Below are positions 1 to 51,260 of a stretch of DNA of 51,260 nucleotides, in pieces. The stretch lies in NCBI RefSeq assembly GCF_003265365.1, contig NZ_AUPM01000047.1:1-51260 (forward strand), in the 5' to 3' direction. A program made the translations under genes and the position numbers. Origin of the DNA: Petrotoga sp. 9PW.55.5.1 (GTDB lineage: Bacteria > Thermotogota > Thermotogae > Petrotogales > Petrotogaceae). The notes beneath the pieces were generated by a model, which was not told where the DNA came from, did not search any database, and saw nothing but the letters and a program-made list of their open reading frames with translations. How positions within the stretch are numbered: position 1 is the stretch's first letter; each line of letters begins with the position of its first letter.

Positions 1-9
1 GACAAAAAG

Positions 10-44
10 CGTCACAGCCACCCCTTCAAAAAGGGGAATAAAAA
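10..44. repeat. 35-base interspersed repeat, left copy
   Basis: These 35 bases are the exact reverse complement of 50981-51015 near the other end of the window. The element contains a small hairpin, CCCCTT with AAGGGG, followed by an A-rich tail. It lies beyond the 3' end of speE. It belongs to the same family of GC-rich mini-hairpins with the form CCCCTTC-n-GAAGGGGAAT that clusters at the right end. It is intergenic and I see no coding potential. Confidence 0.85.
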
Positions 45-66
45 CAAACACCCCTCTCAAGAGGGG
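37..66 (-). terminator. Probable terminator of the speE operon
   Basis: On the minus strand the hairpin CCCCTC-TTGA-GAGGGG is followed by a T-rich stretch (TGTTTGTTTTTATT). It lies about 28 bases beyond the speE stop codon. It overlaps the repeat family found at both window ends, so terminator function and repeat identity may coincide. Confidence 0.5.
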
Positions 67-93
67 AATTAAAGCCAATTTTTGGGCTTTGGA

Positions 94-963
94 TTATTTT
101 TCTATCATCTTTTTTACAAAGTTTGGAAGAGAAAAAGAAGCAACGTGAATCTCTTCGTTGTAATATTTAAGTTCTCTATCAAAATCTCTAACCTTTTCAG
201 AATCAAAATCTTTGATGGGATCAATATTTTTAGAAGCAAATGTCCACGTCCAAACTCCTGGCAAGTATTGAGGAACATACCCCATATACAACCGTGCTAA
301 GTTAAAAACGTTACTAATACGCTTATAAGCCCTTAACATCCATTCTTTTTTTAAGAAAGGTTCTTCTGTTTGAGCAGAAAAAACACCATTTCCAGTCAAA
401 GCATCAAAACAATTCTTATAAAAGTCTTCAGTAAAGAGTAATCCCCCTTCACCTTCAGTTGGATCAGTTGAATCTATTATTATTACATCAAACTCATTTT
501 TGAATTTTGAAACAAACTTACTTCCATCTTCATATACAATATCTACTTTAGAATTATTCAGTTCATAAGATATATTTGGTAAATACTTTAAAGAGGCTTC
601 AACTACTTTTTCATCCAACTCACACAAAACGACCTTTTCTATTGAATCATGCTTTAAAACTTCTCTAACTGTGCCCCCATCTCCACCTCCAATGACTAAT
701 ACTTTCTTTGGGCGTTCATGCAAAAACAAAGGAACGTGAGAAATCATTTCATGATAAACAAACTCATCGTAATCACGTGTCATAATAAATCCATCCAAGG
801 CAAATAATCTTCCATAAGCAGGGGTTTCGTATATATCAATTATTTGATACGGGGTTTTTTCTGTGTATATAAGTTTATCTACCGCTGTGTATACCCCTGT
901 CATATGAGATTTATCGAACTCATGAAAAAGGTGGTGAGGGAAAGAATGTTTATTTGAACTCAT
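94..963 (-). CDS. speE: Spermidine synthase (polyamine aminopropyltransferase)
   Basis: Transfers the aminopropyl group of decarboxylated S-adenosylmethionine to putrescine or a related amine, in the cytoplasm. The 289-residue length is normal. The Rossmann-type nucleotide site reads VLVIGGGDGGTVREVL near residue 90, followed by an acidic residue at the end of the next strand (LCELDEKVV) and the catalytic-site stretch IIIDSTDP near residue 160. The N-terminal YQ-I-I-Y segment that precedes the beta-barrel domain is also visible. Its start overlaps the speD stop by four bases (ATGA), so the two are translationally coupled and supply successive steps of one pathway. Family assignment is firm; the exact amine acceptor (putrescine, agmatine or longer amines in thermophiles) cannot be read from the sequence. 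Confidence 0.96.
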   Translation of the reverse strand: MSSNKHSFPHHLFHEFDKSHMTGVYTAVDKLIYTEKTPYQIIDIYETPAYGRLFALDGFIMTRDYDEFVYHEMISHVPLFLHERPKKVLVIGGGDGGTVREVLKHDSIEKVVLCELDEKVVEASLKYLPNISYELNNSKVDIVYEDGSKFVSKFKNEFDVIIIDSTDPTEGEGGLLFTEDFYKNCFDALTGNGVFSAQTEEPFLKKEWMLRAYKRISNVFNLARLYMGYVPQYLPGVWTWTFASKNIDPIKDFDSEKVRDFDRELKYYNEEIHVASFSLPNFVKKMIEK

Positions 964-1361
964 CCTTTCACCTCAACTTTATGTTTAGAGTTTTCTGGAA
1001 CTCCTATTGATTCATATAAACCTCTTTTATATTCTTCTGTCTCTTGCCTTTTGGATCTAAAAACTTCTTTCAAATAATCAAATGCCATCCATGGATCTAC
1101 TGAATCCCCGCAAGTATATATATCCAAAGATGCATAATTATATTCAGGCCAAGTGTGAATAGCTAAATGTGATTCGGAAATTATTATAGCCCCACTAACG
1201 CCATGTGGCAAAAATCTATGAAATGTAGATGTAACTATTGTTGCTCCACATTCTATTGCAGCTTTTTTCATATGATACTCTATCATTTGAACGTCATTCA
1301 AAATTTCTTCATCACATTCATACAATTCTGCTATTAGATGCCTTCCTAGGGATCTTGCCAT
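960..1361 (-). CDS. speD: S-adenosylmethionine decarboxylase proenzyme
   Basis: Makes decarboxylated SAM, the aminopropyl donor used by the SpeE product encoded just downstream. The 133-residue length fits the short bacterial/archaeal class that works as a dimer. The self-processing site is visible as ISESHLAIHTWPE: cleavage between Glu63 and Ser64 would turn the serine into the pyruvoyl cofactor. The conserved cysteine in YTCGDS follows at about residue 83. It lies 14 bases after the XRE-cupin regulator gene and overlaps speE by four bases, so the three genes look like one operon read from the promoter at 1964-1992. Confidence 0.96.
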   Translation of the reverse strand: MARSLGRHLIAELYECDEEILNDVQMIEYHMKKAAIECGATIVTSTFHRFLPHGVSGAIIISESHLAIHTWPEYNYASLDIYTCGDSVDPWMAFDYLKEVFRSKRQETEEYKRGLYESIGVPENSKHKVEVKG

Positions 1362-1375
1362 TTCTCAATCCTCCT

Positions 1376-1912
1376 TTAATATATTTCTAACCAGAGTATT
1401 TTGGATCTACTTTTGCTACTTGGGTTTTTAATGAAATGTCTTTTATTAGCCAAATAGTAAAAACACTCTTCCTTTCTAACCAAATAAATTTCTTTATTGA
1501 GGTTTAATTCAATTTCTCCTTCTATAACATACCCAAACTCCATGCCTTCATGAGGTTTTTCCACGCTAGTTATGCTATTCGGTTCTAAAACAACTAAAGA
1601 TGGCTCTAAATTCTTAGGGGTAGTGATAGTTAATAAAAGCTCTTCTTTTACCCCTTTTGGTGTGTCGTAAATAGGGATTCTATCTTCTTTGGTGAAAATT
1701 ACTTTTTCTTTATTACCTAAATTCGAGAAAAAATCTTTCAAATCAGTTCCCAAAGCCCTTAAAATCATTTCTAAATTTTCAAGTGTTGGAGAGGTCAGAT
1801 CCCTTTCAACTTGTGAAATAAAACCTCTTGTTAAATCAGAACGCGTTGCTAACTCTTCTTGAGTCATGTTTCTCATGATTCTTAAACTCTTTATCTTTTC
1901 TCCAATCCTCAT
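1376..1912 (-). CDS. XRE-family regulator with C-terminal cupin domain (PuuR-like), probable polyamine operon repressor
   Basis: DNA-binding regulator of 178 residues. Residues 1-65 form an XRE helix-turn-helix (IGEKIKSLRIMRNMTQEELA, then SQVERDLTSPTLENLEMILRALG). Residues about 105-178 form a small cupin barrel (EPHEGMEFGYVIEGEIEL-like region) that in relatives binds an effector or senses a metabolite. This architecture is that of PuuR and many amino acid or polyamine regulators. It is the first gene of the operon with speD and speE, and an inverted repeat sits on the predicted transcription start, suggesting autoregulation. That it responds to spermidine or putrescine is inference from context. 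Confidence 0.85.
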   Translation of the reverse strand: MRIGEKIKSLRIMRNMTQEELATRSDLTRGFISQVERDLTSPTLENLEMILRALGTDLKDFFSNLGNKEKVIFTKEDRIPIYDTPKGVKEELLLTITTPKNLEPSLVVLEPNSITSVEKPHEGMEFGYVIEGEIELNLNKEIYLVRKEECFYYLANKRHFIKNPSSKSRSKILWLEIY

Positions 1913-1944
1913 AAAGCTCCTCCGAAGTTTTAAATGAACACTTA

Positions 1945-1963
1945 ATTAAACAAGACGTTTAAT
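1945..1963. promoter_or_regulatory. Inverted-repeat operator at the XRE-speDE promoter
   Basis: ATTAAAC-aagac-GTTTAAT, two perfect 7-base arms with a 5-base spacer. It begins directly downstream of the minus-strand -10 box (1964-1969) and would cover the transcription start. Placement and symmetry suit a repressor site for the XRE-cupin protein encoded immediately downstream. Binding is inferred. Confidence 0.65.
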
Positions 1964-1992
1964 ATTATAAATTTTTATTTTATATTTGTCAA
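1964..1992 (-). promoter_or_regulatory. Consensus promoter for XRE-speD-speE
   Basis: On the minus strand TTGACA (1987-1992) and TATAAT (1964-1969) are separated by exactly 17 bases. Both hexamers match the sigma-70 consensus perfectly, so a strong promoter that needs repression is likely. Confidence 0.85.
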
Positions 1993-2183
1993 TTACAATT
2001 ATTTAAATTTATGTTTCTTAAACATCAAAAATTAACGTGATGTGTTATACTAATAGTTGGTAGTCAAGGTATGATTTAACAAAATACTTTGAAAAAACAA
2101 TGCATTAAAGTAAAGCATTTACCCTCTAAAATTTTTATTTAAAAAATTCGAATTAGGAAGACGCTTAAGGAGGAAAGTTTCTT

Positions 2184-3203
2184 ATGAAATCCTATCTAAG
2201 ATCGTATCTCGGAATCGATTTGGGTACAGCAAACACTCTAGTATATATGAAGAACAAAGGAATAATTTTAAATGAACCCTCTGTCATTGCTATTAATAAA
2301 GATACCTCTGAATTATTGAAGGTTGGAAAAGAAGCAAAAAAAATGATCGGAAAAACTCCTTCAAACATTGTAGCGATTAGACCCTTAAAAGAAGGCGTTA
2401 TAGCAGATTATAATGTAGCAATGACAATGTTAAAGTATTTCATCAATTCTTCTATCGGTGGTGTAAGCTTCTTAAAACCTGTAGTTGTTGTAGGAATTCC
2501 AACAGATGCCTCCCAGGTTGAAAGAAACGCTTTAAAAGAAGCAGCTTTAGATGCAGGAGCTAATAGAGCGTTTTTAATAGAAGAAGCTATGGCTACCGCA
2601 ATAGGCGCCGGTTTAGATGTTGAAGAACCATCTGGTAATATGATCGTTGATATAGGAGGAGGGACTACTGAAATTGCAGTAATTTCATTAGGCAATATAG
2701 TTGTTTCTAAATCTATCAGAGTTGCGGGAGATATGATTGATCAAGAGATTGTCAACTATATGAAATCTAGGTATAACATGATTATAGGAGAAAAAACAGC
2801 TGAAAAAATAAAAATAGAAATTGGAAATGCCTTTGATAGCCCTGAATACAATGAATTATCTATGGAAGTAATAGGCTTGGATGTTTTAACAGGACTTCCT
2901 AGATCTTTAATCATTAGTGGTTCTGAAATTAGAAATGCCATTAAAACTCCTATCAATAGAATTGTTGAAAATATAAAATCAGCAATCGAAGAAACTCCTC
3001 CCGAACTGTTGTATGATATTGTCAATAGGGGCATCTTTCTAGCAGGCGGAGGTGCAATGATTAAAGGAATAAAAGATCTTCTTGAAAAAGAAACTCTCAT
3101 AAGGGTTGTAGTTGCAGATGATCCTATAACTTGTGTAGCTAGAGGAGCTGGAATGGTTATTGATAAAATAAATCTGTTAAAAACCATTTCTAACCATGGA
3201 TAA
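2184..3203 (+). CDS. mreB: Rod-shape actin homologue MreB
   Basis: Bacterial actin that polymerises under the inner membrane and directs sidewall peptidoglycan synthesis with MreC, MreD and PBP2. The 339-residue length is typical. The ATPase signatures are clear: GIDLGTANTLVY near residue 10 (phosphate 1), DIGGGTTEIAVIS near residue 155 (phosphate 2) and LAGGGAMIKG near residue 290 (adenosine). An AGGAGG ribosome site precedes the ATG. It opens a compact run of shape genes: the next gene starts eight bases before this one stops. The 270 bases upstream hold no other gene; TATACT at 2046-2051 is a possible -10 box but no good -35 accompanies it. Confidence 0.96.
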   Translation: MKSYLRSYLGIDLGTANTLVYMKNKGIILNEPSVIAINKDTSELLKVGKEAKKMIGKTPSNIVAIRPLKEGVIADYNVAMTMLKYFINSSIGGVSFLKPVVVVGIPTDASQVERNALKEAALDAGANRAFLIEEAMATAIGAGLDVEEPSGNMIVDIGGGTTEIAVISLGNIVVSKSIRVAGDMIDQEIVNYMKSRYNMIIGEKTAEKIKIEIGNAFDSPEYNELSMEVIGLDVLTGLPRSLIISGSEIRNAIKTPINRIVENIKSAIEETPPELLYDIVNRGIFLAGGGAMIKGIKDLLEKETLIRVVVADDPITCVARGAGMVIDKINLLKTISNHG

Positions 3204-3876
3204 AATGAAAGAATCAGCAATATTATACTTAGTAATTTTAATTTTTTTCTCAGTTTTTACCAATCTTTTTCAAGGCTTAGAAAATTTCTTGATTACTCTA
3301 ACGTATCCTTTTGATATAGCGTTTTCCCAATTGCATGCTAAAATAGAATCGAGAAATTTCAACGAAGAATCTTTGAATAATATATTGGATAACTTAGATA
3401 AAAAGCCTATTTTTATTGTTGAGAGTAAAAATATCGATAATATAAATCTTAAAGTACCCTATGGAATAATTCTTACTGAAACTAATCGCAATTTCACTGT
3501 ACTTTCTAATGACAATGATATAAAAAAAGATTGGTTAGTAGTTTCAGAAGATGGTACTCTTTTAGGATTTGTAGAAAATTCTTATTCAAATAAAATTATT
3601 GTTAAAAAATTAGGTTGGGGGAATCAAGAGTTTTTTGGAAAAACCGGAAATGTAGATGTTTTAGTTAAGGAATATAACGGAAACCTGTTGGTCGAATTAC
3701 CAGAAGATTTTCATTTAACTGATAGTTTTTTAGAAATAGATTTTCCATTTTATATAAAAGCTTTAGAAGATAATAACGCCCTTATAACTGGAGAAATAGT
3801 ATCAAAATTTGGGGATTTTTATCTTTTTAATACAATGAAAAATGAAAATTTCTTAGTATATTTTTTCCCTTTTTAA
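3196..3876 (+). CDS. mreC: MreC-like cell-shape protein
   Basis: Assigned mainly from position between mreB and a small membrane protein plus PBP2. The protein has one N-terminal membrane segment (about residues 8-25, LYLVILIFFSVFTNLF) followed by an extracytoplasmic region of about 200 residues rich in beta strands, the layout of MreC. It is short for the family (226 residues against about 270-300) and lacks a convincing coiled coil after the membrane segment. Sequence divergence is high, as is usual for Thermotogota MreC, so the name rests on synteny and topology rather than on a diagnostic motif. It overlaps mreB by eight bases. Confidence 0.7.
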   Translation: MDKMKESAILYLVILIFFSVFTNLFQGLENFLITLTYPFDIAFSQLHAKIESRNFNEESLNNILDNLDKKPIFIVESKNIDNINLKVPYGIILTETNRNFTVLSNDNDIKKDWLVVSEDGTLLGFVENSYSNKIIVKKLGWGNQEFFGKTGNVDVLVKEYNGNLLVELPEDFHLTDSFLEIDFPFYIKALEDNNALITGEIVSKFGDFYLFNTMKNENFLVYFFPF

Positions 3877-3927
3877 GAATATAAGTTTAGAATATATCTA
3901 AGAAATCCCTCAAAGGTGAGTTGTATA

Positions 3928-4347
3928 ATGTATTTTTTATATTTTGTATATTTTCTTTTATCGCTTGCAACAGCATCTTTTGATATATGGCTTGGAGAAA
4001 CCTTATTTTTTGTTTTCCCCATAGTTTTACTTTATATCTATAATATTGAGAAAAATGAAAATAGAATTTTCTTTTATGTCCTGTTGTATACTATTTTTTA
4101 TTTCGTTGCAAGATTTAGTTTAAATTTTTTAGGCATAATCTTCTTCATTTTATTCTTACTTATTCATTTTATTTTAAATCATATGAAATTCTCATTAATT
4201 AAAGCAATAATATTTGCGGGAGTAATTAGTTTTTACCTAAGTTTTATAACGTCCTCTTATTCTTCTTTCATTGTAGATCTAATATTAGTAACAGCCTTAT
4301 ATTTCATTAATATGAGGGTGGTCTTTTATGAAAGAAAAGAGAGTTAA
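3928..4347 (+). CDS. mreD: MreD-like integral membrane protein
   Basis: A 139-residue, very hydrophobic protein with about five predicted membrane segments and little soluble sequence, as expected for MreD, which bridges MreC and PBP2 in the elongation complex. I place the start at ATG 3928, seven bases after the ribosome site AAGGTGAG; an upstream in-frame GTG at 3916 falls inside that site. The end overlaps the PBP2 gene by 20 bases. Identification depends on gene order (mreB-mreC-x-mrdA) and topology. Confidence 0.68.
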   Translation: MYFLYFVYFLLSLATASFDIWLGETLFFVFPIVLLYIYNIEKNENRIFFYVLLYTIFYFVARFSLNFLGIIFFILFLLIHFILNHMKFSLIKAIIFAGVISFYLSFITSSYSSFIVDLILVTALYFINMRVVFYERKES

Positions 4348-6037
4348 ATTACTTTTTGCCTTATTTTTTCTAGGGATGGTAGTTCTTTTTTCTCGATCTT
4401 TTCATTTGCAAATATTAGATCACCACAAATATACTTCAGAAGTTCAAAATTTAGCAACAAGAATAATTCGAATTTCACCCAAAAGGGGTAATATTTATGA
4501 TAGAAATGGTAAGTTATTAGCTTGGAATCAACGAATTTATAGAATTACTAACCTTGGAAGCACTTTAGATCAAGAAATAGAAGATGAATTATATTATATA
4601 TTGAAAGATTTCGTAGATAACCCTTATACAGTTATAGATAGATTGAATTTTCAAAAAAGAGTAAATCTAGAAATTAACTCAATTGCTGCACAAAAAATAG
4701 CTAATTTAGATAAGAATCTTATAGTTGAAGAAAGATACGTGAGAAAATACGCTCATGAGTCTTTGTACCATTTATTAGGATACGTCGATAACGAAGGAAC
4801 TGCGAGATCTGGGCTAGAATTGGTTTTTGATAAACAATTAAGAGGTTCTCCAGGATTTAGTATGATCAATACAGCATTCAATAAATCTCTGAATCCCTCT
4901 TTACAAAATGTTCCACCAATAAATGGTAACAACATATTTTTAACCATAGATTTGGATTTACAAATCAAAGCATACGAGTATTTAAATGAAAAAGAATATA
5001 AAGGAACAGTTATCCTATCTAATCCTAATAACGGAGAAATATTAGTCTTTGTTAGTGCCCCTTCGCCTGATCCTAATGCCTTTTCTCAAGGTATGACTAA
5101 TTTAGAGTTTCAAAATATTTTAAACAACAGTAATAAACCTTTATTGAATAGAGTAACTTCATCCTTGTATCCCCCAGGTTCTATATTAAAACCTTTTGTA
5201 GCTTACGGTGCTCTTGAAGCAGGTATATCTCCAGAAGCCACAATATTATCTACAGGAAAATATTATTTAAGAAATTCTCAAGGAACTATTATAGGTTCTT
5301 ATTCAGATTGGAAAAACGCTGGGCATGGTGAAACTAATCTCGTAAAATCTTTAAGGGCTTCAGTTAACTCTTACTACTATTGGTTAGGGGAGGAGTTAGG
5401 TATAGAACACCTTAAAGTAATTGCAGATAAGTTTGAAATTGATAAAAAAACAGGAATAATTGTTCCAAACGAAAAAAGTGGGATTTTCCCTGATCCAGAA
5501 TGGAAAAGGGCAAATTTCAACACTATTTGGTATCCAGGAGAAACTTTATTAACCTATATAGGACAAGGTTATGTTACTCTTACTCCGCTTCAGGTATTAA
5601 GAATATATAATATCTTTGCAACAAAAGGAGATTATTATCAGTTTGATTTGTTTTTAAAAGAAGAAAACATTTTCGGCGAGACAGTCAAAAAAAGAGAAAG
5701 TATATTACAAGATTCATACCCGATGAATGAAGAATATTTGGAGTACATATATCAGGGAATGATAGAAGTAACAACTTTTAGAGGAAGCCAAGTAGAGGAT
5801 GCTGGAACTGCTTACAATTCTTTTTATGATTTCCCTTATGTTGTAGCAGGAAAAACTGGAACTGCAGAAGTATCTGGTGGAAAATTATCACATTCTTGGT
5901 TTGCAGGGTTTTTACCAGCTGATGATCCTCAATATTCTATTGTTGTTTTGATTGAAAACGGCGGGCAAGGCTCAACTGCTGCTGCTCCGATAGCAAGAAA
6001 GATACTTGATGATCTAGCTAGCAAGTATCTAAATTAA
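4328..6037 (+). CDS. mrdA: Penicillin-binding protein 2, elongation-specific transpeptidase
   Basis: Class B penicillin-binding protein that cross-links peptidoglycan during rod elongation. An N-terminal membrane anchor (residues about 7-24) is followed by the dimerisation/pedestal domain starting at PKRGNIYDRNGKLLAWN, and the transpeptidase domain from about residue 220. All three active-site motifs are present: SILK at 285-288 (nucleophile Ser285), SVN in the stretch ASVNSYYYW, and KTG at 509-511. The length of 569 is slightly short of the E. coli protein. A GAGGGTGG ribosome site lies inside the overlapping upstream gene. The neighbours MreBCD are its working partners. Confidence 0.94.
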   Translation: MKEKRVKLLFALFFLGMVVLFSRSFHLQILDHHKYTSEVQNLATRIIRISPKRGNIYDRNGKLLAWNQRIYRITNLGSTLDQEIEDELYYILKDFVDNPYTVIDRLNFQKRVNLEINSIAAQKIANLDKNLIVEERYVRKYAHESLYHLLGYVDNEGTARSGLELVFDKQLRGSPGFSMINTAFNKSLNPSLQNVPPINGNNIFLTIDLDLQIKAYEYLNEKEYKGTVILSNPNNGEILVFVSAPSPDPNAFSQGMTNLEFQNILNNSNKPLLNRVTSSLYPPGSILKPFVAYGALEAGISPEATILSTGKYYLRNSQGTIIGSYSDWKNAGHGETNLVKSLRASVNSYYYWLGEELGIEHLKVIADKFEIDKKTGIIVPNEKSGIFPDPEWKRANFNTIWYPGETLLTYIGQGYVTLTPLQVLRIYNIFATKGDYYQFDLFLKEENIFGETVKKRESILQDSYPMNEEYLEYIYQGMIEVTTFRGSQVEDAGTAYNSFYDFPYVVAGKTGTAEVSGGKLSHSWFAGFLPADDPQYSIVVLIENGGQGSTAAAPIARKILDDLASKYLN

Positions 6038-6055
6038 ATTTTGGAGATGATCGCT

Positions 6056-7294
6056 ATGAAAAAAGCAACTTTATTTGTTTTCTTGTTAATTAGTTTTTTT
6101 GCTTGGTCACAGAATTATACATTTATCTTTAAAGATACTCAATTACATTATGTAACCACGAATGAAAATTCTTTTACCATTCCAGAAAGGTTTCAAGTTT
6201 TATGGGTTAGTAACGCTGATTCTTGGAAATTAGATAAGGTATATAAAACCTTCCCCTTTAGAATTATTTCGCTAGAAGACTATAATCAAAAGTATATACA
6301 AGAAATTGGAGAAAATATTTACAAAGTTTTAAATACCAATGAAGTTATATTTTATAACTCTCAAATAGGCGAATGGTGTGTTACAAACGAACAAAACTTG
6401 GATAAAATCGCCCCCACCACCAAAGTGCAATTAGAAAATCCAAAGAACGCAGTTATTGCTTTAATGTCTGAAGGATCCTGGAAAATAGTGTACGAAATGA
6501 GAAAAGATGGAACTTTCATCAAAAACGTTGAAATTAAAGCTACTCCCGTTGGTTTGACAAACTTATATTTAGTTAACGAGTATCTAAATTTATCTTTTAG
6601 AAATTATATTGAAAGTACAAAAGTTCTTAGCAGCACAAGAATGGAGGATACAAGTAGCTTTCAAATTGTAGCAGAAGAAGCAATACTAAGTCAGACTTAT
6701 ACTATGAATTTTGGGAAAATAGATCTTAATTCCAATTTATTTAATTTCAGAATCTCTCAAAACGATATATTATCTTATGAAGACAGAAACGTCATAAATT
6801 TTTCTCTCAATTCCAACACAAAGAACTTTTTAAAAACCAATATAATTAGGTATGTTGAAAACGATAAATACAACGGAATGGGAATAGAGCTTCCTTCGGG
6901 AGAAGTATGGATACACGAAGAATTTGACAAAGAAAGTTTTCCTATAAAATTAGCTTATATCAACGACACTCCTATAGGTGATACCCTGCAAATAAATTTA
7001 GGCCAAAGTTGGGATATACAGTACAAGATAGAAAAATTATCTGACATTGAAGTTAAATCTGCTAAAAGTAGAATCGTTGATTTCAATATAACAGTTAAAA
7101 ATTTTAGCGATGAAACAAAAATTGTTAATCTAATATCGACCGTTCCGAATATAGAAATAGAAAATATAAAAATAGACGGTAATTACAGAAACTTAAAAAA
7201 TAAGTCGGAAAAGGGTAAAATAGATATAGTTTTTGATATAATAGATGAAGTAAGTATTAGATTGACAGTCAAAACTGTGCTTTCACAACAATAG
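6056..7294 (+). CDS. Exported protein with a DUF4139-like C-terminal region, function unknown
   Basis: A 412-residue protein with a clear signal peptide (MKKATLFVFLLISFFAWSQ). The start at ATG 6056 is preferred over TTG 6041 because GGAG at 6043-6046 is correctly spaced for it and it begins the signal peptide. The C-terminal half contains LPSGEVWIHEEF, then LGQSWDIQYKIEKL and a VKNFSDETKIVNL stretch, a pattern I associate with DUF4139 beta-sandwich proteins, although similarity is weak. Only three bases separate the PBP2 stop from the possible TTG start, so it is the last gene of the mre-mrdA cluster. A cell-envelope role is inferred from export and context; its biochemical function is unknown. 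Confidence 0.6.
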   Translation: MKKATLFVFLLISFFAWSQNYTFIFKDTQLHYVTTNENSFTIPERFQVLWVSNADSWKLDKVYKTFPFRIISLEDYNQKYIQEIGENIYKVLNTNEVIFYNSQIGEWCVTNEQNLDKIAPTTKVQLENPKNAVIALMSEGSWKIVYEMRKDGTFIKNVEIKATPVGLTNLYLVNEYLNLSFRNYIESTKVLSSTRMEDTSSFQIVAEEAILSQTYTMNFGKIDLNSNLFNFRISQNDILSYEDRNVINFSLNSNTKNFLKTNIIRYVENDKYNGMGIELPSGEVWIHEEFDKESFPIKLAYINDTPIGDTLQINLGQSWDIQYKIEKLSDIEVKSAKSRIVDFNITVKNFSDETKIVNLISTVPNIEIENIKIDGNYRNLKNKSEKGKIDIVFDIIDEVSIRLTVKTVLSQQ

Positions 7295-7682
7295 TTTTTA
7301 TTATTTGAAAAAATGCGTCTATATCGTCAATAATGTAAAAATTAGATTTTACTCTTAAATCTGTCGATCCAAAATTTTCTATATAATCAAAACTCAAAGA
7401 AAATTTTTTTGATATTCGTTCTTCAAGACGATTAAGTGAAGGAACCATGGAAACAAAAATTATCTGGCTTTCCTCTTTTTCTAATATTTTATCTATATGC
7501 CAGTGCTGTTTATTTTGTTTTTCTTTGAAGGTTAAATGTCTGCCAACTCTTTGATGAAGATTTTTCATAGCTGAACCAATATATGCATACAAACCTTCTT
7601 TGATTAAAACTTTTCTATGTCTGATATCAATCTCAAAATCATCCTTAACTTTTATTAATAAAATATAACTCCCAGTATTCAT
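7269..7682 (-). CDS. DUF123 / GIY-YIG-like (Uri superfamily) endonuclease-like protein
   Basis: A 137-residue protein matching the DUF123 pattern: it begins GSYILLIKV, continues with LIKEGLYAYIGSAMKNLHQRVGRHL (the reduced GIY-YIG core with the YIGSA turn) and then QHWHIDKIL, the family's conserved histidine-aspartate segment. Such proteins are treated as possible nucleases related to endonuclease III fusions in archaea; activity is mostly untested. It is convergent with the DUF4139-like gene, overlapping its 3' end by 26 bases, and divergent from the next gene with only 26 bases between starts. I am confident of the family but not of a function. Confidence 0.78.
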   Translation of the reverse strand: MNTGSYILLIKVKDDFEIDIRHRKVLIKEGLYAYIGSAMKNLHQRVGRHLTFKEKQNKQHWHIDKILEKEESQIIFVSMVPSLNRLEERISKKFSLSFDYIENFGSTDLRVKSNFYIIDDIDAFFQIIKTIVVKAQF

Positions 7683-7708
7683 TTTAATCTCCTAATGAGG
7701 TGGTTTTT

Positions 7709-8254
7709 ATGATTAACTCAGTGAATCCTCAGGATTATAACCCTTATTTAGGATACAAATTAGACCCTGGAGAACCGGGGTTAGCCAACAGTGCTCCTGC
7801 TTCTTTAAGTATATTAAGGGTAGCAGCTCATGAAGTAGGAAACATTAATCAATTTAAATCTGAGGCAATGAAAAAAGGCGGTATCGTAATTCATACCGAT
7901 ATCGATCTAAACCTTCAAAAAAGAGGTGGATTCTTAGCTGCGGTTGGCGGCAAATCAAAAGCTGTAATTCTATATAAAAAAGAAGCTGAAGACCTTAGCG
8001 AAGAACCATCCTCTTTAATTTTAAATGAATTTTCAAATCCCACTGAAAAAACTGAAAAAGATGAAAAAGAAAAAGTCAAAGAAAATATTGAAAAAGAGAT
8101 TCAAAATATAAAAAAAGAATTATTAACCGAAAATGACCCTAAAAAATTAGAGGAATTACTGATAAAATTACAAAACCTTGAATTGGCAAAAAATAACAGT
8201 TCTTCTTTGGCTTCTGAATTCTTTTTAGGATTGAACTTAGACTTTTCCGCTTGA
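7709..8254 (+). CDS. Uncharacterised protein with charged C-terminal coiled coil
   Basis: I do not recognise this 181-residue protein. The first 95 residues are compact and Gly/Ala-rich, including LRVAAHEVGNINQFKSEAMKKGG and GGFLAAVGGKSKAVI. The C-terminal part is a Lys/Glu-rich segment likely to form a coiled coil (residues about 110-165), ending in a hydrophobic tail. It has no signal peptide or membrane helix. The first part has a faint resemblance to flagellar or SprA-type accessory proteins but lacks a convincing motif. Start at ATG 7709 is chosen because GAGGTGG lies five bases upstream; the GTG at 7700 is inside that site. It converges with the alpha/beta hydrolase gene, overlapping it by 18 bases. 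Confidence 0.7.
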   Translation: MINSVNPQDYNPYLGYKLDPGEPGLANSAPASLSILRVAAHEVGNINQFKSEAMKKGGIVIHTDIDLNLQKRGGFLAAVGGKSKAVILYKKEAEDLSEEPSSLILNEFSNPTEKTEKDEKEKVKENIEKEIQNIKKELLTENDPKKLEELLIKLQNLELAKNNSSSLASEFFLGLNLDFSA

Positions 8255-9244
8255 TTCAAAAGCTTCTTTCCTATATTCTTTGTCTTTTACTTGTTGCTCA
8301 ATCTCTTCTTTTTCAAGAAAATTAATTACCCACTTTCCTACAAATCTTTTTAGAAAATAACTCGATTTATGACCTGCTGGTATTCTTCTTACTATCTTAT
8401 TTGAGATCAATTTTTCCAGATCTCTTGTCGCCTTGTGTGGCATTATCTTATCAAAACTTCCTTTAACAAAAAATACAGGTTGTTTAACAAATTTAGCATA
8501 ACTTAATGAATCATAATGATAACAAGTAATAGGTGTCTTTGAAAATATATCTTCAATAGAATTAATATTATCTTTTACAAAAGTTGCAGCATCACTGCGA
8601 AATTTTTTACAAAACTCCTCAGAATCGCATCCAAAAGAATTTTTTTCTTTAGCATACCTCTCTCTTACCTTTTGAGTATATGGGGAATAAAAGTTAATCC
8701 ATCTCCAATTTCCTCCAGTTATCATCAAAATACCCTTTTTGATTCTTTGATCAAGTGCTAAACTCATTGTACCAATTATCCCTCCAAAAGATACCCCCAT
8801 CAAATAAAGATTATCCTCGGAAAAATCATCAAACGTTTCTAACAAATCAATGCTTCTTCTAACGTCCTTAACAGCATTGTGAAAAAGGACGACACATTCT
8901 TTAGGTTCTGGAGAATAATATGGATCACCATCTTCAACATCTTTTGGTTTTCTCTCTAAATGATAAGGCAATATAACAACGCTGGTTCTATAACCAAATT
9001 TCTTAAAAAACCTTCCATACCATTCAAGATAAGGGATATTGTTAGGACCTATTCCATGTAAAAATACGATATCTCCTTTAACCTTTCCTTGAGGCTGAAA
9101 AACATGTACTATTTGGGTTTCATTTTCTTCGTAGATTGGATCTATATAAACCGTATTGAAAGTATAAACTAAGTAATCTTCTTCGTCTCTAACTTCGTAA
9201 TTTATTGGGGTTTTTTCATAATCAAATATGTAACCCGTATCTTC
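8237..9244 (-). CDS. Alpha/beta hydrolase with no recognisable start codon
   Basis: Serine hydrolase of the alpha/beta fold. The nucleophile elbow is GVSFGG, and a C-terminal PVFFVKGSFDKIMP segment and AGHKSS supply the likely acid and histidine. The first legal start, TTG at 8971, would give 244 residues but omits the oxyanion segment FLHGIGPNN and about 90 preceding residues that are encoded in the same open frame up to the stop at 9245-9247. In that extension there is no ATG, GTG, TTG or CTG. A good ribosome site (AGAGGTGAG on the minus strand, about 9244-9252) points to a start near 9236, where the frame has none. One extra A in the A-run at about 9212-9217 would join it to an ATG. The gene is either start-lesioned, mis-sequenced, or uses a rare start. 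Substrate unknown. Confidence 0.7.
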   Translation of the reverse strand, partial: EDTGYIFDYEKTPINYEVRDEEDYLVYTFNTVYIDPIYEENETQIVHVFQPQGKVKGDIVFLHGIGPNNIPYLEWYGRFFKKFGYRTSVVILPYHLERKPKDVEDGDPYYSPEPKECVVLFHNAVKDVRRSIDLLETFDDFSEDNLYLMGVSFGGIIGTMSLALDQRIKKGILMITGGNWRWINFYSPYTQKVRERYAKEKNSFGCDSEEFCKKFRSDAATFVKDNINSIEDIFSKTPITCYHYDSLSYAKFVKQPVFFVKGSFDKIMPHKATRDLEKLISNKIVRRIPAGHKSSYFLKRFVGKWVINFLEKEEIEQQVKDKEYRKEAFESSGKV

Positions 9245-9385
9245 TCACCTCTCTTTCATTTAATCATTTATCTAATATAAATAGTAACATAATTATATTA
9301 ACTTTTTTTTAAACAAAATATTATAAAATCCTGCTAATATAAGAATTAGAATACCTATATAGGGTATAGGAGGTGAGGAGAATAG

Positions 9386-9628
9386 ATGCAACATTTGAAA
9401 GTTAAAATTTATACAACTCCCAGCTGTCCGTGGTGTAGAAAAGCAAAATCATATTTTAAAGAATTAGGAATTCAATTTAAAGAAATTGATGTATCCAAAG
9501 ATCAAAAGGCTGCTGAAGAATTAGTAAGAAGAACTCATCAAATGGGAGTTCCTGTTATTCAAATCGGAAGTCACTATATAGTGGGTTTTGATAAGAACCG
9601 AATCGATAAATTAATAGGCGTAAACTAA
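9386..9628 (+). CDS. Glutaredoxin-like / NrdH-type redox protein
   Basis: Small thiol-disulfide oxidoreductase of 80 residues with a thioredoxin fold. The active site CPWC occupies residues 14-17, and the cis-proline loop appears as GVPVIQIG with the downstream GFDKNRI helix. The CPWC form and the YTTPSCPWC context are those of stand-alone bacterial glutaredoxin-like proteins, which may be reduced by thioredoxin reductase rather than glutathione. An AGGAGGTGAGG ribosome site precedes the ATG. It stands alone between a divergent hydrolase gene and its own terminator, so no partner can be named from context. Confidence 0.88.
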   Translation: MQHLKVKIYTTPSCPWCRKAKSYFKELGIQFKEIDVSKDQKAAEELVRRTHQMGVPVIQIGSHYIVGFDKNRIDKLIGVN

Positions 9629-9650
9629 AGACAGAATGATAAAAACTTTT

Positions 9651-9687
9651 AAAAGAGACGTTCTTAAAAGAACGTCTCTTTTAATTT
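9651..9687 (+). terminator. Terminator of the glutaredoxin gene
   Basis: A 13-bp hairpin (AAAAGAGACGTTC paired with GAACGTCTCTTTT, loop TTAAAA) followed by a T-rich tract. It lies 22 bases after the stop codon. Confidence 0.9.
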
Positions 9688-9745
9688 TATTAATTTATCT
9701 TTATTAGAATATCATCTATTATCTTTGGAATACCTAAATTTCCTC

Positions 9746-9815
9746 CACCAAATTCCCATTACGCACCTTTAGGTGTCAAAGGGCTTAATCGGGCATCCCA
9801 ATAGTTAATTTGGTG
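9746..9815. repeat. Palindrome-bounded intergenic element
   Basis: CACCAAATT at 9746-9754 is repeated inverted as AATTTGGTG at 9807-9815. The 52 bases between hold a smaller palindrome (CACCTTTAGGTG at 9764-9775) and a GGG/CCC-rich stretch. It lies just beyond the stop of the hibernation factor gene (minus strand). It could be a multi-hairpin terminator or a small mobile repeat; no open reading frame of note occupies it. Confidence 0.5.
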
Positions 9816-9821
9816 CTTATA

Positions 9822-10415
9822 TTATTCGTTGAATTCAAGCATTCCTAAATTTCCATCTTTTCTTTCATACAATACAGATATGGAATCATTTTCCGAATTT
9901 CTAAATACAAAAAATGAGTGTCCTAATAATTGCATCTGCAAAACTGCTTCTTCTACATTCATAATAGTAAGATCAAAGTTTTTTGTTCTTACAACTTGAG
10001 GAATATCGGGTTTTTCTTCTATCTCCTCTTCTTCATTAGTATCTAAATGTTCTATAGCAGGGTTATGAATATTTTTCTCTATTTCCATACGTGCTTTTTT
10101 ATCGTTTTTACTTTGTTCTTGTAATCGATTTTTTAATTTTCTAATTTTTCTTTCAAAAGTGTCTGTTACCTTATCAATAGCCTCATACAAATCGTTGCTT
10201 CTTTCTTCTACCTTTATGATTTTGTTTAAAGCTTTTACATGAGTTGTTATTTCAACTTTGAACATACCTCTTTCCTTAGTTATTCTCACATCCGCTGGTG
10301 ATACAATTTCATTGTGTTTTTTAAGTAAATGATCCGGTTTACTCATTCTTTTTTCAATATAATTTTCCAATGCTTCTGTAAGATCTACGGTTTTTGTAAA
10401 AACTTTATACTCCAT
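9822..10415 (-). CDS. hpf: Long-form ribosome hibernation promoting factor
   Basis: Binds the decoding region of the 30S subunit and pairs ribosomes into inactive 100S dimers when growth stops. Residues 1-100 form the S30AE/RaiA domain (MEYKVFTKTVDLTEALENYIEKRM and the basic helix KVTDTFERKIRKLKNRLQ). A charged linker (about 100-135, NEEEEIEEKPDIP) leads to the C-terminal dimerisation domain (RTKNFDLTIMNVEEAVLQMQLLGHSFFVFRN) ending at residue 197. The length fits the long class. The strong ribosome site GGAGGTGA sits upstream. It lies 64 bases beyond the priA start with the same orientation, and could share its own promoter in that gap. Confidence 0.94.
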   Translation of the reverse strand: MEYKVFTKTVDLTEALENYIEKRMSKPDHLLKKHNEIVSPADVRITKERGMFKVEITTHVKALNKIIKVEERSNDLYEAIDKVTDTFERKIRKLKNRLQEQSKNDKKARMEIEKNIHNPAIEHLDTNEEEEIEEKPDIPQVVRTKNFDLTIMNVEEAVLQMQLLGHSFFVFRNSENDSISVLYERKDGNLGMLEFNE

Positions 10416-10479
10416 TTAAATCACCTCCAGAAAAGTTTGATGTCGAATATTTAGTTAACTTTCTTGGTAAATTATGCTA

Positions 10480-12774
10480 CTAGACTAACGTTGTGGGGGG
10501 ATTGATATAAATTCTTATATCTTTATAATATTTTTTTAGTTTAGATAGAAGAAACTCATTTTCATCTTGCTTACTCTTAATAATAATTTGATATCTATAA
10601 TTACCTCTTAATTTAAAAATAACAGGTGTAGTTGGCCCTAAAATTTCAAAATTTTTATCCTTTGCCTGTTCCTTAAACTCTGAAATAATCTCTTCTGATT
10701 TCATTTTCGCATTATTTTGAGATCTATTATTAACCATAATTAGATATAAATTTAAAAATGGTGGATAACCAAATATTTCTCTCTGCTCCAAATCATTACT
10801 TGCTATCAAATTATAATCATGTACTACTAGAGATTTATAAATTTCATTATCAGGTTCAAATGTTTGAATTATAACCCTTCCTTTTTCTTTTCTACCTGAT
10901 CTTCCAGCAACCTGCATAAGTAGTGATGCAGTATTTTCCTTAGCGTTATAATCAGGAAAATTGATATATCTATCAGCATCAAGTATTACAACGAGATCAA
11001 GATCCTGAATGTCTAAGCCTTTAGTAATCATTTTTGTACCTACGATTATCTTCTTGCCTGGTTCTTTCATAAAATTGAAAGTTTTGTTCAAATCCTGGAA
11101 AGTTTTTATAACTGTTCTATCCACTCTAACAAGAGGTTGAGACGGAAACAATTTGCTTAACTCGTTAATTACCCTTTCAGTACCGTAACCTCTACTTTGT
11201 AATTTAAAACCTCCGCATTTCGGACAAAAATTAGGTAATTCACTTTCTTTTCCACAATAATGACAAATTAAACTTCTATCTTTTTTGTGAAAAGTCATGG
11301 AAACATCACAATTTTCACACTTAAAAATATATCCACAATCGCTACAAACAACGTAATTAGCGTATCCTCTTGTTGGTGTGAAAACGATAACCTTTTTATT
11401 TTTCTTTAGACTTTCACCTATGCTTTGAATTACTTTCTTACTGAAAATCCAATTGAACTTTTCTTCTTTTTTCATATCGACTAAATTAATTTCGGGCATT
11501 TCTGTATAATATCTTTCTTTAATAGTATCAAGGTAAATTGATCCGGCTTTTGCTTTATAAAGATCAACAATTCTTGGAGTTGCCGATGAAAGTATTAATT
11601 GAGTAGCTTCTAATTGTTTACGATACAATGCTACTTCTATTGCATCGTAAATAACATTTTCAACTTGATAATATGACTGATCGTGCTCCTCATCTATGAT
11701 GATCATCTTCAAATTCTTTATTGGCATAAAAATAGCGCTTCTTGTTCCTATTACTACGTCTAGATCTCCATTCACAGCTTTATACCATGTTTGAGCTCTT
11801 TGAGAGCTACTTATTGAAGAATGATAAAATGCAGCTCTGTACCCTGAAAAACTTTTTTTTAATCTATTCATTAGTTCTGAAGTCAAAGATATTTCAGGAA
11901 CTAACAATAGAATTTTACCGCCTTCTTCTAAAATGGGTTTTGCAACTTCAAAAAAAACCTCTGTCTTTCCACTCCCCGTAACTCCGTACAACAAGTGGGG
12001 TTTATCAGGATATTCTTGAATCAATTTGGCAGCTTTTTTTTGTTCTTCAGTTAATGAAATTCTTATTTTAGACTTACTGTTTTCAGTATTTTTAGATAAT
12101 TCTATTATACCCTTTTTCTTCAAAGTATTCAAAACTGATGATCCTTTTTTTAAAATTTCTTTCTCATATAACTCGCTTTCAAAAGTTTCTCCATTAATAG
12201 AAAGAAAATTTACAACTTCTCTTGCAGCCTTCGAGATATTATAATTCCAAATCTCTTTTAAATCTTTATTTAATTTAACAACATTATCAATTTTATCTTT
12301 TATCTCTTTTTTATATGGTTCAATTTCAACTAAATGTGAATCTAAATATTCTCTTAACTGCTTATTTGCTTGAGTATTATTTTTAAACATTTTCAAAAAT
12401 TGCTTGTAGAAAATAGGCTTTTGAAAAGGAACAACGCTATTTTTTGGGATTATTCTTAATTTAAATACATCTGAAGATGCAGGCGGAAAAAACAACTTTG
12501 CAACTTCACCTATTGGAGCCATAAACTTTTTACTCACTTTTTCTAGAAGTTCTATATGGTTTTTGTTTAAATAACTATGGTTATCTAAAACAAATTCTAT
12601 TTCTTTTATTTTATTTACATCTCGGTATCCTGATTCTTCGTATACCAATCCAATAATAAAATTCCCTCGTAAATTTATTATCACTCTTTGGCCTATTTCT
12701 AATTTTTTTTCGTTTTTGTAAGTAAAACCATTGAAAACTAATTGTCCAATAGGTATAACTTCATAGTAAAACAT
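10480..12774 (-). CDS. priA: Primosomal replication-restart helicase PriA
   Basis: 3'-5' DNA helicase that reloads the replisome at stalled forks. At 764 residues it has the full PriA layout: an N-terminal 3'-end binding domain, a DEAD/DEAH motor with Walker A GVTGSGKTEVF near residue 265 and Walker B DEEH, a zinc-binding insertion with paired cysteines (CSDCGYIFKCENCDVSMTF, then CHYCGKESELPNFCPKCGG) between about 477 and 525, and helicase motifs V-VI (GTKMITKGLD, QVAGRSGRKEKG). All key residues are present. It is flanked on the same strand by the amylase gene upstream (15-base gap) and hpf downstream. Confidence 0.97.
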   Translation of the reverse strand: MFYYEVIPIGQLVFNGFTYKNEKKLEIGQRVIINLRGNFIIGLVYEESGYRDVNKIKEIEFVLDNHSYLNKNHIELLEKVSKKFMAPIGEVAKLFFPPASSDVFKLRIIPKNSVVPFQKPIFYKQFLKMFKNNTQANKQLREYLDSHLVEIEPYKKEIKDKIDNVVKLNKDLKEIWNYNISKAAREVVNFLSINGETFESELYEKEILKKGSSVLNTLKKKGIIELSKNTENSKSKIRISLTEEQKKAAKLIQEYPDKPHLLYGVTGSGKTEVFFEVAKPILEEGGKILLLVPEISLTSELMNRLKKSFSGYRAAFYHSSISSSQRAQTWYKAVNGDLDVVIGTRSAIFMPIKNLKMIIIDEEHDQSYYQVENVIYDAIEVALYRKQLEATQLILSSATPRIVDLYKAKAGSIYLDTIKERYYTEMPEINLVDMKKEEKFNWIFSKKVIQSIGESLKKNKKVIVFTPTRGYANYVVCSDCGYIFKCENCDVSMTFHKKDRSLICHYCGKESELPNFCPKCGGFKLQSRGYGTERVINELSKLFPSQPLVRVDRTVIKTFQDLNKTFNFMKEPGKKIIVGTKMITKGLDIQDLDLVVILDADRYINFPDYNAKENTASLLMQVAGRSGRKEKGRVIIQTFEPDNEIYKSLVVHDYNLIASNDLEQREIFGYPPFLNLYLIMVNNRSQNNAKMKSEEIISEFKEQAKDKNFEILGPTTPVIFKLRGNYRYQIIIKSKQDENEFLLSKLKKYYKDIRIYINPPTTLV

Positions 12775-12789
12775 GAAAATCCTCCATTT

Positions 12790-14781
12790 TTACTTTTTAC
12801 GTAATACATAAAAAGATTTACCTTTAATTTCTTCTATCTTATTAAGAGTTTTACCTGTAAAAATATCTACAAATATATCTTCAAGTTGATAATCTATATC
12901 AATATCTGAATTTCTAGAATTAATTGCAACAACAACTTTCTCTGATTGATATGTTCTTTCATATATTAAAACACTTCCTTCATCGTATAAAACTTTGTAA
13001 TCCCCTTTCCTTATGGCAAGACTATCTTTTCTTAATTCCGATAAATATGCATATAGTTCGAAGATTTCCATATTCCATTTACTTTCATCCCAGTAAAAAG
13101 GAACTCTACAAAATGGATCTGTAGCCCCTGCCATACCAATTTCATCTCCATAATAAATTAATGGAGAACCTATAAAGGTCATTTGAAGTACAACAGCTAA
13201 TTTCATTCTGTCAACATCTTCACCCAATGCAGTTAATATTCTTTCAGTATCATGAGAACCCAATAAGTTCCACAATCCATGTAAAACTTGAGGTGGATAC
13301 TTTTCAATGTAAGCATTAGTAGTATTCACGAAATTACGGGAACTGCCTCCTCTTGCATAGGCAATAACGGCATCCCTGAAAACGTAATTCATAACAGAAT
13401 CAAAACTAGGGTCTTCAAAATATGTAGTAGAGTCTCTCCAAAATTCTCCTACTATTAAACTCTCGTTATCGATATTTTTGAAATTTTGATAAAGAGATGA
13501 CCAGTAACTCTCAGGAAGTTGATCAACGGCATCTAATCTCCAGCCATCTATACCATAACTCATCCACTTACCAATAACTTGGTTAATATAAGCTCTTACT
13601 TTTGGATTATCATTATTCAGTTGAGGTAAATCTGCATATCCATGCCAACTCTCATAACTCTCAGCAGACTTTCTAATAGGGAATGATTTTATGTAATACC
13701 AATCCAAATAATCTGATTTTTCTTGTCTTTCAAAATTTTCTTTCATTGCAAAAAACTCTGTTCCTGTATGATTAAAAACCCCGTCCAAAATTACTTTTAT
13801 GTCAGTTTCGTGCAAAGTTTCTAGCATATCAGAAAAGATTTCTTCATCACCAAATGAATCATCTATTTTTAGATAGTCATTTGTATCGTATTTATGAGGA
13901 GTATTAGCCTCAAAAATAGGATTAAAATATATCCCTTCAACACCTAAATATTCAAAATGATCAATTGAATCTATGACCCCTTGTAAATCACCACCATAAA
14001 ATCCGAATGAAAGAGAATTTCTATTATGAGGCCCATCCCAAGAGTATGTATTTTTTGGATCATTAGTATCATCACCATTTCGAAATCTATCAGGAAAGAT
14101 TTGGTAAAATATTCTTCCTTTAGACCATTCGGGAATATCAAAGTAAGCAATGATAGGATTATTAAAATCAAATTCAAAAAATTCTTCTGTTCCATTGTAG
14201 CCATATACAATTTCTTTTCCATCGTTAATTAAAAACCTGTACTTTAATATATCTGCTTCTGATAAAACATGGAACCTATATAAAATTGTTTTATCATATT
14301 CAATAACGTTTTTTTGAATATAAGAAGCATTGGCTTGTAAATCCACATCTATAACATCATTTTTATCAAACTCAATAGATAAATATATTTCTCCTTTTTG
14401 AACTGGATTTATATACCTTCGTTGATTTTGAAAATAAATGTTTCTTACTTGTCCGTCTCCAACTTTTGGAACTATCAAAGATTCACTAACAACTCTAATA
14501 TTAAATATTTCATTGTTATGAACGGCTATATCATTGTTAGAAAAATCTATTATTCTTTCTCCATCAACTATAAATTTATATAAATATTCCCCAGGATCTA
14601 AATCAACATTATATCGCCAAAGGCCTGTAAAACTTTTTTCCATGACAAGAGGTTCAAAATCGTTAAAACTTGCTATTAAATAAACTGACGTTGCTTCTTT
14701 TGAATACAAAAAAGTGGTCCTTACAGCAAAAGTCATAGAAAAAAGCATCAGTATCACTAAAAATATAAATACTTTTCTCAA
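12790..14781 (-). CDS. Exported GH13 alpha-amylase / neopullulanase-type glycoside hydrolase
   Basis: Hydrolyses alpha-glucan linkages outside the cytoplasm. The N-terminal hydrophobic stretch (RKVFIFLVILMLFSMTFA) is a signal peptide. The start is placed at TTG 14781, eight bases after GGAGG; the longer TTG at 14796 overlaps that site. Residues about 20-105 form a CBM48/E-set-like module (YLIASFNDFEPL, GEYLYKFIVDG); a second beta module follows before the catalytic barrel at about 220. All four GH13 signatures are present: DGVFNHTG, GWRLDAVDQL (nucleophile Asp), VGEFW (acid Glu) and LLGSHDTER. With MalEFG elsewhere in the window this suggests starch use. Exact specificity (cyclomaltodextrin, pullulan, maltodextrin) is not decided. 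Confidence 0.9.
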   Translation of the reverse strand: MRKVFIFLVILMLFSMTFAVRTTFLYSKEATSVYLIASFNDFEPLVMEKSFTGLWRYNVDLDPGEYLYKFIVDGERIIDFSNNDIAVHNNEIFNIRVVSESLIVPKVGDGQVRNIYFQNQRRYINPVQKGEIYLSIEFDKNDVIDVDLQANASYIQKNVIEYDKTILYRFHVLSEADILKYRFLINDGKEIVYGYNGTEEFFEFDFNNPIIAYFDIPEWSKGRIFYQIFPDRFRNGDDTNDPKNTYSWDGPHNRNSLSFGFYGGDLQGVIDSIDHFEYLGVEGIYFNPIFEANTPHKYDTNDYLKIDDSFGDEEIFSDMLETLHETDIKVILDGVFNHTGTEFFAMKENFERQEKSDYLDWYYIKSFPIRKSAESYESWHGYADLPQLNNDNPKVRAYINQVIGKWMSYGIDGWRLDAVDQLPESYWSSLYQNFKNIDNESLIVGEFWRDSTTYFEDPSFDSVMNYVFRDAVIAYARGGSSRNFVNTTNAYIEKYPPQVLHGLWNLLGSHDTERILTALGEDVDRMKLAVVLQMTFIGSPLIYYGDEIGMAGATDPFCRVPFYWDESKWNMEIFELYAYLSELRKDSLAIRKGDYKVLYDEGSVLIYERTYQSEKVVVAINSRNSDIDIDYQLEDIFVDIFTGKTLNKIEEIKGKSFYVLRKK

Positions 14782-14830
14782 TTTTCCAACCTCCAATATA
14801 TATATATGACTTAGGCGCTTTTAGAATGTA

Positions 14831-15640
14831 TTATTTTTTTGTTTCTACTTTCTCAATAATTTTTTTAGCTAAAATTGAATATGCGCCAGTTATCTCAGAA
14901 GAGCCGAAATATGCTACAGGTTTCCCATTATCCATGTTTTCTCTTATAGTAGAATCCAAAGGTATTTGGGAAAGTAACTCTAGATTGTATTTTTCAGCTA
15001 AAACTTTTCCCCCATCTTTTCCAAAGATATAATGCTTTGTTTTGCAATTTTGGCATATAAAATAAGACATATTTTCAACGATTCCTATGATTTCTTTATC
15101 CATTTTCTTAACAAAATTAATAGCCCTTTCTACATCATCTTGAGACACCGTCGATGGTGAAGTAACTATTAAAGCCCCTTTTAACTTTGAAATGTTTTGG
15201 ATAACTGTAAGAGGTTCATCCCCCGTTCCTGGAGGTGCATCGATAATTAAGTAATCAAGATTTTCCCAAGCTACATCAGAAATAAATTGCATTATTGCGC
15301 CTGTTTTAAGAGGACCTCTCCATATAACAGCTTCATTTTCTCCATTTAGAAATTGTGATATTGAAATTACTTTTACACCATTAATTTCAGGTGGGATTAT
15401 CTCTCCGCCAACAGCGGATATTTGGGACTCCCTTCCGCCAAGCATCCTAACTACATCTGGTCCGTGTAAATCGACATCCATAAGGCCGACCTTTTTTCCT
15501 TCTAAGGCTAAAGATACCGCCAAATTAACTGCAACTGTAGTTTTTCCAACTCCACCCTTACCACTCATAACTAAGATAATGTTATCAATATCTTCAAGAC
15601 GTTTAGAAATTTTTTCTTTTCTTTCTTGAATATTTGCCAT
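14831..15640 (-). CDS. Mrp/NBP35-family iron-sulfur cluster carrier ATPase
   Basis: P-loop ATPase of the MinD/Mrp family that carries or inserts Fe-S clusters. The deviant Walker A motif GKGGVGKT is at about residues 27-34, followed by the switch region DVDLHGPDVVRMLGG and Walker B IIDAPPGTGDEP. The cluster-binding CxxC appears as FICQNCK near residue 215. I choose ATG 15640 (269 residues) because AGGAGG precedes it; the open frame continues to 15700 but those 20 residues are not family-like. It lies 73 bases downstream of the OsmC-like gene on the same strand and upstream of the amylase gene. Confidence 0.93.
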   Translation of the reverse strand: MANIQERKEKISKRLEDIDNIILVMSGKGGVGKTTVAVNLAVSLALEGKKVGLMDVDLHGPDVVRMLGGRESQISAVGGEIIPPEINGVKVISISQFLNGENEAVIWRGPLKTGAIMQFISDVAWENLDYLIIDAPPGTGDEPLTVIQNISKLKGALIVTSPSTVSQDDVERAINFVKKMDKEIIGIVENMSYFICQNCKTKHYIFGKDGGKVLAEKYNLELLSQIPLDSTIRENMDNGKPVAYFGSSEITGAYSILAKKIIEKVETKK

Positions 15641-15713
15641 CTTATTCCTCCTGCTATGTAACCATATATAAAGTTTGCTTTTTTTATATTCACCAATCAT
15701 CTTATGAAAAATC

Positions 15714-16130
15714 TTATTCTACGACTTTCACCTCATAAGTTATATCAACAGATCCTCTAAAAGTAGCGGTTGCACCACAATATTTTTCTTGGGAGAGTTG
15801 AGCCGCTCTTTCTAACTTATCCATAGGTAAGTCCTTACCTTTAAATTCATAAATAACATGAATTTTGGTATACTTCTTAGGATGTTCTTCGCTTCTTTCT
15901 GTTTGCAACCTCAAATTAAAACTATCATAATTGACTCTCATTTTATTAAGAATTGTAACGGCATCTATACCGGTACAACCTCCCAAACCAGCTATTAAGT
16001 ATTCCATTGGTCTTGGTGCGGAGTCATAACCAAGATTCTCTGGACTTGCATCAACATGAATATCATGCCCTGAAGGTGTTTTCATATAAAAATGACTACC
16101 ATGAGTGTTTTGTAGTAAAAATTCTGTCAT
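15714..16130 (-). CDS. OsmC/Ohr-family protein (YhfA-like)
   Basis: A 138-residue OsmC-fold protein. The two conserved cysteines, which in relatives reduce organic hydroperoxides, are visible in GLGGCTGIDAVTIL (about residue 52) and EKYCGATATFRG (about residue 115). The N-terminal SPENLGYDSAPRPMEYLIAG segment is the family's typical lead-in. Context with an Mrp Fe-S protein is compatible with oxidative stress defence in an anaerobe, but this is inference. Transcription probably starts from an extended -10 promoter at 16175-16183. Confidence 0.88.
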   Translation of the reverse strand: MTEFLLQNTHGSHFYMKTPSGHDIHVDASPENLGYDSAPRPMEYLIAGLGGCTGIDAVTILNKMRVNYDSFNLRLQTERSEEHPKKYTKIHVIYEFKGKDLPMDKLERAAQLSQEKYCGATATFRGSVDITYEVKVVE

Positions 16131-16174
16131 ACATTTTCCTCCCTATAAGATTATTTATTTTACTTCATACTTTA

Positions 16175-16183
16175 ATTATATCA
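16175..16183 (-). promoter_or_regulatory. Extended -10 promoter for the OsmC-like gene
   Basis: On the minus strand the sequence reads TGATATAAT, a perfect TATAAT with the upstream TG of an extended -10 element. No good -35 is visible. It lies about 45 bases upstream of the start codon. Confidence 0.5.
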
Positions 16184-16262
16184 TGAAAAAAAAATACCTA
16201 TTTGTGTGTATGTTAATAACGTTTATTCTTTTTTTGATTATTAGCTTATTTAAAAATTCGGA

Positions 16263-17645
16263 TTAATCAATAGGTTTCATTTTTGCCATAAAATGTCTTA
16301 AAATTTTTGGTTCATATACGAATTCTAAACCTTTTAAGCTCTTCGCAATTTTTTTTACGGCTATCAGCCCTTCTGCCACATAATCCAGATGATTGTTTGT
16401 ATAAACCCTTCGTGGAATAGCTAACCTTAAAAATTCAAAAGGTGATTCAATCTGTTCCCCTGTTTCTGGATCTCTCCCCATCATTAATGAACCAATCTCC
16501 ACACTTCGCACCCCAGATTCTAAATACAAGGCGTTTGCCAAAACTTGAGCAGGAAACTGATAATAAGGTATATGGGAAAGCATCCTTTTCGCATCAACAA
16601 AAACAGCGTGTCCCCCTGTAGGGTATTGAATAGGTATAGAAACTTCTCTTAATTTTTCACCTAAATATTCTACTTGAGATATCCTATAATCCAAATAATC
16701 CAGCTCAATTCCTTCTTTTAATCCCCTTGCAATAGCTTCCATATCTCTGCCAGCTAAACCTCCATAAGTAGGAAATCCTTCCAAAGGAACTAGTGCAGCT
16801 TTCACTTTGTTGAAAAGTTCTTCGTCATCTTTAATTCCAATTAATCCCCCAATATTAACTATCGCATCTTTCTTTGCACTCATTGTAAATCCATCAGCAT
16901 AACTGAACATCTCATATACAATTTCTTTAATGGACTTGTCCTCATAGCCTTTTTCTCTTTTTTTAATAAAATATGCGTTTTCAGCATACCGAGCGGCATC
17001 AATGAAGACAGGAAGATTATAATTCCTAGCTATTTCACTAACCTTTTTTATATTTTCCATAGAAACAGGCTGCCCGCCAGAACTGTTGCATGTGACGGTT
17101 ATTATTATAAAGGCTATATTCTCTCTACCCTTTTCCTGTATAAAAGATTTTAATTTTTTCACATCAAAGTTTCCTTTAAATGGATGGTAATTATCTATAT
17201 CGAATGCTTCCTCTATAACTAAATCTTCAGCTTTACCTTTAGCTAATTCTACATGAGCCTTAGTTGTGTCAAAATGCATATTACTTAAAACATACTGACC
17301 TGGTTTTATTAACAATGGGAATAATACCTGCTCTGCACCTCTTCCCTGATGAGTTGGGACAAAGTAATCGTAACCAAAAATTTCTTTAGATGTATCCCAC
17401 AAATTTTGAAAGCTCTTACTTCCTGCATATGCTTCATCACCAAGCATTAAACCAGACCATTGATAATCACTCATTGCACCAGTACCGCTGTCTGTTAAGA
17501 GATCTATGTACACCTCTTCTGATCGTAAAGCAAACAGATTATAACCACTTCTTTCTAATGCTTTCTCTCTTTCTTTTCTTGAGATCTTTCTTATAGGTTC
17601 TACCATTTTGATTTTAAATGGTTCAGGATTTGACTTTTTTCCCAT
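16263..17645 (-). CDS. tnaA: Tryptophanase (tryptophan indole-lyase)
   Basis: PLP enzyme splitting L-tryptophan to indole, pyruvate and ammonia. It belongs to the beta-eliminating lyase family shared with tyrosine phenol-lyase; length 460 fits. The PLP lysine lies in [13 protein letters not shown] (Lys258/259). Two positions favour tryptophanase over tyrosine phenol-lyase: the stretch GVRSVEIGS has Ile where the phenol-lyase has the substrate Arg, and RHFMAKM carries His where the phenol-lyase has Phe. It is transcribed alone on the minus strand. No TnaC-type leader with a regulatory Trp is apparent in the 115 bases upstream. A full trp biosynthetic operon is in the same window. Confidence 0.88.
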
Positions 17646-17720
17646 ATGGCTATCTCCCTTTAAAAAAAGATTTTTATTCTTTCATTCTAATTTATTTTAA
17701 CACATTTAACCCCTCTTTAC

Positions 17721-17749
17721 TTGACGAAAATAATTAAATATAGTATAAT
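17721..17749 (+). promoter_or_regulatory. Promoter of the tRNA-Thr/tRNA-Gly unit
   Basis: TTGACG (17721-17726) and TATAAT (17744-17749) with a 17-base spacer, placed 13 bases before the first tRNA base. One mismatch from consensus; strong, as expected for stable RNA. Confidence 0.85.
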
Positions 17750-17762
17750 TATCTTGTGAATT

Positions 17763-17839
17763 GCAGGTGTAGCTTCAGTCGGTAGAGCGCCGCCTTGGTA
17801 AGGCGGAGGTCATGGGTTCGAGCCCCATCACCTGCTCCA
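17763..17839 (+). tRNA. tRNA-Thr (anticodon GGT)
   Basis: Cloverleaf folds completely: acceptor GCAGGTG with CACCTGC, D arm with GTAGAGC, anticodon stem CCGCC/GGCGG around TTGGTAA (anticodon GGT), T arm GGGTTCGAGCCCC. The 3' CCA is encoded at 17837-17839. The discriminator base is T. Confidence 0.95.
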
Positions 17840-17860
17840 TGTTTATAAAAAACCAAAAAT

Positions 17861-17935
17861 GCGGATATAGCTCAGCGGTAGAGCACTTGCTTGCCAAGCA
17901 AGGGGTCGTGGGTTCGAATCCCATTATCCGCTCCA
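17861..17935 (+). tRNA. tRNA-Gly (anticodon GCC)
   Basis: Acceptor GCGGATA with TATCCGC, D arm CTCAGCGGTAGAG, anticodon stem CTTGC/GCAAG around TTGCCAA (anticodon GCC), T arm GGGTTCGAATCCC, discriminator T and an encoded CCA at 17933-17935. It lies 21 bases after tRNA-Thr in the same transcript. Confidence 0.96.
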
Positions 17936-17938
17936 AAT

Positions 17939-17966
17939 CCCGGGATAAGCCCGGGTTTTATTTTCT
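17939..17966 (+). terminator. Terminator after the tRNA pair
   Basis: CCCGGG-ATAAG-CCCGGG followed by TTTTATTTT. It starts three bases after the tRNA-Gly CCA. The next gene begins 17 bases later with its own GGGGAG ribosome site, so part of that gene's expression may come by read-through. Confidence 0.85.
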
Positions 17967-17983
17967 AAAGGGGAGATTTAAAA

Positions 17984-19645
17984 ATGTCCTTTATCTTAAG
18001 AGATATCAACACCGAAAAGACTTACCAAGTAGAAAAAGGTACAAAATTTATAGATATTGCTAAAGAATATGAGAAAATTAGCAGAAAATCTGTTTTGTAC
18101 GTTAAATTCAACAACGATATAAAAGAACTTTTTGAGAATATCCCTAAAAGTGGAGAAATTGAATTTTGCGACATTACAACTCCTGATGGTATTCGTATAT
18201 ATAGGAGAGGGCTTTTTTTCATCTTATACATGGCCTTGAAGCAAATTAATAAAAATGACAAGTTTTTTGTGAACAACACCTTGAATGATGCCATGTATTG
18301 TGAATTTTCTTCAGGAGTGCCCACTCAAGATTATCTAAATTTAATAGAAAATAAAATGCATGAAATAGTTGAGAAAGATATAGTTTTTCAAAAAAAAACT
18401 ATTGATAAATTTGAGGCAATTGATATGTTTTCCAAAATAGGAGAAATAGATAAAGCACTCCTTTTCAAATATAGGAAAAAGAGTTCGGTAAACGTTTATT
18501 TTGCAGGTGAATATTTTAATTATTTTTATGGATATCTTCCTTATTCGACGGGGTACTTAAGTAAATTCAAATTGAAAAAAGTTGAAAATGGCTTTGTTAT
18601 TATTCATCCAACGCCTAAATCCCCTGATAAAATCCCTGAATTCAATTATTCAAAAAAACTATTTGTTGCTTTTGAAGAGTATAAAAATTGGCTTGACATA
18701 ATGGAAATTAATACCGTAGGAGAATTAAACTCTTTAATTTCACAAGGAACTGAAAAAGTTAGAGAATTAATAAGAATAGCGGAAGTTCTTCATGAGAAGA
18801 AGTATTCTATTATCACAGATGAAATTGTTAGAAGAAAAGAAATAAGGTTAATAACGATTGCTGGCCCTTCTTCATCCGGTAAAACAACAAGTGCAAAAAG
18901 AATAGCCTTGCATCTAAAAGTCCACGGATTAAAACCTGTGCCTATATCTTTGGATGATTTTTTCTTAGAAAGAGATAAAACTCCAAGAGATGAAAAGGGA
19001 AACTATGATTTTGAATCGATAAAAGCCCTTGATTTAGATCTTTTCAACCAAACAATGAACGAGCTGATAAAGGGAAAAGAAGTAAAACTCCCGAAGTTTG
19101 ATTTCAAATCTGGGAAAAGGTTATGGCATGATGAACCTTTACAAATTAAAGAGAACCAACCTATAATAATAGAAGGCATTCACGGTTTAAATGAAATCCT
19201 TACCGCTTCTATTCCAAGGGAAAAAAAGTATAAAATATACGCTAGTTCGTTAACTCAGATGAACTTAGATAGAATGGATAGAATTCCAACAACTGATACA
19301 AGGCTTATAAGGCGTATGGTAAGAGACTATAATTTCAGAGGATACTCTGCTTCAGATACTTTAAATATATGGCCTTCAGTTGTCAAGGGCGAACACAAAT
19401 ATATTTTCCCGTTTCAAGATGAGGCTGACATTATGTTCAATTCTCATCTAGTCTATGAATTAGCGATATTGAAATTATTCGCCGAGCCACTCTTACTTTC
19501 AATAGACAAAAGTCATCCTCATTACACAGAAGCAAAAAGATTACTGAGATTCTTAGATTATTTTCTACCTATTACAGAAATCGAAGAAATCCCAAGAACA
19601 TCCATTATAAGAGAATTTATAGGTAAAAGTGCCTTTAAAACGTAA
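17984..19645 (+). CDS. TGS-domain uridine kinase-like nucleoside kinase
   Basis: A 553-residue fusion found in Thermotogota and clostridia. The N-terminal TGS-like domain (residues about 1-65, with VEKGTKFIDIAKEYE) and a middle region similar to the threonyl-tRNA synthetase second additional domain are followed by a P-loop kinase of the uridine kinase/phosphoribulokinase type from about residue 285. Walker A is GPSSSGKTTSAKR at about 293-305; SLDDFF and the IIIEGIHGLNE strand carry the acidic residues for base and metal. The substrate is not decided by sequence: uridine or another nucleoside is inferred from the kinase domain. It follows the tRNA terminator directly and ends at a bidirectional terminator shared with malG. 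Confidence 0.88.
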   Translation: MSFILRDINTEKTYQVEKGTKFIDIAKEYEKISRKSVLYVKFNNDIKELFENIPKSGEIEFCDITTPDGIRIYRRGLFFILYMALKQINKNDKFFVNNTLNDAMYCEFSSGVPTQDYLNLIENKMHEIVEKDIVFQKKTIDKFEAIDMFSKIGEIDKALLFKYRKKSSVNVYFAGEYFNYFYGYLPYSTGYLSKFKLKKVENGFVIIHPTPKSPDKIPEFNYSKKLFVAFEEYKNWLDIMEINTVGELNSLISQGTEKVRELIRIAEVLHEKKYSIITDEIVRRKEIRLITIAGPSSSGKTTSAKRIALHLKVHGLKPVPISLDDFFLERDKTPRDEKGNYDFESIKALDLDLFNQTMNELIKGKEVKLPKFDFKSGKRLWHDEPLQIKENQPIIIEGIHGLNEILTASIPREKKYKIYASSLTQMNLDRMDRIPTTDTRLIRRMVRDYNFRGYSASDTLNIWPSVVKGEHKYIFPFQDEADIMFNSHLVYELAILKLFAEPLLLSIDKSHPHYTEAKRLLRFLDYFLPITEIEEIPRTSIIREFIGKSAFKT

Positions 19646-19672
19646 AAAACGCCCATAGAGGGCGTTTTTTGT
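19644..19672. terminator. Bidirectional terminator between the kinase gene and malG
   Basis: ACGCCC-ataga-GGGCGT flanked by A-run and T-run, so U-tracts are produced on both strands. It serves the plus-strand kinase gene ending at 19645 and the minus-strand malG gene ending at 19689. Confidence 0.88.
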
Positions 19673-19688
19673 TTTTGCCAAAGTTTTT

Positions 19689-22301
19689 TTAACCTTTTAC
19701 AGAACCTTGAGTTAAACCCCCTATTATCCATCTTTGCAGCGAAAGGAACAATACAATCATCGGTATCGCTCCCAGCAAGGATGCGGCGGTAAATAACCCC
19801 CATTCTGTTTCGTACGGTCCTGATGAAAATGATTGTAAGCCAACTGCGTATGTATAATTAGACTCACTTTGAAGTATAATTCTTGCTATTACAAATTCAT
19901 TGAATATATTCATAAAAGTCAATATCATAACTACGGCTATTATTGGTAAAGATAGTGGCAATACTATCCTCCAAAAAGTTTGAAACCTTGTTGCTCCATC
20001 TATCATAGCTGATTCTTCTAACGAGTCTGGAATCGTATCATAATAACCTTTGAATAACCACATGTTGTATGCTACGTTTCCCATATATGCAAATATTAAT
20101 CCATCTAGAGAATCTAAACCTAATATCCCAAAGTAGTCTCCCATGAATTTTAAGATTCCATATATTGCTATCATGAACATTATTGCCGGGAACATTTGGA
20201 TGATCATTAAAAAGAATAATCCTTGTTTCCTTCCAGCAAATCTCATCCTTGAGAAAGGATATGCTCCTAATGAAGTCATCATTACTGTCAATATAGCTGT
20301 TATTCCTGCTACTATTATTGAATTTAGTAACCACCTCGTAAATGGTTTCCTTATCTTAGCTGACCAACTTTGTTGTAAATTGTATAAGTTTTTATCTATC
20401 GCTCTCAGTTTACTTTTTAATTCCCTGTACTCTGTGTGATTTGATAAATCACTTGCCAATCTTGAAGCTCTAGCTATATCAGCAGAAGCTTTGCCATATT
20501 GAGTGTTATATAAACTTTGCATTTCTGATAGCGGGGTTATTCGTGTAACATTCCCTCCATGATTCAATGAGAGATAGCTATCTAAATTTACCTTAAATAT
20601 TTGCAAATTTTCTTCCATCTGTATTTGTATTTCTGTTAACTTCTGTCTTCCTTCTTCAAAAAGATTTCGCGATTCCAATAAGTTGTTGTACCATCGCATT
20701 ATTATGTATCTGTTTCTGTCAGGGATAAAACCCGGATAGTATTTTGAACTCATAAAAGACGCATAATTTACGGATTCATAGTTATTAGTTATTTCTTGTT
20801 TTGTGTTTTCAACATAAACTATCAAGAAAGGCAAATTTATTATCTTTTCTATATTACTGAGCGTTTCTTCATTTTCACTTATTAATATATTTAATTCATT
20901 TTCTAGTTTTTGTCTACTTTCTCTTAATTGACTTAATTGTTCACTAAATTGAGCTAATTGAATTGTGTTACTGCTGTATTGTTGAGTTAACGGCACCAAT
21001 TCGTCTATAGAGGCTGACATTTTTAATGTAGAACTTTTTACTGCCTGGTAACTTGGCAAAATAGCGTTTTTATCTTTAATAGCGTATATCTTATCAAAGT
21101 TCGCATTTAAGAATTGGTATACTTCTGCATAGAGCCCAACTGTATCAACAAGACCATTTTGCAAAAAACTGTCAATAGCATTTAGATTTTCGTATGCTAT
21201 ATTCATTACCTGTGAAAACTTTTGTACATTATCATAGAATAACTTGTCTTCTCCAAATAAAGGTAATTTGCCCTCTACTTGAGTTAAATTTTGATTTTTT
21301 AAAATTTCATATGAAGATTTAACTCTTTCATGTTCAACTTTTAATATATCTCCCAGATTCATTAAATTATTATAAATTATCTTATTTTGTCTTTCTAGTG
21401 TTGATTGATGTAGATTTAATTGAGATATTTGATTTTCTATATTTGTTAATTCGTTCTGTGTTTCGTTTATTTGGTTGTATGTTCCTGAATATATTTCACT
21501 TATTTGATTTTGGATATCCTGCTGCATAAGTTGTATCTCTTCTTCTGTAGCTTTCCAGCTTTCCCCTAATTGTAAAATACTTTCCCCATATTGCTCGATT
21601 TCCGGTTCTTCATTTATCCATCTCCTATACGTTCTAACTCTCCATACGTTTGTATTTAACGGTATTTGAAGTATAGTGTTCATAGTTTCTATGTAATATT
21701 CGCTTTGTTTGTTCAAATTACTTTTTTCAAGATTATTTATGATTTCTTTTCTCAAGGTAAAATACTCTTGCATCATTGTTTGTAAATTGGTGAAGTTTAC
21801 TGTTATCCCCATTTCCTGAGATAACTCTAAAATGTTGTTTAGTTGTTCTTGCAATAATTCAGAGTCTTCGAGCCTTATTTCATTGATATCTTTGTAGAAT
21901 TGTTCTTTGTATTGTGTTTCGTACAAAACAAAGATTTCTTCGTAAGCTTGTTCTAACTCTTCAAATTCTTTTTGCGTTTGCAAAAAATATTTTTCTAAAT
22001 TATTTACATAACTGTTTGTTTTTTTCTGTGCTTCTTCTATAGTTAGATCACTATATTTACCTATATAAGAGGTTATTGAGTTGAGTTCATTTATTAATTC
22101 TGGTACATTTGGAGTCTGTAGTATTAAGTCTTTGTAGTTTTCAGCTGTTAACCTGTTTGAAAATAATTTTGGTGAAAATGCAGCATTGTCCCTTCTTATA
22201 GATGTTGAGATTAACCATACCAAAGGGAATAGTATTATTACTATACATATTATTAGTACTATGTGCCTTAATATATAATTTTTCTTTTCGATCATGGCCA
22301 T
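19689..22301 (-). CDS. malG: MalG-type sugar ABC permease with a very large coiled-coil insertion
   Basis: Inner-membrane subunit of a maltose/maltodextrin importer, but 870 residues long against about 280-300 for MalG. The first membrane helix (HIVLIICIVIILFPLVWLISTSI, residues about 12-35) is followed by roughly 550 residues rich in Glu, Gln, Asn and Leu that read as long coiled coils, then the normal permease core from RWLLNSIIVAGITAILTVM (about residue 630). The EAA loop for the ATPase is present (EESAMIDGATRFQTFWRIVLPLSLP). By topology the insertion would be extracytoplasmic, between helices 1 and 2. The frame is open throughout. It overlaps malF by one base. I recall enlarged MalG proteins in Thermotoga, but the role of the insert is unknown. 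Confidence 0.9.
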   Translation of the reverse strand: MAMIEKKNYILRHIVLIICIVIILFPLVWLISTSIRRDNAAFSPKLFSNRLTAENYKDLILQTPNVPELINELNSITSYIGKYSDLTIEEAQKKTNSYVNNLEKYFLQTQKEFEELEQAYEEIFVLYETQYKEQFYKDINEIRLEDSELLQEQLNNILELSQEMGITVNFTNLQTMMQEYFTLRKEIINNLEKSNLNKQSEYYIETMNTILQIPLNTNVWRVRTYRRWINEEPEIEQYGESILQLGESWKATEEEIQLMQQDIQNQISEIYSGTYNQINETQNELTNIENQISQLNLHQSTLERQNKIIYNNLMNLGDILKVEHERVKSSYEILKNQNLTQVEGKLPLFGEDKLFYDNVQKFSQVMNIAYENLNAIDSFLQNGLVDTVGLYAEVYQFLNANFDKIYAIKDKNAILPSYQAVKSSTLKMSASIDELVPLTQQYSSNTIQLAQFSEQLSQLRESRQKLENELNILISENEETLSNIEKIINLPFLIVYVENTKQEITNNYESVNYASFMSSKYYPGFIPDRNRYIIMRWYNNLLESRNLFEEGRQKLTEIQIQMEENLQIFKVNLDSYLSLNHGGNVTRITPLSEMQSLYNTQYGKASADIARASRLASDLSNHTEYRELKSKLRAIDKNLYNLQQSWSAKIRKPFTRWLLNSIIVAGITAILTVMMTSLGAYPFSRMRFAGRKQGLFFLMIIQMFPAIMFMIAIYGILKFMGDYFGILGLDSLDGLIFAYMGNVAYNMWLFKGYYDTIPDSLEESAMIDGATRFQTFWRIVLPLSLPIIAVVMILTFMNIFNEFVIARIILQSESNYTYAVGLQSFSSGPYETEWGLFTAASLLGAIPMIVLFLSLQRWIIGGLTQGSVKG

Positions 22302-24055
22302 TATCTGCTCACCTCTTCAAAAGAACCTGAAAATCTGAAGTTAAAATAACTAAATACTGCTATTATTCCAAATATAATCATTGATATAGCAGAGGCAAAC
22401 CCAAAGTCTTGCCCTTGTGAGCCTTCAAAGGCTAATTTGTAAACATACGATATCAATATGTCCGTAGAACCAGCAGGTGTATTCGTTCCTGGCATCGCCG
22501 GTCCTCCACCTGTTAATAGGTATATTAAAGTAAAATTGTTGAAGTTGAATGCAAAACTCATTACAAGTAATGGCACTACTGCCACCATTAGTAATGGGAA
22601 AGTTATTTGCCTAAATTGTTTCCAACGTGTAGCCCCATCTATTACAGCAGCTTCATACAACTCTCCTGGGATACTTTGCAAGGCTCCTAAAGTTATTGTC
22701 ATCATGTAAGGAAAACCAAGCCACGTATTTGTTATTAGTATCGCTACTTTTGCCCAGAATGGATCGTTTAACCATCTCACAGGATTTATCCCAAGATTTC
22801 CTAATATGAATCTGTTTATTATTCCATATGTTTCATTGAAAAAACCATTCCTCCATACTAATACTGAAATAAATGCAGGAATCGCCCACGGAATTATAAG
22901 CAAAGTCCTGTATATAACCTTTCCTTTTAAGTTTGGATCATTTAAAACTAAAGCAAATATTAATCCTAATATAAAGGTTAATAAGACACTTAGTCCTGCA
23001 TACACAAAGTTCCATCCAAGTATTTTAAAAAATGGCCCTGATATTCTTGGATCATTTATTATCTTCGCAAAGTTTTCACCACCAACATAATCTTTGTAAC
23101 CTATAAGTCTTGTTAGTTGCCCATTTTCGTTGTAATCCCAAAATGCTGAATCCCTTTCAATTAATTCTTTGTTTGTTAAAGTGTTTACTACAACGGTTTT
23201 GTATATTTCCCTTTCACCATCAACTATCACTTTTACAGCGGTGTCGTATACTCTGTATGACTCAGAAAATTTTCTGAAAATAGTTGAACTTGATAGTCTA
23301 AAGTTTTGATCATCTAATTTTAAATTTAAAGATTTAAGATAATTCTGCCTTAATACAGAGTTGTAATATGCAGAATTAGTTGATGTTAGAGGGTCTATTG
23401 GGGAATAGAAATACTGATATCTTTCTTCTCCATTTTTTTCTATTGCTATTATGGATGAACTCCCATTAGTTCCTAAACTTTCTGTAGGTCTTATGATTCT
23501 ATATGTGTTGTTATTAATACTTATTTCTTCATTAGTTATCAGATATAATTCAGATTCAGCATATATTAGATTACCTCTTGAGTCATATTCTAAAGTTGTG
23601 GGTTTTTCTGAGAGATACATGTTTTCTTGATCATATAGAAGTAATAGAAAGTCTTCTGTTGGCTGGTACTGTTCATTGTACTTCACAAATACTTTAAAGT
23701 CATATGTTTTAGGGTTTTCAGGTTCAAAGTAATATGTAGGATCAATTAGAAGAGTGTCTATTGCATTCGTTCTAGTGAATAAATGCCCCGTCCCATAATT
23801 CGTAAAAGATGTTTCTATGGTGTAATAGATAGGATATATAGTCAAAATAAATAAAAAGAACAACGCTGGTAAGGTATATCTGTAAGGGTATCCCTTCTTG
23901 GAAAATATCGCCCAGTTAGTTATTACTAAAAAAACAGTTATCGTTATTCCTAAACCATAGTTGGCTAGTATGAATAAAAGAAATATAGCCCATATTAAAA
24001 GGGCGTCCATTACCGCAATGAATAGCCACATTAGAAATGTTCGAAAACTTTTCAT
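22301..24055 (-). CDS. malF: MalF-type sugar ABC permease
   Basis: Partner permease of MalG, 584 residues. Several N-terminal membrane segments (residues about 5-75) precede a large extracytoplasmic loop of about 240 residues, corresponding to the MalF P2 domain that contacts the binding protein in the enteric system. The core permease follows from WNFVYAGLSVLLTFILGLIF, with the EAA coupling loop ELYEAAVIDGATRWKQFRQITFPLL. It lies between malE and malG on the minus strand; a hairpin at 24146-24165 in the malE-malF gap may reduce its expression relative to the binding protein. No malK ATPase is encoded in this cluster. Confidence 0.93.
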   Translation of the reverse strand: MKSFRTFLMWLFIAVMDALLIWAIFLLFILANYGLGITITVFLVITNWAIFSKKGYPYRYTLPALFFLFILTIYPIYYTIETSFTNYGTGHLFTRTNAIDTLLIDPTYYFEPENPKTYDFKVFVKYNEQYQPTEDFLLLLYDQENMYLSEKPTTLEYDSRGNLIYAESELYLITNEEISINNNTYRIIRPTESLGTNGSSSIIAIEKNGEERYQYFYSPIDPLTSTNSAYYNSVLRQNYLKSLNLKLDDQNFRLSSSTIFRKFSESYRVYDTAVKVIVDGEREIYKTVVVNTLTNKELIERDSAFWDYNENGQLTRLIGYKDYVGGENFAKIINDPRISGPFFKILGWNFVYAGLSVLLTFILGLIFALVLNDPNLKGKVIYRTLLIIPWAIPAFISVLVWRNGFFNETYGIINRFILGNLGINPVRWLNDPFWAKVAILITNTWLGFPYMMTITLGALQSIPGELYEAAVIDGATRWKQFRQITFPLLMVAVVPLLVMSFAFNFNNFTLIYLLTGGGPAMPGTNTPAGSTDILISYVYKLAFEGSQGQDFGFASAISMIIFGIIAVFSYFNFRFSGSFEEVSR

Positions 24056-24145
24056 TATCTACCCTCCTAAATTATGATCGATCGTCCTTTAAGCATTTAT
24101 TTAAATTATACCTCAATATTCAAAATTTTAATTTAATTAAAGAAA

Positions 24146-24172
24146 GGAGAGGTTTTAACCTCCCCTCTTCCT
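24146..24172 (-). terminator. Intercistronic hairpin between malE and malF
   Basis: On the minus strand GGGGAGGTT pairs with AACCTCTCC (one G-U pair, very small loop) and is followed by TTTCTTT. It lies about 55 bases after the malE stop. Likely a partial terminator or 3' stabiliser giving an excess of MalE over the permeases, as in the enteric operon; inference. Confidence 0.55.
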
Positions 24173-24219
24173 TAAACTGATTTTTGGGCGAGACATTTTC
24201 TTTAAAATATTAATTAAAT

Positions 24220-25422
24220 TTATAAGGCTGCTTTTATCTTTAATACAGCATCATTCAATGCTTCTTCAGGTGTTTGCGTTCCGCTTATTATGTTGTTTAG
24301 AGCGTCATTCATCGGTTGCCATACTGACTGCATAGCTGGAATATTTGGCATAGGTTCTCCACCAGCTGCACTTTCAGTAAAAGCTGCAACTATATCTGCG
24401 GGGATTGGCCCGCCTTGCTCTTCAATAATCTGAGATACATCAATTCTAGCAGGCAATCTTGGATCAGCTAAGTAAAATTCATATATTCCTTCTGGAGTTG
24501 CTAAGTAATTGATTACGAATTCCATAGCAAATGCCTTATTTTGAGATCTAGAATTGATCATTAATCCTTGTACTCCTACAAATGGCTTCATAGTTTTACC
24601 AGGTTCAACTTCAATACTTGTTAAAGGTATAACACCAAAATCTATCCCTGCGTCTAGATAATTTTTCGCAGCCCAAGGACCATTAATTATCATAGCTGCT
24701 AATCCATCCATGAACATCGAATCCATTATACTATAGTTCATACCTTGTGGCATTATACCTTCGTCAAAAAAGCTTTTTAATAGATACCCTGCTTTTATTG
24801 CACCTTCATTGTTCAATCCAATATCAGAAATATCGTATCCAGTTCTTTCATCATAATTAAATACGTATCCTCCATAACCAGTGAAGAAACCATAAGTATG
24901 GTAAAAATCAGAAGGTGTAACAGCAAATCCAACAGTTTCATCGGTTGTGAATTCTTTTGCCAAAACTTTAATGTCTTGAATGTTTGTCGGGACTTCTTCA
25001 TCGCTTATATAATCTCTGTTATAGAAAAGAGCGACAGCTTCTATAGCATAAGGCAAACCATATAATCTTCCTTCATATGTAAAAGCTTGTAATCCAGAAT
25101 CCCCAAATTTATCTGCTTGAAGTGCAGATCTTGGAATTGGTTCTAAAAGTCCATTCAGTGCTAATTCTCCAACCCAATCGTGAGCACCAATTATTATATC
25201 TGGTCCTTCTCCAGCTTGGGCAGCTGTAAGGAACTTTGATTTAATATCTCCAAAAGGAACCATTTGCACTTCAACATTTATTCCTGTATCCCTAGTAAAC
25301 TCCTGGCCTATAGTTCTTATAAAATCTACCTGCAGTTCAGATGACCAAATGGTTATACTCTGTGAAAATAAAGAAACTATACCAACCAGCATCACTAATG
25401 TCAAAATCAAAACTTTTTTCAT
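24220..25422 (-). CDS. malE: Maltose/maltodextrin-binding protein
   Basis: Extracytoplasmic solute-binding protein, family 1, of 400 residues. The signal peptide is MKKVLILTLVMLVGIVSLFSQ; the mature protein starts SITIWSSELQVDF and has the family's GEGPDIIIGAHDWVGELALNGLLEP segment near residue 80 and the GPWAAKNYL hinge strand near residue 240. The start at ATG 25422 is chosen over 25440 because AGGAGGGG lies between them. First gene of malE-malF-malG, with a -10 box and a LacI-type operator upstream. The sugar chain length bound cannot be read from sequence. Confidence 0.93.
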   Translation of the reverse strand: MKKVLILTLVMLVGIVSLFSQSITIWSSELQVDFIRTIGQEFTRDTGINVEVQMVPFGDIKSKFLTAAQAGEGPDIIIGAHDWVGELALNGLLEPIPRSALQADKFGDSGLQAFTYEGRLYGLPYAIEAVALFYNRDYISDEEVPTNIQDIKVLAKEFTTDETVGFAVTPSDFYHTYGFFTGYGGYVFNYDERTGYDISDIGLNNEGAIKAGYLLKSFFDEGIMPQGMNYSIMDSMFMDGLAAMIINGPWAAKNYLDAGIDFGVIPLTSIEVEPGKTMKPFVGVQGLMINSRSQNKAFAMEFVINYLATPEGIYEFYLADPRLPARIDVSQIIEEQGGPIPADIVAAFTESAAGGEPMPNIPAMQSVWQPMNDALNNIISGTQTPEEALNDAVLKIKAAL

Positions 25423-25456
25423 CTTATTACCCCTCCTCATTTTTTTGTTTTATAAT

Positions 25457-25484
25457 GGAAACGTTTTACCTATAAAATATTATA
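25457..25484 (-). promoter_or_regulatory. malE promoter -10 and LacI-type operator candidate
   Basis: On the minus strand TATAAT (25479-25484) is followed by GGTAAAACGTTTCC (25457-25470), whose AAACGTTT core is the near-palindrome typical of LacI/GalR-family operators. It would block transcription just after the start. No good -35 is seen. The regulator is not encoded in this window. Confidence 0.55.
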
Positions 25485-25597
25485 TCAAAAAAGAAACAGT
25501 TTTCATATTCTAATTATAGGTATTTATTAAGGATTATGGGCGATTAGGCGGAATTATTTGGGATTACAAGCTAAATTCTCAATTTTTCTTGTTTTTT

Positions 25598-25634
25598 CTA
25601 AAAAATATAACCCCCAATTCTATGGGGGTTATAT
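25598..25634 (-). terminator. Terminator of the queT-carboxyltransferase unit
   Basis: An 11-bp stem (ATATAACCCCC with GGGGGTTATAT, 8-base loop) followed on the minus strand by a run of T. It starts one base after the stop codon of the carboxyltransferase gene. Confidence 0.9.
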
Positions 25635-27022
25635 TTATACGGGATATATCGCTGTATCTTCATTTTTGAAATTTTCTGCCAAGCTGAAATCTATATTAAG
25701 TGATTTAATATATTTATCTTTTAAGAATTTTCTCCCCACTTCCTTAAATAATGTATAAGTTAATAAATCCTCCTCAGTTTTTGCTAATATCCCTATTTCT
25801 TTTTTTGCATTTTCTAACTCAGCTTCCAAATCATCTGCTGGTCTATGATTAATTGACTTTGTACTTCCTAAGGCTTTTTTATACAGCTCTTTATCTACTG
25901 CTGCTGGTGATCTTCCATAAAGCCCTTTCAAATAGTTCTTCACTTCGTTAGTTATCATTGAATATCTTTTACCTGTTAAAACATTTAAAACTGCTTGAAC
26001 CCCAACTATCTGACTTGTAGGTGTAACCAGCGGAGGATACCCAAGATCTTTACGAACCCTTGGTACTTCTTCCAAAACTTCTTCTAATTTATTTTCTGCT
26101 TTTTGTGCTTTTAATTGTGAAACTAAATTAGAAAGCATTCCACCAGGTATTTGAGCATTCAATATTCTTGCATCTATAGATTTCATACTCATATCATATT
26201 CACTATATTTTTCTCTGATTGTCCAAAAGTAATCAACAAGTTTCATTATTATTTTGTTATCCAAATCTAAATCATATGCATACACAAATGGTTCAACAGC
26301 GGGTTCTGATGTCCCGTTTGCAAAAGGCTCAATGCCACGTCTATAATATCAGTTCCTGCTTCAATTCCAGCATAATAAGCCATTGGAGCAAGTCCAGTTG
26401 TATTATGTGAGTGAATATTAACTGGGATATTGAATTTCTTCTTTATTTCTTTCACTAAGTTATACGCATCTTTAGGTTTTAATAAACCTGCCATATCCTT
26501 TATAACTACGGAATCAACGTCTCTTTCTACTAACTCTCTAGTATATTCTAAATAATATTCTACGTTATGAACTGGACTTACCGTATAAGAAATCGAACCT
26601 TGAACGTGGATATTTCTCTTTTTTGCTACTTCTATTGACTTTTCTAAGTTTCTGATATCGTTTAAAGCATCAAATACTCTTATGATATCCATTCCATAGT
26701 CGGCAACTTTATTCACAAATAATTCTACAACATCGTCAGCATAGTTTCTGTATCCCACAAGATTCTGTCCTCGTAGCAACATCTGAATTTTAGTGTTTTT
26801 CAATTTATTTCTGATAATTCTTAATCTTTCCCAAGGATCTTCATTCAAATATCTAATACAAGAATCGTAAGTTGCCCCTCCCCAAACTTCCATAGAATAA
26901 AAACCCGCTTTATCAAACTCTTCTAAGTGATCCTCAAAATCTTCTAATTTTAATCTTGTAGCAATTAACGATTGTTGACCATCTCTAAGGGTTGTATCAA
27001 CAATAAATGGTTTTTTCTTCAT
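25635..27022 (-). pseudogene. Pyruvate/oxaloacetate carboxyltransferase subunit (OadA/PycB-like), frameshifted
   Basis: Encodes the TIM-barrel carboxyltransferase of biotin-dependent oxaloacetate decarboxylase or two-subunit pyruvate carboxylase. The first frame (27022 to about 26325) has DTTLRDGQQSL with the metal-binding Asp, MLLRGQNLVGY, VIKDMAGLL and the HSHNTTGLA metal site. The second frame resumes at PFANGTSEPAVEPFVYAYD and runs through the conserved PYC/OADA region to the stop. The break lies at about 26323-26326: the family motif ALSPFANGTS needs three C in AGCCCTTTT and only two are present. Restored, the protein would have 462 residues and no biotin domain. Either a recent mutation or a read error; neither half would be active alone. 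Confidence 0.88.
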
Positions 27023-27027
27023 TTATT

Positions 27028-27516
27028 TCACCTCTTATTATTTTTTATTTTTTTCTGCCTATTTATATTATATATGTTTTTTTGGAACAATTTCAAGATG
27101 GGTAATCCAATTGCATAAGTAGCTATTGTTTCTCCAATTCCTATCCAAAGTACAGATAAAAAGTAAGGAAATCCATATAATGGCGCAACATAAGCAGATA
27201 CCCCAAAAGCGTTTATTAATATTGGAGGTATGGGAGCCAAATATGATTTAGGCATCTTCCACGTTAATATACCAGCTACCAATGTCAAAAAACTTCCAAA
27301 CCATATATCCCAAGCACCAAGTCCCCCTATCATATTAGCCAATAAAACACCAATGTAAATTCCTGGAATAAACGCAGGATCAAGAAAAGGAAGAACAACA
27401 AAAGCTTCTGCAATTCTAACTTGAATCGGTCCAAAACTTATAGGTTGAAAAACAATGCACAAAACTACATATAACGCTGCAACTAAAGCGGCTCTTACAA
27501 TTCTTTTTGTATCCAT
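27028..27516 (-). CDS. queT: QueT-family vitamin/queuosine precursor transporter
   Basis: Integral membrane S-component of an ECF-type transporter, 162 residues with about five hydrophobic helices. The family pattern RIVRAALVAALYVVLCIVFQPISFGPIQVRIAEA and the LANMIGGLGAWDIWFGSFLTLVAG segment are clear. QueT proteins are believed to import queuosine precursors; that is family knowledge, and no queuosine gene or preQ1 aptamer is visible here. It lies 5 bases upstream of the carboxyltransferase gene and only about 18 bases after the terminator-like hairpin at 27535-27567, leaving no room for its own promoter in between. Confidence 0.87.
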   Translation of the reverse strand: MDTKRIVRAALVAALYVVLCIVFQPISFGPIQVRIAEAFVVLPFLDPAFIPGIYIGVLLANMIGGLGAWDIWFGSFLTLVAGILTWKMPKSYLAPIPPILINAFGVSAYVAPLYGFPYFLSVLWIGIGETIATYAIGLPILKLFQKNIYNINRQKKIKNNKR

Positions 27517-27527
27517 TTTTCCTCCTC

Positions 27528-27567
27528 ATAAAAAAATCTGGTAAAGCTGTTATGACTTTACCAGATT
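27528..27567 (-). terminator. Hairpin terminator between the PpiC gene and queT
   Basis: A 12-bp stem (AATCTGGTAAAG with CTTTACCAGATT) followed on the minus strand by seven T. The queT ribosome site GAGGAGG follows directly. It ends the PpiC-type gene but must be passed for queT to be expressed unless a promoter lies in the last bases of that gene. Confidence 0.85.
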
Positions 27568-27585
27568 ATTTTTAAAGCAACGTTT

Positions 27586-29262
27586 TTATTGATTTAAAAG
27601 TCGATCTATCTCATCAAGCATATTCGTTAATTGGTTTACCTTTTCTTCTTCCATATTGGAGGTATCCAATAAATTTAGAACACTTTTTAAACTTTCTAAA
27701 TCTCTTTTTATACTTTCAATATCACCAGTTTGATTATAATAATCTTCAATATAAGTGTATATTAAAGAATAATAATCAAAGGCTACATTTGGATCGTTTG
27801 GATTATTTTGAAAAAGTTTAGAAATAATTTCAATAGAATCTGGATTTATTTCTCTTAAGGAAAGAAGAGAACTTTCTAATGCTGAATTCATTTGTTCAAT
27901 ATTGCTATTTAACTCGTTATACCTTTTTTCCACCTCTTCATATGACATAACTCCATATGTATTTTGCAAGTAGGATAATTCTTGTAAGGTATAAATTATC
28001 TGAGTGGCTTGGTTACGAACATCGGTTGCTGGTGATGTTTGTTGAAGCTCTGAATAATGTTGAAATTGTTCATTTAATTCTTCTTCTGATAATTCAATAA
28101 AATCAGGATAAGTTTTAGCTATATTCAAATAACTTTCAATATCGTATTTCTCAATAATTTTGGGCTGTAGCGAATTTTCTGCAGCAAATATATAAGCAAT
28201 GTACCATTCTTCAGGTAATTCTTCATTTGAGAGAATAATTTCTCTATACTTTTTTTCTATTTTTGATAAATCTTCCCAAGTTTGTGAAAAATAAATGTCG
28301 TAGGCTAATTCCAATGGTTCATAGGAGATTACAAAACTATAATTTGGAATGTATTCATTATACCAATTCTCTATTAGAAAAGAAATATAATTATTTTCAA
28401 TTTGAATTCTAACTTGCTCTTCTTTCAACAACTCTTCGGATGTGTTGTAGACTTTTTTATCCTCAACCTGGATTATTTGGTATCCTAATGGAGTATTAAT
28501 CGGTCCGATTATCGTTCCTGGAGTTGCTTCAATTGATGCTTCAAAAACACTATTAGATATCTCTCCACGTTTCACCCAATCTAACGATCCTCCAGTTGAT
28601 GCTGTTTGTGTGTCAATTGAATTTTCGAAGGCAGCTTGAGAAAAAGAAATAGAATTGTTCAGGATTTGAGATTTTATATTGTTAGCAGCGGCTTCATTGT
28701 AAGTAACTATTCTACTAATTTTTACTGATTCAAACTGCTCTTTTAAATTCTGAAAATTATCAGAAACATAAGTTGATAAATCTTCTTCACTGAAATTTGA
28801 AAAATAATTTCTTAATTCGTTAATTAACTCAGTTCTATATACTAAACTCTTGGCAAATCCATAAAAATACTCTTCTTTTTCGAAAAACTGCAAGAATATC
28901 ATTTTAGTGTTCTCATTTCCCATGTATTGATTGTACAGATCTTCAGTTTGTTGAGATATTTTTTCTGAATCCAACGTAATTCCATTATCGTTCAAAAACT
29001 TTTCCATAGATTTATACTCCATAAGTGCATCGGCAATACTTACCAAATCAATTGGTTTGTTAAAATACTGATCATACTGAGGATTTTGACTTAACATATT
29101 CAACAAGATATTATAATATTCACCCATTAACTCATCTTGCTCTAGAAAGTATGATTCGTAAACTTCTTCCCCATCTTTGGAAGTTACATACGCAACACTT
29201 TGTGGAAAAATAACCAATGAAAATACTGAAAGAACCATGAATAACACTAATAACTTCTTCAT
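27586..29262 (-). CDS. Exported PpiC/SurA-type peptidyl-prolyl isomerase foldase
   Basis: Envelope folding factor of 558 residues. A signal peptide (MKKLLVLFMVLSVFSLVIFPQ) is followed by a helical SurA-N-like chaperone region (about 30-180), then a parvulin-type rotamase domain at about 180-275 (VKISRIVTYNEAAANNIKSQIL, SFSQAAFENSIDTQTASTGGSLDWVKRGEI, then GTIIGPINTPLGYQIIQVEDKK). A long helical C-terminal region of about 280 residues rich in Glu and Leu, possibly repeat-like, completes it. The domain is well supported; clients (outer sheath or toga proteins) are a guess. Its mRNA ends at the hairpin at 27535-27567. Confidence 0.88.
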   Translation of the reverse strand: MKKLLVLFMVLSVFSLVIFPQSVAYVTSKDGEEVYESYFLEQDELMGEYYNILLNMLSQNPQYDQYFNKPIDLVSIADALMEYKSMEKFLNDNGITLDSEKISQQTEDLYNQYMGNENTKMIFLQFFEKEEYFYGFAKSLVYRTELINELRNYFSNFSEEDLSTYVSDNFQNLKEQFESVKISRIVTYNEAAANNIKSQILNNSISFSQAAFENSIDTQTASTGGSLDWVKRGEISNSVFEASIEATPGTIIGPINTPLGYQIIQVEDKKVYNTSEELLKEEQVRIQIENNYISFLIENWYNEYIPNYSFVISYEPLELAYDIYFSQTWEDLSKIEKKYREIILSNEELPEEWYIAYIFAAENSLQPKIIEKYDIESYLNIAKTYPDFIELSEEELNEQFQHYSELQQTSPATDVRNQATQIIYTLQELSYLQNTYGVMSYEEVEKRYNELNSNIEQMNSALESSLLSLREINPDSIEIISKLFQNNPNDPNVAFDYYSLIYTYIEDYYNQTGDIESIKRDLESLKSVLNLLDTSNMEEEKVNQLTNMLDEIDRLLNQ

Positions 29263-29349
29263 TTTTTTCCTCCTAACATTAATTTAGTTTCAGATTATAT
29301 AGTAAAACCCTTTAATTAAAATAAGCTTAAAAACTTAATTTATGGAAAT

Positions 29350-29378
29350 TTGACTGAATATTTTTAGCATGGTATAAT
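29350..29378 (+). promoter_or_regulatory. Consensus promoter for the small gene at 29438
   Basis: TTGACT (29350-29355) and TATAAT (29373-29378) with a 17-base spacer. It lies about 60 bases upstream of the TTG start, showing that the small unknown gene is likely expressed on its own. Confidence 0.75.
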
Positions 29379-29437
29379 AAAAACAACTTAAATTTCTTGT
29401 TAATATATTGTTCAGCAAAATTAAGGAGGCTAAAAAG

Positions 29438-29761
29438 TTGATCTCTTTAAAAGAAAAAATAATAATGAAAGCTATTTATTATAAATCCAACAAAAAAAGG
29501 CCCTATTTAACAACAGAGGTTGGAACGAAAAGAAAAAAAAGATATCTTTTTTTCGTATTATATAACAACCATACACAAAATGAAAGTGAATACTCCTTTG
29601 ATATAAAAAAGAACTCTACTTCTTTGACTTTCATCGCAAAAGATGAAGAAAAAGAATATAAAAAAGATGTGGAAAATTACAGTAAGTACAATTCATATTT
29701 TTTTGTTTCAATTTCTGATGAATATAAGATAAATAAATTTGTTGAACTGGAAATCGATTAA
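29438..29761 (+). CDS. Small uncharacterised protein
   Basis: I do not recognise this 107-residue protein. It is basic at the N-terminus (KEKIIMKAIYYKSNKKRP, GTKRKKRYLFF) and then acidic and beta-rich, ending FVELEID. No signal peptide, membrane helix or cysteine pair is present. I choose TTG 29438 because AAGGAGG at 29421-29427 is correctly spaced before it; the open frame extends to 29408 without support. A near-consensus promoter precedes it, which argues that the gene is real. It converges with the GNAT gene 9 bases away. Confidence 0.65.
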   Translation: MISLKEKIIMKAIYYKSNKKRPYLTTEVGTKRKKRYLFFVLYNNHTQNESEYSFDIKKNSTSLTFIAKDEEKEYKKDVENYSKYNSYFFVSISDEYKINKFVELEID

Positions 29762-29770
29762 AAAAACTAT

Positions 29771-30616
29771 TTAGTGAAGCTTTCTCTCCATCTCGTTTTG
29801 TTTAATAAACACAGAATAACCATTATTCAACAAAGCTTTGTTTAGTGGATCATCTTCTGGAACTGAAACCAAAATAATCCTTTCTTTTATTTCTAAAAGT
29901 TTTGAAGTAATATCTTTTATTAGCTCATCATAAGAACAATATTTATCCAAAGGTGCTGCATCAACTATATATGCATTATCTTTATTGAACCCCCAAACGA
30001 CGTATCCGATTAGCTTCCCATTTATTTTTATTGTTTCATAATTGTACCTATTTTCACTCAATTTTATTGTTATAGGTTCTCTCTGCCAATTTGGATTTCT
30101 TCCCAGCTCAAACTTTGCCTGTGTGGCTAATTCATATACAACATCCGACTTTGTAGATTCGTATTCAAATTGGTTCCTTCGGTTCTCTTTTTTTTCAACA
30201 ACAAAAGAGTTTAGCTTTCTTATAATTCTAAAACCATGCTTTTTATAATACTTTATAGATCTTTCATCTGATTCTGCCACTTCTAAAATAATTCTTGTTA
30301 TATCTTTCCATTTTAATGTTTCAATTGTTCGATACATAACTTCCGAGGCCAATCCTTCTCCTCTATATTCTTTCTTTACCCCTATAGAATCTATTCTTCC
30401 AATATCTTTTCTCAAGGAGATAATACTAAAACCAACCGGTTCTTTATCTGAAAAAACCACAAAAGAATCTTCCAAGGATATTGAATTTTCTTTCACATCT
30501 TTTTCAAAGGTTTCTAAATTCCAATTGACAGGTATTACATAATCTTTGAATACTTCGTTCACTAATTCTATTACAACACTAATAGATACTTCTTTTAAAG
30601 GTTTATAAACAAACAT
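29771..30616 (-). CDS. GNAT-family N-acetyltransferase, possibly two-domain
   Basis: Acetyl-CoA dependent transferase of 281 residues from ATG 30616, which has AGGAGG upstream. The first half holds a complete GNAT fold: VGFSIISL strand, IDSIGVKKEYRGEGLASEVM (acetyl-CoA pyrophosphate loop, RGEGLA) and SIKYYKKHGFRIIRKL. The second half (about 150-281) looks like a degenerate GNAT repeat without the pyrophosphate loop, such as KLIGYVVWGFNKDNAYIVDAAP. Substrate unknown. It follows tpiA on the same strand but is separated from it by the terminator at 30686-30710. Confidence 0.82.
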   Translation of the reverse strand: MFVYKPLKEVSISVVIELVNEVFKDYVIPVNWNLETFEKDVKENSISLEDSFVVFSDKEPVGFSIISLRKDIGRIDSIGVKKEYRGEGLASEVMYRTIETLKWKDITRIILEVAESDERSIKYYKKHGFRIIRKLNSFVVEKKENRRNQFEYESTKSDVVYELATQAKFELGRNPNWQREPITIKLSENRYNYETIKINGKLIGYVVWGFNKDNAYIVDAAPLDKYCSYDELIKDITSKLLEIKERIILVSVPEDDPLNKALLNNGYSVFIKQNEMERKLH

Positions 30617-30685
30617 AATTATCCTCCTCTCAAGCAAGTAATCCCTTATAATAACATTTTAACATAAATGAAGTTATTTTTGAAC

Positions 30686-30710
30686 TAAAAAACCACCCAA
30701 AAAGGGTGGT
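30686..30710 (-). terminator. Terminator of the gap-pgk-tpi region
   Basis: On the minus strand ACCACCC-TTTTT-GGGTGGT is followed by TTTTTT. It lies 24 bases after the tpiA stop codon. Confidence 0.92.
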
Positions 30711-30733
30711 CTTATTCTATATTACTTTCATAT

Positions 30734-31504
30734 TTAATTTATTAACGCTAGCATTATATTTGAAAGCTCTATAAAATCTTCTTTTAACGATGCACCACCA
30801 ACTAATCCTCCATCAATATCAGGCTTACTAAATAAACCAAAATAATTATCTGGCTTTATACTTCCACCATACAATATTGATATAGATTCCGAAAATTCTT
30901 CATCGAAAAGTTCTTTTAGTAAATTTCTTATGAAATTATGAACCTCTTGTGCCTGTCTGGGTGTTGCAACTTTCCCTGTTCCTATAGCCCAAACTGGTTC
31001 ATAGGCTATTATAACCTTTTTTGCTTCTTCTTCTGTTAATCCATAATAACCTTCCTTTATTTGCCTTTCAACAACGTTAAAAGTTAAACCTTTTTCTCTT
31101 TCTTCCAACTTTTCACCAACACATAGTATAGGTGTCAAACCAGAACTAATAACCTTTTTAACTTTCTTGTTTATACTTTCATCGCTTTCGTTGAAAACAT
31201 GTCTTCTTTCAGAGTGACCTAATATTACATATTTAACACCAATATCTTTCAACATGTCAACAGAGATTTCTCCGGTGAATGCTCCCTTATCTTCAAAATA
31301 TACATTCTGAGCCCCAACTTCTATTTTAGAACTACTTGCGATATCGCTAACCTTTTCAAGGGCAGTAAAGGGAGGACAAATAATAACGTCAAATTTGTTA
31401 TTTGTCTTTATTCCACCTACAAGTTTAGAAACAAACTCTGCTGCTTCTTTGTTAGTTTTATTCATTTTCCAATTTCCGGCAAGAATATACCTTCTACTAC
31501 TCAG
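30734..31504 (-). CDS. tpiA: Triosephosphate isomerase, read as a -1 frameshift extension of pgk
   Basis: Interconverts dihydroxyacetone phosphate and glyceraldehyde 3-phosphate. GHSERR (catalytic His) and [11 protein letters not shown] (catalytic Glu) are present. The first ATG, at 31465, cannot be the start because the active-site segment AGNWK, with its essential Asn and Lys, is encoded just upstream in the same frame. That frame opens at 31513 and offers no ATG, GTG or TTG before AGNWK; only CTG at 31504, without a ribosome site. CTG is precisely the codon reached by a -1 slip on A AAA AAC at the end of pgk. Translation would give PGK (399) plus about 256 residues, a fusion of about 655. 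In Thermotoga maritima a PGK-TIM fusion is known. Confidence 0.85.
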
Positions 31505-32700
31505 TTTTTTTTTTCAGTTATTGAAGCTATTCCAGGAAGTTCTTTTCCTTCAAGTAATTCTAATGAAGCTCCCCCACCTGTAGAAACGTGAGAGAATTCG
31601 TTTGCTAAACCAAATTTCTCAGCTGCTGCTGCAGAATCTCCGCCACCAATAATGCTGGTACAACCTTTTTTGGTAACCTCTGCTATAGCTTTAGCTACTT
31701 CTTTTGTACCTTCTGAAAAGTCATCTATTTCAAAAACTCCCATTGGTCCATTCCAAACTATTGTTTTTGCGTCCGAAATTTTATCTTTAAACAAAGATAC
31801 CGTTTCAGGACCGATATCTAGTCCCATCCAACCTTCTGATATGCCGTCATCCATCTTCACAGTTTTCTTTTCAACACCAGCTTCTATTTTTTGGGCTATA
31901 ACAGCATCTACAGGTAGTACTATTTCAACACCTTTTGCTTTTGCATTATCTAATATCTCTTTAGCAACATCTAATTTATCTTCTTCAACCAAAGAAGAAC
32001 CAACTTTCTTACCCAATGCTTTTAAGAAAGTAAACATCATTGCTCCACCAATTAAAATTCTATCGGCATTGTTGAGCAAGTTGTTTATAACACCTATTTT
32101 ATCAGAAACTTTTGCACCACCTAAGATAACAACGTATGGTTTTTCAGGATTTTCTACAGCCTTTTTCAAAAATTCAATCTCTTTTTTCATCAAAAATCCA
32201 GCTACACTTGGTATATATTCAGCAATCCCAACGTTTGAAGCATGCGCTCTGTGAGCTGTTCCAAAAGCGTCGTTTACGTGAATATCAGCTAAACTCGCCC
32301 AGTATTTAGCAAGTTCAGGATCGTTCTTTGTTTCACCTTTTTCAAACCTTGTATTTTCAATCAATAAAACCTCTCCATCTTTTAACTCAGATACAGCTTT
32401 TTCAACTTTTTCTCCTCTTGTTTCATCGACAAAGTAAACATTACTATTTAAAATCTCATTCAATCTATCAGCTACGGGTTTTAAGGAAAACTCTGGCTTC
32501 TTTTCGCCTTTTGGCCTTCCTAAATGTGAAAGAAGAATGACTTTTGCACCTTTTTCTAAAACGTATTCAATTGTAGAAAGCGCTGCTTTAATCCTAGTTT
32601 CATCAGTTATCTTGCCATCTTTTAATGGAACATTAAAATCGACTCTCATTATTACTTTTTTACCTTTTAAATCAACATCTTTTACAGTGAGCTTTTCCAT
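31501..32700 (-). CDS. pgk: Phosphoglycerate kinase
   Basis: Glycolytic ATP-generating step, 1,3-bisphosphoglycerate to 3-phosphoglycerate. The 399-residue chain shows [18 protein letters not shown] (substrate-binding signature, residues about 19-36), [21 protein letters not shown], the [14 protein letters not shown] hinge and the nucleotide-binding [15 protein letters not shown] near the end. Its last codons are GAA AAA AAA AAC TGA, so the stop follows a run of ten A. A fraction of ribosomes slipping -1 there would continue into tpi. It lies 80 bases after gap with a terminator hairpin between, so pgk may be partly attenuated or have its own promoter. Confidence 0.97.
31504..31514 (-). promoter_or_regulatory. 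Probable -1 ribosomal frameshift site between pgk and tpi
   Basis: Ten A followed by C (minus strand), containing the classic -1 slippery heptamer A AAA AAC in the pgk frame, immediately before the TGA stop. A -1 slip puts ribosomes into the tpi frame at CTG AGT AGT. I see only a weak 4-bp hairpin just downstream and no Shine-Dalgarno-like stimulator at the usual 10-14 bases upstream. Confidence 0.75.
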
Positions 32701-32744
32701 TTTGACACCCCCTATATTTCTTTACTAAACAAAATTAAATTTTC

Positions 32745-32773
32745 AAATAAAAAGGGGATTCACATCCCCTTTT
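32745..32773 (-). terminator. Hairpin after gap
   Basis: AAAAGGGGAT-loop-ATCCCCTTTT, 10 bp, followed on the minus strand by a T-rich stretch. It starts eight bases past the gap stop and 50 bases before pgk, so it separates gap from pgk-tpi. Confidence 0.88.
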
Positions 32774-32780
32774 ATCTTTT

Positions 32781-33815
<1,035 letters not shown>

Positions 33816-33889
33816 TTATTTTTTTCTCTTACTTTTATTATATCGATAAAATTATGCTTTTATGAAAATAAAAAGTTAATTTTTTTGTT

Positions 33890-34276
33890 TCAAGCTCCAA
33901 AATTTGGTAATGTACCTAGATACTTTTGAGAAATCTCATTAGTTTTTTCTTCTTTAAGTTCAACAGCCTTTTGTATAGCTTCATTTGTAGCTGCTATTAT
34001 CAAATCTTTCAATGTATCCATGTCCTCATCTTCAAGCTCTTGAGAAATTTGTATATCTTTTATTCTCATATCTCCAGTGGCTATAACTTTAACAAAACCA
34101 CCTCCAGATGTAGCTTCCACTTCAACATTAGATAATTCTTCATCTAATTTGTTCATTTCTTCTTCCATCAAAATTTGTGCCTTCTGAGCTTCTTCAAGCA
34201 TCTTACTCATATTGTTCTTACTTCCTGATTTTTTTGAAAGAGATCTTCCTCCCAAACTTTTCATCTTTTTTGCCAT
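33890..34276 (-). CDS. YbaB/EbfC-family nucleoid-associated protein
   Basis: Small DNA-binding protein of 128 residues that forms a tweezer-like dimer. The family core is clear: MLEEAQKAQILMEEEMNKLDEELSNVEVEATSGGGFVKVIATGDMRIKDIQIS, followed by the C-terminal helix DLIIAATNEAIQKAVELKEEKTNEISQ. The N-terminus carries an extra basic tail of about 20 residues (KKMKSLGGRSLSKKSGSKNN), longer than in E. coli YbaB and likely to add DNA contact. It is often found near dnaX and recR, but here it stands alone, diverging from the amino acid transporter. Transcription probably starts at an extended -10 at 34311-34319. Confidence 0.93.
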   Translation of the reverse strand: MAKKMKSLGGRSLSKKSGSKNNMSKMLEEAQKAQILMEEEMNKLDEELSNVEVEATSGGGFVKVIATGDMRIKDIQISQELEDEDMDTLKDLIIAATNEAIQKAVELKEEKTNEISQKYLGTLPNFGA

Positions 34277-34310
34277 AGAAATCCTCCTATAAAATAATAT
34301 GCACCCTTCT

Positions 34311-34319
34311 ATTATAACA
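34311..34319 (-). promoter_or_regulatory. Extended -10 of the YbaB gene
   Basis: TGTTATAAT on the minus strand, 35 bases upstream of the start codon. No clear -35. The divergent plus-strand gene has the same nine bases as its promoter at 34362-34370. Confidence 0.5.
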
Positions 34320-34361
34320 TAAAAAATTCCCCCTTTAAGATTTTAATAGATTACCAGTATA

Positions 34362-34370
34362 TGTTATAAT
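34362..34370 (+). promoter_or_regulatory. Extended -10 of the amino acid ABC transporter operon
   Basis: TGTTATAAT, an extended -10 element with a poor -35, about 90 bases upstream of the binding-protein gene. Confidence 0.5.
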
Positions 34371-34457
34371 ATTTTGGACAACTATAATTATTTTTAAAAT
34401 TTTTCTTCATTTAATGGGCTACACTGGAAGTTTATCTTTATTGGGAGGTGACATCGT

Positions 34458-35189
34458 ATGGTTAAAAAAGTTTTTTTAGTTTTTTTAATGTTAGTTTTTT
34501 CTTTACTGAGTGTGTTTTCTGTTACTTATGTAGTTGGAACAGAAGCTTCCTTCCCCCCTTTTGAATACGTTGAAAATGGCAAATTCGTTGGTTTTGATAT
34601 GGATTTAATAAGAGAGATAGGTAAGCTTTACGGGTTTGATGTTGAAATTAGAGATATCAGTTTTGACTCCCTTATACCATCTTTGATGACAGGAAACATT
34701 GACATTATAGTAGCAGGAATGACGATAACTGAGGAGAGAGAAAAGGTTGTAGATTTTACAATTCCATATTTTAGTGCAGATCAAAGTATATTAGTAAGAA
34801 AAGGAGAAGGGAAAAATATTTCAGTATTGTTTGAAAAAAGAAAGATAGGAGTTCAAACTGGGACTACCGGAGACCTCTGGGTAACAGAGAATCTTGTTGA
34901 TAAAGGTTTTTTACCCAAAGGGAACTTAACAAGATACGATACCTTCAACTTTGCAGTAAGAGATCTCATCAATAAAAATATAGACGCTATAGTTTTAGAT
35001 AACCCTGTTGCTCAAAGATTCACAAAAACAGACCCTGTAGAAATAGTAGGAATTATAAAAACAAACGAAAATTACGGAATGGCTGTTGCACCGGGAAATG
35101 AAGAGTTGCTAAATATGTTAAACGAAGGGATAAGGCAGTTACAAGAAAATGGAAAAATTGATGATCTAATTCAAAAATACTTCGAATAA
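34458..35189 (+). CDS. Polar amino acid ABC transporter, substrate-binding protein
   Basis: Extracytoplasmic solute-binding protein, family 3, 243 residues. The signal peptide is VKKVFLVFLMLVFSLLSVFS. The mature domain starts YVVGTEASFPPFEYVENGKFVGFDMDLIREIG, the diagnostic family signature with the ligand carboxylate contacts, followed by GMTITEEREKVVDFTIPYF and IGVQTGTTGDLW. It is first in an operon with two permeases and an ATPase. The hairpin at 35203-35223 just after it probably gives excess binding protein over the membrane subunits. Ligand is not settled; basic or other polar amino acids are the usual substrates. Confidence 0.93.
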   Translation: MVKKVFLVFLMLVFSLLSVFSVTYVVGTEASFPPFEYVENGKFVGFDMDLIREIGKLYGFDVEIRDISFDSLIPSLMTGNIDIIVAGMTITEEREKVVDFTIPYFSADQSILVRKGEGKNISVLFEKRKIGVQTGTTGDLWVTENLVDKGFLPKGNLTRYDTFNFAVRDLINKNIDAIVLDNPVAQRFTKTDPVEIVGIIKTNENYGMAVAPGNEELLNMLNEGIRQLQENGKIDDLIQKYFE

Positions 35190-35202
35190 AAAACAAACAA
35201 AA

Positions 35203-35226
35203 AAGGGGGCTTAGCCCCCTTTGTAA
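35203..35226 (+). terminator. Intercistronic hairpin after the binding-protein gene
   Basis: AAAGGGGGC-TTA-GCCCCCTTT, 9 bp, with a short T-run. The permease gene follows 18 bases later with GGGAG, so part of transcription must pass it. Confidence 0.82.
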
Positions 35227-35241
35227 AAAGTAGGGAGATAA

Positions 35242-35913
35242 ATGAGTGAATTAAAAGTAATTATAAACTCTTTTCCTTTTTTGTTACAAGGGCTCCTTGT
35301 GACAGTCGAACTAACTGTTTTCAGTTTAATATTAGGTTTTATTGTAGGAGTGGCTATTTCTTTTGGTCAGTTGTATGGAAACAAAATTTTACAATTTATT
35401 TTGTTAGTATATGAAAGAATCTTTAGGAGTATACCTTTATTGGTTATTCTTTTTTTGATATTTTATGGATTACCTTCTTTAGGAATAAGATTGGATCCTT
35501 TTGTCGCATCTGTAATAGGATTAGGATTGAGGAGTTCCGCTTATCAATCTCAGATTTTTAGAGGGGCAATATCTTCTATTCCAAAAGGGCAGGTCGATGC
35601 TGCATACTCTCTTGGAATGAATAATATTCAAACTTTTTTTTACATAATTTTCCCACAAGCAATTAGAATAGCATTATCTGGATGGACTAATGAAGCCGCT
35701 GTTGTTTTAAAGGATACTTCTTTGGCATACGCTTTGGGTGTTGTAGAACTTTTAAGACAAGGTACTTATATAATTGCTGTAACAAACAGACCCTTGATTG
35801 TTTATTTGATTTGTGGAATAATATATTTTGTTTTAACCTTCAGTTTGAGTCGAGGTTTAGGTGCTTTAGAACGGAGATTATCTATCCCAGGATACGAAGT
35901 GAGGAAAATATAA
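35242..35913 (+). CDS. Polar amino acid ABC transporter permease (HisM/GlnP-type), first subunit
   Basis: Inner-membrane subunit of 223 residues. The first helix ([29 protein letters not shown]) and the [25 protein letters not shown] stretch are typical of the HisMQ family; the coupling loop to the ATPase is [26 protein letters not shown]. Four to five membrane segments are expected. It is similar in design to the second permease gene at 36680, so the two probably form a heterodimer around one ATPase dimer. A TAA stop is followed two bases later by the ATPase ATG. Confidence 0.93.
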
Positions 35914-35915
35914 TT

Positions 35916-36683
35916 ATGAAAAACGAGAATAAGATAATACTAAAAGTTGAAGACCTTCATAAAAGTTTTAATACTACTGAGGTGCTAAAAGGAATTAGTT
36001 TTGATGTAAAAAAAGGTGAAACAATAGTAATAATTGGCCCCAGCGGAACCGGAAAAAGTACTTTACTTATGTGTATAAATAGATTGGTAGAACCTAATTC
36101 TGGAAAAGTTTATTTGGAAGATCAAGAAATAACCTCTTCAAAAAATGTTCACCTAATTAGGCAAGAGATAGGATTTGTATTTCAGCATTTTAATTTATTT
36201 GAACATTTAACAGTTTTAGAAAACGTAAAAATCGGTCTAATCAAAGTTAAAAAGATACCCAAAAACAAAGCAACAGAGATAGCCTTACAAGAACTTGAAA
36301 GAGTGGGTTTAAAAGACAAGGCTGAACTATATCCTGCTCAACTTTCGGGTGGGCAAAAGCAAAGGGTAGCAATAGCAAGGTCTTTAGCCATGAACCCGAA
36401 ATTGATGTTGTTCGATGAACCTACTTCAGCATTGGACCCTGAATTGATAGGTGAAGTTTTAAATGTTATGATTGATCTTGCAAAAAGTGGAATGACTATG
36501 GTTTGTGTAACTCATGAAATGGGTTTTGCTAGAGCTGTTGCTGATGAAATTATATTCATGGAAAAAGGGGTAATCGTTGAAAAAGGCTCACCGGAAATGA
36601 TGTTCAAAAATCCGCAAAAAGAAAGAACAAAGAGCTTTTTAAACAAATTATCTCAGTTGTATGGAGAGGAAGAGAAGAAATGA
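35916..36683 (+). CDS. Polar amino acid ABC transporter ATPase (GlnQ-type)
   Basis: Drives the importer by ATP hydrolysis at the inner face of the membrane. The 255-residue chain from ATG 35916 has Walker [10 protein letters not shown] near residue 38, Q-loop [18 protein letters not shown], signature [16 protein letters not shown], Walker [14 protein letters not shown] and the H-loop VTHEMGFA. All are intact. The open frame extends back to 35811 inside the permease gene but that part has no support. It overlaps the following permease by 4 bases (ATGA). Confidence 0.96.
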
Positions 36684-37354
36684 GTTTTATTGAAATCGTT
36701 CAAAGTTCTTGGTCTTATATGGTTCAGGGCATATGGGTTACATTATTCTTAACCTTAATTTCTGTATTTATAGGTCTTATTTTTGGTGTGTTACTGGCTA
36801 TTGCAAAAACTTATGGAAATAAATTTTTCTATTATTTCAGTTATATCTACATAGAAATAATAAGAGGCACCCCTTTGTTGGTACAACTATTTATCCTTTA
36901 TTATAGTTTACCTGTCATAGGAATAAGATTATCCCCACTAGCCGCATCAATTATCGCATTTTTCTTAAACTCTTCTGCTTACCAAGCTGAGTATTTAAGA
37001 GGATCGATCCAATCTATTAGTTCTGGGCAAATGGACGCTGCACTCTCTATAGGAATGAAAAAATGGCAAGCAATAAGATTAATAATTTTACCTCAAGCCT
37101 TAAGAAGGTTTATACCTTCCTGGACCAATGAGTTCATATATCTATTAAAATATTCTTCACTTTCCTATATAGTGGGGGCTCCAGAAATAATGGCACAAGC
37201 CAAATTTGTTGCAAGTCGTAATTTTGAATTTTTCAAAGTATATTTATTTGCTGCAATTATATATTTTGTGTTAGTAACTATATTCAGTGAAATTTTTAAA
37301 TACATAGAAAAAAGATTAAAGATTCCGGGAACATTAACCTATGCAAGGCAGTAA
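36680..37354 (+). CDS. Polar amino acid ABC transporter permease, second subunit
   Basis: A 224-residue HisMQ-type permease. It begins with a membrane helix ([30 protein letters not shown]), has the [24 protein letters not shown] signature and a coupling loop [27 protein letters not shown]. It completes the four-gene importer. Translation is coupled to the ATPase gene by a 4-base overlap, and the argS ribosome site begins seven bases after its stop. Confidence 0.93.
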
Positions 37355-37373
37355 AACACAGGAGGAAAAGCGA

Positions 37374-39029
37374 ATGGAGATAATTAACCTAGTAAAAGAA
37401 CAAATAAAAAATGAACTATCTAAATTGCAAATACAAACAGAAGATAAAGAGAATGACTTCACCGTTGAAACACCACCAAAAGATGAAATGGGTGATTTTT
37501 CATCTAACGTGGCATTTCTACTAGCTAAAAAGATGAGAAAATCCCCAATGATAATAGCAAAAGATTTAGCTCAAGAGCTGAATAACAACTCATTTTTTTG
37601 TAAAGTTGAAGATTTAAATGGATTTTTAAATTTTTTTATTTCACCAGAAATTTACCAAAGAATTTCTTCTCATATAATAAGTAACCCTAGAACATATGGT
37701 AAATTCGATATTGGGAAGGGAACAAACATACAGTTTGAATTTGCAAGTGTAAATCCCACAGGTCCAATGACTGTAGCCCACGGTAGACAGGCGGTTATGG
37801 GAGATGTTATGGCAAATGTATATGAAGAAGTGGGATACAATGTCCAAAAAGAGATGTACTTAAACGATGCCGGAAGACAAATAAAACTCTTAGCATACTC
37901 TCTGTGGGTGAGATACAACGAACTATTAGATTCAAACTATGAAATACCTGAAGATGGATACAAAGGGGAATACTTAATTGATACCGCTAAAAAGGTTTTA
38001 GATAAGTATGGAGACATTTTCAAAGATAAATGGAACGAAGAGATAGAAAATACCTTTAAAAAAGAAGTATTAGAAGACATGGTTAAATCTATGCTTGAAA
38101 CGTTAAACAAAATAGACGTAAAGTTCGATGTAGTCTTTAGTGAACAATTACTCTTTAAGAATAAGATGGTTGAAAAAACTTTAGAACAGTTAAAATCAAA
38201 GAAAATGGTATATGAAAAAGAAGATGCTCTGTGGTTCAAGGTATCGGAACTAATAGACGAAGACGACAAAGTACTCATAAGATCCAAAGATAAAATGCCG
38301 ACTTATTTTTGTGATGATATCGCATACCATTACTACAAGTATTTTAGAGGCTTTGAAAAGGTAATAGATATAATGGGATCAGACCATCATGGTCATATTC
38401 CAAGAATGATGGCATCGATTAAGGCCTTAGGTTTACCTGACGATTTTCTAAAAATAATATTGCACCAATTTGTTAATATAAAAAAAGGTGAAGAGATTTT
38501 AAGAATGTCAACAAGAAAAGGAGAATTTTTTACGTTAGACGAACTCATAGATAACGTAGGAAAAGATGCTGTTAGATACTTCTTTGCCATGGTTGACCCA
38601 GATACAACCATGAACTTTGATATAGATTTAGCCATAAAAAAATCAAATGAAAACCCCGTTTTTTATGTACAATATGCACACGCAAGAATATGTAGTATAT
38701 TCAAAGAAGCAAAAAAAAGGAATATAGAATTTGAAAAATTCCTAGGTTTAGATCTTTTAATAGAAAACGAAGAAAAATTACTGATAAGAGAGTTGTCTTT
38801 ATTCTCTAATGTTTTGGAAAGTTCAGCAAGTCAATTTAAACCAAACTTATTAACACAATACCTAGAAAGAATAGCTTCAAGATTCCATCAGTTTTATAAC
38901 AAACATTCCGTACTTAACGCAGAAAACTCTCAATTAATACAAGGGAGATTGAACCTATGTTTTGCTACAAAAATAGTTTTGCAAAGAGGCCTATCCATTT
39001 TAGGTGTTACAGCTCCAGAAAGTATGTAA
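37374..39029 (+). CDS. argS: Arginyl-tRNA synthetase
   Basis: Class I synthetase charging tRNA-Arg, 551 residues from ATG 37374, which is preceded by AGGAGG; the open frame extends to 37341 without support. The N-terminal Add-1 domain (residues 1-110) binds the tRNA D-loop. The HIGH motif appears as ASVNPTGPMTVAHGRQ, with the family's extended form, and the KMSKS position is the degenerate LRMSTRKGEFFTL, which is normal for ArgRS. The C-terminal anticodon-binding helical domain is complete through HQFYNKHSVLNA. It follows the amino acid transporter by 19 bases, possibly within the same transcript. Confidence 0.97.
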   Translation: MEIINLVKEQIKNELSKLQIQTEDKENDFTVETPPKDEMGDFSSNVAFLLAKKMRKSPMIIAKDLAQELNNNSFFCKVEDLNGFLNFFISPEIYQRISSHIISNPRTYGKFDIGKGTNIQFEFASVNPTGPMTVAHGRQAVMGDVMANVYEEVGYNVQKEMYLNDAGRQIKLLAYSLWVRYNELLDSNYEIPEDGYKGEYLIDTAKKVLDKYGDIFKDKWNEEIENTFKKEVLEDMVKSMLETLNKIDVKFDVVFSEQLLFKNKMVEKTLEQLKSKKMVYEKEDALWFKVSELIDEDDKVLIRSKDKMPTYFCDDIAYHYYKYFRGFEKVIDIMGSDHHGHIPRMMASIKALGLPDDFLKIILHQFVNIKKGEEILRMSTRKGEFFTLDELIDNVGKDAVRYFFAMVDPDTTMNFDIDLAIKKSNENPVFYVQYAHARICSIFKEAKKRNIEFEKFLGLDLLIENEEKLLIRELSLFSNVLESSASQFKPNLLTQYLERIASRFHQFYNKHSVLNAENSQLIQGRLNLCFATKIVLQRGLSILGVTAPESM

Positions 39030-39042
39030 TTGAGGTGTTTAA

Positions 39043-40392
39043 ATGAATACAGAAGAATTTAACGATGAGATTAACGTAGTAATAGAAAAGCTAGTGTACG
39101 GTGGGTATGCATTGGCAAGATATGCAGGAAAAATTTACATGGTTAAAAATGCTTACCCGGGTGAATTTATCAAAATTGTACCCAAACAGGTAAATAAAAA
39201 TCTTATATTCGCTGATTTAAAAGAAGTAATTCAACCTTCACCACAAAGGGTAAACACTCAGTGTAGTCATTTCCCCAATTGTGGAGGTTGTCAATGGCTA
39301 GATTATGATTACAACGCTCAAATAGAAGCTAAAACAGAAATCATTAAAGAGCAACTCACAAGAATAGGTAAAATAGATAACTCTCTTGTTCGAAATACCA
39401 TAGGTAGCGATATAAAATATGGTTACAGAAACAGAATGGAGTTCGCTTTTCAAAATTATCGTTCTTTAAAATTAGGATTAAAAAAAGCTGATTCAAATGA
39501 GGTATTAGATATTAAAAAATGCCCAATCTCTCCCAATCCATTTGATAATATAAAAAACAGATTTAAAGACTTAGTTGAAAAATTAGAATTACAAATATAC
39601 AACCCTAAAAGCAAAAAAGGCATCTTAAAACACTTAGTATTAAGAAGGTCTTTTTCAAAAAATCAGAATATGATAATACTGGTAACCCATACAGAATATT
39701 TACCTTACGAAAATGAGATAAAACAGTTCTTCAAGAAAAATTTTCATCCATATTCTTTAATTCACCTTATGAACAGTTCTGACAAGATAGTCCTCAGAGG
39801 TCCATATAGAACACTTCTTGGTGAAGGGGTTCTTTTAGAAGAGTTTGATAACTTTACATTTCAAATACCTCCCATATCTTTTTTTCAAAACAATTACAAT
39901 GTCACAGATAAACTTTTAAAATCGATAGTTTCATATTTAAAAGATAAAGTAAATAACCAAGCCACTCTTTTGGATCTTTATTCAGGAGTCGGACTTTTTT
40001 CTATCTATCTTTCCCCTCTTTTCAAGCATATAGAAGCAGTAGAAAATTCTAAGATCTCTGTTAAAGCTGCAATATCAAACTCTCATATAAACTCTATAAA
40101 CAACATAAGATTCATTCTAGCTAATTCAAAAAAGTATTTACAAAACAATGTGAGCAAAAAATTCGATTTTGCAATCGTTGATCCTCCGAGAAAAGGATTA
40201 GAAAACAAAGAAATAGAACTTTTGTCTTCTGCTATAAAAAAATCACTAATATACGTTTCTTGTGATCCATCGACCCTAGCTAGAGATTTGAAATCATTTG
40301 TTGAAAAAGGATTCAATATAAAAATTGTTCAACCTTTTGATATGTTTCCTCATTCTTATCATATTGAAAGTGTTGCAATTTTAGAAAAATAA
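39043..40392 (+). CDS. 23S rRNA (uracil-5-)-methyltransferase, RlmD/RumA type
   Basis: SAM-dependent methylation of a uridine in 23S rRNA. At 449 residues it contains an N-terminal TRAM domain (residues 8-65), then the Fe-S cysteine cluster CSHFPNCGGCQWLDYDY near residue 75 (three of four ligands), the SAM site LLDLYSGVGLFSIYL near residue 308, and the catalytic region FAIVDPPRKGLEN and YVSCDPSTLARDL with the nucleophilic Cys. It lies 13 bases after argS and 20 before the aminotransferase gene. Position (U1939 or U747) or a tRNA target cannot be settled by sequence alone. Confidence 0.9.
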   Translation: MNTEEFNDEINVVIEKLVYGGYALARYAGKIYMVKNAYPGEFIKIVPKQVNKNLIFADLKEVIQPSPQRVNTQCSHFPNCGGCQWLDYDYNAQIEAKTEIIKEQLTRIGKIDNSLVRNTIGSDIKYGYRNRMEFAFQNYRSLKLGLKKADSNEVLDIKKCPISPNPFDNIKNRFKDLVEKLELQIYNPKSKKGILKHLVLRRSFSKNQNMIILVTHTEYLPYENEIKQFFKKNFHPYSLIHLMNSSDKIVLRGPYRTLLGEGVLLEEFDNFTFQIPPISFFQNNYNVTDKLLKSIVSYLKDKVNNQATLLDLYSGVGLFSIYLSPLFKHIEAVENSKISVKAAISNSHINSINNIRFILANSKKYLQNNVSKKFDFAIVDPPRKGLENKEIELLSSAIKKSLIYVSCDPSTLARDLKSFVEKGFNIKIVQPFDMFPHSYHIESVAILEK

Positions 40393-40412
40393 TATAGAAA
40401 GGGAGAGATTCT

Positions 40413-41570
40413 GTGGAGTTATCTAAAAAGGTATCATCCATTCAACCATCTGCAACTATTGAATTAAACTCAAAAGCCTTGGAGTTACAAAACAAAGGAA
40501 AAAAAGTAACAAGACTAACAGCCGGAGAACCAGATTTCGACACCCCAACTCCAATAGTTGAAGCGGCCTATACCGCAATGAAAGAAGGAAAAACAAAATA
40601 CACAGACAGCAAAGGTATAAAAGAACTTCGATCCAAAATAGCTGAATACATAAACCAAAAATATATGTGCGAGTACGATTATAACAATGTATTAGTCACT
40701 AATGGGGGGAAACAAGCTCTATTCAATGTATTATTACTACTCATTAATCCCGGCGATGAAATAATATTATTTGATCCGTCGTGGGTAAGTTATGAGGCCC
40801 AAATAAAAATGGTTGGTGGAACACCTATCCATGTTAAAACCTTTTCAAAAGATAATTATGTTCCAAATACTAAAGAATTAGAAACTGCTATAACAAACAA
40901 AACCAAAGCGATTATTCTAAACTCTCCAAACAATCCAACAGGAGCAATTTATGATAAAAACTTCCTATCTTACATTTCAAAATTATCCATAGAAAAAGAC
41001 ATAATAATAATAAGCGATGAGGTATATGATACTCTTGTATATGATGATGAATATATATCCATGGTAATGTTCAAAGAATCAATAAAAAACACAATATTAG
41101 TAAACAGTTTTTCAAAAAGTTGGTCTATGACGGGATGGAGAGTAGGCTATACAATCGCAAGTAAAGAACTCATCTCACAAATGGCAAAAATTCAATCTCA
41201 TTCAACTTCTAACGTCAACACGCCTTCTCAATATGCTGCTTTAAAGGCTTTAGATATAGATAATTCATACATGGTTAAAGAGTTCAAAAAGCGAAGAGAC
41301 TATCTATTTGAAGAATTCAGTAAATTGGGGTTAAAGTTCATCAAACCAAAAGGAGCTTTCTATTATTTTTTAGATATATCTGACTTTGGATTATCTGATA
41401 AAGAATTCTGTGATAAATTACTTAACTATGGTCTAGCAGTTGTACCCGGATCAGCCTTTTATTATGATGGATACATAAGATTATCTTTTGCTGCTTCTAT
41501 GGAAGACTTAAAAAATGCCGTAGAAATCTTAAAAACTTTTATAGACGATTTGGAGAAAAAAACAATATGA
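40413..41570 (+). CDS. Class I aminotransferase, aspartate aminotransferase-like
   Basis: PLP-dependent transaminase of 385 residues starting at GTG 40413, seven bases beyond GGGAGAG. It starts ATIELNSKALELQNKGKKVTRLTAGEPDFDTPTPI, a pattern of the subgroup I-gamma/beta aspartate enzymes. NSPNNPTGA, ISDEVYDTL and the PLP lysine in NSFSKSWSMTGWRVGY are intact, and GSAFYYDGYIRLSFA at the end contains the carboxylate-binding Arg. It overlaps the next gene by four bases. The amino donor (aspartate or alanine or other) is inferred from the family. Confidence 0.9.
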   Translation: MELSKKVSSIQPSATIELNSKALELQNKGKKVTRLTAGEPDFDTPTPIVEAAYTAMKEGKTKYTDSKGIKELRSKIAEYINQKYMCEYDYNNVLVTNGGKQALFNVLLLLINPGDEIILFDPSWVSYEAQIKMVGGTPIHVKTFSKDNYVPNTKELETAITNKTKAIILNSPNNPTGAIYDKNFLSYISKLSIEKDIIIISDEVYDTLVYDDEYISMVMFKESIKNTILVNSFSKSWSMTGWRVGYTIASKELISQMAKIQSHSTSNVNTPSQYAALKALDIDNSYMVKEFKKRRDYLFEEFSKLGLKFIKPKGAFYYFLDISDFGLSDKEFCDKLLNYGLAVVPGSAFYYDGYIRLSFAASMEDLKNAVEILKTFIDDLEKKTI

Positions 41571-42925
41571 AAGTAGACCTTTTAGTTGCTGAAATAGGGA
41601 GTACAACAACCGTAATAACTGCATACAAAATAAAAGAAAAAAATATTGAAATAATCTCCCAAAGCGAAAGTTACACAACAATAGATGAAGGAGACGTTAC
41701 AATAGGCATCGAAAAAGCCATAAAAGTTATGAAAGAAAAATTAAATGAAGAAATAAGCTGGAACAAATTTCTTGCCACATCTTCTGCAGCAGGTGGATTA
41801 AGTATGACTGTACATGGACTCGTCTATGATATGACTGTAAGAGCTGCAAAAGAAGCAGCATTAGGTGCCGGAGCGATATTAAAGTACATAACAGCAGGGA
41901 AATTAAGAGAAAAACAATTAGAAAGAATAGTTAAAATAAATCCAAAATTAATACTACTATCAGGTGGTGTTGACTATGGAGAGGAAGAAACTATCCTACA
42001 TAACGCTGAAAAACTTTCAGAACTTCCACTTAATGCTCCAATAATCTATGCCGGAAACCCAGCAATCAAAGAAGAAATTAAAGAAATATTCAAAGAAAAA
42101 AACAAAAAGATTATCTTAACAGAAAATGTTTACCCTAAAATAGACCGATTAAACGTAGAACCTGCAAGAAAAATAATTCAAGAAGTATTCTCAAAACATA
42201 TAATCCACGCTCCTGGAATGGAAAAAATATACAGTATTGTAGATGAAGAAGTAATACCAACCCCAGCTGCTGTGATGAACACAACAGAACTACTAAACGA
42301 AATATATGGGGACGTATTAACAGTAGACATAGGAGGAGCAACAACAGATATAGACTCAGTAACAGATGGATCACCTGAAATACAAAAGATACTAATCTCA
42401 CCTGAACCAAGGTCAAAAAGAACGGTAGACGGAGATATGGGGATATATGTAAACGCACCAAATGTTGTTGAAATGATAGGTGAAGATGATGTCAAAAAAT
42501 CATTTCCTAATTACCCTGAAATAATGAAAAATCTCACTGCATATCCCAAAAATGAACAAGAAGAAAAATTTGCAGCATATCTTGCAAAATACTGTTTTAT
42601 AACCTCTTTAAAAAGGCATGCCGGAAGAATCGAATATATGTTTACCGCAACAGGAAGAAAAAAAGTAGCATACGGAAAAGACTTAACTAATGTGAAGATC
42701 ATCTTTGGAACAGGTGGAATACTATCTAGATCAAAATATAGAAAAGAAATATTTCAAGCTCTAAAACAGCTAAAAAACTCAGAAGATCTGTTAATACCTC
42801 CTAAAAATGTGGCTTTTGGATACGACAAAAACTACATATTTGCTAATATAGGAGTAATCTCTAAACTAGACAAAGAAATCGCGAAAAGAATACTAAAAAA
42901 CAACATAGACATTAGCTCTCTTTAG
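41567..42925 (+). CDS. GlmL/MutL-like actin-fold ATPase (mutase reactivation-associated family)
   Basis: Belongs to the GlmL (glutamate mutase L) family. The actin-like ATPase signatures are visible: VAEIGSTTTVITAYK at the start, LLSGGVDYGEEETI in the middle and VLTVDIGGATTDIDSV near residue 250, plus KVIFGTGGIL-type ending segment. In clostridia such genes sit by coenzyme B12-dependent mutases and are believed to help reactivate them. No mutase, and no B12-binding subunit, is encoded within this window. It overlaps the aminotransferase stop by four bases, so the two are coupled. Family firm, role inferred. Confidence 0.82.
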   Translation: MKVDLLVAEIGSTTTVITAYKIKEKNIEIISQSESYTTIDEGDVTIGIEKAIKVMKEKLNEEISWNKFLATSSAAGGLSMTVHGLVYDMTVRAAKEAALGAGAILKYITAGKLREKQLERIVKINPKLILLSGGVDYGEEETILHNAEKLSELPLNAPIIYAGNPAIKEEIKEIFKEKNKKIILTENVYPKIDRLNVEPARKIIQEVFSKHIIHAPGMEKIYSIVDEEVIPTPAAVMNTTELLNEIYGDVLTVDIGGATTDIDSVTDGSPEIQKILISPEPRSKRTVDGDMGIYVNAPNVVEMIGEDDVKKSFPNYPEIMKNLTAYPKNEQEEKFAAYLAKYCFITSLKRHAGRIEYMFTATGRKKVAYGKDLTNVKIIFGTGGILSRSKYRKEIFQALKQLKNSEDLLIPPKNVAFGYDKNYIFANIGVISKLDKEIAKRILKNNIDISSL

Positions 42926-42990
42926 ATCCATCTCTTAAGAGGGAATTAGGAACAATTTCAAAGACATTTAATATGATCTAACGCGGCGAA

Positions 42991-43019
42991 TTGACAAAAT
43001 ATAAAAATTATGCTAGAAT
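42991..43019 (+). promoter_or_regulatory. trp operon promoter
   Basis: TTGACA (42991-42996) and TAGAAT (43014-43019) separated by 17 bases: one mismatch from consensus. Transcription would start near 43026, shortly before the leader peptide. No obvious TrpR-like operator overlaps it. Confidence 0.88.
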
Positions 43020-43049
43020 ATAAAAAATTAATAATGGAGTTTGACTGTT

Positions 43050-43130
43050 ATGAAAGATGAATATATGAAAAAAATGGTCTCAAAAAACCCAAATAATATT
43101 AATATAATCAATTGGTGGTGGCATCTCTGA
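43050..43130 (+). CDS. trpL: trp leader peptide, 26 residues with three tandem Trp codons
   Basis: A short reading frame between promoter and attenuator with a GGAG ribosome site at 43036-43039. It begins MKDEYMKKMV and ends NWWWHL; codons 22-24 are TGG TGG TGG (43113-43121), just ahead of the stop, the classic arrangement by which a ribosome stalled for lack of charged tRNA-Trp alters folding of the downstream RNA. Three Trp in 26 residues cannot be chance in so AT-rich a sequence. It lacks homology as a protein, and acts by being translated. Confidence 0.9.
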   Translation: MKDEYMKKMVSKNPNNINIINWWWHL

Positions 43131-43198
43131 CGGGGATGCCTCATAGTTGATGCCATAGTTTTTAAAAGGGCATCCCTGTTAAAGGGGTGCCCTTTTTT
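43120..43198 (+). terminator. trp attenuator with alternative hairpins
   Basis: Four segments can be seen. Segment 1 is GGCATC at 43120-43125, overlapping the Trp codons. Segment 2, GGGGATGCC at 43132-43140, can pair with segment 1. Segment 3, GGGCATCCC at 43168-43176, pairs with segment 2 through 8 bases (antiterminator) or with segment 4, GGGGTGCCC at 43184-43192, as the terminator, followed by six T. Stalling on the Trp codons would mask segment 1 and free segment 2 to pair with 3. Confidence 0.88.
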
Positions 43199-43202
43199 AA
43201 TT

Positions 43203-43252
43203 AGGAGGTCTTTTTCCTTTTAAAAAAGGGACGAAGGCCTCCTTTTTATTTT
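43203..43252 (+). terminator. Second terminator-like hairpin in the trp leader
   Basis: AGGAGGTCTT pairs with AAGGCCTCCT (10 bp, one G-U), with an inner CCTTTT/AAAAGG hairpin, and is followed by TTTTTATTTT. It lies between the attenuator and trpE, so trpE transcription must pass it too. It could back up the attenuator or be a remnant. Confidence 0.75.
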
Positions 43253-43302
43253 AATTTTATAAATGTAAGTAATGAAAATTATTTAAGTGTGAGGAGGTTA
43301 AT

Positions 43303-44802
43303 ATGTATACTCAAAAAAACAATAGTATCCAAACGATTTTACCCATTATAGAAAAAATCAAAGTTAAAGATATCGATCCTGCAAATATATATAAAAAAGT
43401 AGCCTTAGAAAATAAATACTCTTTTCTTTTAGAAAACTTAAAATCGAATGGCAAAAGTTACTCTTTAATTGGCGTTTCACCACAAAAGATTGTGAAATTA
43501 AAGTATATATCAAAAAACAACACTTGTATTGAATATATAGATAATACAAAAGGTTTTTTGAAAATGAATAATAAAGATTATATAGATTTTCTTAAAGAAG
43601 AATTATCGAAAATAAACTACAAAAGTATACATAAGATACCTGATTTTTTTGCAAGTTTTGTTGGATACTTTGGATACGAGATGGTTTCTCTTTGGGAAGA
43701 AGTTTATCACATAGAAAAAACCAAAGATTTGAAACACGGAGATTTACCTTTGTCTTTACTAGTCATGCCAAAAATTTTATTAATAATAGATCAAAACGAA
43801 GATATAGGTTATTTAATAAACGTTATAGATCTTAATTCAGAAATGAACCAAGATGACTCAATCTACTTAGCCAAATTGGAAAATAAAAGGATTATAGAAA
43901 AGATAAAAAATAAAACCCCCAAAATCTGTAAAGATAAAATCTACAATCAGAAAATCAAAATAAAAAATCATACAAAAAAAGAAGATTTCATTAAAAAAGT
44001 AGCGAAAGTCAAAGAATACATAAACACAGGTGAAGCTTTTCAAATAGTTCTATCTCAAAAGTTTTCATGTGAAATGGAAGAAGATCCTTTTGAAGTTTAT
44101 GAAAGTTTAAGAAATATAAACCCCTCACCTTACATGTTTTACCTTAACTTTGATGAAGTAAAGTTAATAGGATCTTCACCTGAAATGCTTGTTAAAGTTG
44201 AAGGACAAAGAGTTATAACAAGACCTTTGGCAGGAACAAGGCCAAGAGGCGAAACTAAAGAGATTGACCAAGTAATAGAACAAGAATTACTAAGTGATGA
44301 AAAGGAAAGAGCTGAACACATTATGCTTGTAGATCTTGCTAGAAACGATCTTGGAAGAGTTTGCGAAAAAGGAACGGTTCATGTGACAAAACTATTTGGA
44401 GTTGAGAGATATTCTCATGTTATGCATATTTATTCCCAAGTTGAAGGAAAAAAGAAAGAAGAGTTATCTTCGCTTGATGTGTTAAAGTCTGTATTTCCTG
44501 CAGGTACAGTATCAGGTGCTCCAAAGATTAGGGCGATGGAGATAATAGATGAATTGGAAGATGAGCCACGAGAAATTTACGCAGGAGTTGTAGGTTATAT
44601 AGATTCAAAGGATGATTTAGATACCAGTATAGCTATAAGAACGATGGTATACAAAGATAAGAAGTTGATAATTCAGGCGGGTGCAGGAATAGTGTCTTAT
44701 TCTGATGCTGAAAAAGAATACTATGAAACAGTAAACAAATCGATGGCAATGTTCAAATCAATTAAAAAGGGGGATTTCAAAGATGATTCTTTTGATAGAT
44801 AA
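43303..44802 (+). CDS. trpE: Anthranilate synthase component I
   Basis: Makes anthranilate from chorismate and ammonia delivered by TrpG. The 499-residue chain is normal length. The chorismate-binding domain is well seen in [35 protein letters not shown], the [12 protein letters not shown] loop, [10 protein letters not shown] and [16 protein letters not shown]. The N-terminal part has LLENLK where many feedback-inhibited enzymes carry LLES; feedback binding cannot be judged from this alone. A GAGGAGG ribosome site precedes the ATG. It overlaps trpG by 20 bases and is the first structural gene behind the attenuator. Confidence 0.96.
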
Positions 44803-45382
44803 CTACGATTCTTTTACATACAACGTTTTCCAAATGGTTAGTGAGTTCGATAACGTGAAAGTGTATAGAAATGACAAAATCGCTGTTGAAGAGATAGAAA
44901 CATTAAACCCTTCACATATAATAATTTCCCCGGGTCCAGGTACTCCAAAAGATGCAGGTATATCTTTGGAATTAATAAAACGTTTCAAAGATAAAATCCC
45001 TATCTTAGGTATATGTTTGGGGCATCAATGTATCGCGGAGGCATTTGGCGGCGAAGTGGTTAGAGCAAAAGAGATTTTTCACGGCAAAACTTCAAAAATT
45101 TACTTAAAAGAAAAAGATGAGTTGTTTAAAGATGTAGGAACTCCTTTTGAAGCAACTAGATACCATTCTTTGATGGTGTCAAAAGAAAATTTTCCTGAAG
45201 AATTAATGATAACAGCTACCACAAAAGATGGAGAAATAATGGGGTTAAAACATATAAATTACAAAATATATGGTGTGCAATTTCATCCAGAATCAATACT
45301 AACAACCGTAGGACATAAGTTAATAGAGAATTTTATAAACATAAAAATAGAAAATAGAGAAAGGAGTGTCAGCTATGTTTAA
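44783..45382 (+). CDS. trpG: Anthranilate synthase component II, glutamine amidotransferase
   Basis: Supplies ammonia from glutamine to TrpE. Class I glutamine amidotransferase of 199 residues: nucleophile Cys78 in GICLGHQCIAEAFGG, the oxyanion PGPGTP, and the catalytic His/Glu in QFHPESIL. The HSLMV segment is the typical PabA/TrpG one, so a shared role in folate synthesis is possible in organisms without a separate pabA; this is inference. It is a free protein and is not fused to TrpD as in enteric bacteria. It overlaps trpE by 20 bases and trpD by 8. Confidence 0.95.
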   Translation: MILLIDNYDSFTYNVFQMVSEFDNVKVYRNDKIAVEEIETLNPSHIIISPGPGTPKDAGISLELIKRFKDKIPILGICLGHQCIAEAFGGEVVRAKEIFHGKTSKIYLKEKDELFKDVGTPFEATRYHSLMVSKENFPEELMITATTKDGEIMGLKHINYKIYGVQFHPESILTTVGHKLIENFINIKIENRERSVSYV

Positions 45383-46412
45383 TTACTATCTTCAAAAGGT
45401 CGTTAAAGGGGAAGACCTTAATTTAAGTGAGACGGAATCTGCAATGGAAATGATAATGGATGGGAAAGTAACCCACAGTCAACTTGCTGGCTTTTTAGTT
45501 GCACTACACATAAAGGGAGAAACAGTTGATGAGATAACAGCTAGTGCAATGGTTATGAGAAAGAAGGCATTGCCTCTGAATCTTGAAAACGACAGTCTCA
45601 TCGACACATGCGGAACAGGTGGAGATGCCAAAGGAACATTCAACATTTCAACGGCAGTAGCTTTCGTATTAGCAGCCGCAAATATTCCTGTTGCTAAACA
45701 CGGTAATAGATCTGTTTCAAGTAAAAGTGGAAGTGCCGATGTATTAGAAGCTTTCGGAATAAATATATCACTTCCTACTTCTTTAATTGAAAAGTGTTTA
45801 AAAGAAATAGGTATTGCATTTCTATTTGCACAAGATTTTCACAGAGCGACAAAACATGCAGCCGTTCCAAGAAAAGAATTAGGTATAAGAACGATATTTA
45901 ATGTATTAGGGCCCCTCACAAACCCTGCAAACGTAAAGTACCAACTGATGGGGATATACGATCCTAACCTTGTTTATCCAATAGCTGAAGTTTTAAAAAA
46001 TTTGGGGGTAAAAAGAGGGATGGTTGTTCATGGAGCTGGAGGAATAGATGAACTCTCACTGTCAGGAAAGAATAAAGTAGCCTTTTTAAAAGATGGAAAG
46101 ATAGAAGAGATAGAGATATCTCCACAAGATCTCGGACTTAAAGTTTCCCCTTTAGAAGAAATTCAAGGAGGAAGTGCACAAGAAAACAAAGATATTATTT
46201 TAAATATATTTGAAAACAAAGAAAAAGGCGCAAAACGGGACATCGTTGTTCTAAATTCAGCTGCTGGTTTGTATGTAGCGAACAAAGTTAACTCTTTAGA
46301 AGAAGGCATCAAATACGCTCAAGAAATTATCGAAAGTAAAAAGGCGTTGAAAAAACTGAATGAGATGATTGAGTTTACAAACCTGTTATCGGTGGAAGAA
46401 AAAAGCTCTTGA
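45375..46412 (+). CDS. trpD: Anthranilate phosphoribosyltransferase
   Basis: Joins anthranilate to phosphoribosyl pyrophosphate. The chain from ATG 45375 has 345 residues; the in-frame GTG at 45366 lies in the AAGGAG ribosome site and is rejected. The PRPP-binding GTGGDAKGTFNISTA motif, KHGNRSVSSKSGSADVLEAFG and the RKELGIRTIFNVLGPLTNPA segment are complete. A 27-base gap with AAAGGAG separates it from trpC. Confidence 0.96.
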   Translation: MFNYYLQKVVKGEDLNLSETESAMEMIMDGKVTHSQLAGFLVALHIKGETVDEITASAMVMRKKALPLNLENDSLIDTCGTGGDAKGTFNISTAVAFVLAAANIPVAKHGNRSVSSKSGSADVLEAFGINISLPTSLIEKCLKEIGIAFLFAQDFHRATKHAAVPRKELGIRTIFNVLGPLTNPANVKYQLMGIYDPNLVYPIAEVLKNLGVKRGMVVHGAGGIDELSLSGKNKVAFLKDGKIEEIEISPQDLGLKVSPLEEIQGGSAQENKDIILNIFENKEKGAKRDIVVLNSAAGLYVANKVNSLEEGIKYAQEIIESKKALKKLNEMIEFTNLLSVEEKSS

Positions 46413-46439
46413 CTATTATAGCTCAGAAAGGAGATCAAA

Positions 46440-47204
46440 ATGTTCTTAGATAAGATAGTGGATAACAAGAAGAAAGAAATTGAAAAAATAAAAAGTAAAA
46501 AAAATTCGCTCAAAAGTTCTCTTGAAAAAGAAGAAATAACCCTAATCGCTGAAATAAAAAAAGCGTCTCCAAGTAAAGGTATAATCTCCAAAGATTTCGA
46601 TCCAGATAGTCAATTAGAAGCATATATAAAAGGAGGGGCTGATGCAGTTTCTATATTAACAGATGAAGAATACTTTCAGGGAAGTACTGAATTACTTCAG
46701 AGGTTGAAGAAAAAAACTACTCTACCCATCCTAAGAAAAGATTTCATAATAGATGCTGTGCAGATTTATCAATCCTTATTCTTAGGAGCCGATGTTATCT
46801 TACTTATAGCTTCAATTCTTTCACAAAAAGAATTAAGAGAATTTTTACACCTTACAGAAGATTTGGGTATGGAAGCACTCGTTGAAGTTCATAATTTAGA
46901 AGATTTAGAAAAAGTTTTAAATACAGATACACAGATTCTAGGGATAAACAACAGAGATCTCACTGATTTCTCTGTTAATATTAAAAATACAGAAAAGATT
47001 TTAGATAAATTGGCGAAAAAAAGTAGAAGAAAAGATTTTTACATAATTTCAGAAAGTGGTATAAAAGAGAAAAAAGATATAGATTATCTAAAGAGTTTAG
47101 GGGTGGATGGGGTTTTAATAGGAGAGGCATTAATGAGAGAAAACAACCCAATTTCAAAGATTAGAGAACTCTTTCCAGAAAAGGAAAAGATCCTAAATGG
47201 TTAG
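46440..47204 (+). CDS. trpC: Indole-3-glycerol phosphate synthase
   Basis: Closes the indole ring from carboxyphenylaminodeoxyribulose phosphate. A TIM-barrel protein of 254 residues: the EIKKASPSKG motif carries the catalytic lysine, ADAVSILTDEEYFQGS, LRKDFIIDAVQIYQS and GINNRDL are the family's conserved strands, and ISESGIKEKKDI and VDGVLIGEALM close the phosphate site. It overlaps trpF by 8 bases; the two are separate proteins, unlike the fused enteric enzyme. Confidence 0.96.
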   Translation: MFLDKIVDNKKKEIEKIKSKKNSLKSSLEKEEITLIAEIKKASPSKGIISKDFDPDSQLEAYIKGGADAVSILTDEEYFQGSTELLQRLKKKTTLPILRKDFIIDAVQIYQSLFLGADVILLIASILSQKELREFLHLTEDLGMEALVEVHNLEDLEKVLNTDTQILGINNRDLTDFSVNIKNTEKILDKLAKKSRRKDFYIISESGIKEKKDIDYLKSLGVDGVLIGEALMRENNPISKIRELFPEKEKILNG

Positions 47205-47817
47205 GGTAAAAGTTTGCGGAATAACAAATAGAGAAGATGCATTAAAAATATCCAAAATGGGTGTTGACGCAATAGGATTTATCCTTTCAAGTAAGAGCCA
47301 GAGAATGGTGAGTTTATCGAAAGTTTCTGAAATTGTCAAAATTCTGCCTCCATTTTTAAGCAGGGTAGCAGTAGTTGTAGATCCTACAATAGAGCAATTA
47401 AATGAAATTGAAAACTCTAAATTCTTCGACTACATACAATTTCATGGATCTGAAAGTATTGATTTAATAAAAAGAAGTAAGTTAAAAACAATAAAAGCTA
47501 TAAAAATTGAAAACGAACAATCTTTAAAGGCTATATCTACATACGAAGAAGATGTAGATTATTTTCTCTTTGATACAAAAGTTGGGGAAAAAGTTGGTGG
47601 GACTGGAAAAACTTTCGATTGGGGGTTTTTAAAGCAGATTAATTTACAAAAGCCATTCATATTAGCAGGTGGAATAGGTCCAAACAATGTGATTGAAGCC
47701 ATAAAAGAAGTAAAACCAGATGCGATAGATTTAAACAGTAAAGTCGAAGAGAAACCTGGTAAAAAAGACATTAAGTTAATTAAGGAAGTTCTTTCAAAGA
47801 TAAAAAGGGAGGAATAG
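47197..47817 (+). CDS. trpF: Phosphoribosylanthranilate isomerase
   Basis: Amadori rearrangement between the TrpD and TrpC steps. A 206-residue TIM-barrel: [13 protein letters not shown] with the catalytic Cys at the start, [28 protein letters not shown] (catalytic Asp), [10 protein letters not shown] and [16 protein letters not shown] at the end. The usual family motif reads GVE-PG at the latter place, here KVEEKPG, a conservative variant. Overlap with trpC suggests coupling. Confidence 0.94.
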
Positions 47818-47822
47818 ATACC

Positions 47823-49001
47823 ATGAAAAAAGGATACTACGGAGAGTATGGTGGACGTTATGTTCCTGAAACATTGATACCAGCATTGGAAGAATTAGAC
47901 GAAGCGTATGAAAAATACTCAAAGGATCCTGAATTTATAAACGAATTCCATGGATTGCTAAAAGACTATTGCGGAAGGCCAAGCCCATTATACTACGCAG
48001 AAAATTTAACCAAGCACTTAAATGGAGCTAAGATCTATCTAAAAAGAGAAGATTTAAATCACACAGGGGCACACAAAATAAACAACGCCTTAGGTCAAGT
48101 GTTACTAGCTAAAAGAATGAACAAAAAAAGGATAATAGCTGAAACGGGTGCTGGACAACACGGCGTTGCAACAGCAACTGCTGCAGCGAGATTCGGTTTA
48201 AAATGCATAGTTTATATGGGAGCAGAAGATGTAAAAAGGCAGGCTCTAAACGTATACAAAATGCAAATGCTGGGGGCAGAAGTGATTCCGGTTTACAGTG
48301 GAAGTCAAACGTTAAAAGAAGCGATAAATGAAGCGATTAGAGACTGGGTCAGTAACGTTGAAAACACTCACTATGTTATAGGTTCAGCTGTTGGGCCTCA
48401 TCCGTACCCAAAGATAGTTAGAAATTTTCAAAGAATAATAGGTGATGAAGCTAAAAAGCAGATAATAGAAAAAGAAGGAAAACTACCAGATTACACAATA
48501 GCATGTGTTGGAGGGGGAAGTAACGCAATAGGCATATTCTATCCATTCATAGAAGACAAAGAAGTAGAATTAATAGGAGTTGAAGCTGCTGGTAAAGGTT
48601 TGGAAACAAAAGAACACGCCGCCACTTTAACTGCTGGAAAAGTCGGTGTTCTCCACGGAAGTAAATCTTATGTTCTTCAAGATGAAGACGGGCAGATACA
48701 ACTGGCGTACTCTATATCTGCAGGATTAGATTATCCAGGTGTTGGACCAGAACACAGTTATTTGCACGATATAAAAAGGGCGAAGTACGAATCAGTTACA
48801 GATGATGAAGCGATAGAGGCTTTTGAATTATTAACAAAATTGGAAGGGATAATTCCTGCTTTTGAAAGTTCCCATGCAATAGCTTATACGATGAAGTTTG
48901 CCCCAACACTTCCAAAAGATAAAATTATTCTAATAAACTTATCGGGTAGGGGAGATAAAGACGTAGACTCCTACAGAAAACTCAAGGGGGTGAAACAATG
49001 A
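47823..49001 (+). CDS. trpB: Tryptophan synthase beta subunit
   Basis: PLP enzyme joining indole and serine. At 392 residues it is a TrpB1-type enzyme that works with TrpA. The PLP lysine is Lys85 in [14 protein letters not shown]; the serine-binding [13 protein letters not shown] and the phosphate loop [10 protein letters not shown] are intact, as is the GVGPEHS loop. A ribosome site GGGAGG lies before the ATG, five bases after trpF. The start overlaps nothing; its stop overlaps the trpA start by four bases. Confidence 0.97.
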
Positions 49002-49774
49002 GCAAAATTTCAGAGGCCTTCAAAAACAAAAAAGCCCTTATAACGTATATATCCGCAGGAGATCCGGATTTAGAAACAACCAAAGAAATAATATTGGAGT
49101 TAGATAGATCTGGTGTTGACATAATGGAAGTAGGGATACCTTTTTCCGATCCTCTAGCAGATGGACCAGTTATTCAAGAAGCAAGTCAAAGAGCTTTAAA
49201 AAATGGAACAAACTTAAAAAAGATACTTCAAACTCTAAAAAACATAAAAGATCGAATAAGTATCCCAATAGTATTAATGGGTTATTACAACTCCATATTA
49301 AATTATGGAATAGACAAATTTATAAAAGATTCTAAAAAATCAAACGTTTCTGGAGTGATAATACCTGATCTTCCTTTTGATGAGGAAGAAGAGTTTTATA
49401 GCAAATTAAAAGAAAACGGAATAGACCCTATACTATTAGTTGCCCCAAATACTTCAGAAGAAAGATTAAAACAGATTTCAAAACATTGTTCTGGATTTCT
49501 CTACTGTGTCTCACTAATGGGCGTAACAGGAGATTCAAAAGGGCCCACAGAACATTTAAAAGAATACTCTCAAAACGTAAGAAAGTATGTTGATATACCT
49601 ATAGCAATAGGATTTGGGATAGATAGCCCAGAAAAAGTTAAAAATCTTATTGACTATTTTGATGGAATAATAGTTGGAAGTGCGTTGATAAAAATAATTG
49701 ATAATAACAAAAATAACAAAAGCAAAATGCTTCAAGAAGTTGGTAATTTCTCAAAAAGTTTAAAAATTTGGTAA
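48998..49774 (+). CDS. trpA: Tryptophan synthase alpha subunit
   Basis: Cleaves indole-3-glycerol phosphate, channeling indole to TrpB. TIM-barrel of 258 residues: the catalytic Glu lies in [21 protein letters not shown] and Asp in [15 protein letters not shown]; the phosphate-binding GVTGDSKG and the [14 protein letters not shown] strand are complete. It ends the seven-gene trp operon, overlapping trpB by four bases, and stops just before a bidirectional terminator. Confidence 0.97.
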
Positions 49775-49805
49775 AAAAAGAATAGGGAAAAACCCTATCT
49801 TTTGA
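49775..49805. terminator. Bidirectional terminator between trpA and the acylphosphatase gene
   Basis: ATAGGG-AAAAA-CCCTAT (49782-49798) with CTTTT on the plus side and CTTTTTTT on the minus side. It ends the trp operon and the converging minus-strand genes. Confidence 0.85.
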
Positions 49806-49822
49806 TTTATCTTTAAATACTA

Positions 49823-50092
49823 TTAATATTCGATATGAAAACTCCCGTAATTACTAATAGGGAAGTCGTCCTCCTCAATATCCTCTAACCTACTGAATCC
49901 ATTGCCTCTAATTAACAATTTTTTCAATTCTCTAACTTTGTCTTCTTCACCTTGTGCAACAACTTCAACAGTACCATCGGGTAAGTTTCTAACGTACCCT
50001 TCTAATTTAAACATTAAACCAATGGTTTTAACAAAATGCCTGAATCCTACTCCTTGAACTCTACCTGATAAGATCCATCTTTTACAAACCAT
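49823..50092 (-). CDS. acyP: Acylphosphatase
   Basis: Hydrolyses acyl phosphates. An 89-residue ferredoxin-like fold: GRVQGVGFRHFVK carries the phosphate-binding Arg18, and the catalytic Asn36 lies in LEGYVRNLPDGTVEVVAQG. Both essential residues are present. It is nine bases downstream of the zinc protease gene on the same strand, probably co-transcribed. Confidence 0.94.
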   Translation of the reverse strand: MVCKRWILSGRVQGVGFRHFVKTIGLMFKLEGYVRNLPDGTVEVVAQGEEDKVRELKKLLIRGNGFSRLEDIEEDDFPISNYGSFHIEY

Positions 50093-50101
50093 AACTTAAA
50101 A

Positions 50102-50773
50102 TTAGTTTCTAGATCTTGCCAAAAGTAACATTCTCAACAATTGAGCTATTGACATCAATGCAGCAGCAACATATGTTAAAGCTGCAGCTGATAAAACTTT
50201 TCTTGCACCTACTACTTCATCCTTAGACATTCCCATAACAGGAAGCAGCTTCAATGCTCTTTTGCTGGCATTAAATTCAACGGGTAATGTAATAACAGAA
50301 AAAAGAACCACAAACAAGAACAAGAAAATACCGGCATTTAACAAAAATGGTGTAGAAAAGATCAAACCAACAAAGAAAATGATCCACGCCATATTAGACC
50401 CAAATCCTGCCAAGGGAACAGATAAATTTCTCAACACCAAAGGTTTATAACCCTTAGCATGCTGAATCGCATGACCAGCTTCATGAGCAACCACTCCTAA
50501 AGCAGCTATAGAAGAACTGTTATATGTAGCATCTGATAATCTTAATACCTTTTTAGTAGGATCATAGTGATCTGTGAGGTTCCCTCTAACTCTCTCAATA
50601 TTCACATCATACAGTCCAACTGAATCAAGTAATCTTCTTGCGAACATGTATCCCGGTTCTCCTACTGAAGATTTCACCCTTGAATATTTATTAAATGTTG
50701 AACTAACCCTACTTTGAGCCCAAATGGCTAAAATTAACGGCGGTATCAAAAGCAACAATGTAGAATAAAACAC
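50102..50773 (-). CDS. Zinc metallopeptidase, YugP-like membrane protein
   Basis: Membrane-bound neutral zinc peptidase of the YugP family, 223 residues. The zinc-binding HEAGH (His97, Glu98, His101) is in GVVAHEAGHAIQHAKGY; three or more hydrophobic segments follow (about 120-165 and the C-terminal 205-220), and the N-terminus is a membrane helix (FYSTLLLLIPPLILAIWAQS). Its substrate is unknown; membrane protein quality control is a guess. A GAGGTGAAAGGAAG site precedes the start. Confidence 0.9.
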   Translation of the reverse strand: MFYSTLLLLIPPLILAIWAQSRVSSTFNKYSRVKSSVGEPGYMFARRLLDSVGLYDVNIERVRGNLTDHYDPTKKVLRLSDATYNSSSIAALGVVAHEAGHAIQHAKGYKPLVLRNLSVPLAGFGSNMAWIIFFVGLIFSTPFLLNAGIFLFLFVVLFSVITLPVEFNASKRALKLLPVMGMSKDEVVGARKVLSAAALTYVAAALMSIAQLLRMLLLARSRN

Positions 50774-50921
50774 TTCCTTTCACCTCCACTATTTAATCTA
50801 TAAATTTATCAAATAATATCACTAAAAAAATTCTAACATGAATACATTTATTCTATTTTACAGATATGTTTACATTTGAGCTAGTAAATCAAAGAAAAAA
50901 AGCTCAATTTTTTGATATGAT

Positions 50922-50973
50922 ACCTCCAAAGTAGACACGTAATTAATAAAAATTAAAAAACTACTTTGGAGGT
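50922..50973. repeat. Long hairpin, 13-bp arms
   Basis: ACCTCCAAAGTAG (50922-50934) and CTACTTTGGAGGT (50961-50973), perfect inverted arms with a 26-base AT-rich loop. The right arm runs directly into the direct repeat at 50969. Confidence 0.85.
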
Positions 50974-50997
50974 CTATTGGTTTTTATTCCCCTTTTT
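50969..50997 (+). repeat. 29-base direct repeat, copy 1
   Basis: Starts GAGGTCTATTGG and ends CCCCTTTTT. Identical to 51091-51119. Each copy is preceded by an inverted repeat ending in GAGGT. Confidence 0.9.
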
Positions 50998-51015
50998 GAA
51001 GGGGTGGCTGTGACG
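50981..51015. repeat. 35-base interspersed repeat, right copy
   Basis: Exact reverse complement of 10-44. The right flank continues to a small palindrome TGTGAC-gattatt-GTCACA at 51009-51027. The two copies lie about 51 kb apart in inverted orientation. Confidence 0.85.
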
Positions 51016-51025
51016 ATTATTGTCA

Positions 51026-51038
51026 CAGACGGGGTAGT
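51026..51038. repeat. 13-base inverted repeat, left arm
   Basis: CAGACGGGGTAGT, exactly inverted as ACTACCCCGTCTG at 51174-51186, the start of the 61-base tandem unit. Confidence 0.8.
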
Positions 51039-51090
51039 TGCTTTTGATTTACCTTCACAGAAGCAGAATTAGTTTAAATTCACCTCTGAT

Positions 51091-51119
51091 GAGGTCTATT
51101 GGTTTTTATTCCCCTTTTT
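51091..51119 (+). repeat. 29-base direct repeat, copy 2
   Basis: Identical to 50969-50997. It is preceded by ACCTC-TGAT-GAGGT (51082-51095), a short hairpin. Confidence 0.9.
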
Positions 51120-51171
51120 TCTGTCTACTATCTTGACTTAAGTCCAAATTTGCTAAAAGCAAATTAAAGAG

Positions 51172-51260
51172 TGACTACCCCGTCTGCAGCATAAAGCGCT
51201 GCATCCACCCCTTCGTAGAAGGGGAATTAAAATGACTACCCCGTCTGCAGCATAAAGCGC
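51172..51260. repeat. Tandem repeat with 61-base period, cut by window end
   Basis: The unit from 51172 begins TGACTACCCCGTCTGCAG and ends GGGGAATTAAAA; the next copy starts at 51233 and continues identically to the window edge. Each unit holds GCAGC-ATAAAGC-GCTGC and CCCCTTC-GTA-GAAGGGG hairpins. More copies may follow outside the window. Confidence 0.85.

Follow-up and report, generated by a model that had tools for sequence, protein, structure and literature searches.

A leader-peptide attenuator of the Petrotoga trp operon with a second terminator and a candidate relay between the two

The window analysed here is a stretch of 51,260 nucleotides from Petrotoga sp. 9PW.55.5.1, the genome of which comprises 2.08 Mb in 79 contigs. 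It carries a complete trpEGDCFBA operon (43303–49774), in which trpE is followed by the reading frames of trpG, D, C, F, B and A. The identity of the genes was confirmed for trpE, G, D and B, while C, F and A are assigned as reading frames. The features of the leader upstream of trpE are collected in Table 1. Here, T1 denotes terminator 1, the hairpin of segments 3 and 4 (3:4), and T2 denotes terminator 2, located directly 3′ of T1.

Table 1. Features of the trp leader and of the first gene of the operon, in positions of the window
Feature	Positions	Strand	Description	Basis
Promoter of the trp leader	42991–43019	+	sigma-70 type; TTGACA, 17 nt, TAGAAT	11/12 consensus matches
trpL leader peptide ORF	43050–43130	+	26 codons, ending NWWWHL and stop	translation; WWWHL invariant in nine genomes
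Sensor	43113–43121	+	three tandem Trp codons	unchanged in every family leader found
Segment 1	43120–43128	+	GGCATCTCT; partner: segment 2	computed folds
Segment 2	~43132–43141	+	GGGGATGCC; partner: segment 1, or segment 3 (antiterminator 1)	computed folds
Segment 3	43164–43177	+	AAAAGGGCATCCCT; 5′ arm of T1	computed folds
Segment 4 and U-tract	43183–43198	+	AGGGGTGCCCTTTT (43183–43196), 3′ arm of T1, then U-tract	computed folds
Relay arm	43190–43200	+	CCCUUUUUUAA; segment 4 and U-tract, predicted to pair with 43220–43230 if segment 4 is free (antiterminator 2)	folds, shuffles
Inner hairpin of antiterminator 2	43203–43218	+	AGGAGG/UUUCCU; sequesters the 5′ arm of T2	fold
Relay target	43220–43230	+	UUAAAAAAGGG; top of T2	folds; covaries with segment 4 across genera
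T2	43203–43250	+	hairpin 43203–43243 and U-tract, −23 to −25 kcal/mol	folds; conservation
trpE	43303–44802	+	opens the regulated trpEGDCFBA operon	reading frame and family confirmation

The leader begins with a promoter which a sequence-only reading of this DNA had described as near-consensus, and the hexamers and their spacing agree with that description. A TG is present 5′ of the −10 element, and TTGACA and a TATAAT-like hexamer are kept in all nine trpE leaders compared. The same reading had pointed to a 26-codon frame ending in Trp-Trp-Trp-His-Leu, which was confirmed as trpL; WWWHL is its conserved part. The peptide is MKDEYMKKMVSKNPNNINIINWWWHL, its ATG lies at 43050 and its TGA at 43128–43130, with a Shine–Dalgarno-like GGAG 10 nt 5′ of the ATG. 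trpL is a short, translatable and conserved ORF with a start codon, a Shine–Dalgarno sequence and tandem cognate codons. The Trp codons overlap segment 1, where a stalled ribosome would mask it.

The RNA of this region is highly structured, with positions 43110–43255 folding at −67.2 kcal/mol as against −37.7 ± 3.8 kcal/mol for shuffled sequences (z = −7.8). In the 2.08-Mb genome, both strands together contain 27 copies of the motif TGGTGGTGG, so that about 0.002 occurrences are expected per 250-nt leader on one strand. In folds at 37 °C of the RNA that a ribosome halted on the first Trp codon would leave exposed, taken up to segment 3, the 2:3 antiterminator formed in 9/9 leaders (−16 to −19.5 kcal/mol). 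If segment 1 was left available, 9/9 leaders formed 1:2 and 3:4 at the same temperature. The antiterminator 2:3 and the terminator 3:4 with its U-tract are mutually exclusive in all nine, and the earlier claim that the complementary segments complete an attenuation switch is upheld by the 1:2, 2:3 and 3:4 pairings. Once segment 4 has been transcribed, 3:4 is usually more stable than 2:3, which means that antitermination would be kinetic. The same is assumed of classical attenuators. All helices weaken at 60 °C, where 1:2 or 2:3 is no longer the optimum in some leaders. It is very highly probable that a classical leader-peptide trp attenuator lies upstream of trpEGDCFBA.

The search for relatives of trpE covered 103 genomes from the phylum. 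The same leader was found in 5/5 other members of the genus and in three genomes of two sister genera. Across these nine trpE leaders from three genera, WWWHL and the pairing segments are kept, although the N-termini of the peptides have diverged. Loss of either from relatives had been named in advance as a result that would overturn the attenuator. The peptide ends in NWWWHL or TWWWHL, and the stop shifts between CTC TGA, CTC GGA TAG and CTT TAA. To judge from the leaders compared, T2 and its complementarity to segment 4 are conserved along with WWWHL and the 1:2, 2:3 and 3:4 pairings.

A covariance model, built from the nine leaders on a MAFFT alignment and run over the phylum, recovered the known leaders and new ones. 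Homologous WWWHL leaders lie in further genera of the family, upstream of a gene for a TrpX-like transporter (G046), of trpS (G046 and G038) and of trpB (G038, G053 and G054). The TrpX assignments are best matches of 220–252 bits, below the NCBIfam equivalog cut-off of 390. All of these homologous trpX, trpS and trpB leaders carry tandem hairpins. Scans of GTDB contigs with the trpE peptides and a leader DNA pattern gave no match, and near relatives were possibly left out there. The sequence-only reading was right to place an attenuator before trpE, with all its elements present and conserved in relatives. T2 and the likely relay escaped it, as did the spread of the same leader to trpB, trpS and trpX.

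T2 is kept in 9/9 trpE leaders and in the homologous trpX, trpS and trpB leaders. No other terminator-like hairpin within the 51-kb window is as stable as T1 or T2. A U-tract lies 3′ of T2 in nearly all leaders (weak in G053), and T2 is close upstream of the first gene in most of them. The distance is about 330 nt in G035, where the stretch between T2 and trpE (G035:C22, ~11890–12210) resembles one before another gene of that genome (L079, AAACTAAAAGATTGGTAAAACTTAGGTTTTGGAATTTCTAAA) and is perhaps an inserted repeat. The idea that T2 is itself a repeated genomic terminator was rejected, as elsewhere there are only short partial matches and none of these genomes has a further full-length copy. 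An unswitched T2 would close the operon even in starvation, and a mechanism for its opening was therefore sought.

Such a mechanism is suggested by the complementarity between segment 4 and the top of T2. As long as segment 4 is unpaired and the 3′ arm of T2 has yet to be transcribed, the optimal fold in 9/9 trpE leaders is antiterminator 2 (−17 to −19 kcal/mol). The relay pairing gains about −9 to −12 kcal/mol, as against about −1 ± 1.5 kcal/mol for T2 controls in which pairs and loops were shuffled, or about ten times the mean. The corresponding P value is 0.005 or less in each trpE leader and 0.002–0.05 in the trpX, trpS and trpB leaders, and since the leaders are homologous these values are supportive and not independent. 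In all, the predicted relay pairing is present in nine representative leaders of five genera, upstream of four different genes. In the trpE leaders, the equilibrium stability of T2 exceeds that of antiterminator 2 by about 4–7 kcal/mol, so that the relay would have to work through folding kinetics.

The relay helix also varies between genera. The 4:T2 helix is CCUCUUUUUAA/UUAAAAAGAGG in the trpX leader of G046, CCUCUUUUU/AAAAAGAGG in the trpB leader of G038 and CCUUUUUUAU/AUAAAAAAGG in the trpB leader of G053. The compensatory changes include CCC/GGG in the Petrotoga type, CUC/GAG in G046 and G038, CC/GG in G053, and U5/A5 in G035 as against U6/A6. As far as sequence can tell, T2 is altered in step with segment 4 across genera. 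This covariation was judged from per-sequence folds because MAFFT misaligns the T2 of G035. These folds also place a G-U wobble in the T2 stem of G000, G047, G035 and G046a where the relay has G-C. When segment 4 and T2 were swapped between leaders, their own pairs had a diagonal mean of −10.4 kcal/mol versus −7.1 kcal/mol for swapped ones (permutation P 72/200000), although the own pair is not always the best (G038a, G053) and a foreign T2 is sometimes better in single rows. In the trpS leaders, GCCCUU pairs with AAGGGC, which is the 5′ arm of T2 and not its top; the logic is the same and the geometry is different. The computed folds, the shuffles and the covariation all point to two linked switches between alternative pairings, one after the other, both governed by where a single ribosome stands.

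From these features we infer ribosome stalling, a kinetic order of folding and the action of the relay in the cell. When charged tRNA-Trp is plentiful, the ribosome would pass WWW to the stop codon and mask segment 2. This would allow 3:4, and thus T1, to form. A polymerase leaking past T1 would then meet T2, which would be able to form with segment 4 held in 3:4. Under a shortage of Trp-tRNA, the ribosome would stall at WWW and mask segment 1, so that 2:3 forms and T1 cannot. The freed segment 4 and its U-tract would pair with the top of T2, closing over the inner hairpin formed from the 5′ arm of T2. T2 would be delayed as well, and the polymerase would reach trpE. A single stalling event would open two terminators, and the leakages of the repressed state would multiply.

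Other regulators were considered for the same leader. TrpR (PF01371) gave only matches below the family cut-off and none above it in 11 genomes, and TRAP (PF02081) was found in 0/11 above its cut-off; the controls from E. coli and B. subtilis, respectively, were found. No TrpR operator had been visible to the sequence-only reading, which fits the absence of a TrpR or TRAP gene above the family cut-off. An Rfam search of the leader returned no T-box or other family at the gathering score, nor Trp_leader (RF00513) even at E up to 10, and the leader is thus not filed under Trp_leader, T-box or PyrR. A leader RNA recognized by a protein or tRNA in a TRAP-like or T-box-like manner, with the short ORF being incidental, is highly improbable. 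Systems of this kind do control trp genes in Firmicutes, yet beyond the missing TRAP gene and Rfam match, WWW is the most conserved element and stands in frame with a start codon and a Shine–Dalgarno sequence. Nor is T2 likely to serve mainly in stabilizing or processing the 5′ end of the trp mRNA instead of terminating. A stable 5′-proximal hairpin could protect an mRNA, but the U-tract that follows in nearly all leaders and the mostly short distance to the first gene speak for a terminator.

A more serious competitor, which we nonetheless consider the less probable account, is a plain 1:2/2:3/3:4 attenuator followed by an independent, unswitched backup T2 that lowers leakage in fixed proportion. 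The evidence for the classical part holds without a relay, tandem terminators are an ordinary means of tighter termination, and the greater equilibrium stability of T2 over antiterminator 2 suits a backup. Against it, a terminator of −20 to −25 kcal/mol left unswitched would block expression in starvation as well. The loop of T2 is conserved though a terminator loop needs no particular sequence, and its changes track segment 4. The pairing with segment 4 also exceeds that of shuffled T2 hairpins in every leader. On balance, we favor, with moderate confidence, a ribosome-mediated attenuator of trpEGDCFBA with two terminators in relay. That the relay switches both terminators appears somewhat more probable than that it does not.

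Leaders of other types were also found in the phylum. Trp leaders unrelated in sequence lie upstream of trpE in G002, G015 and G056, of a trpB2-type gene in G033, and of trpX-type genes in G018 (two), G057, G059 and G071, the gene in G057 being identified solely by its similarity to that of G059. The leaders of G002 and G015, when folded, have 2:3-type antiterminators and a single terminator, and visual inspection of the leaders from beyond the family showed none with a second hairpin. In G015, the leader MKTFFYIFSIKQLNLKNNGWWYRARC (L044, G015:C46) lies about 180–230 nt before the trpE match, and its ATG lies only about 8 nt past the −10 box, so that the leader mRNA may be leaderless. A reading frame abuts trpE in Thermotoga-type genomes, where there is no leader. 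The hisG and leuA loci were inspected for amino-acid attenuators, and these genes mostly lie close behind other reading frames.

Several further leaders were noted. Three leaders with many Phe, Tyr and Trp residues (FYFYYFWW, YFYFYW and YGFWY) are present upstream of TrpX-like substrate-binding genes (L100, L101 and L109, in G018, G005 and G007), and these may sense aromatic amino acids in general. A WWW leader and a terminator precede a gene fusing a TIGR04076 domain with 4Fe-4S ferredoxin domains (L099, G002:C43:562-). On the minus strand of G011:C72, about 430 nt from the contig end, a short frame ending in NSMMMCGDARDFRAG and a terminator lie before an HcyBio (PF01837) homocysteine-biosynthesis gene (L106), a possible Met/Cys leader-peptide attenuator. 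A short frame with MVKLNNLYINFTNTLNNQPEPKVWPY and a terminator before citrate synthase (L102, G041:C13) may represent a different type of attenuator or have arisen by chance.

These leaders extend leader-peptide attenuation to an entire Trp regulon within a deep-branching thermophilic phylum. This implies that, at high temperature, transcription and translation are coupled tightly enough for control by ribosome stalling. If the tandem relay is real, it would be a simple way to multiply repression while retaining inducibility, and could be reused as a genetic part. The sequence-only reading held that the presence of the switch in this lineage deserves comparison. This stands, subject to the survey of Vitreschak et al. 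2004, which reportedly has Thermotogales among the lineages with candidate attenuators.

The leader-peptide trp attenuator itself is of a known kind. Rfam leaders for His, Trp, Thr and Leu have been reported, with a gammaproteobacterial origin suggested (PMC3766115), and trp attenuators have been predicted in Actinobacteria (PMC1262725). In 2010, leader-peptide systems were said not to have been shown outside Proteobacteria and Actinobacteria before the authors' own example from Firmicutes (PMC2965389). The literature searched contained no system that combines a leader peptide with two U-tract terminators linked by a relay. We think it slightly more probable than not that such a two-terminator relay, in which the freed 3′ arm of T1 and its U-tract act as the antiterminator of T2, has been copied within one family of thermophiles to trpE, trpB, trpS and a TrpX-type gene.

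The closest parallel for the classical part is trpL of E. coli (Rfam RF00513), which likewise has a tandem-Trp peptide, a stop codon between segments 1 and 2, a 2:3 antiterminator and a 3:4 terminator before a trp operon. The Petrotoga leader differs in having three Trp codons instead of two, a second terminator, no TrpR and no Rfam match. The predicted trp attenuators of Actinobacteria (PMC1262725) share peptides with double or triple UGG and complementary segments, and stand before trp operons and trpS. However, they have other sequences, belong to another phylum, and no second terminator is described for them. Two tandem terminators, a predicted antiterminator and inverse CCC/GGG motifs are found in the rimP-leader of Gammaproteobacteria (PMC2965389), which precedes another gene in another phylum and is described with no leader peptide of regulatory codons. 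For the relay, the enterobacterial his attenuator (AB/CD/EF versus BC/DE; PMC10989985) is the nearest model, as its chain of six segments allows one stalled ribosome to shift two pairings. In the his system only EF is a terminator, whereas in Petrotoga both 3:4 and 5:6 have U-tracts, and the second antiterminator would be formed by the 3′ arm of T1 and its U-tract with the top of T2. Our reading is that the relay resembles the his chain, except that each of the two downstream hairpins would be a terminator.
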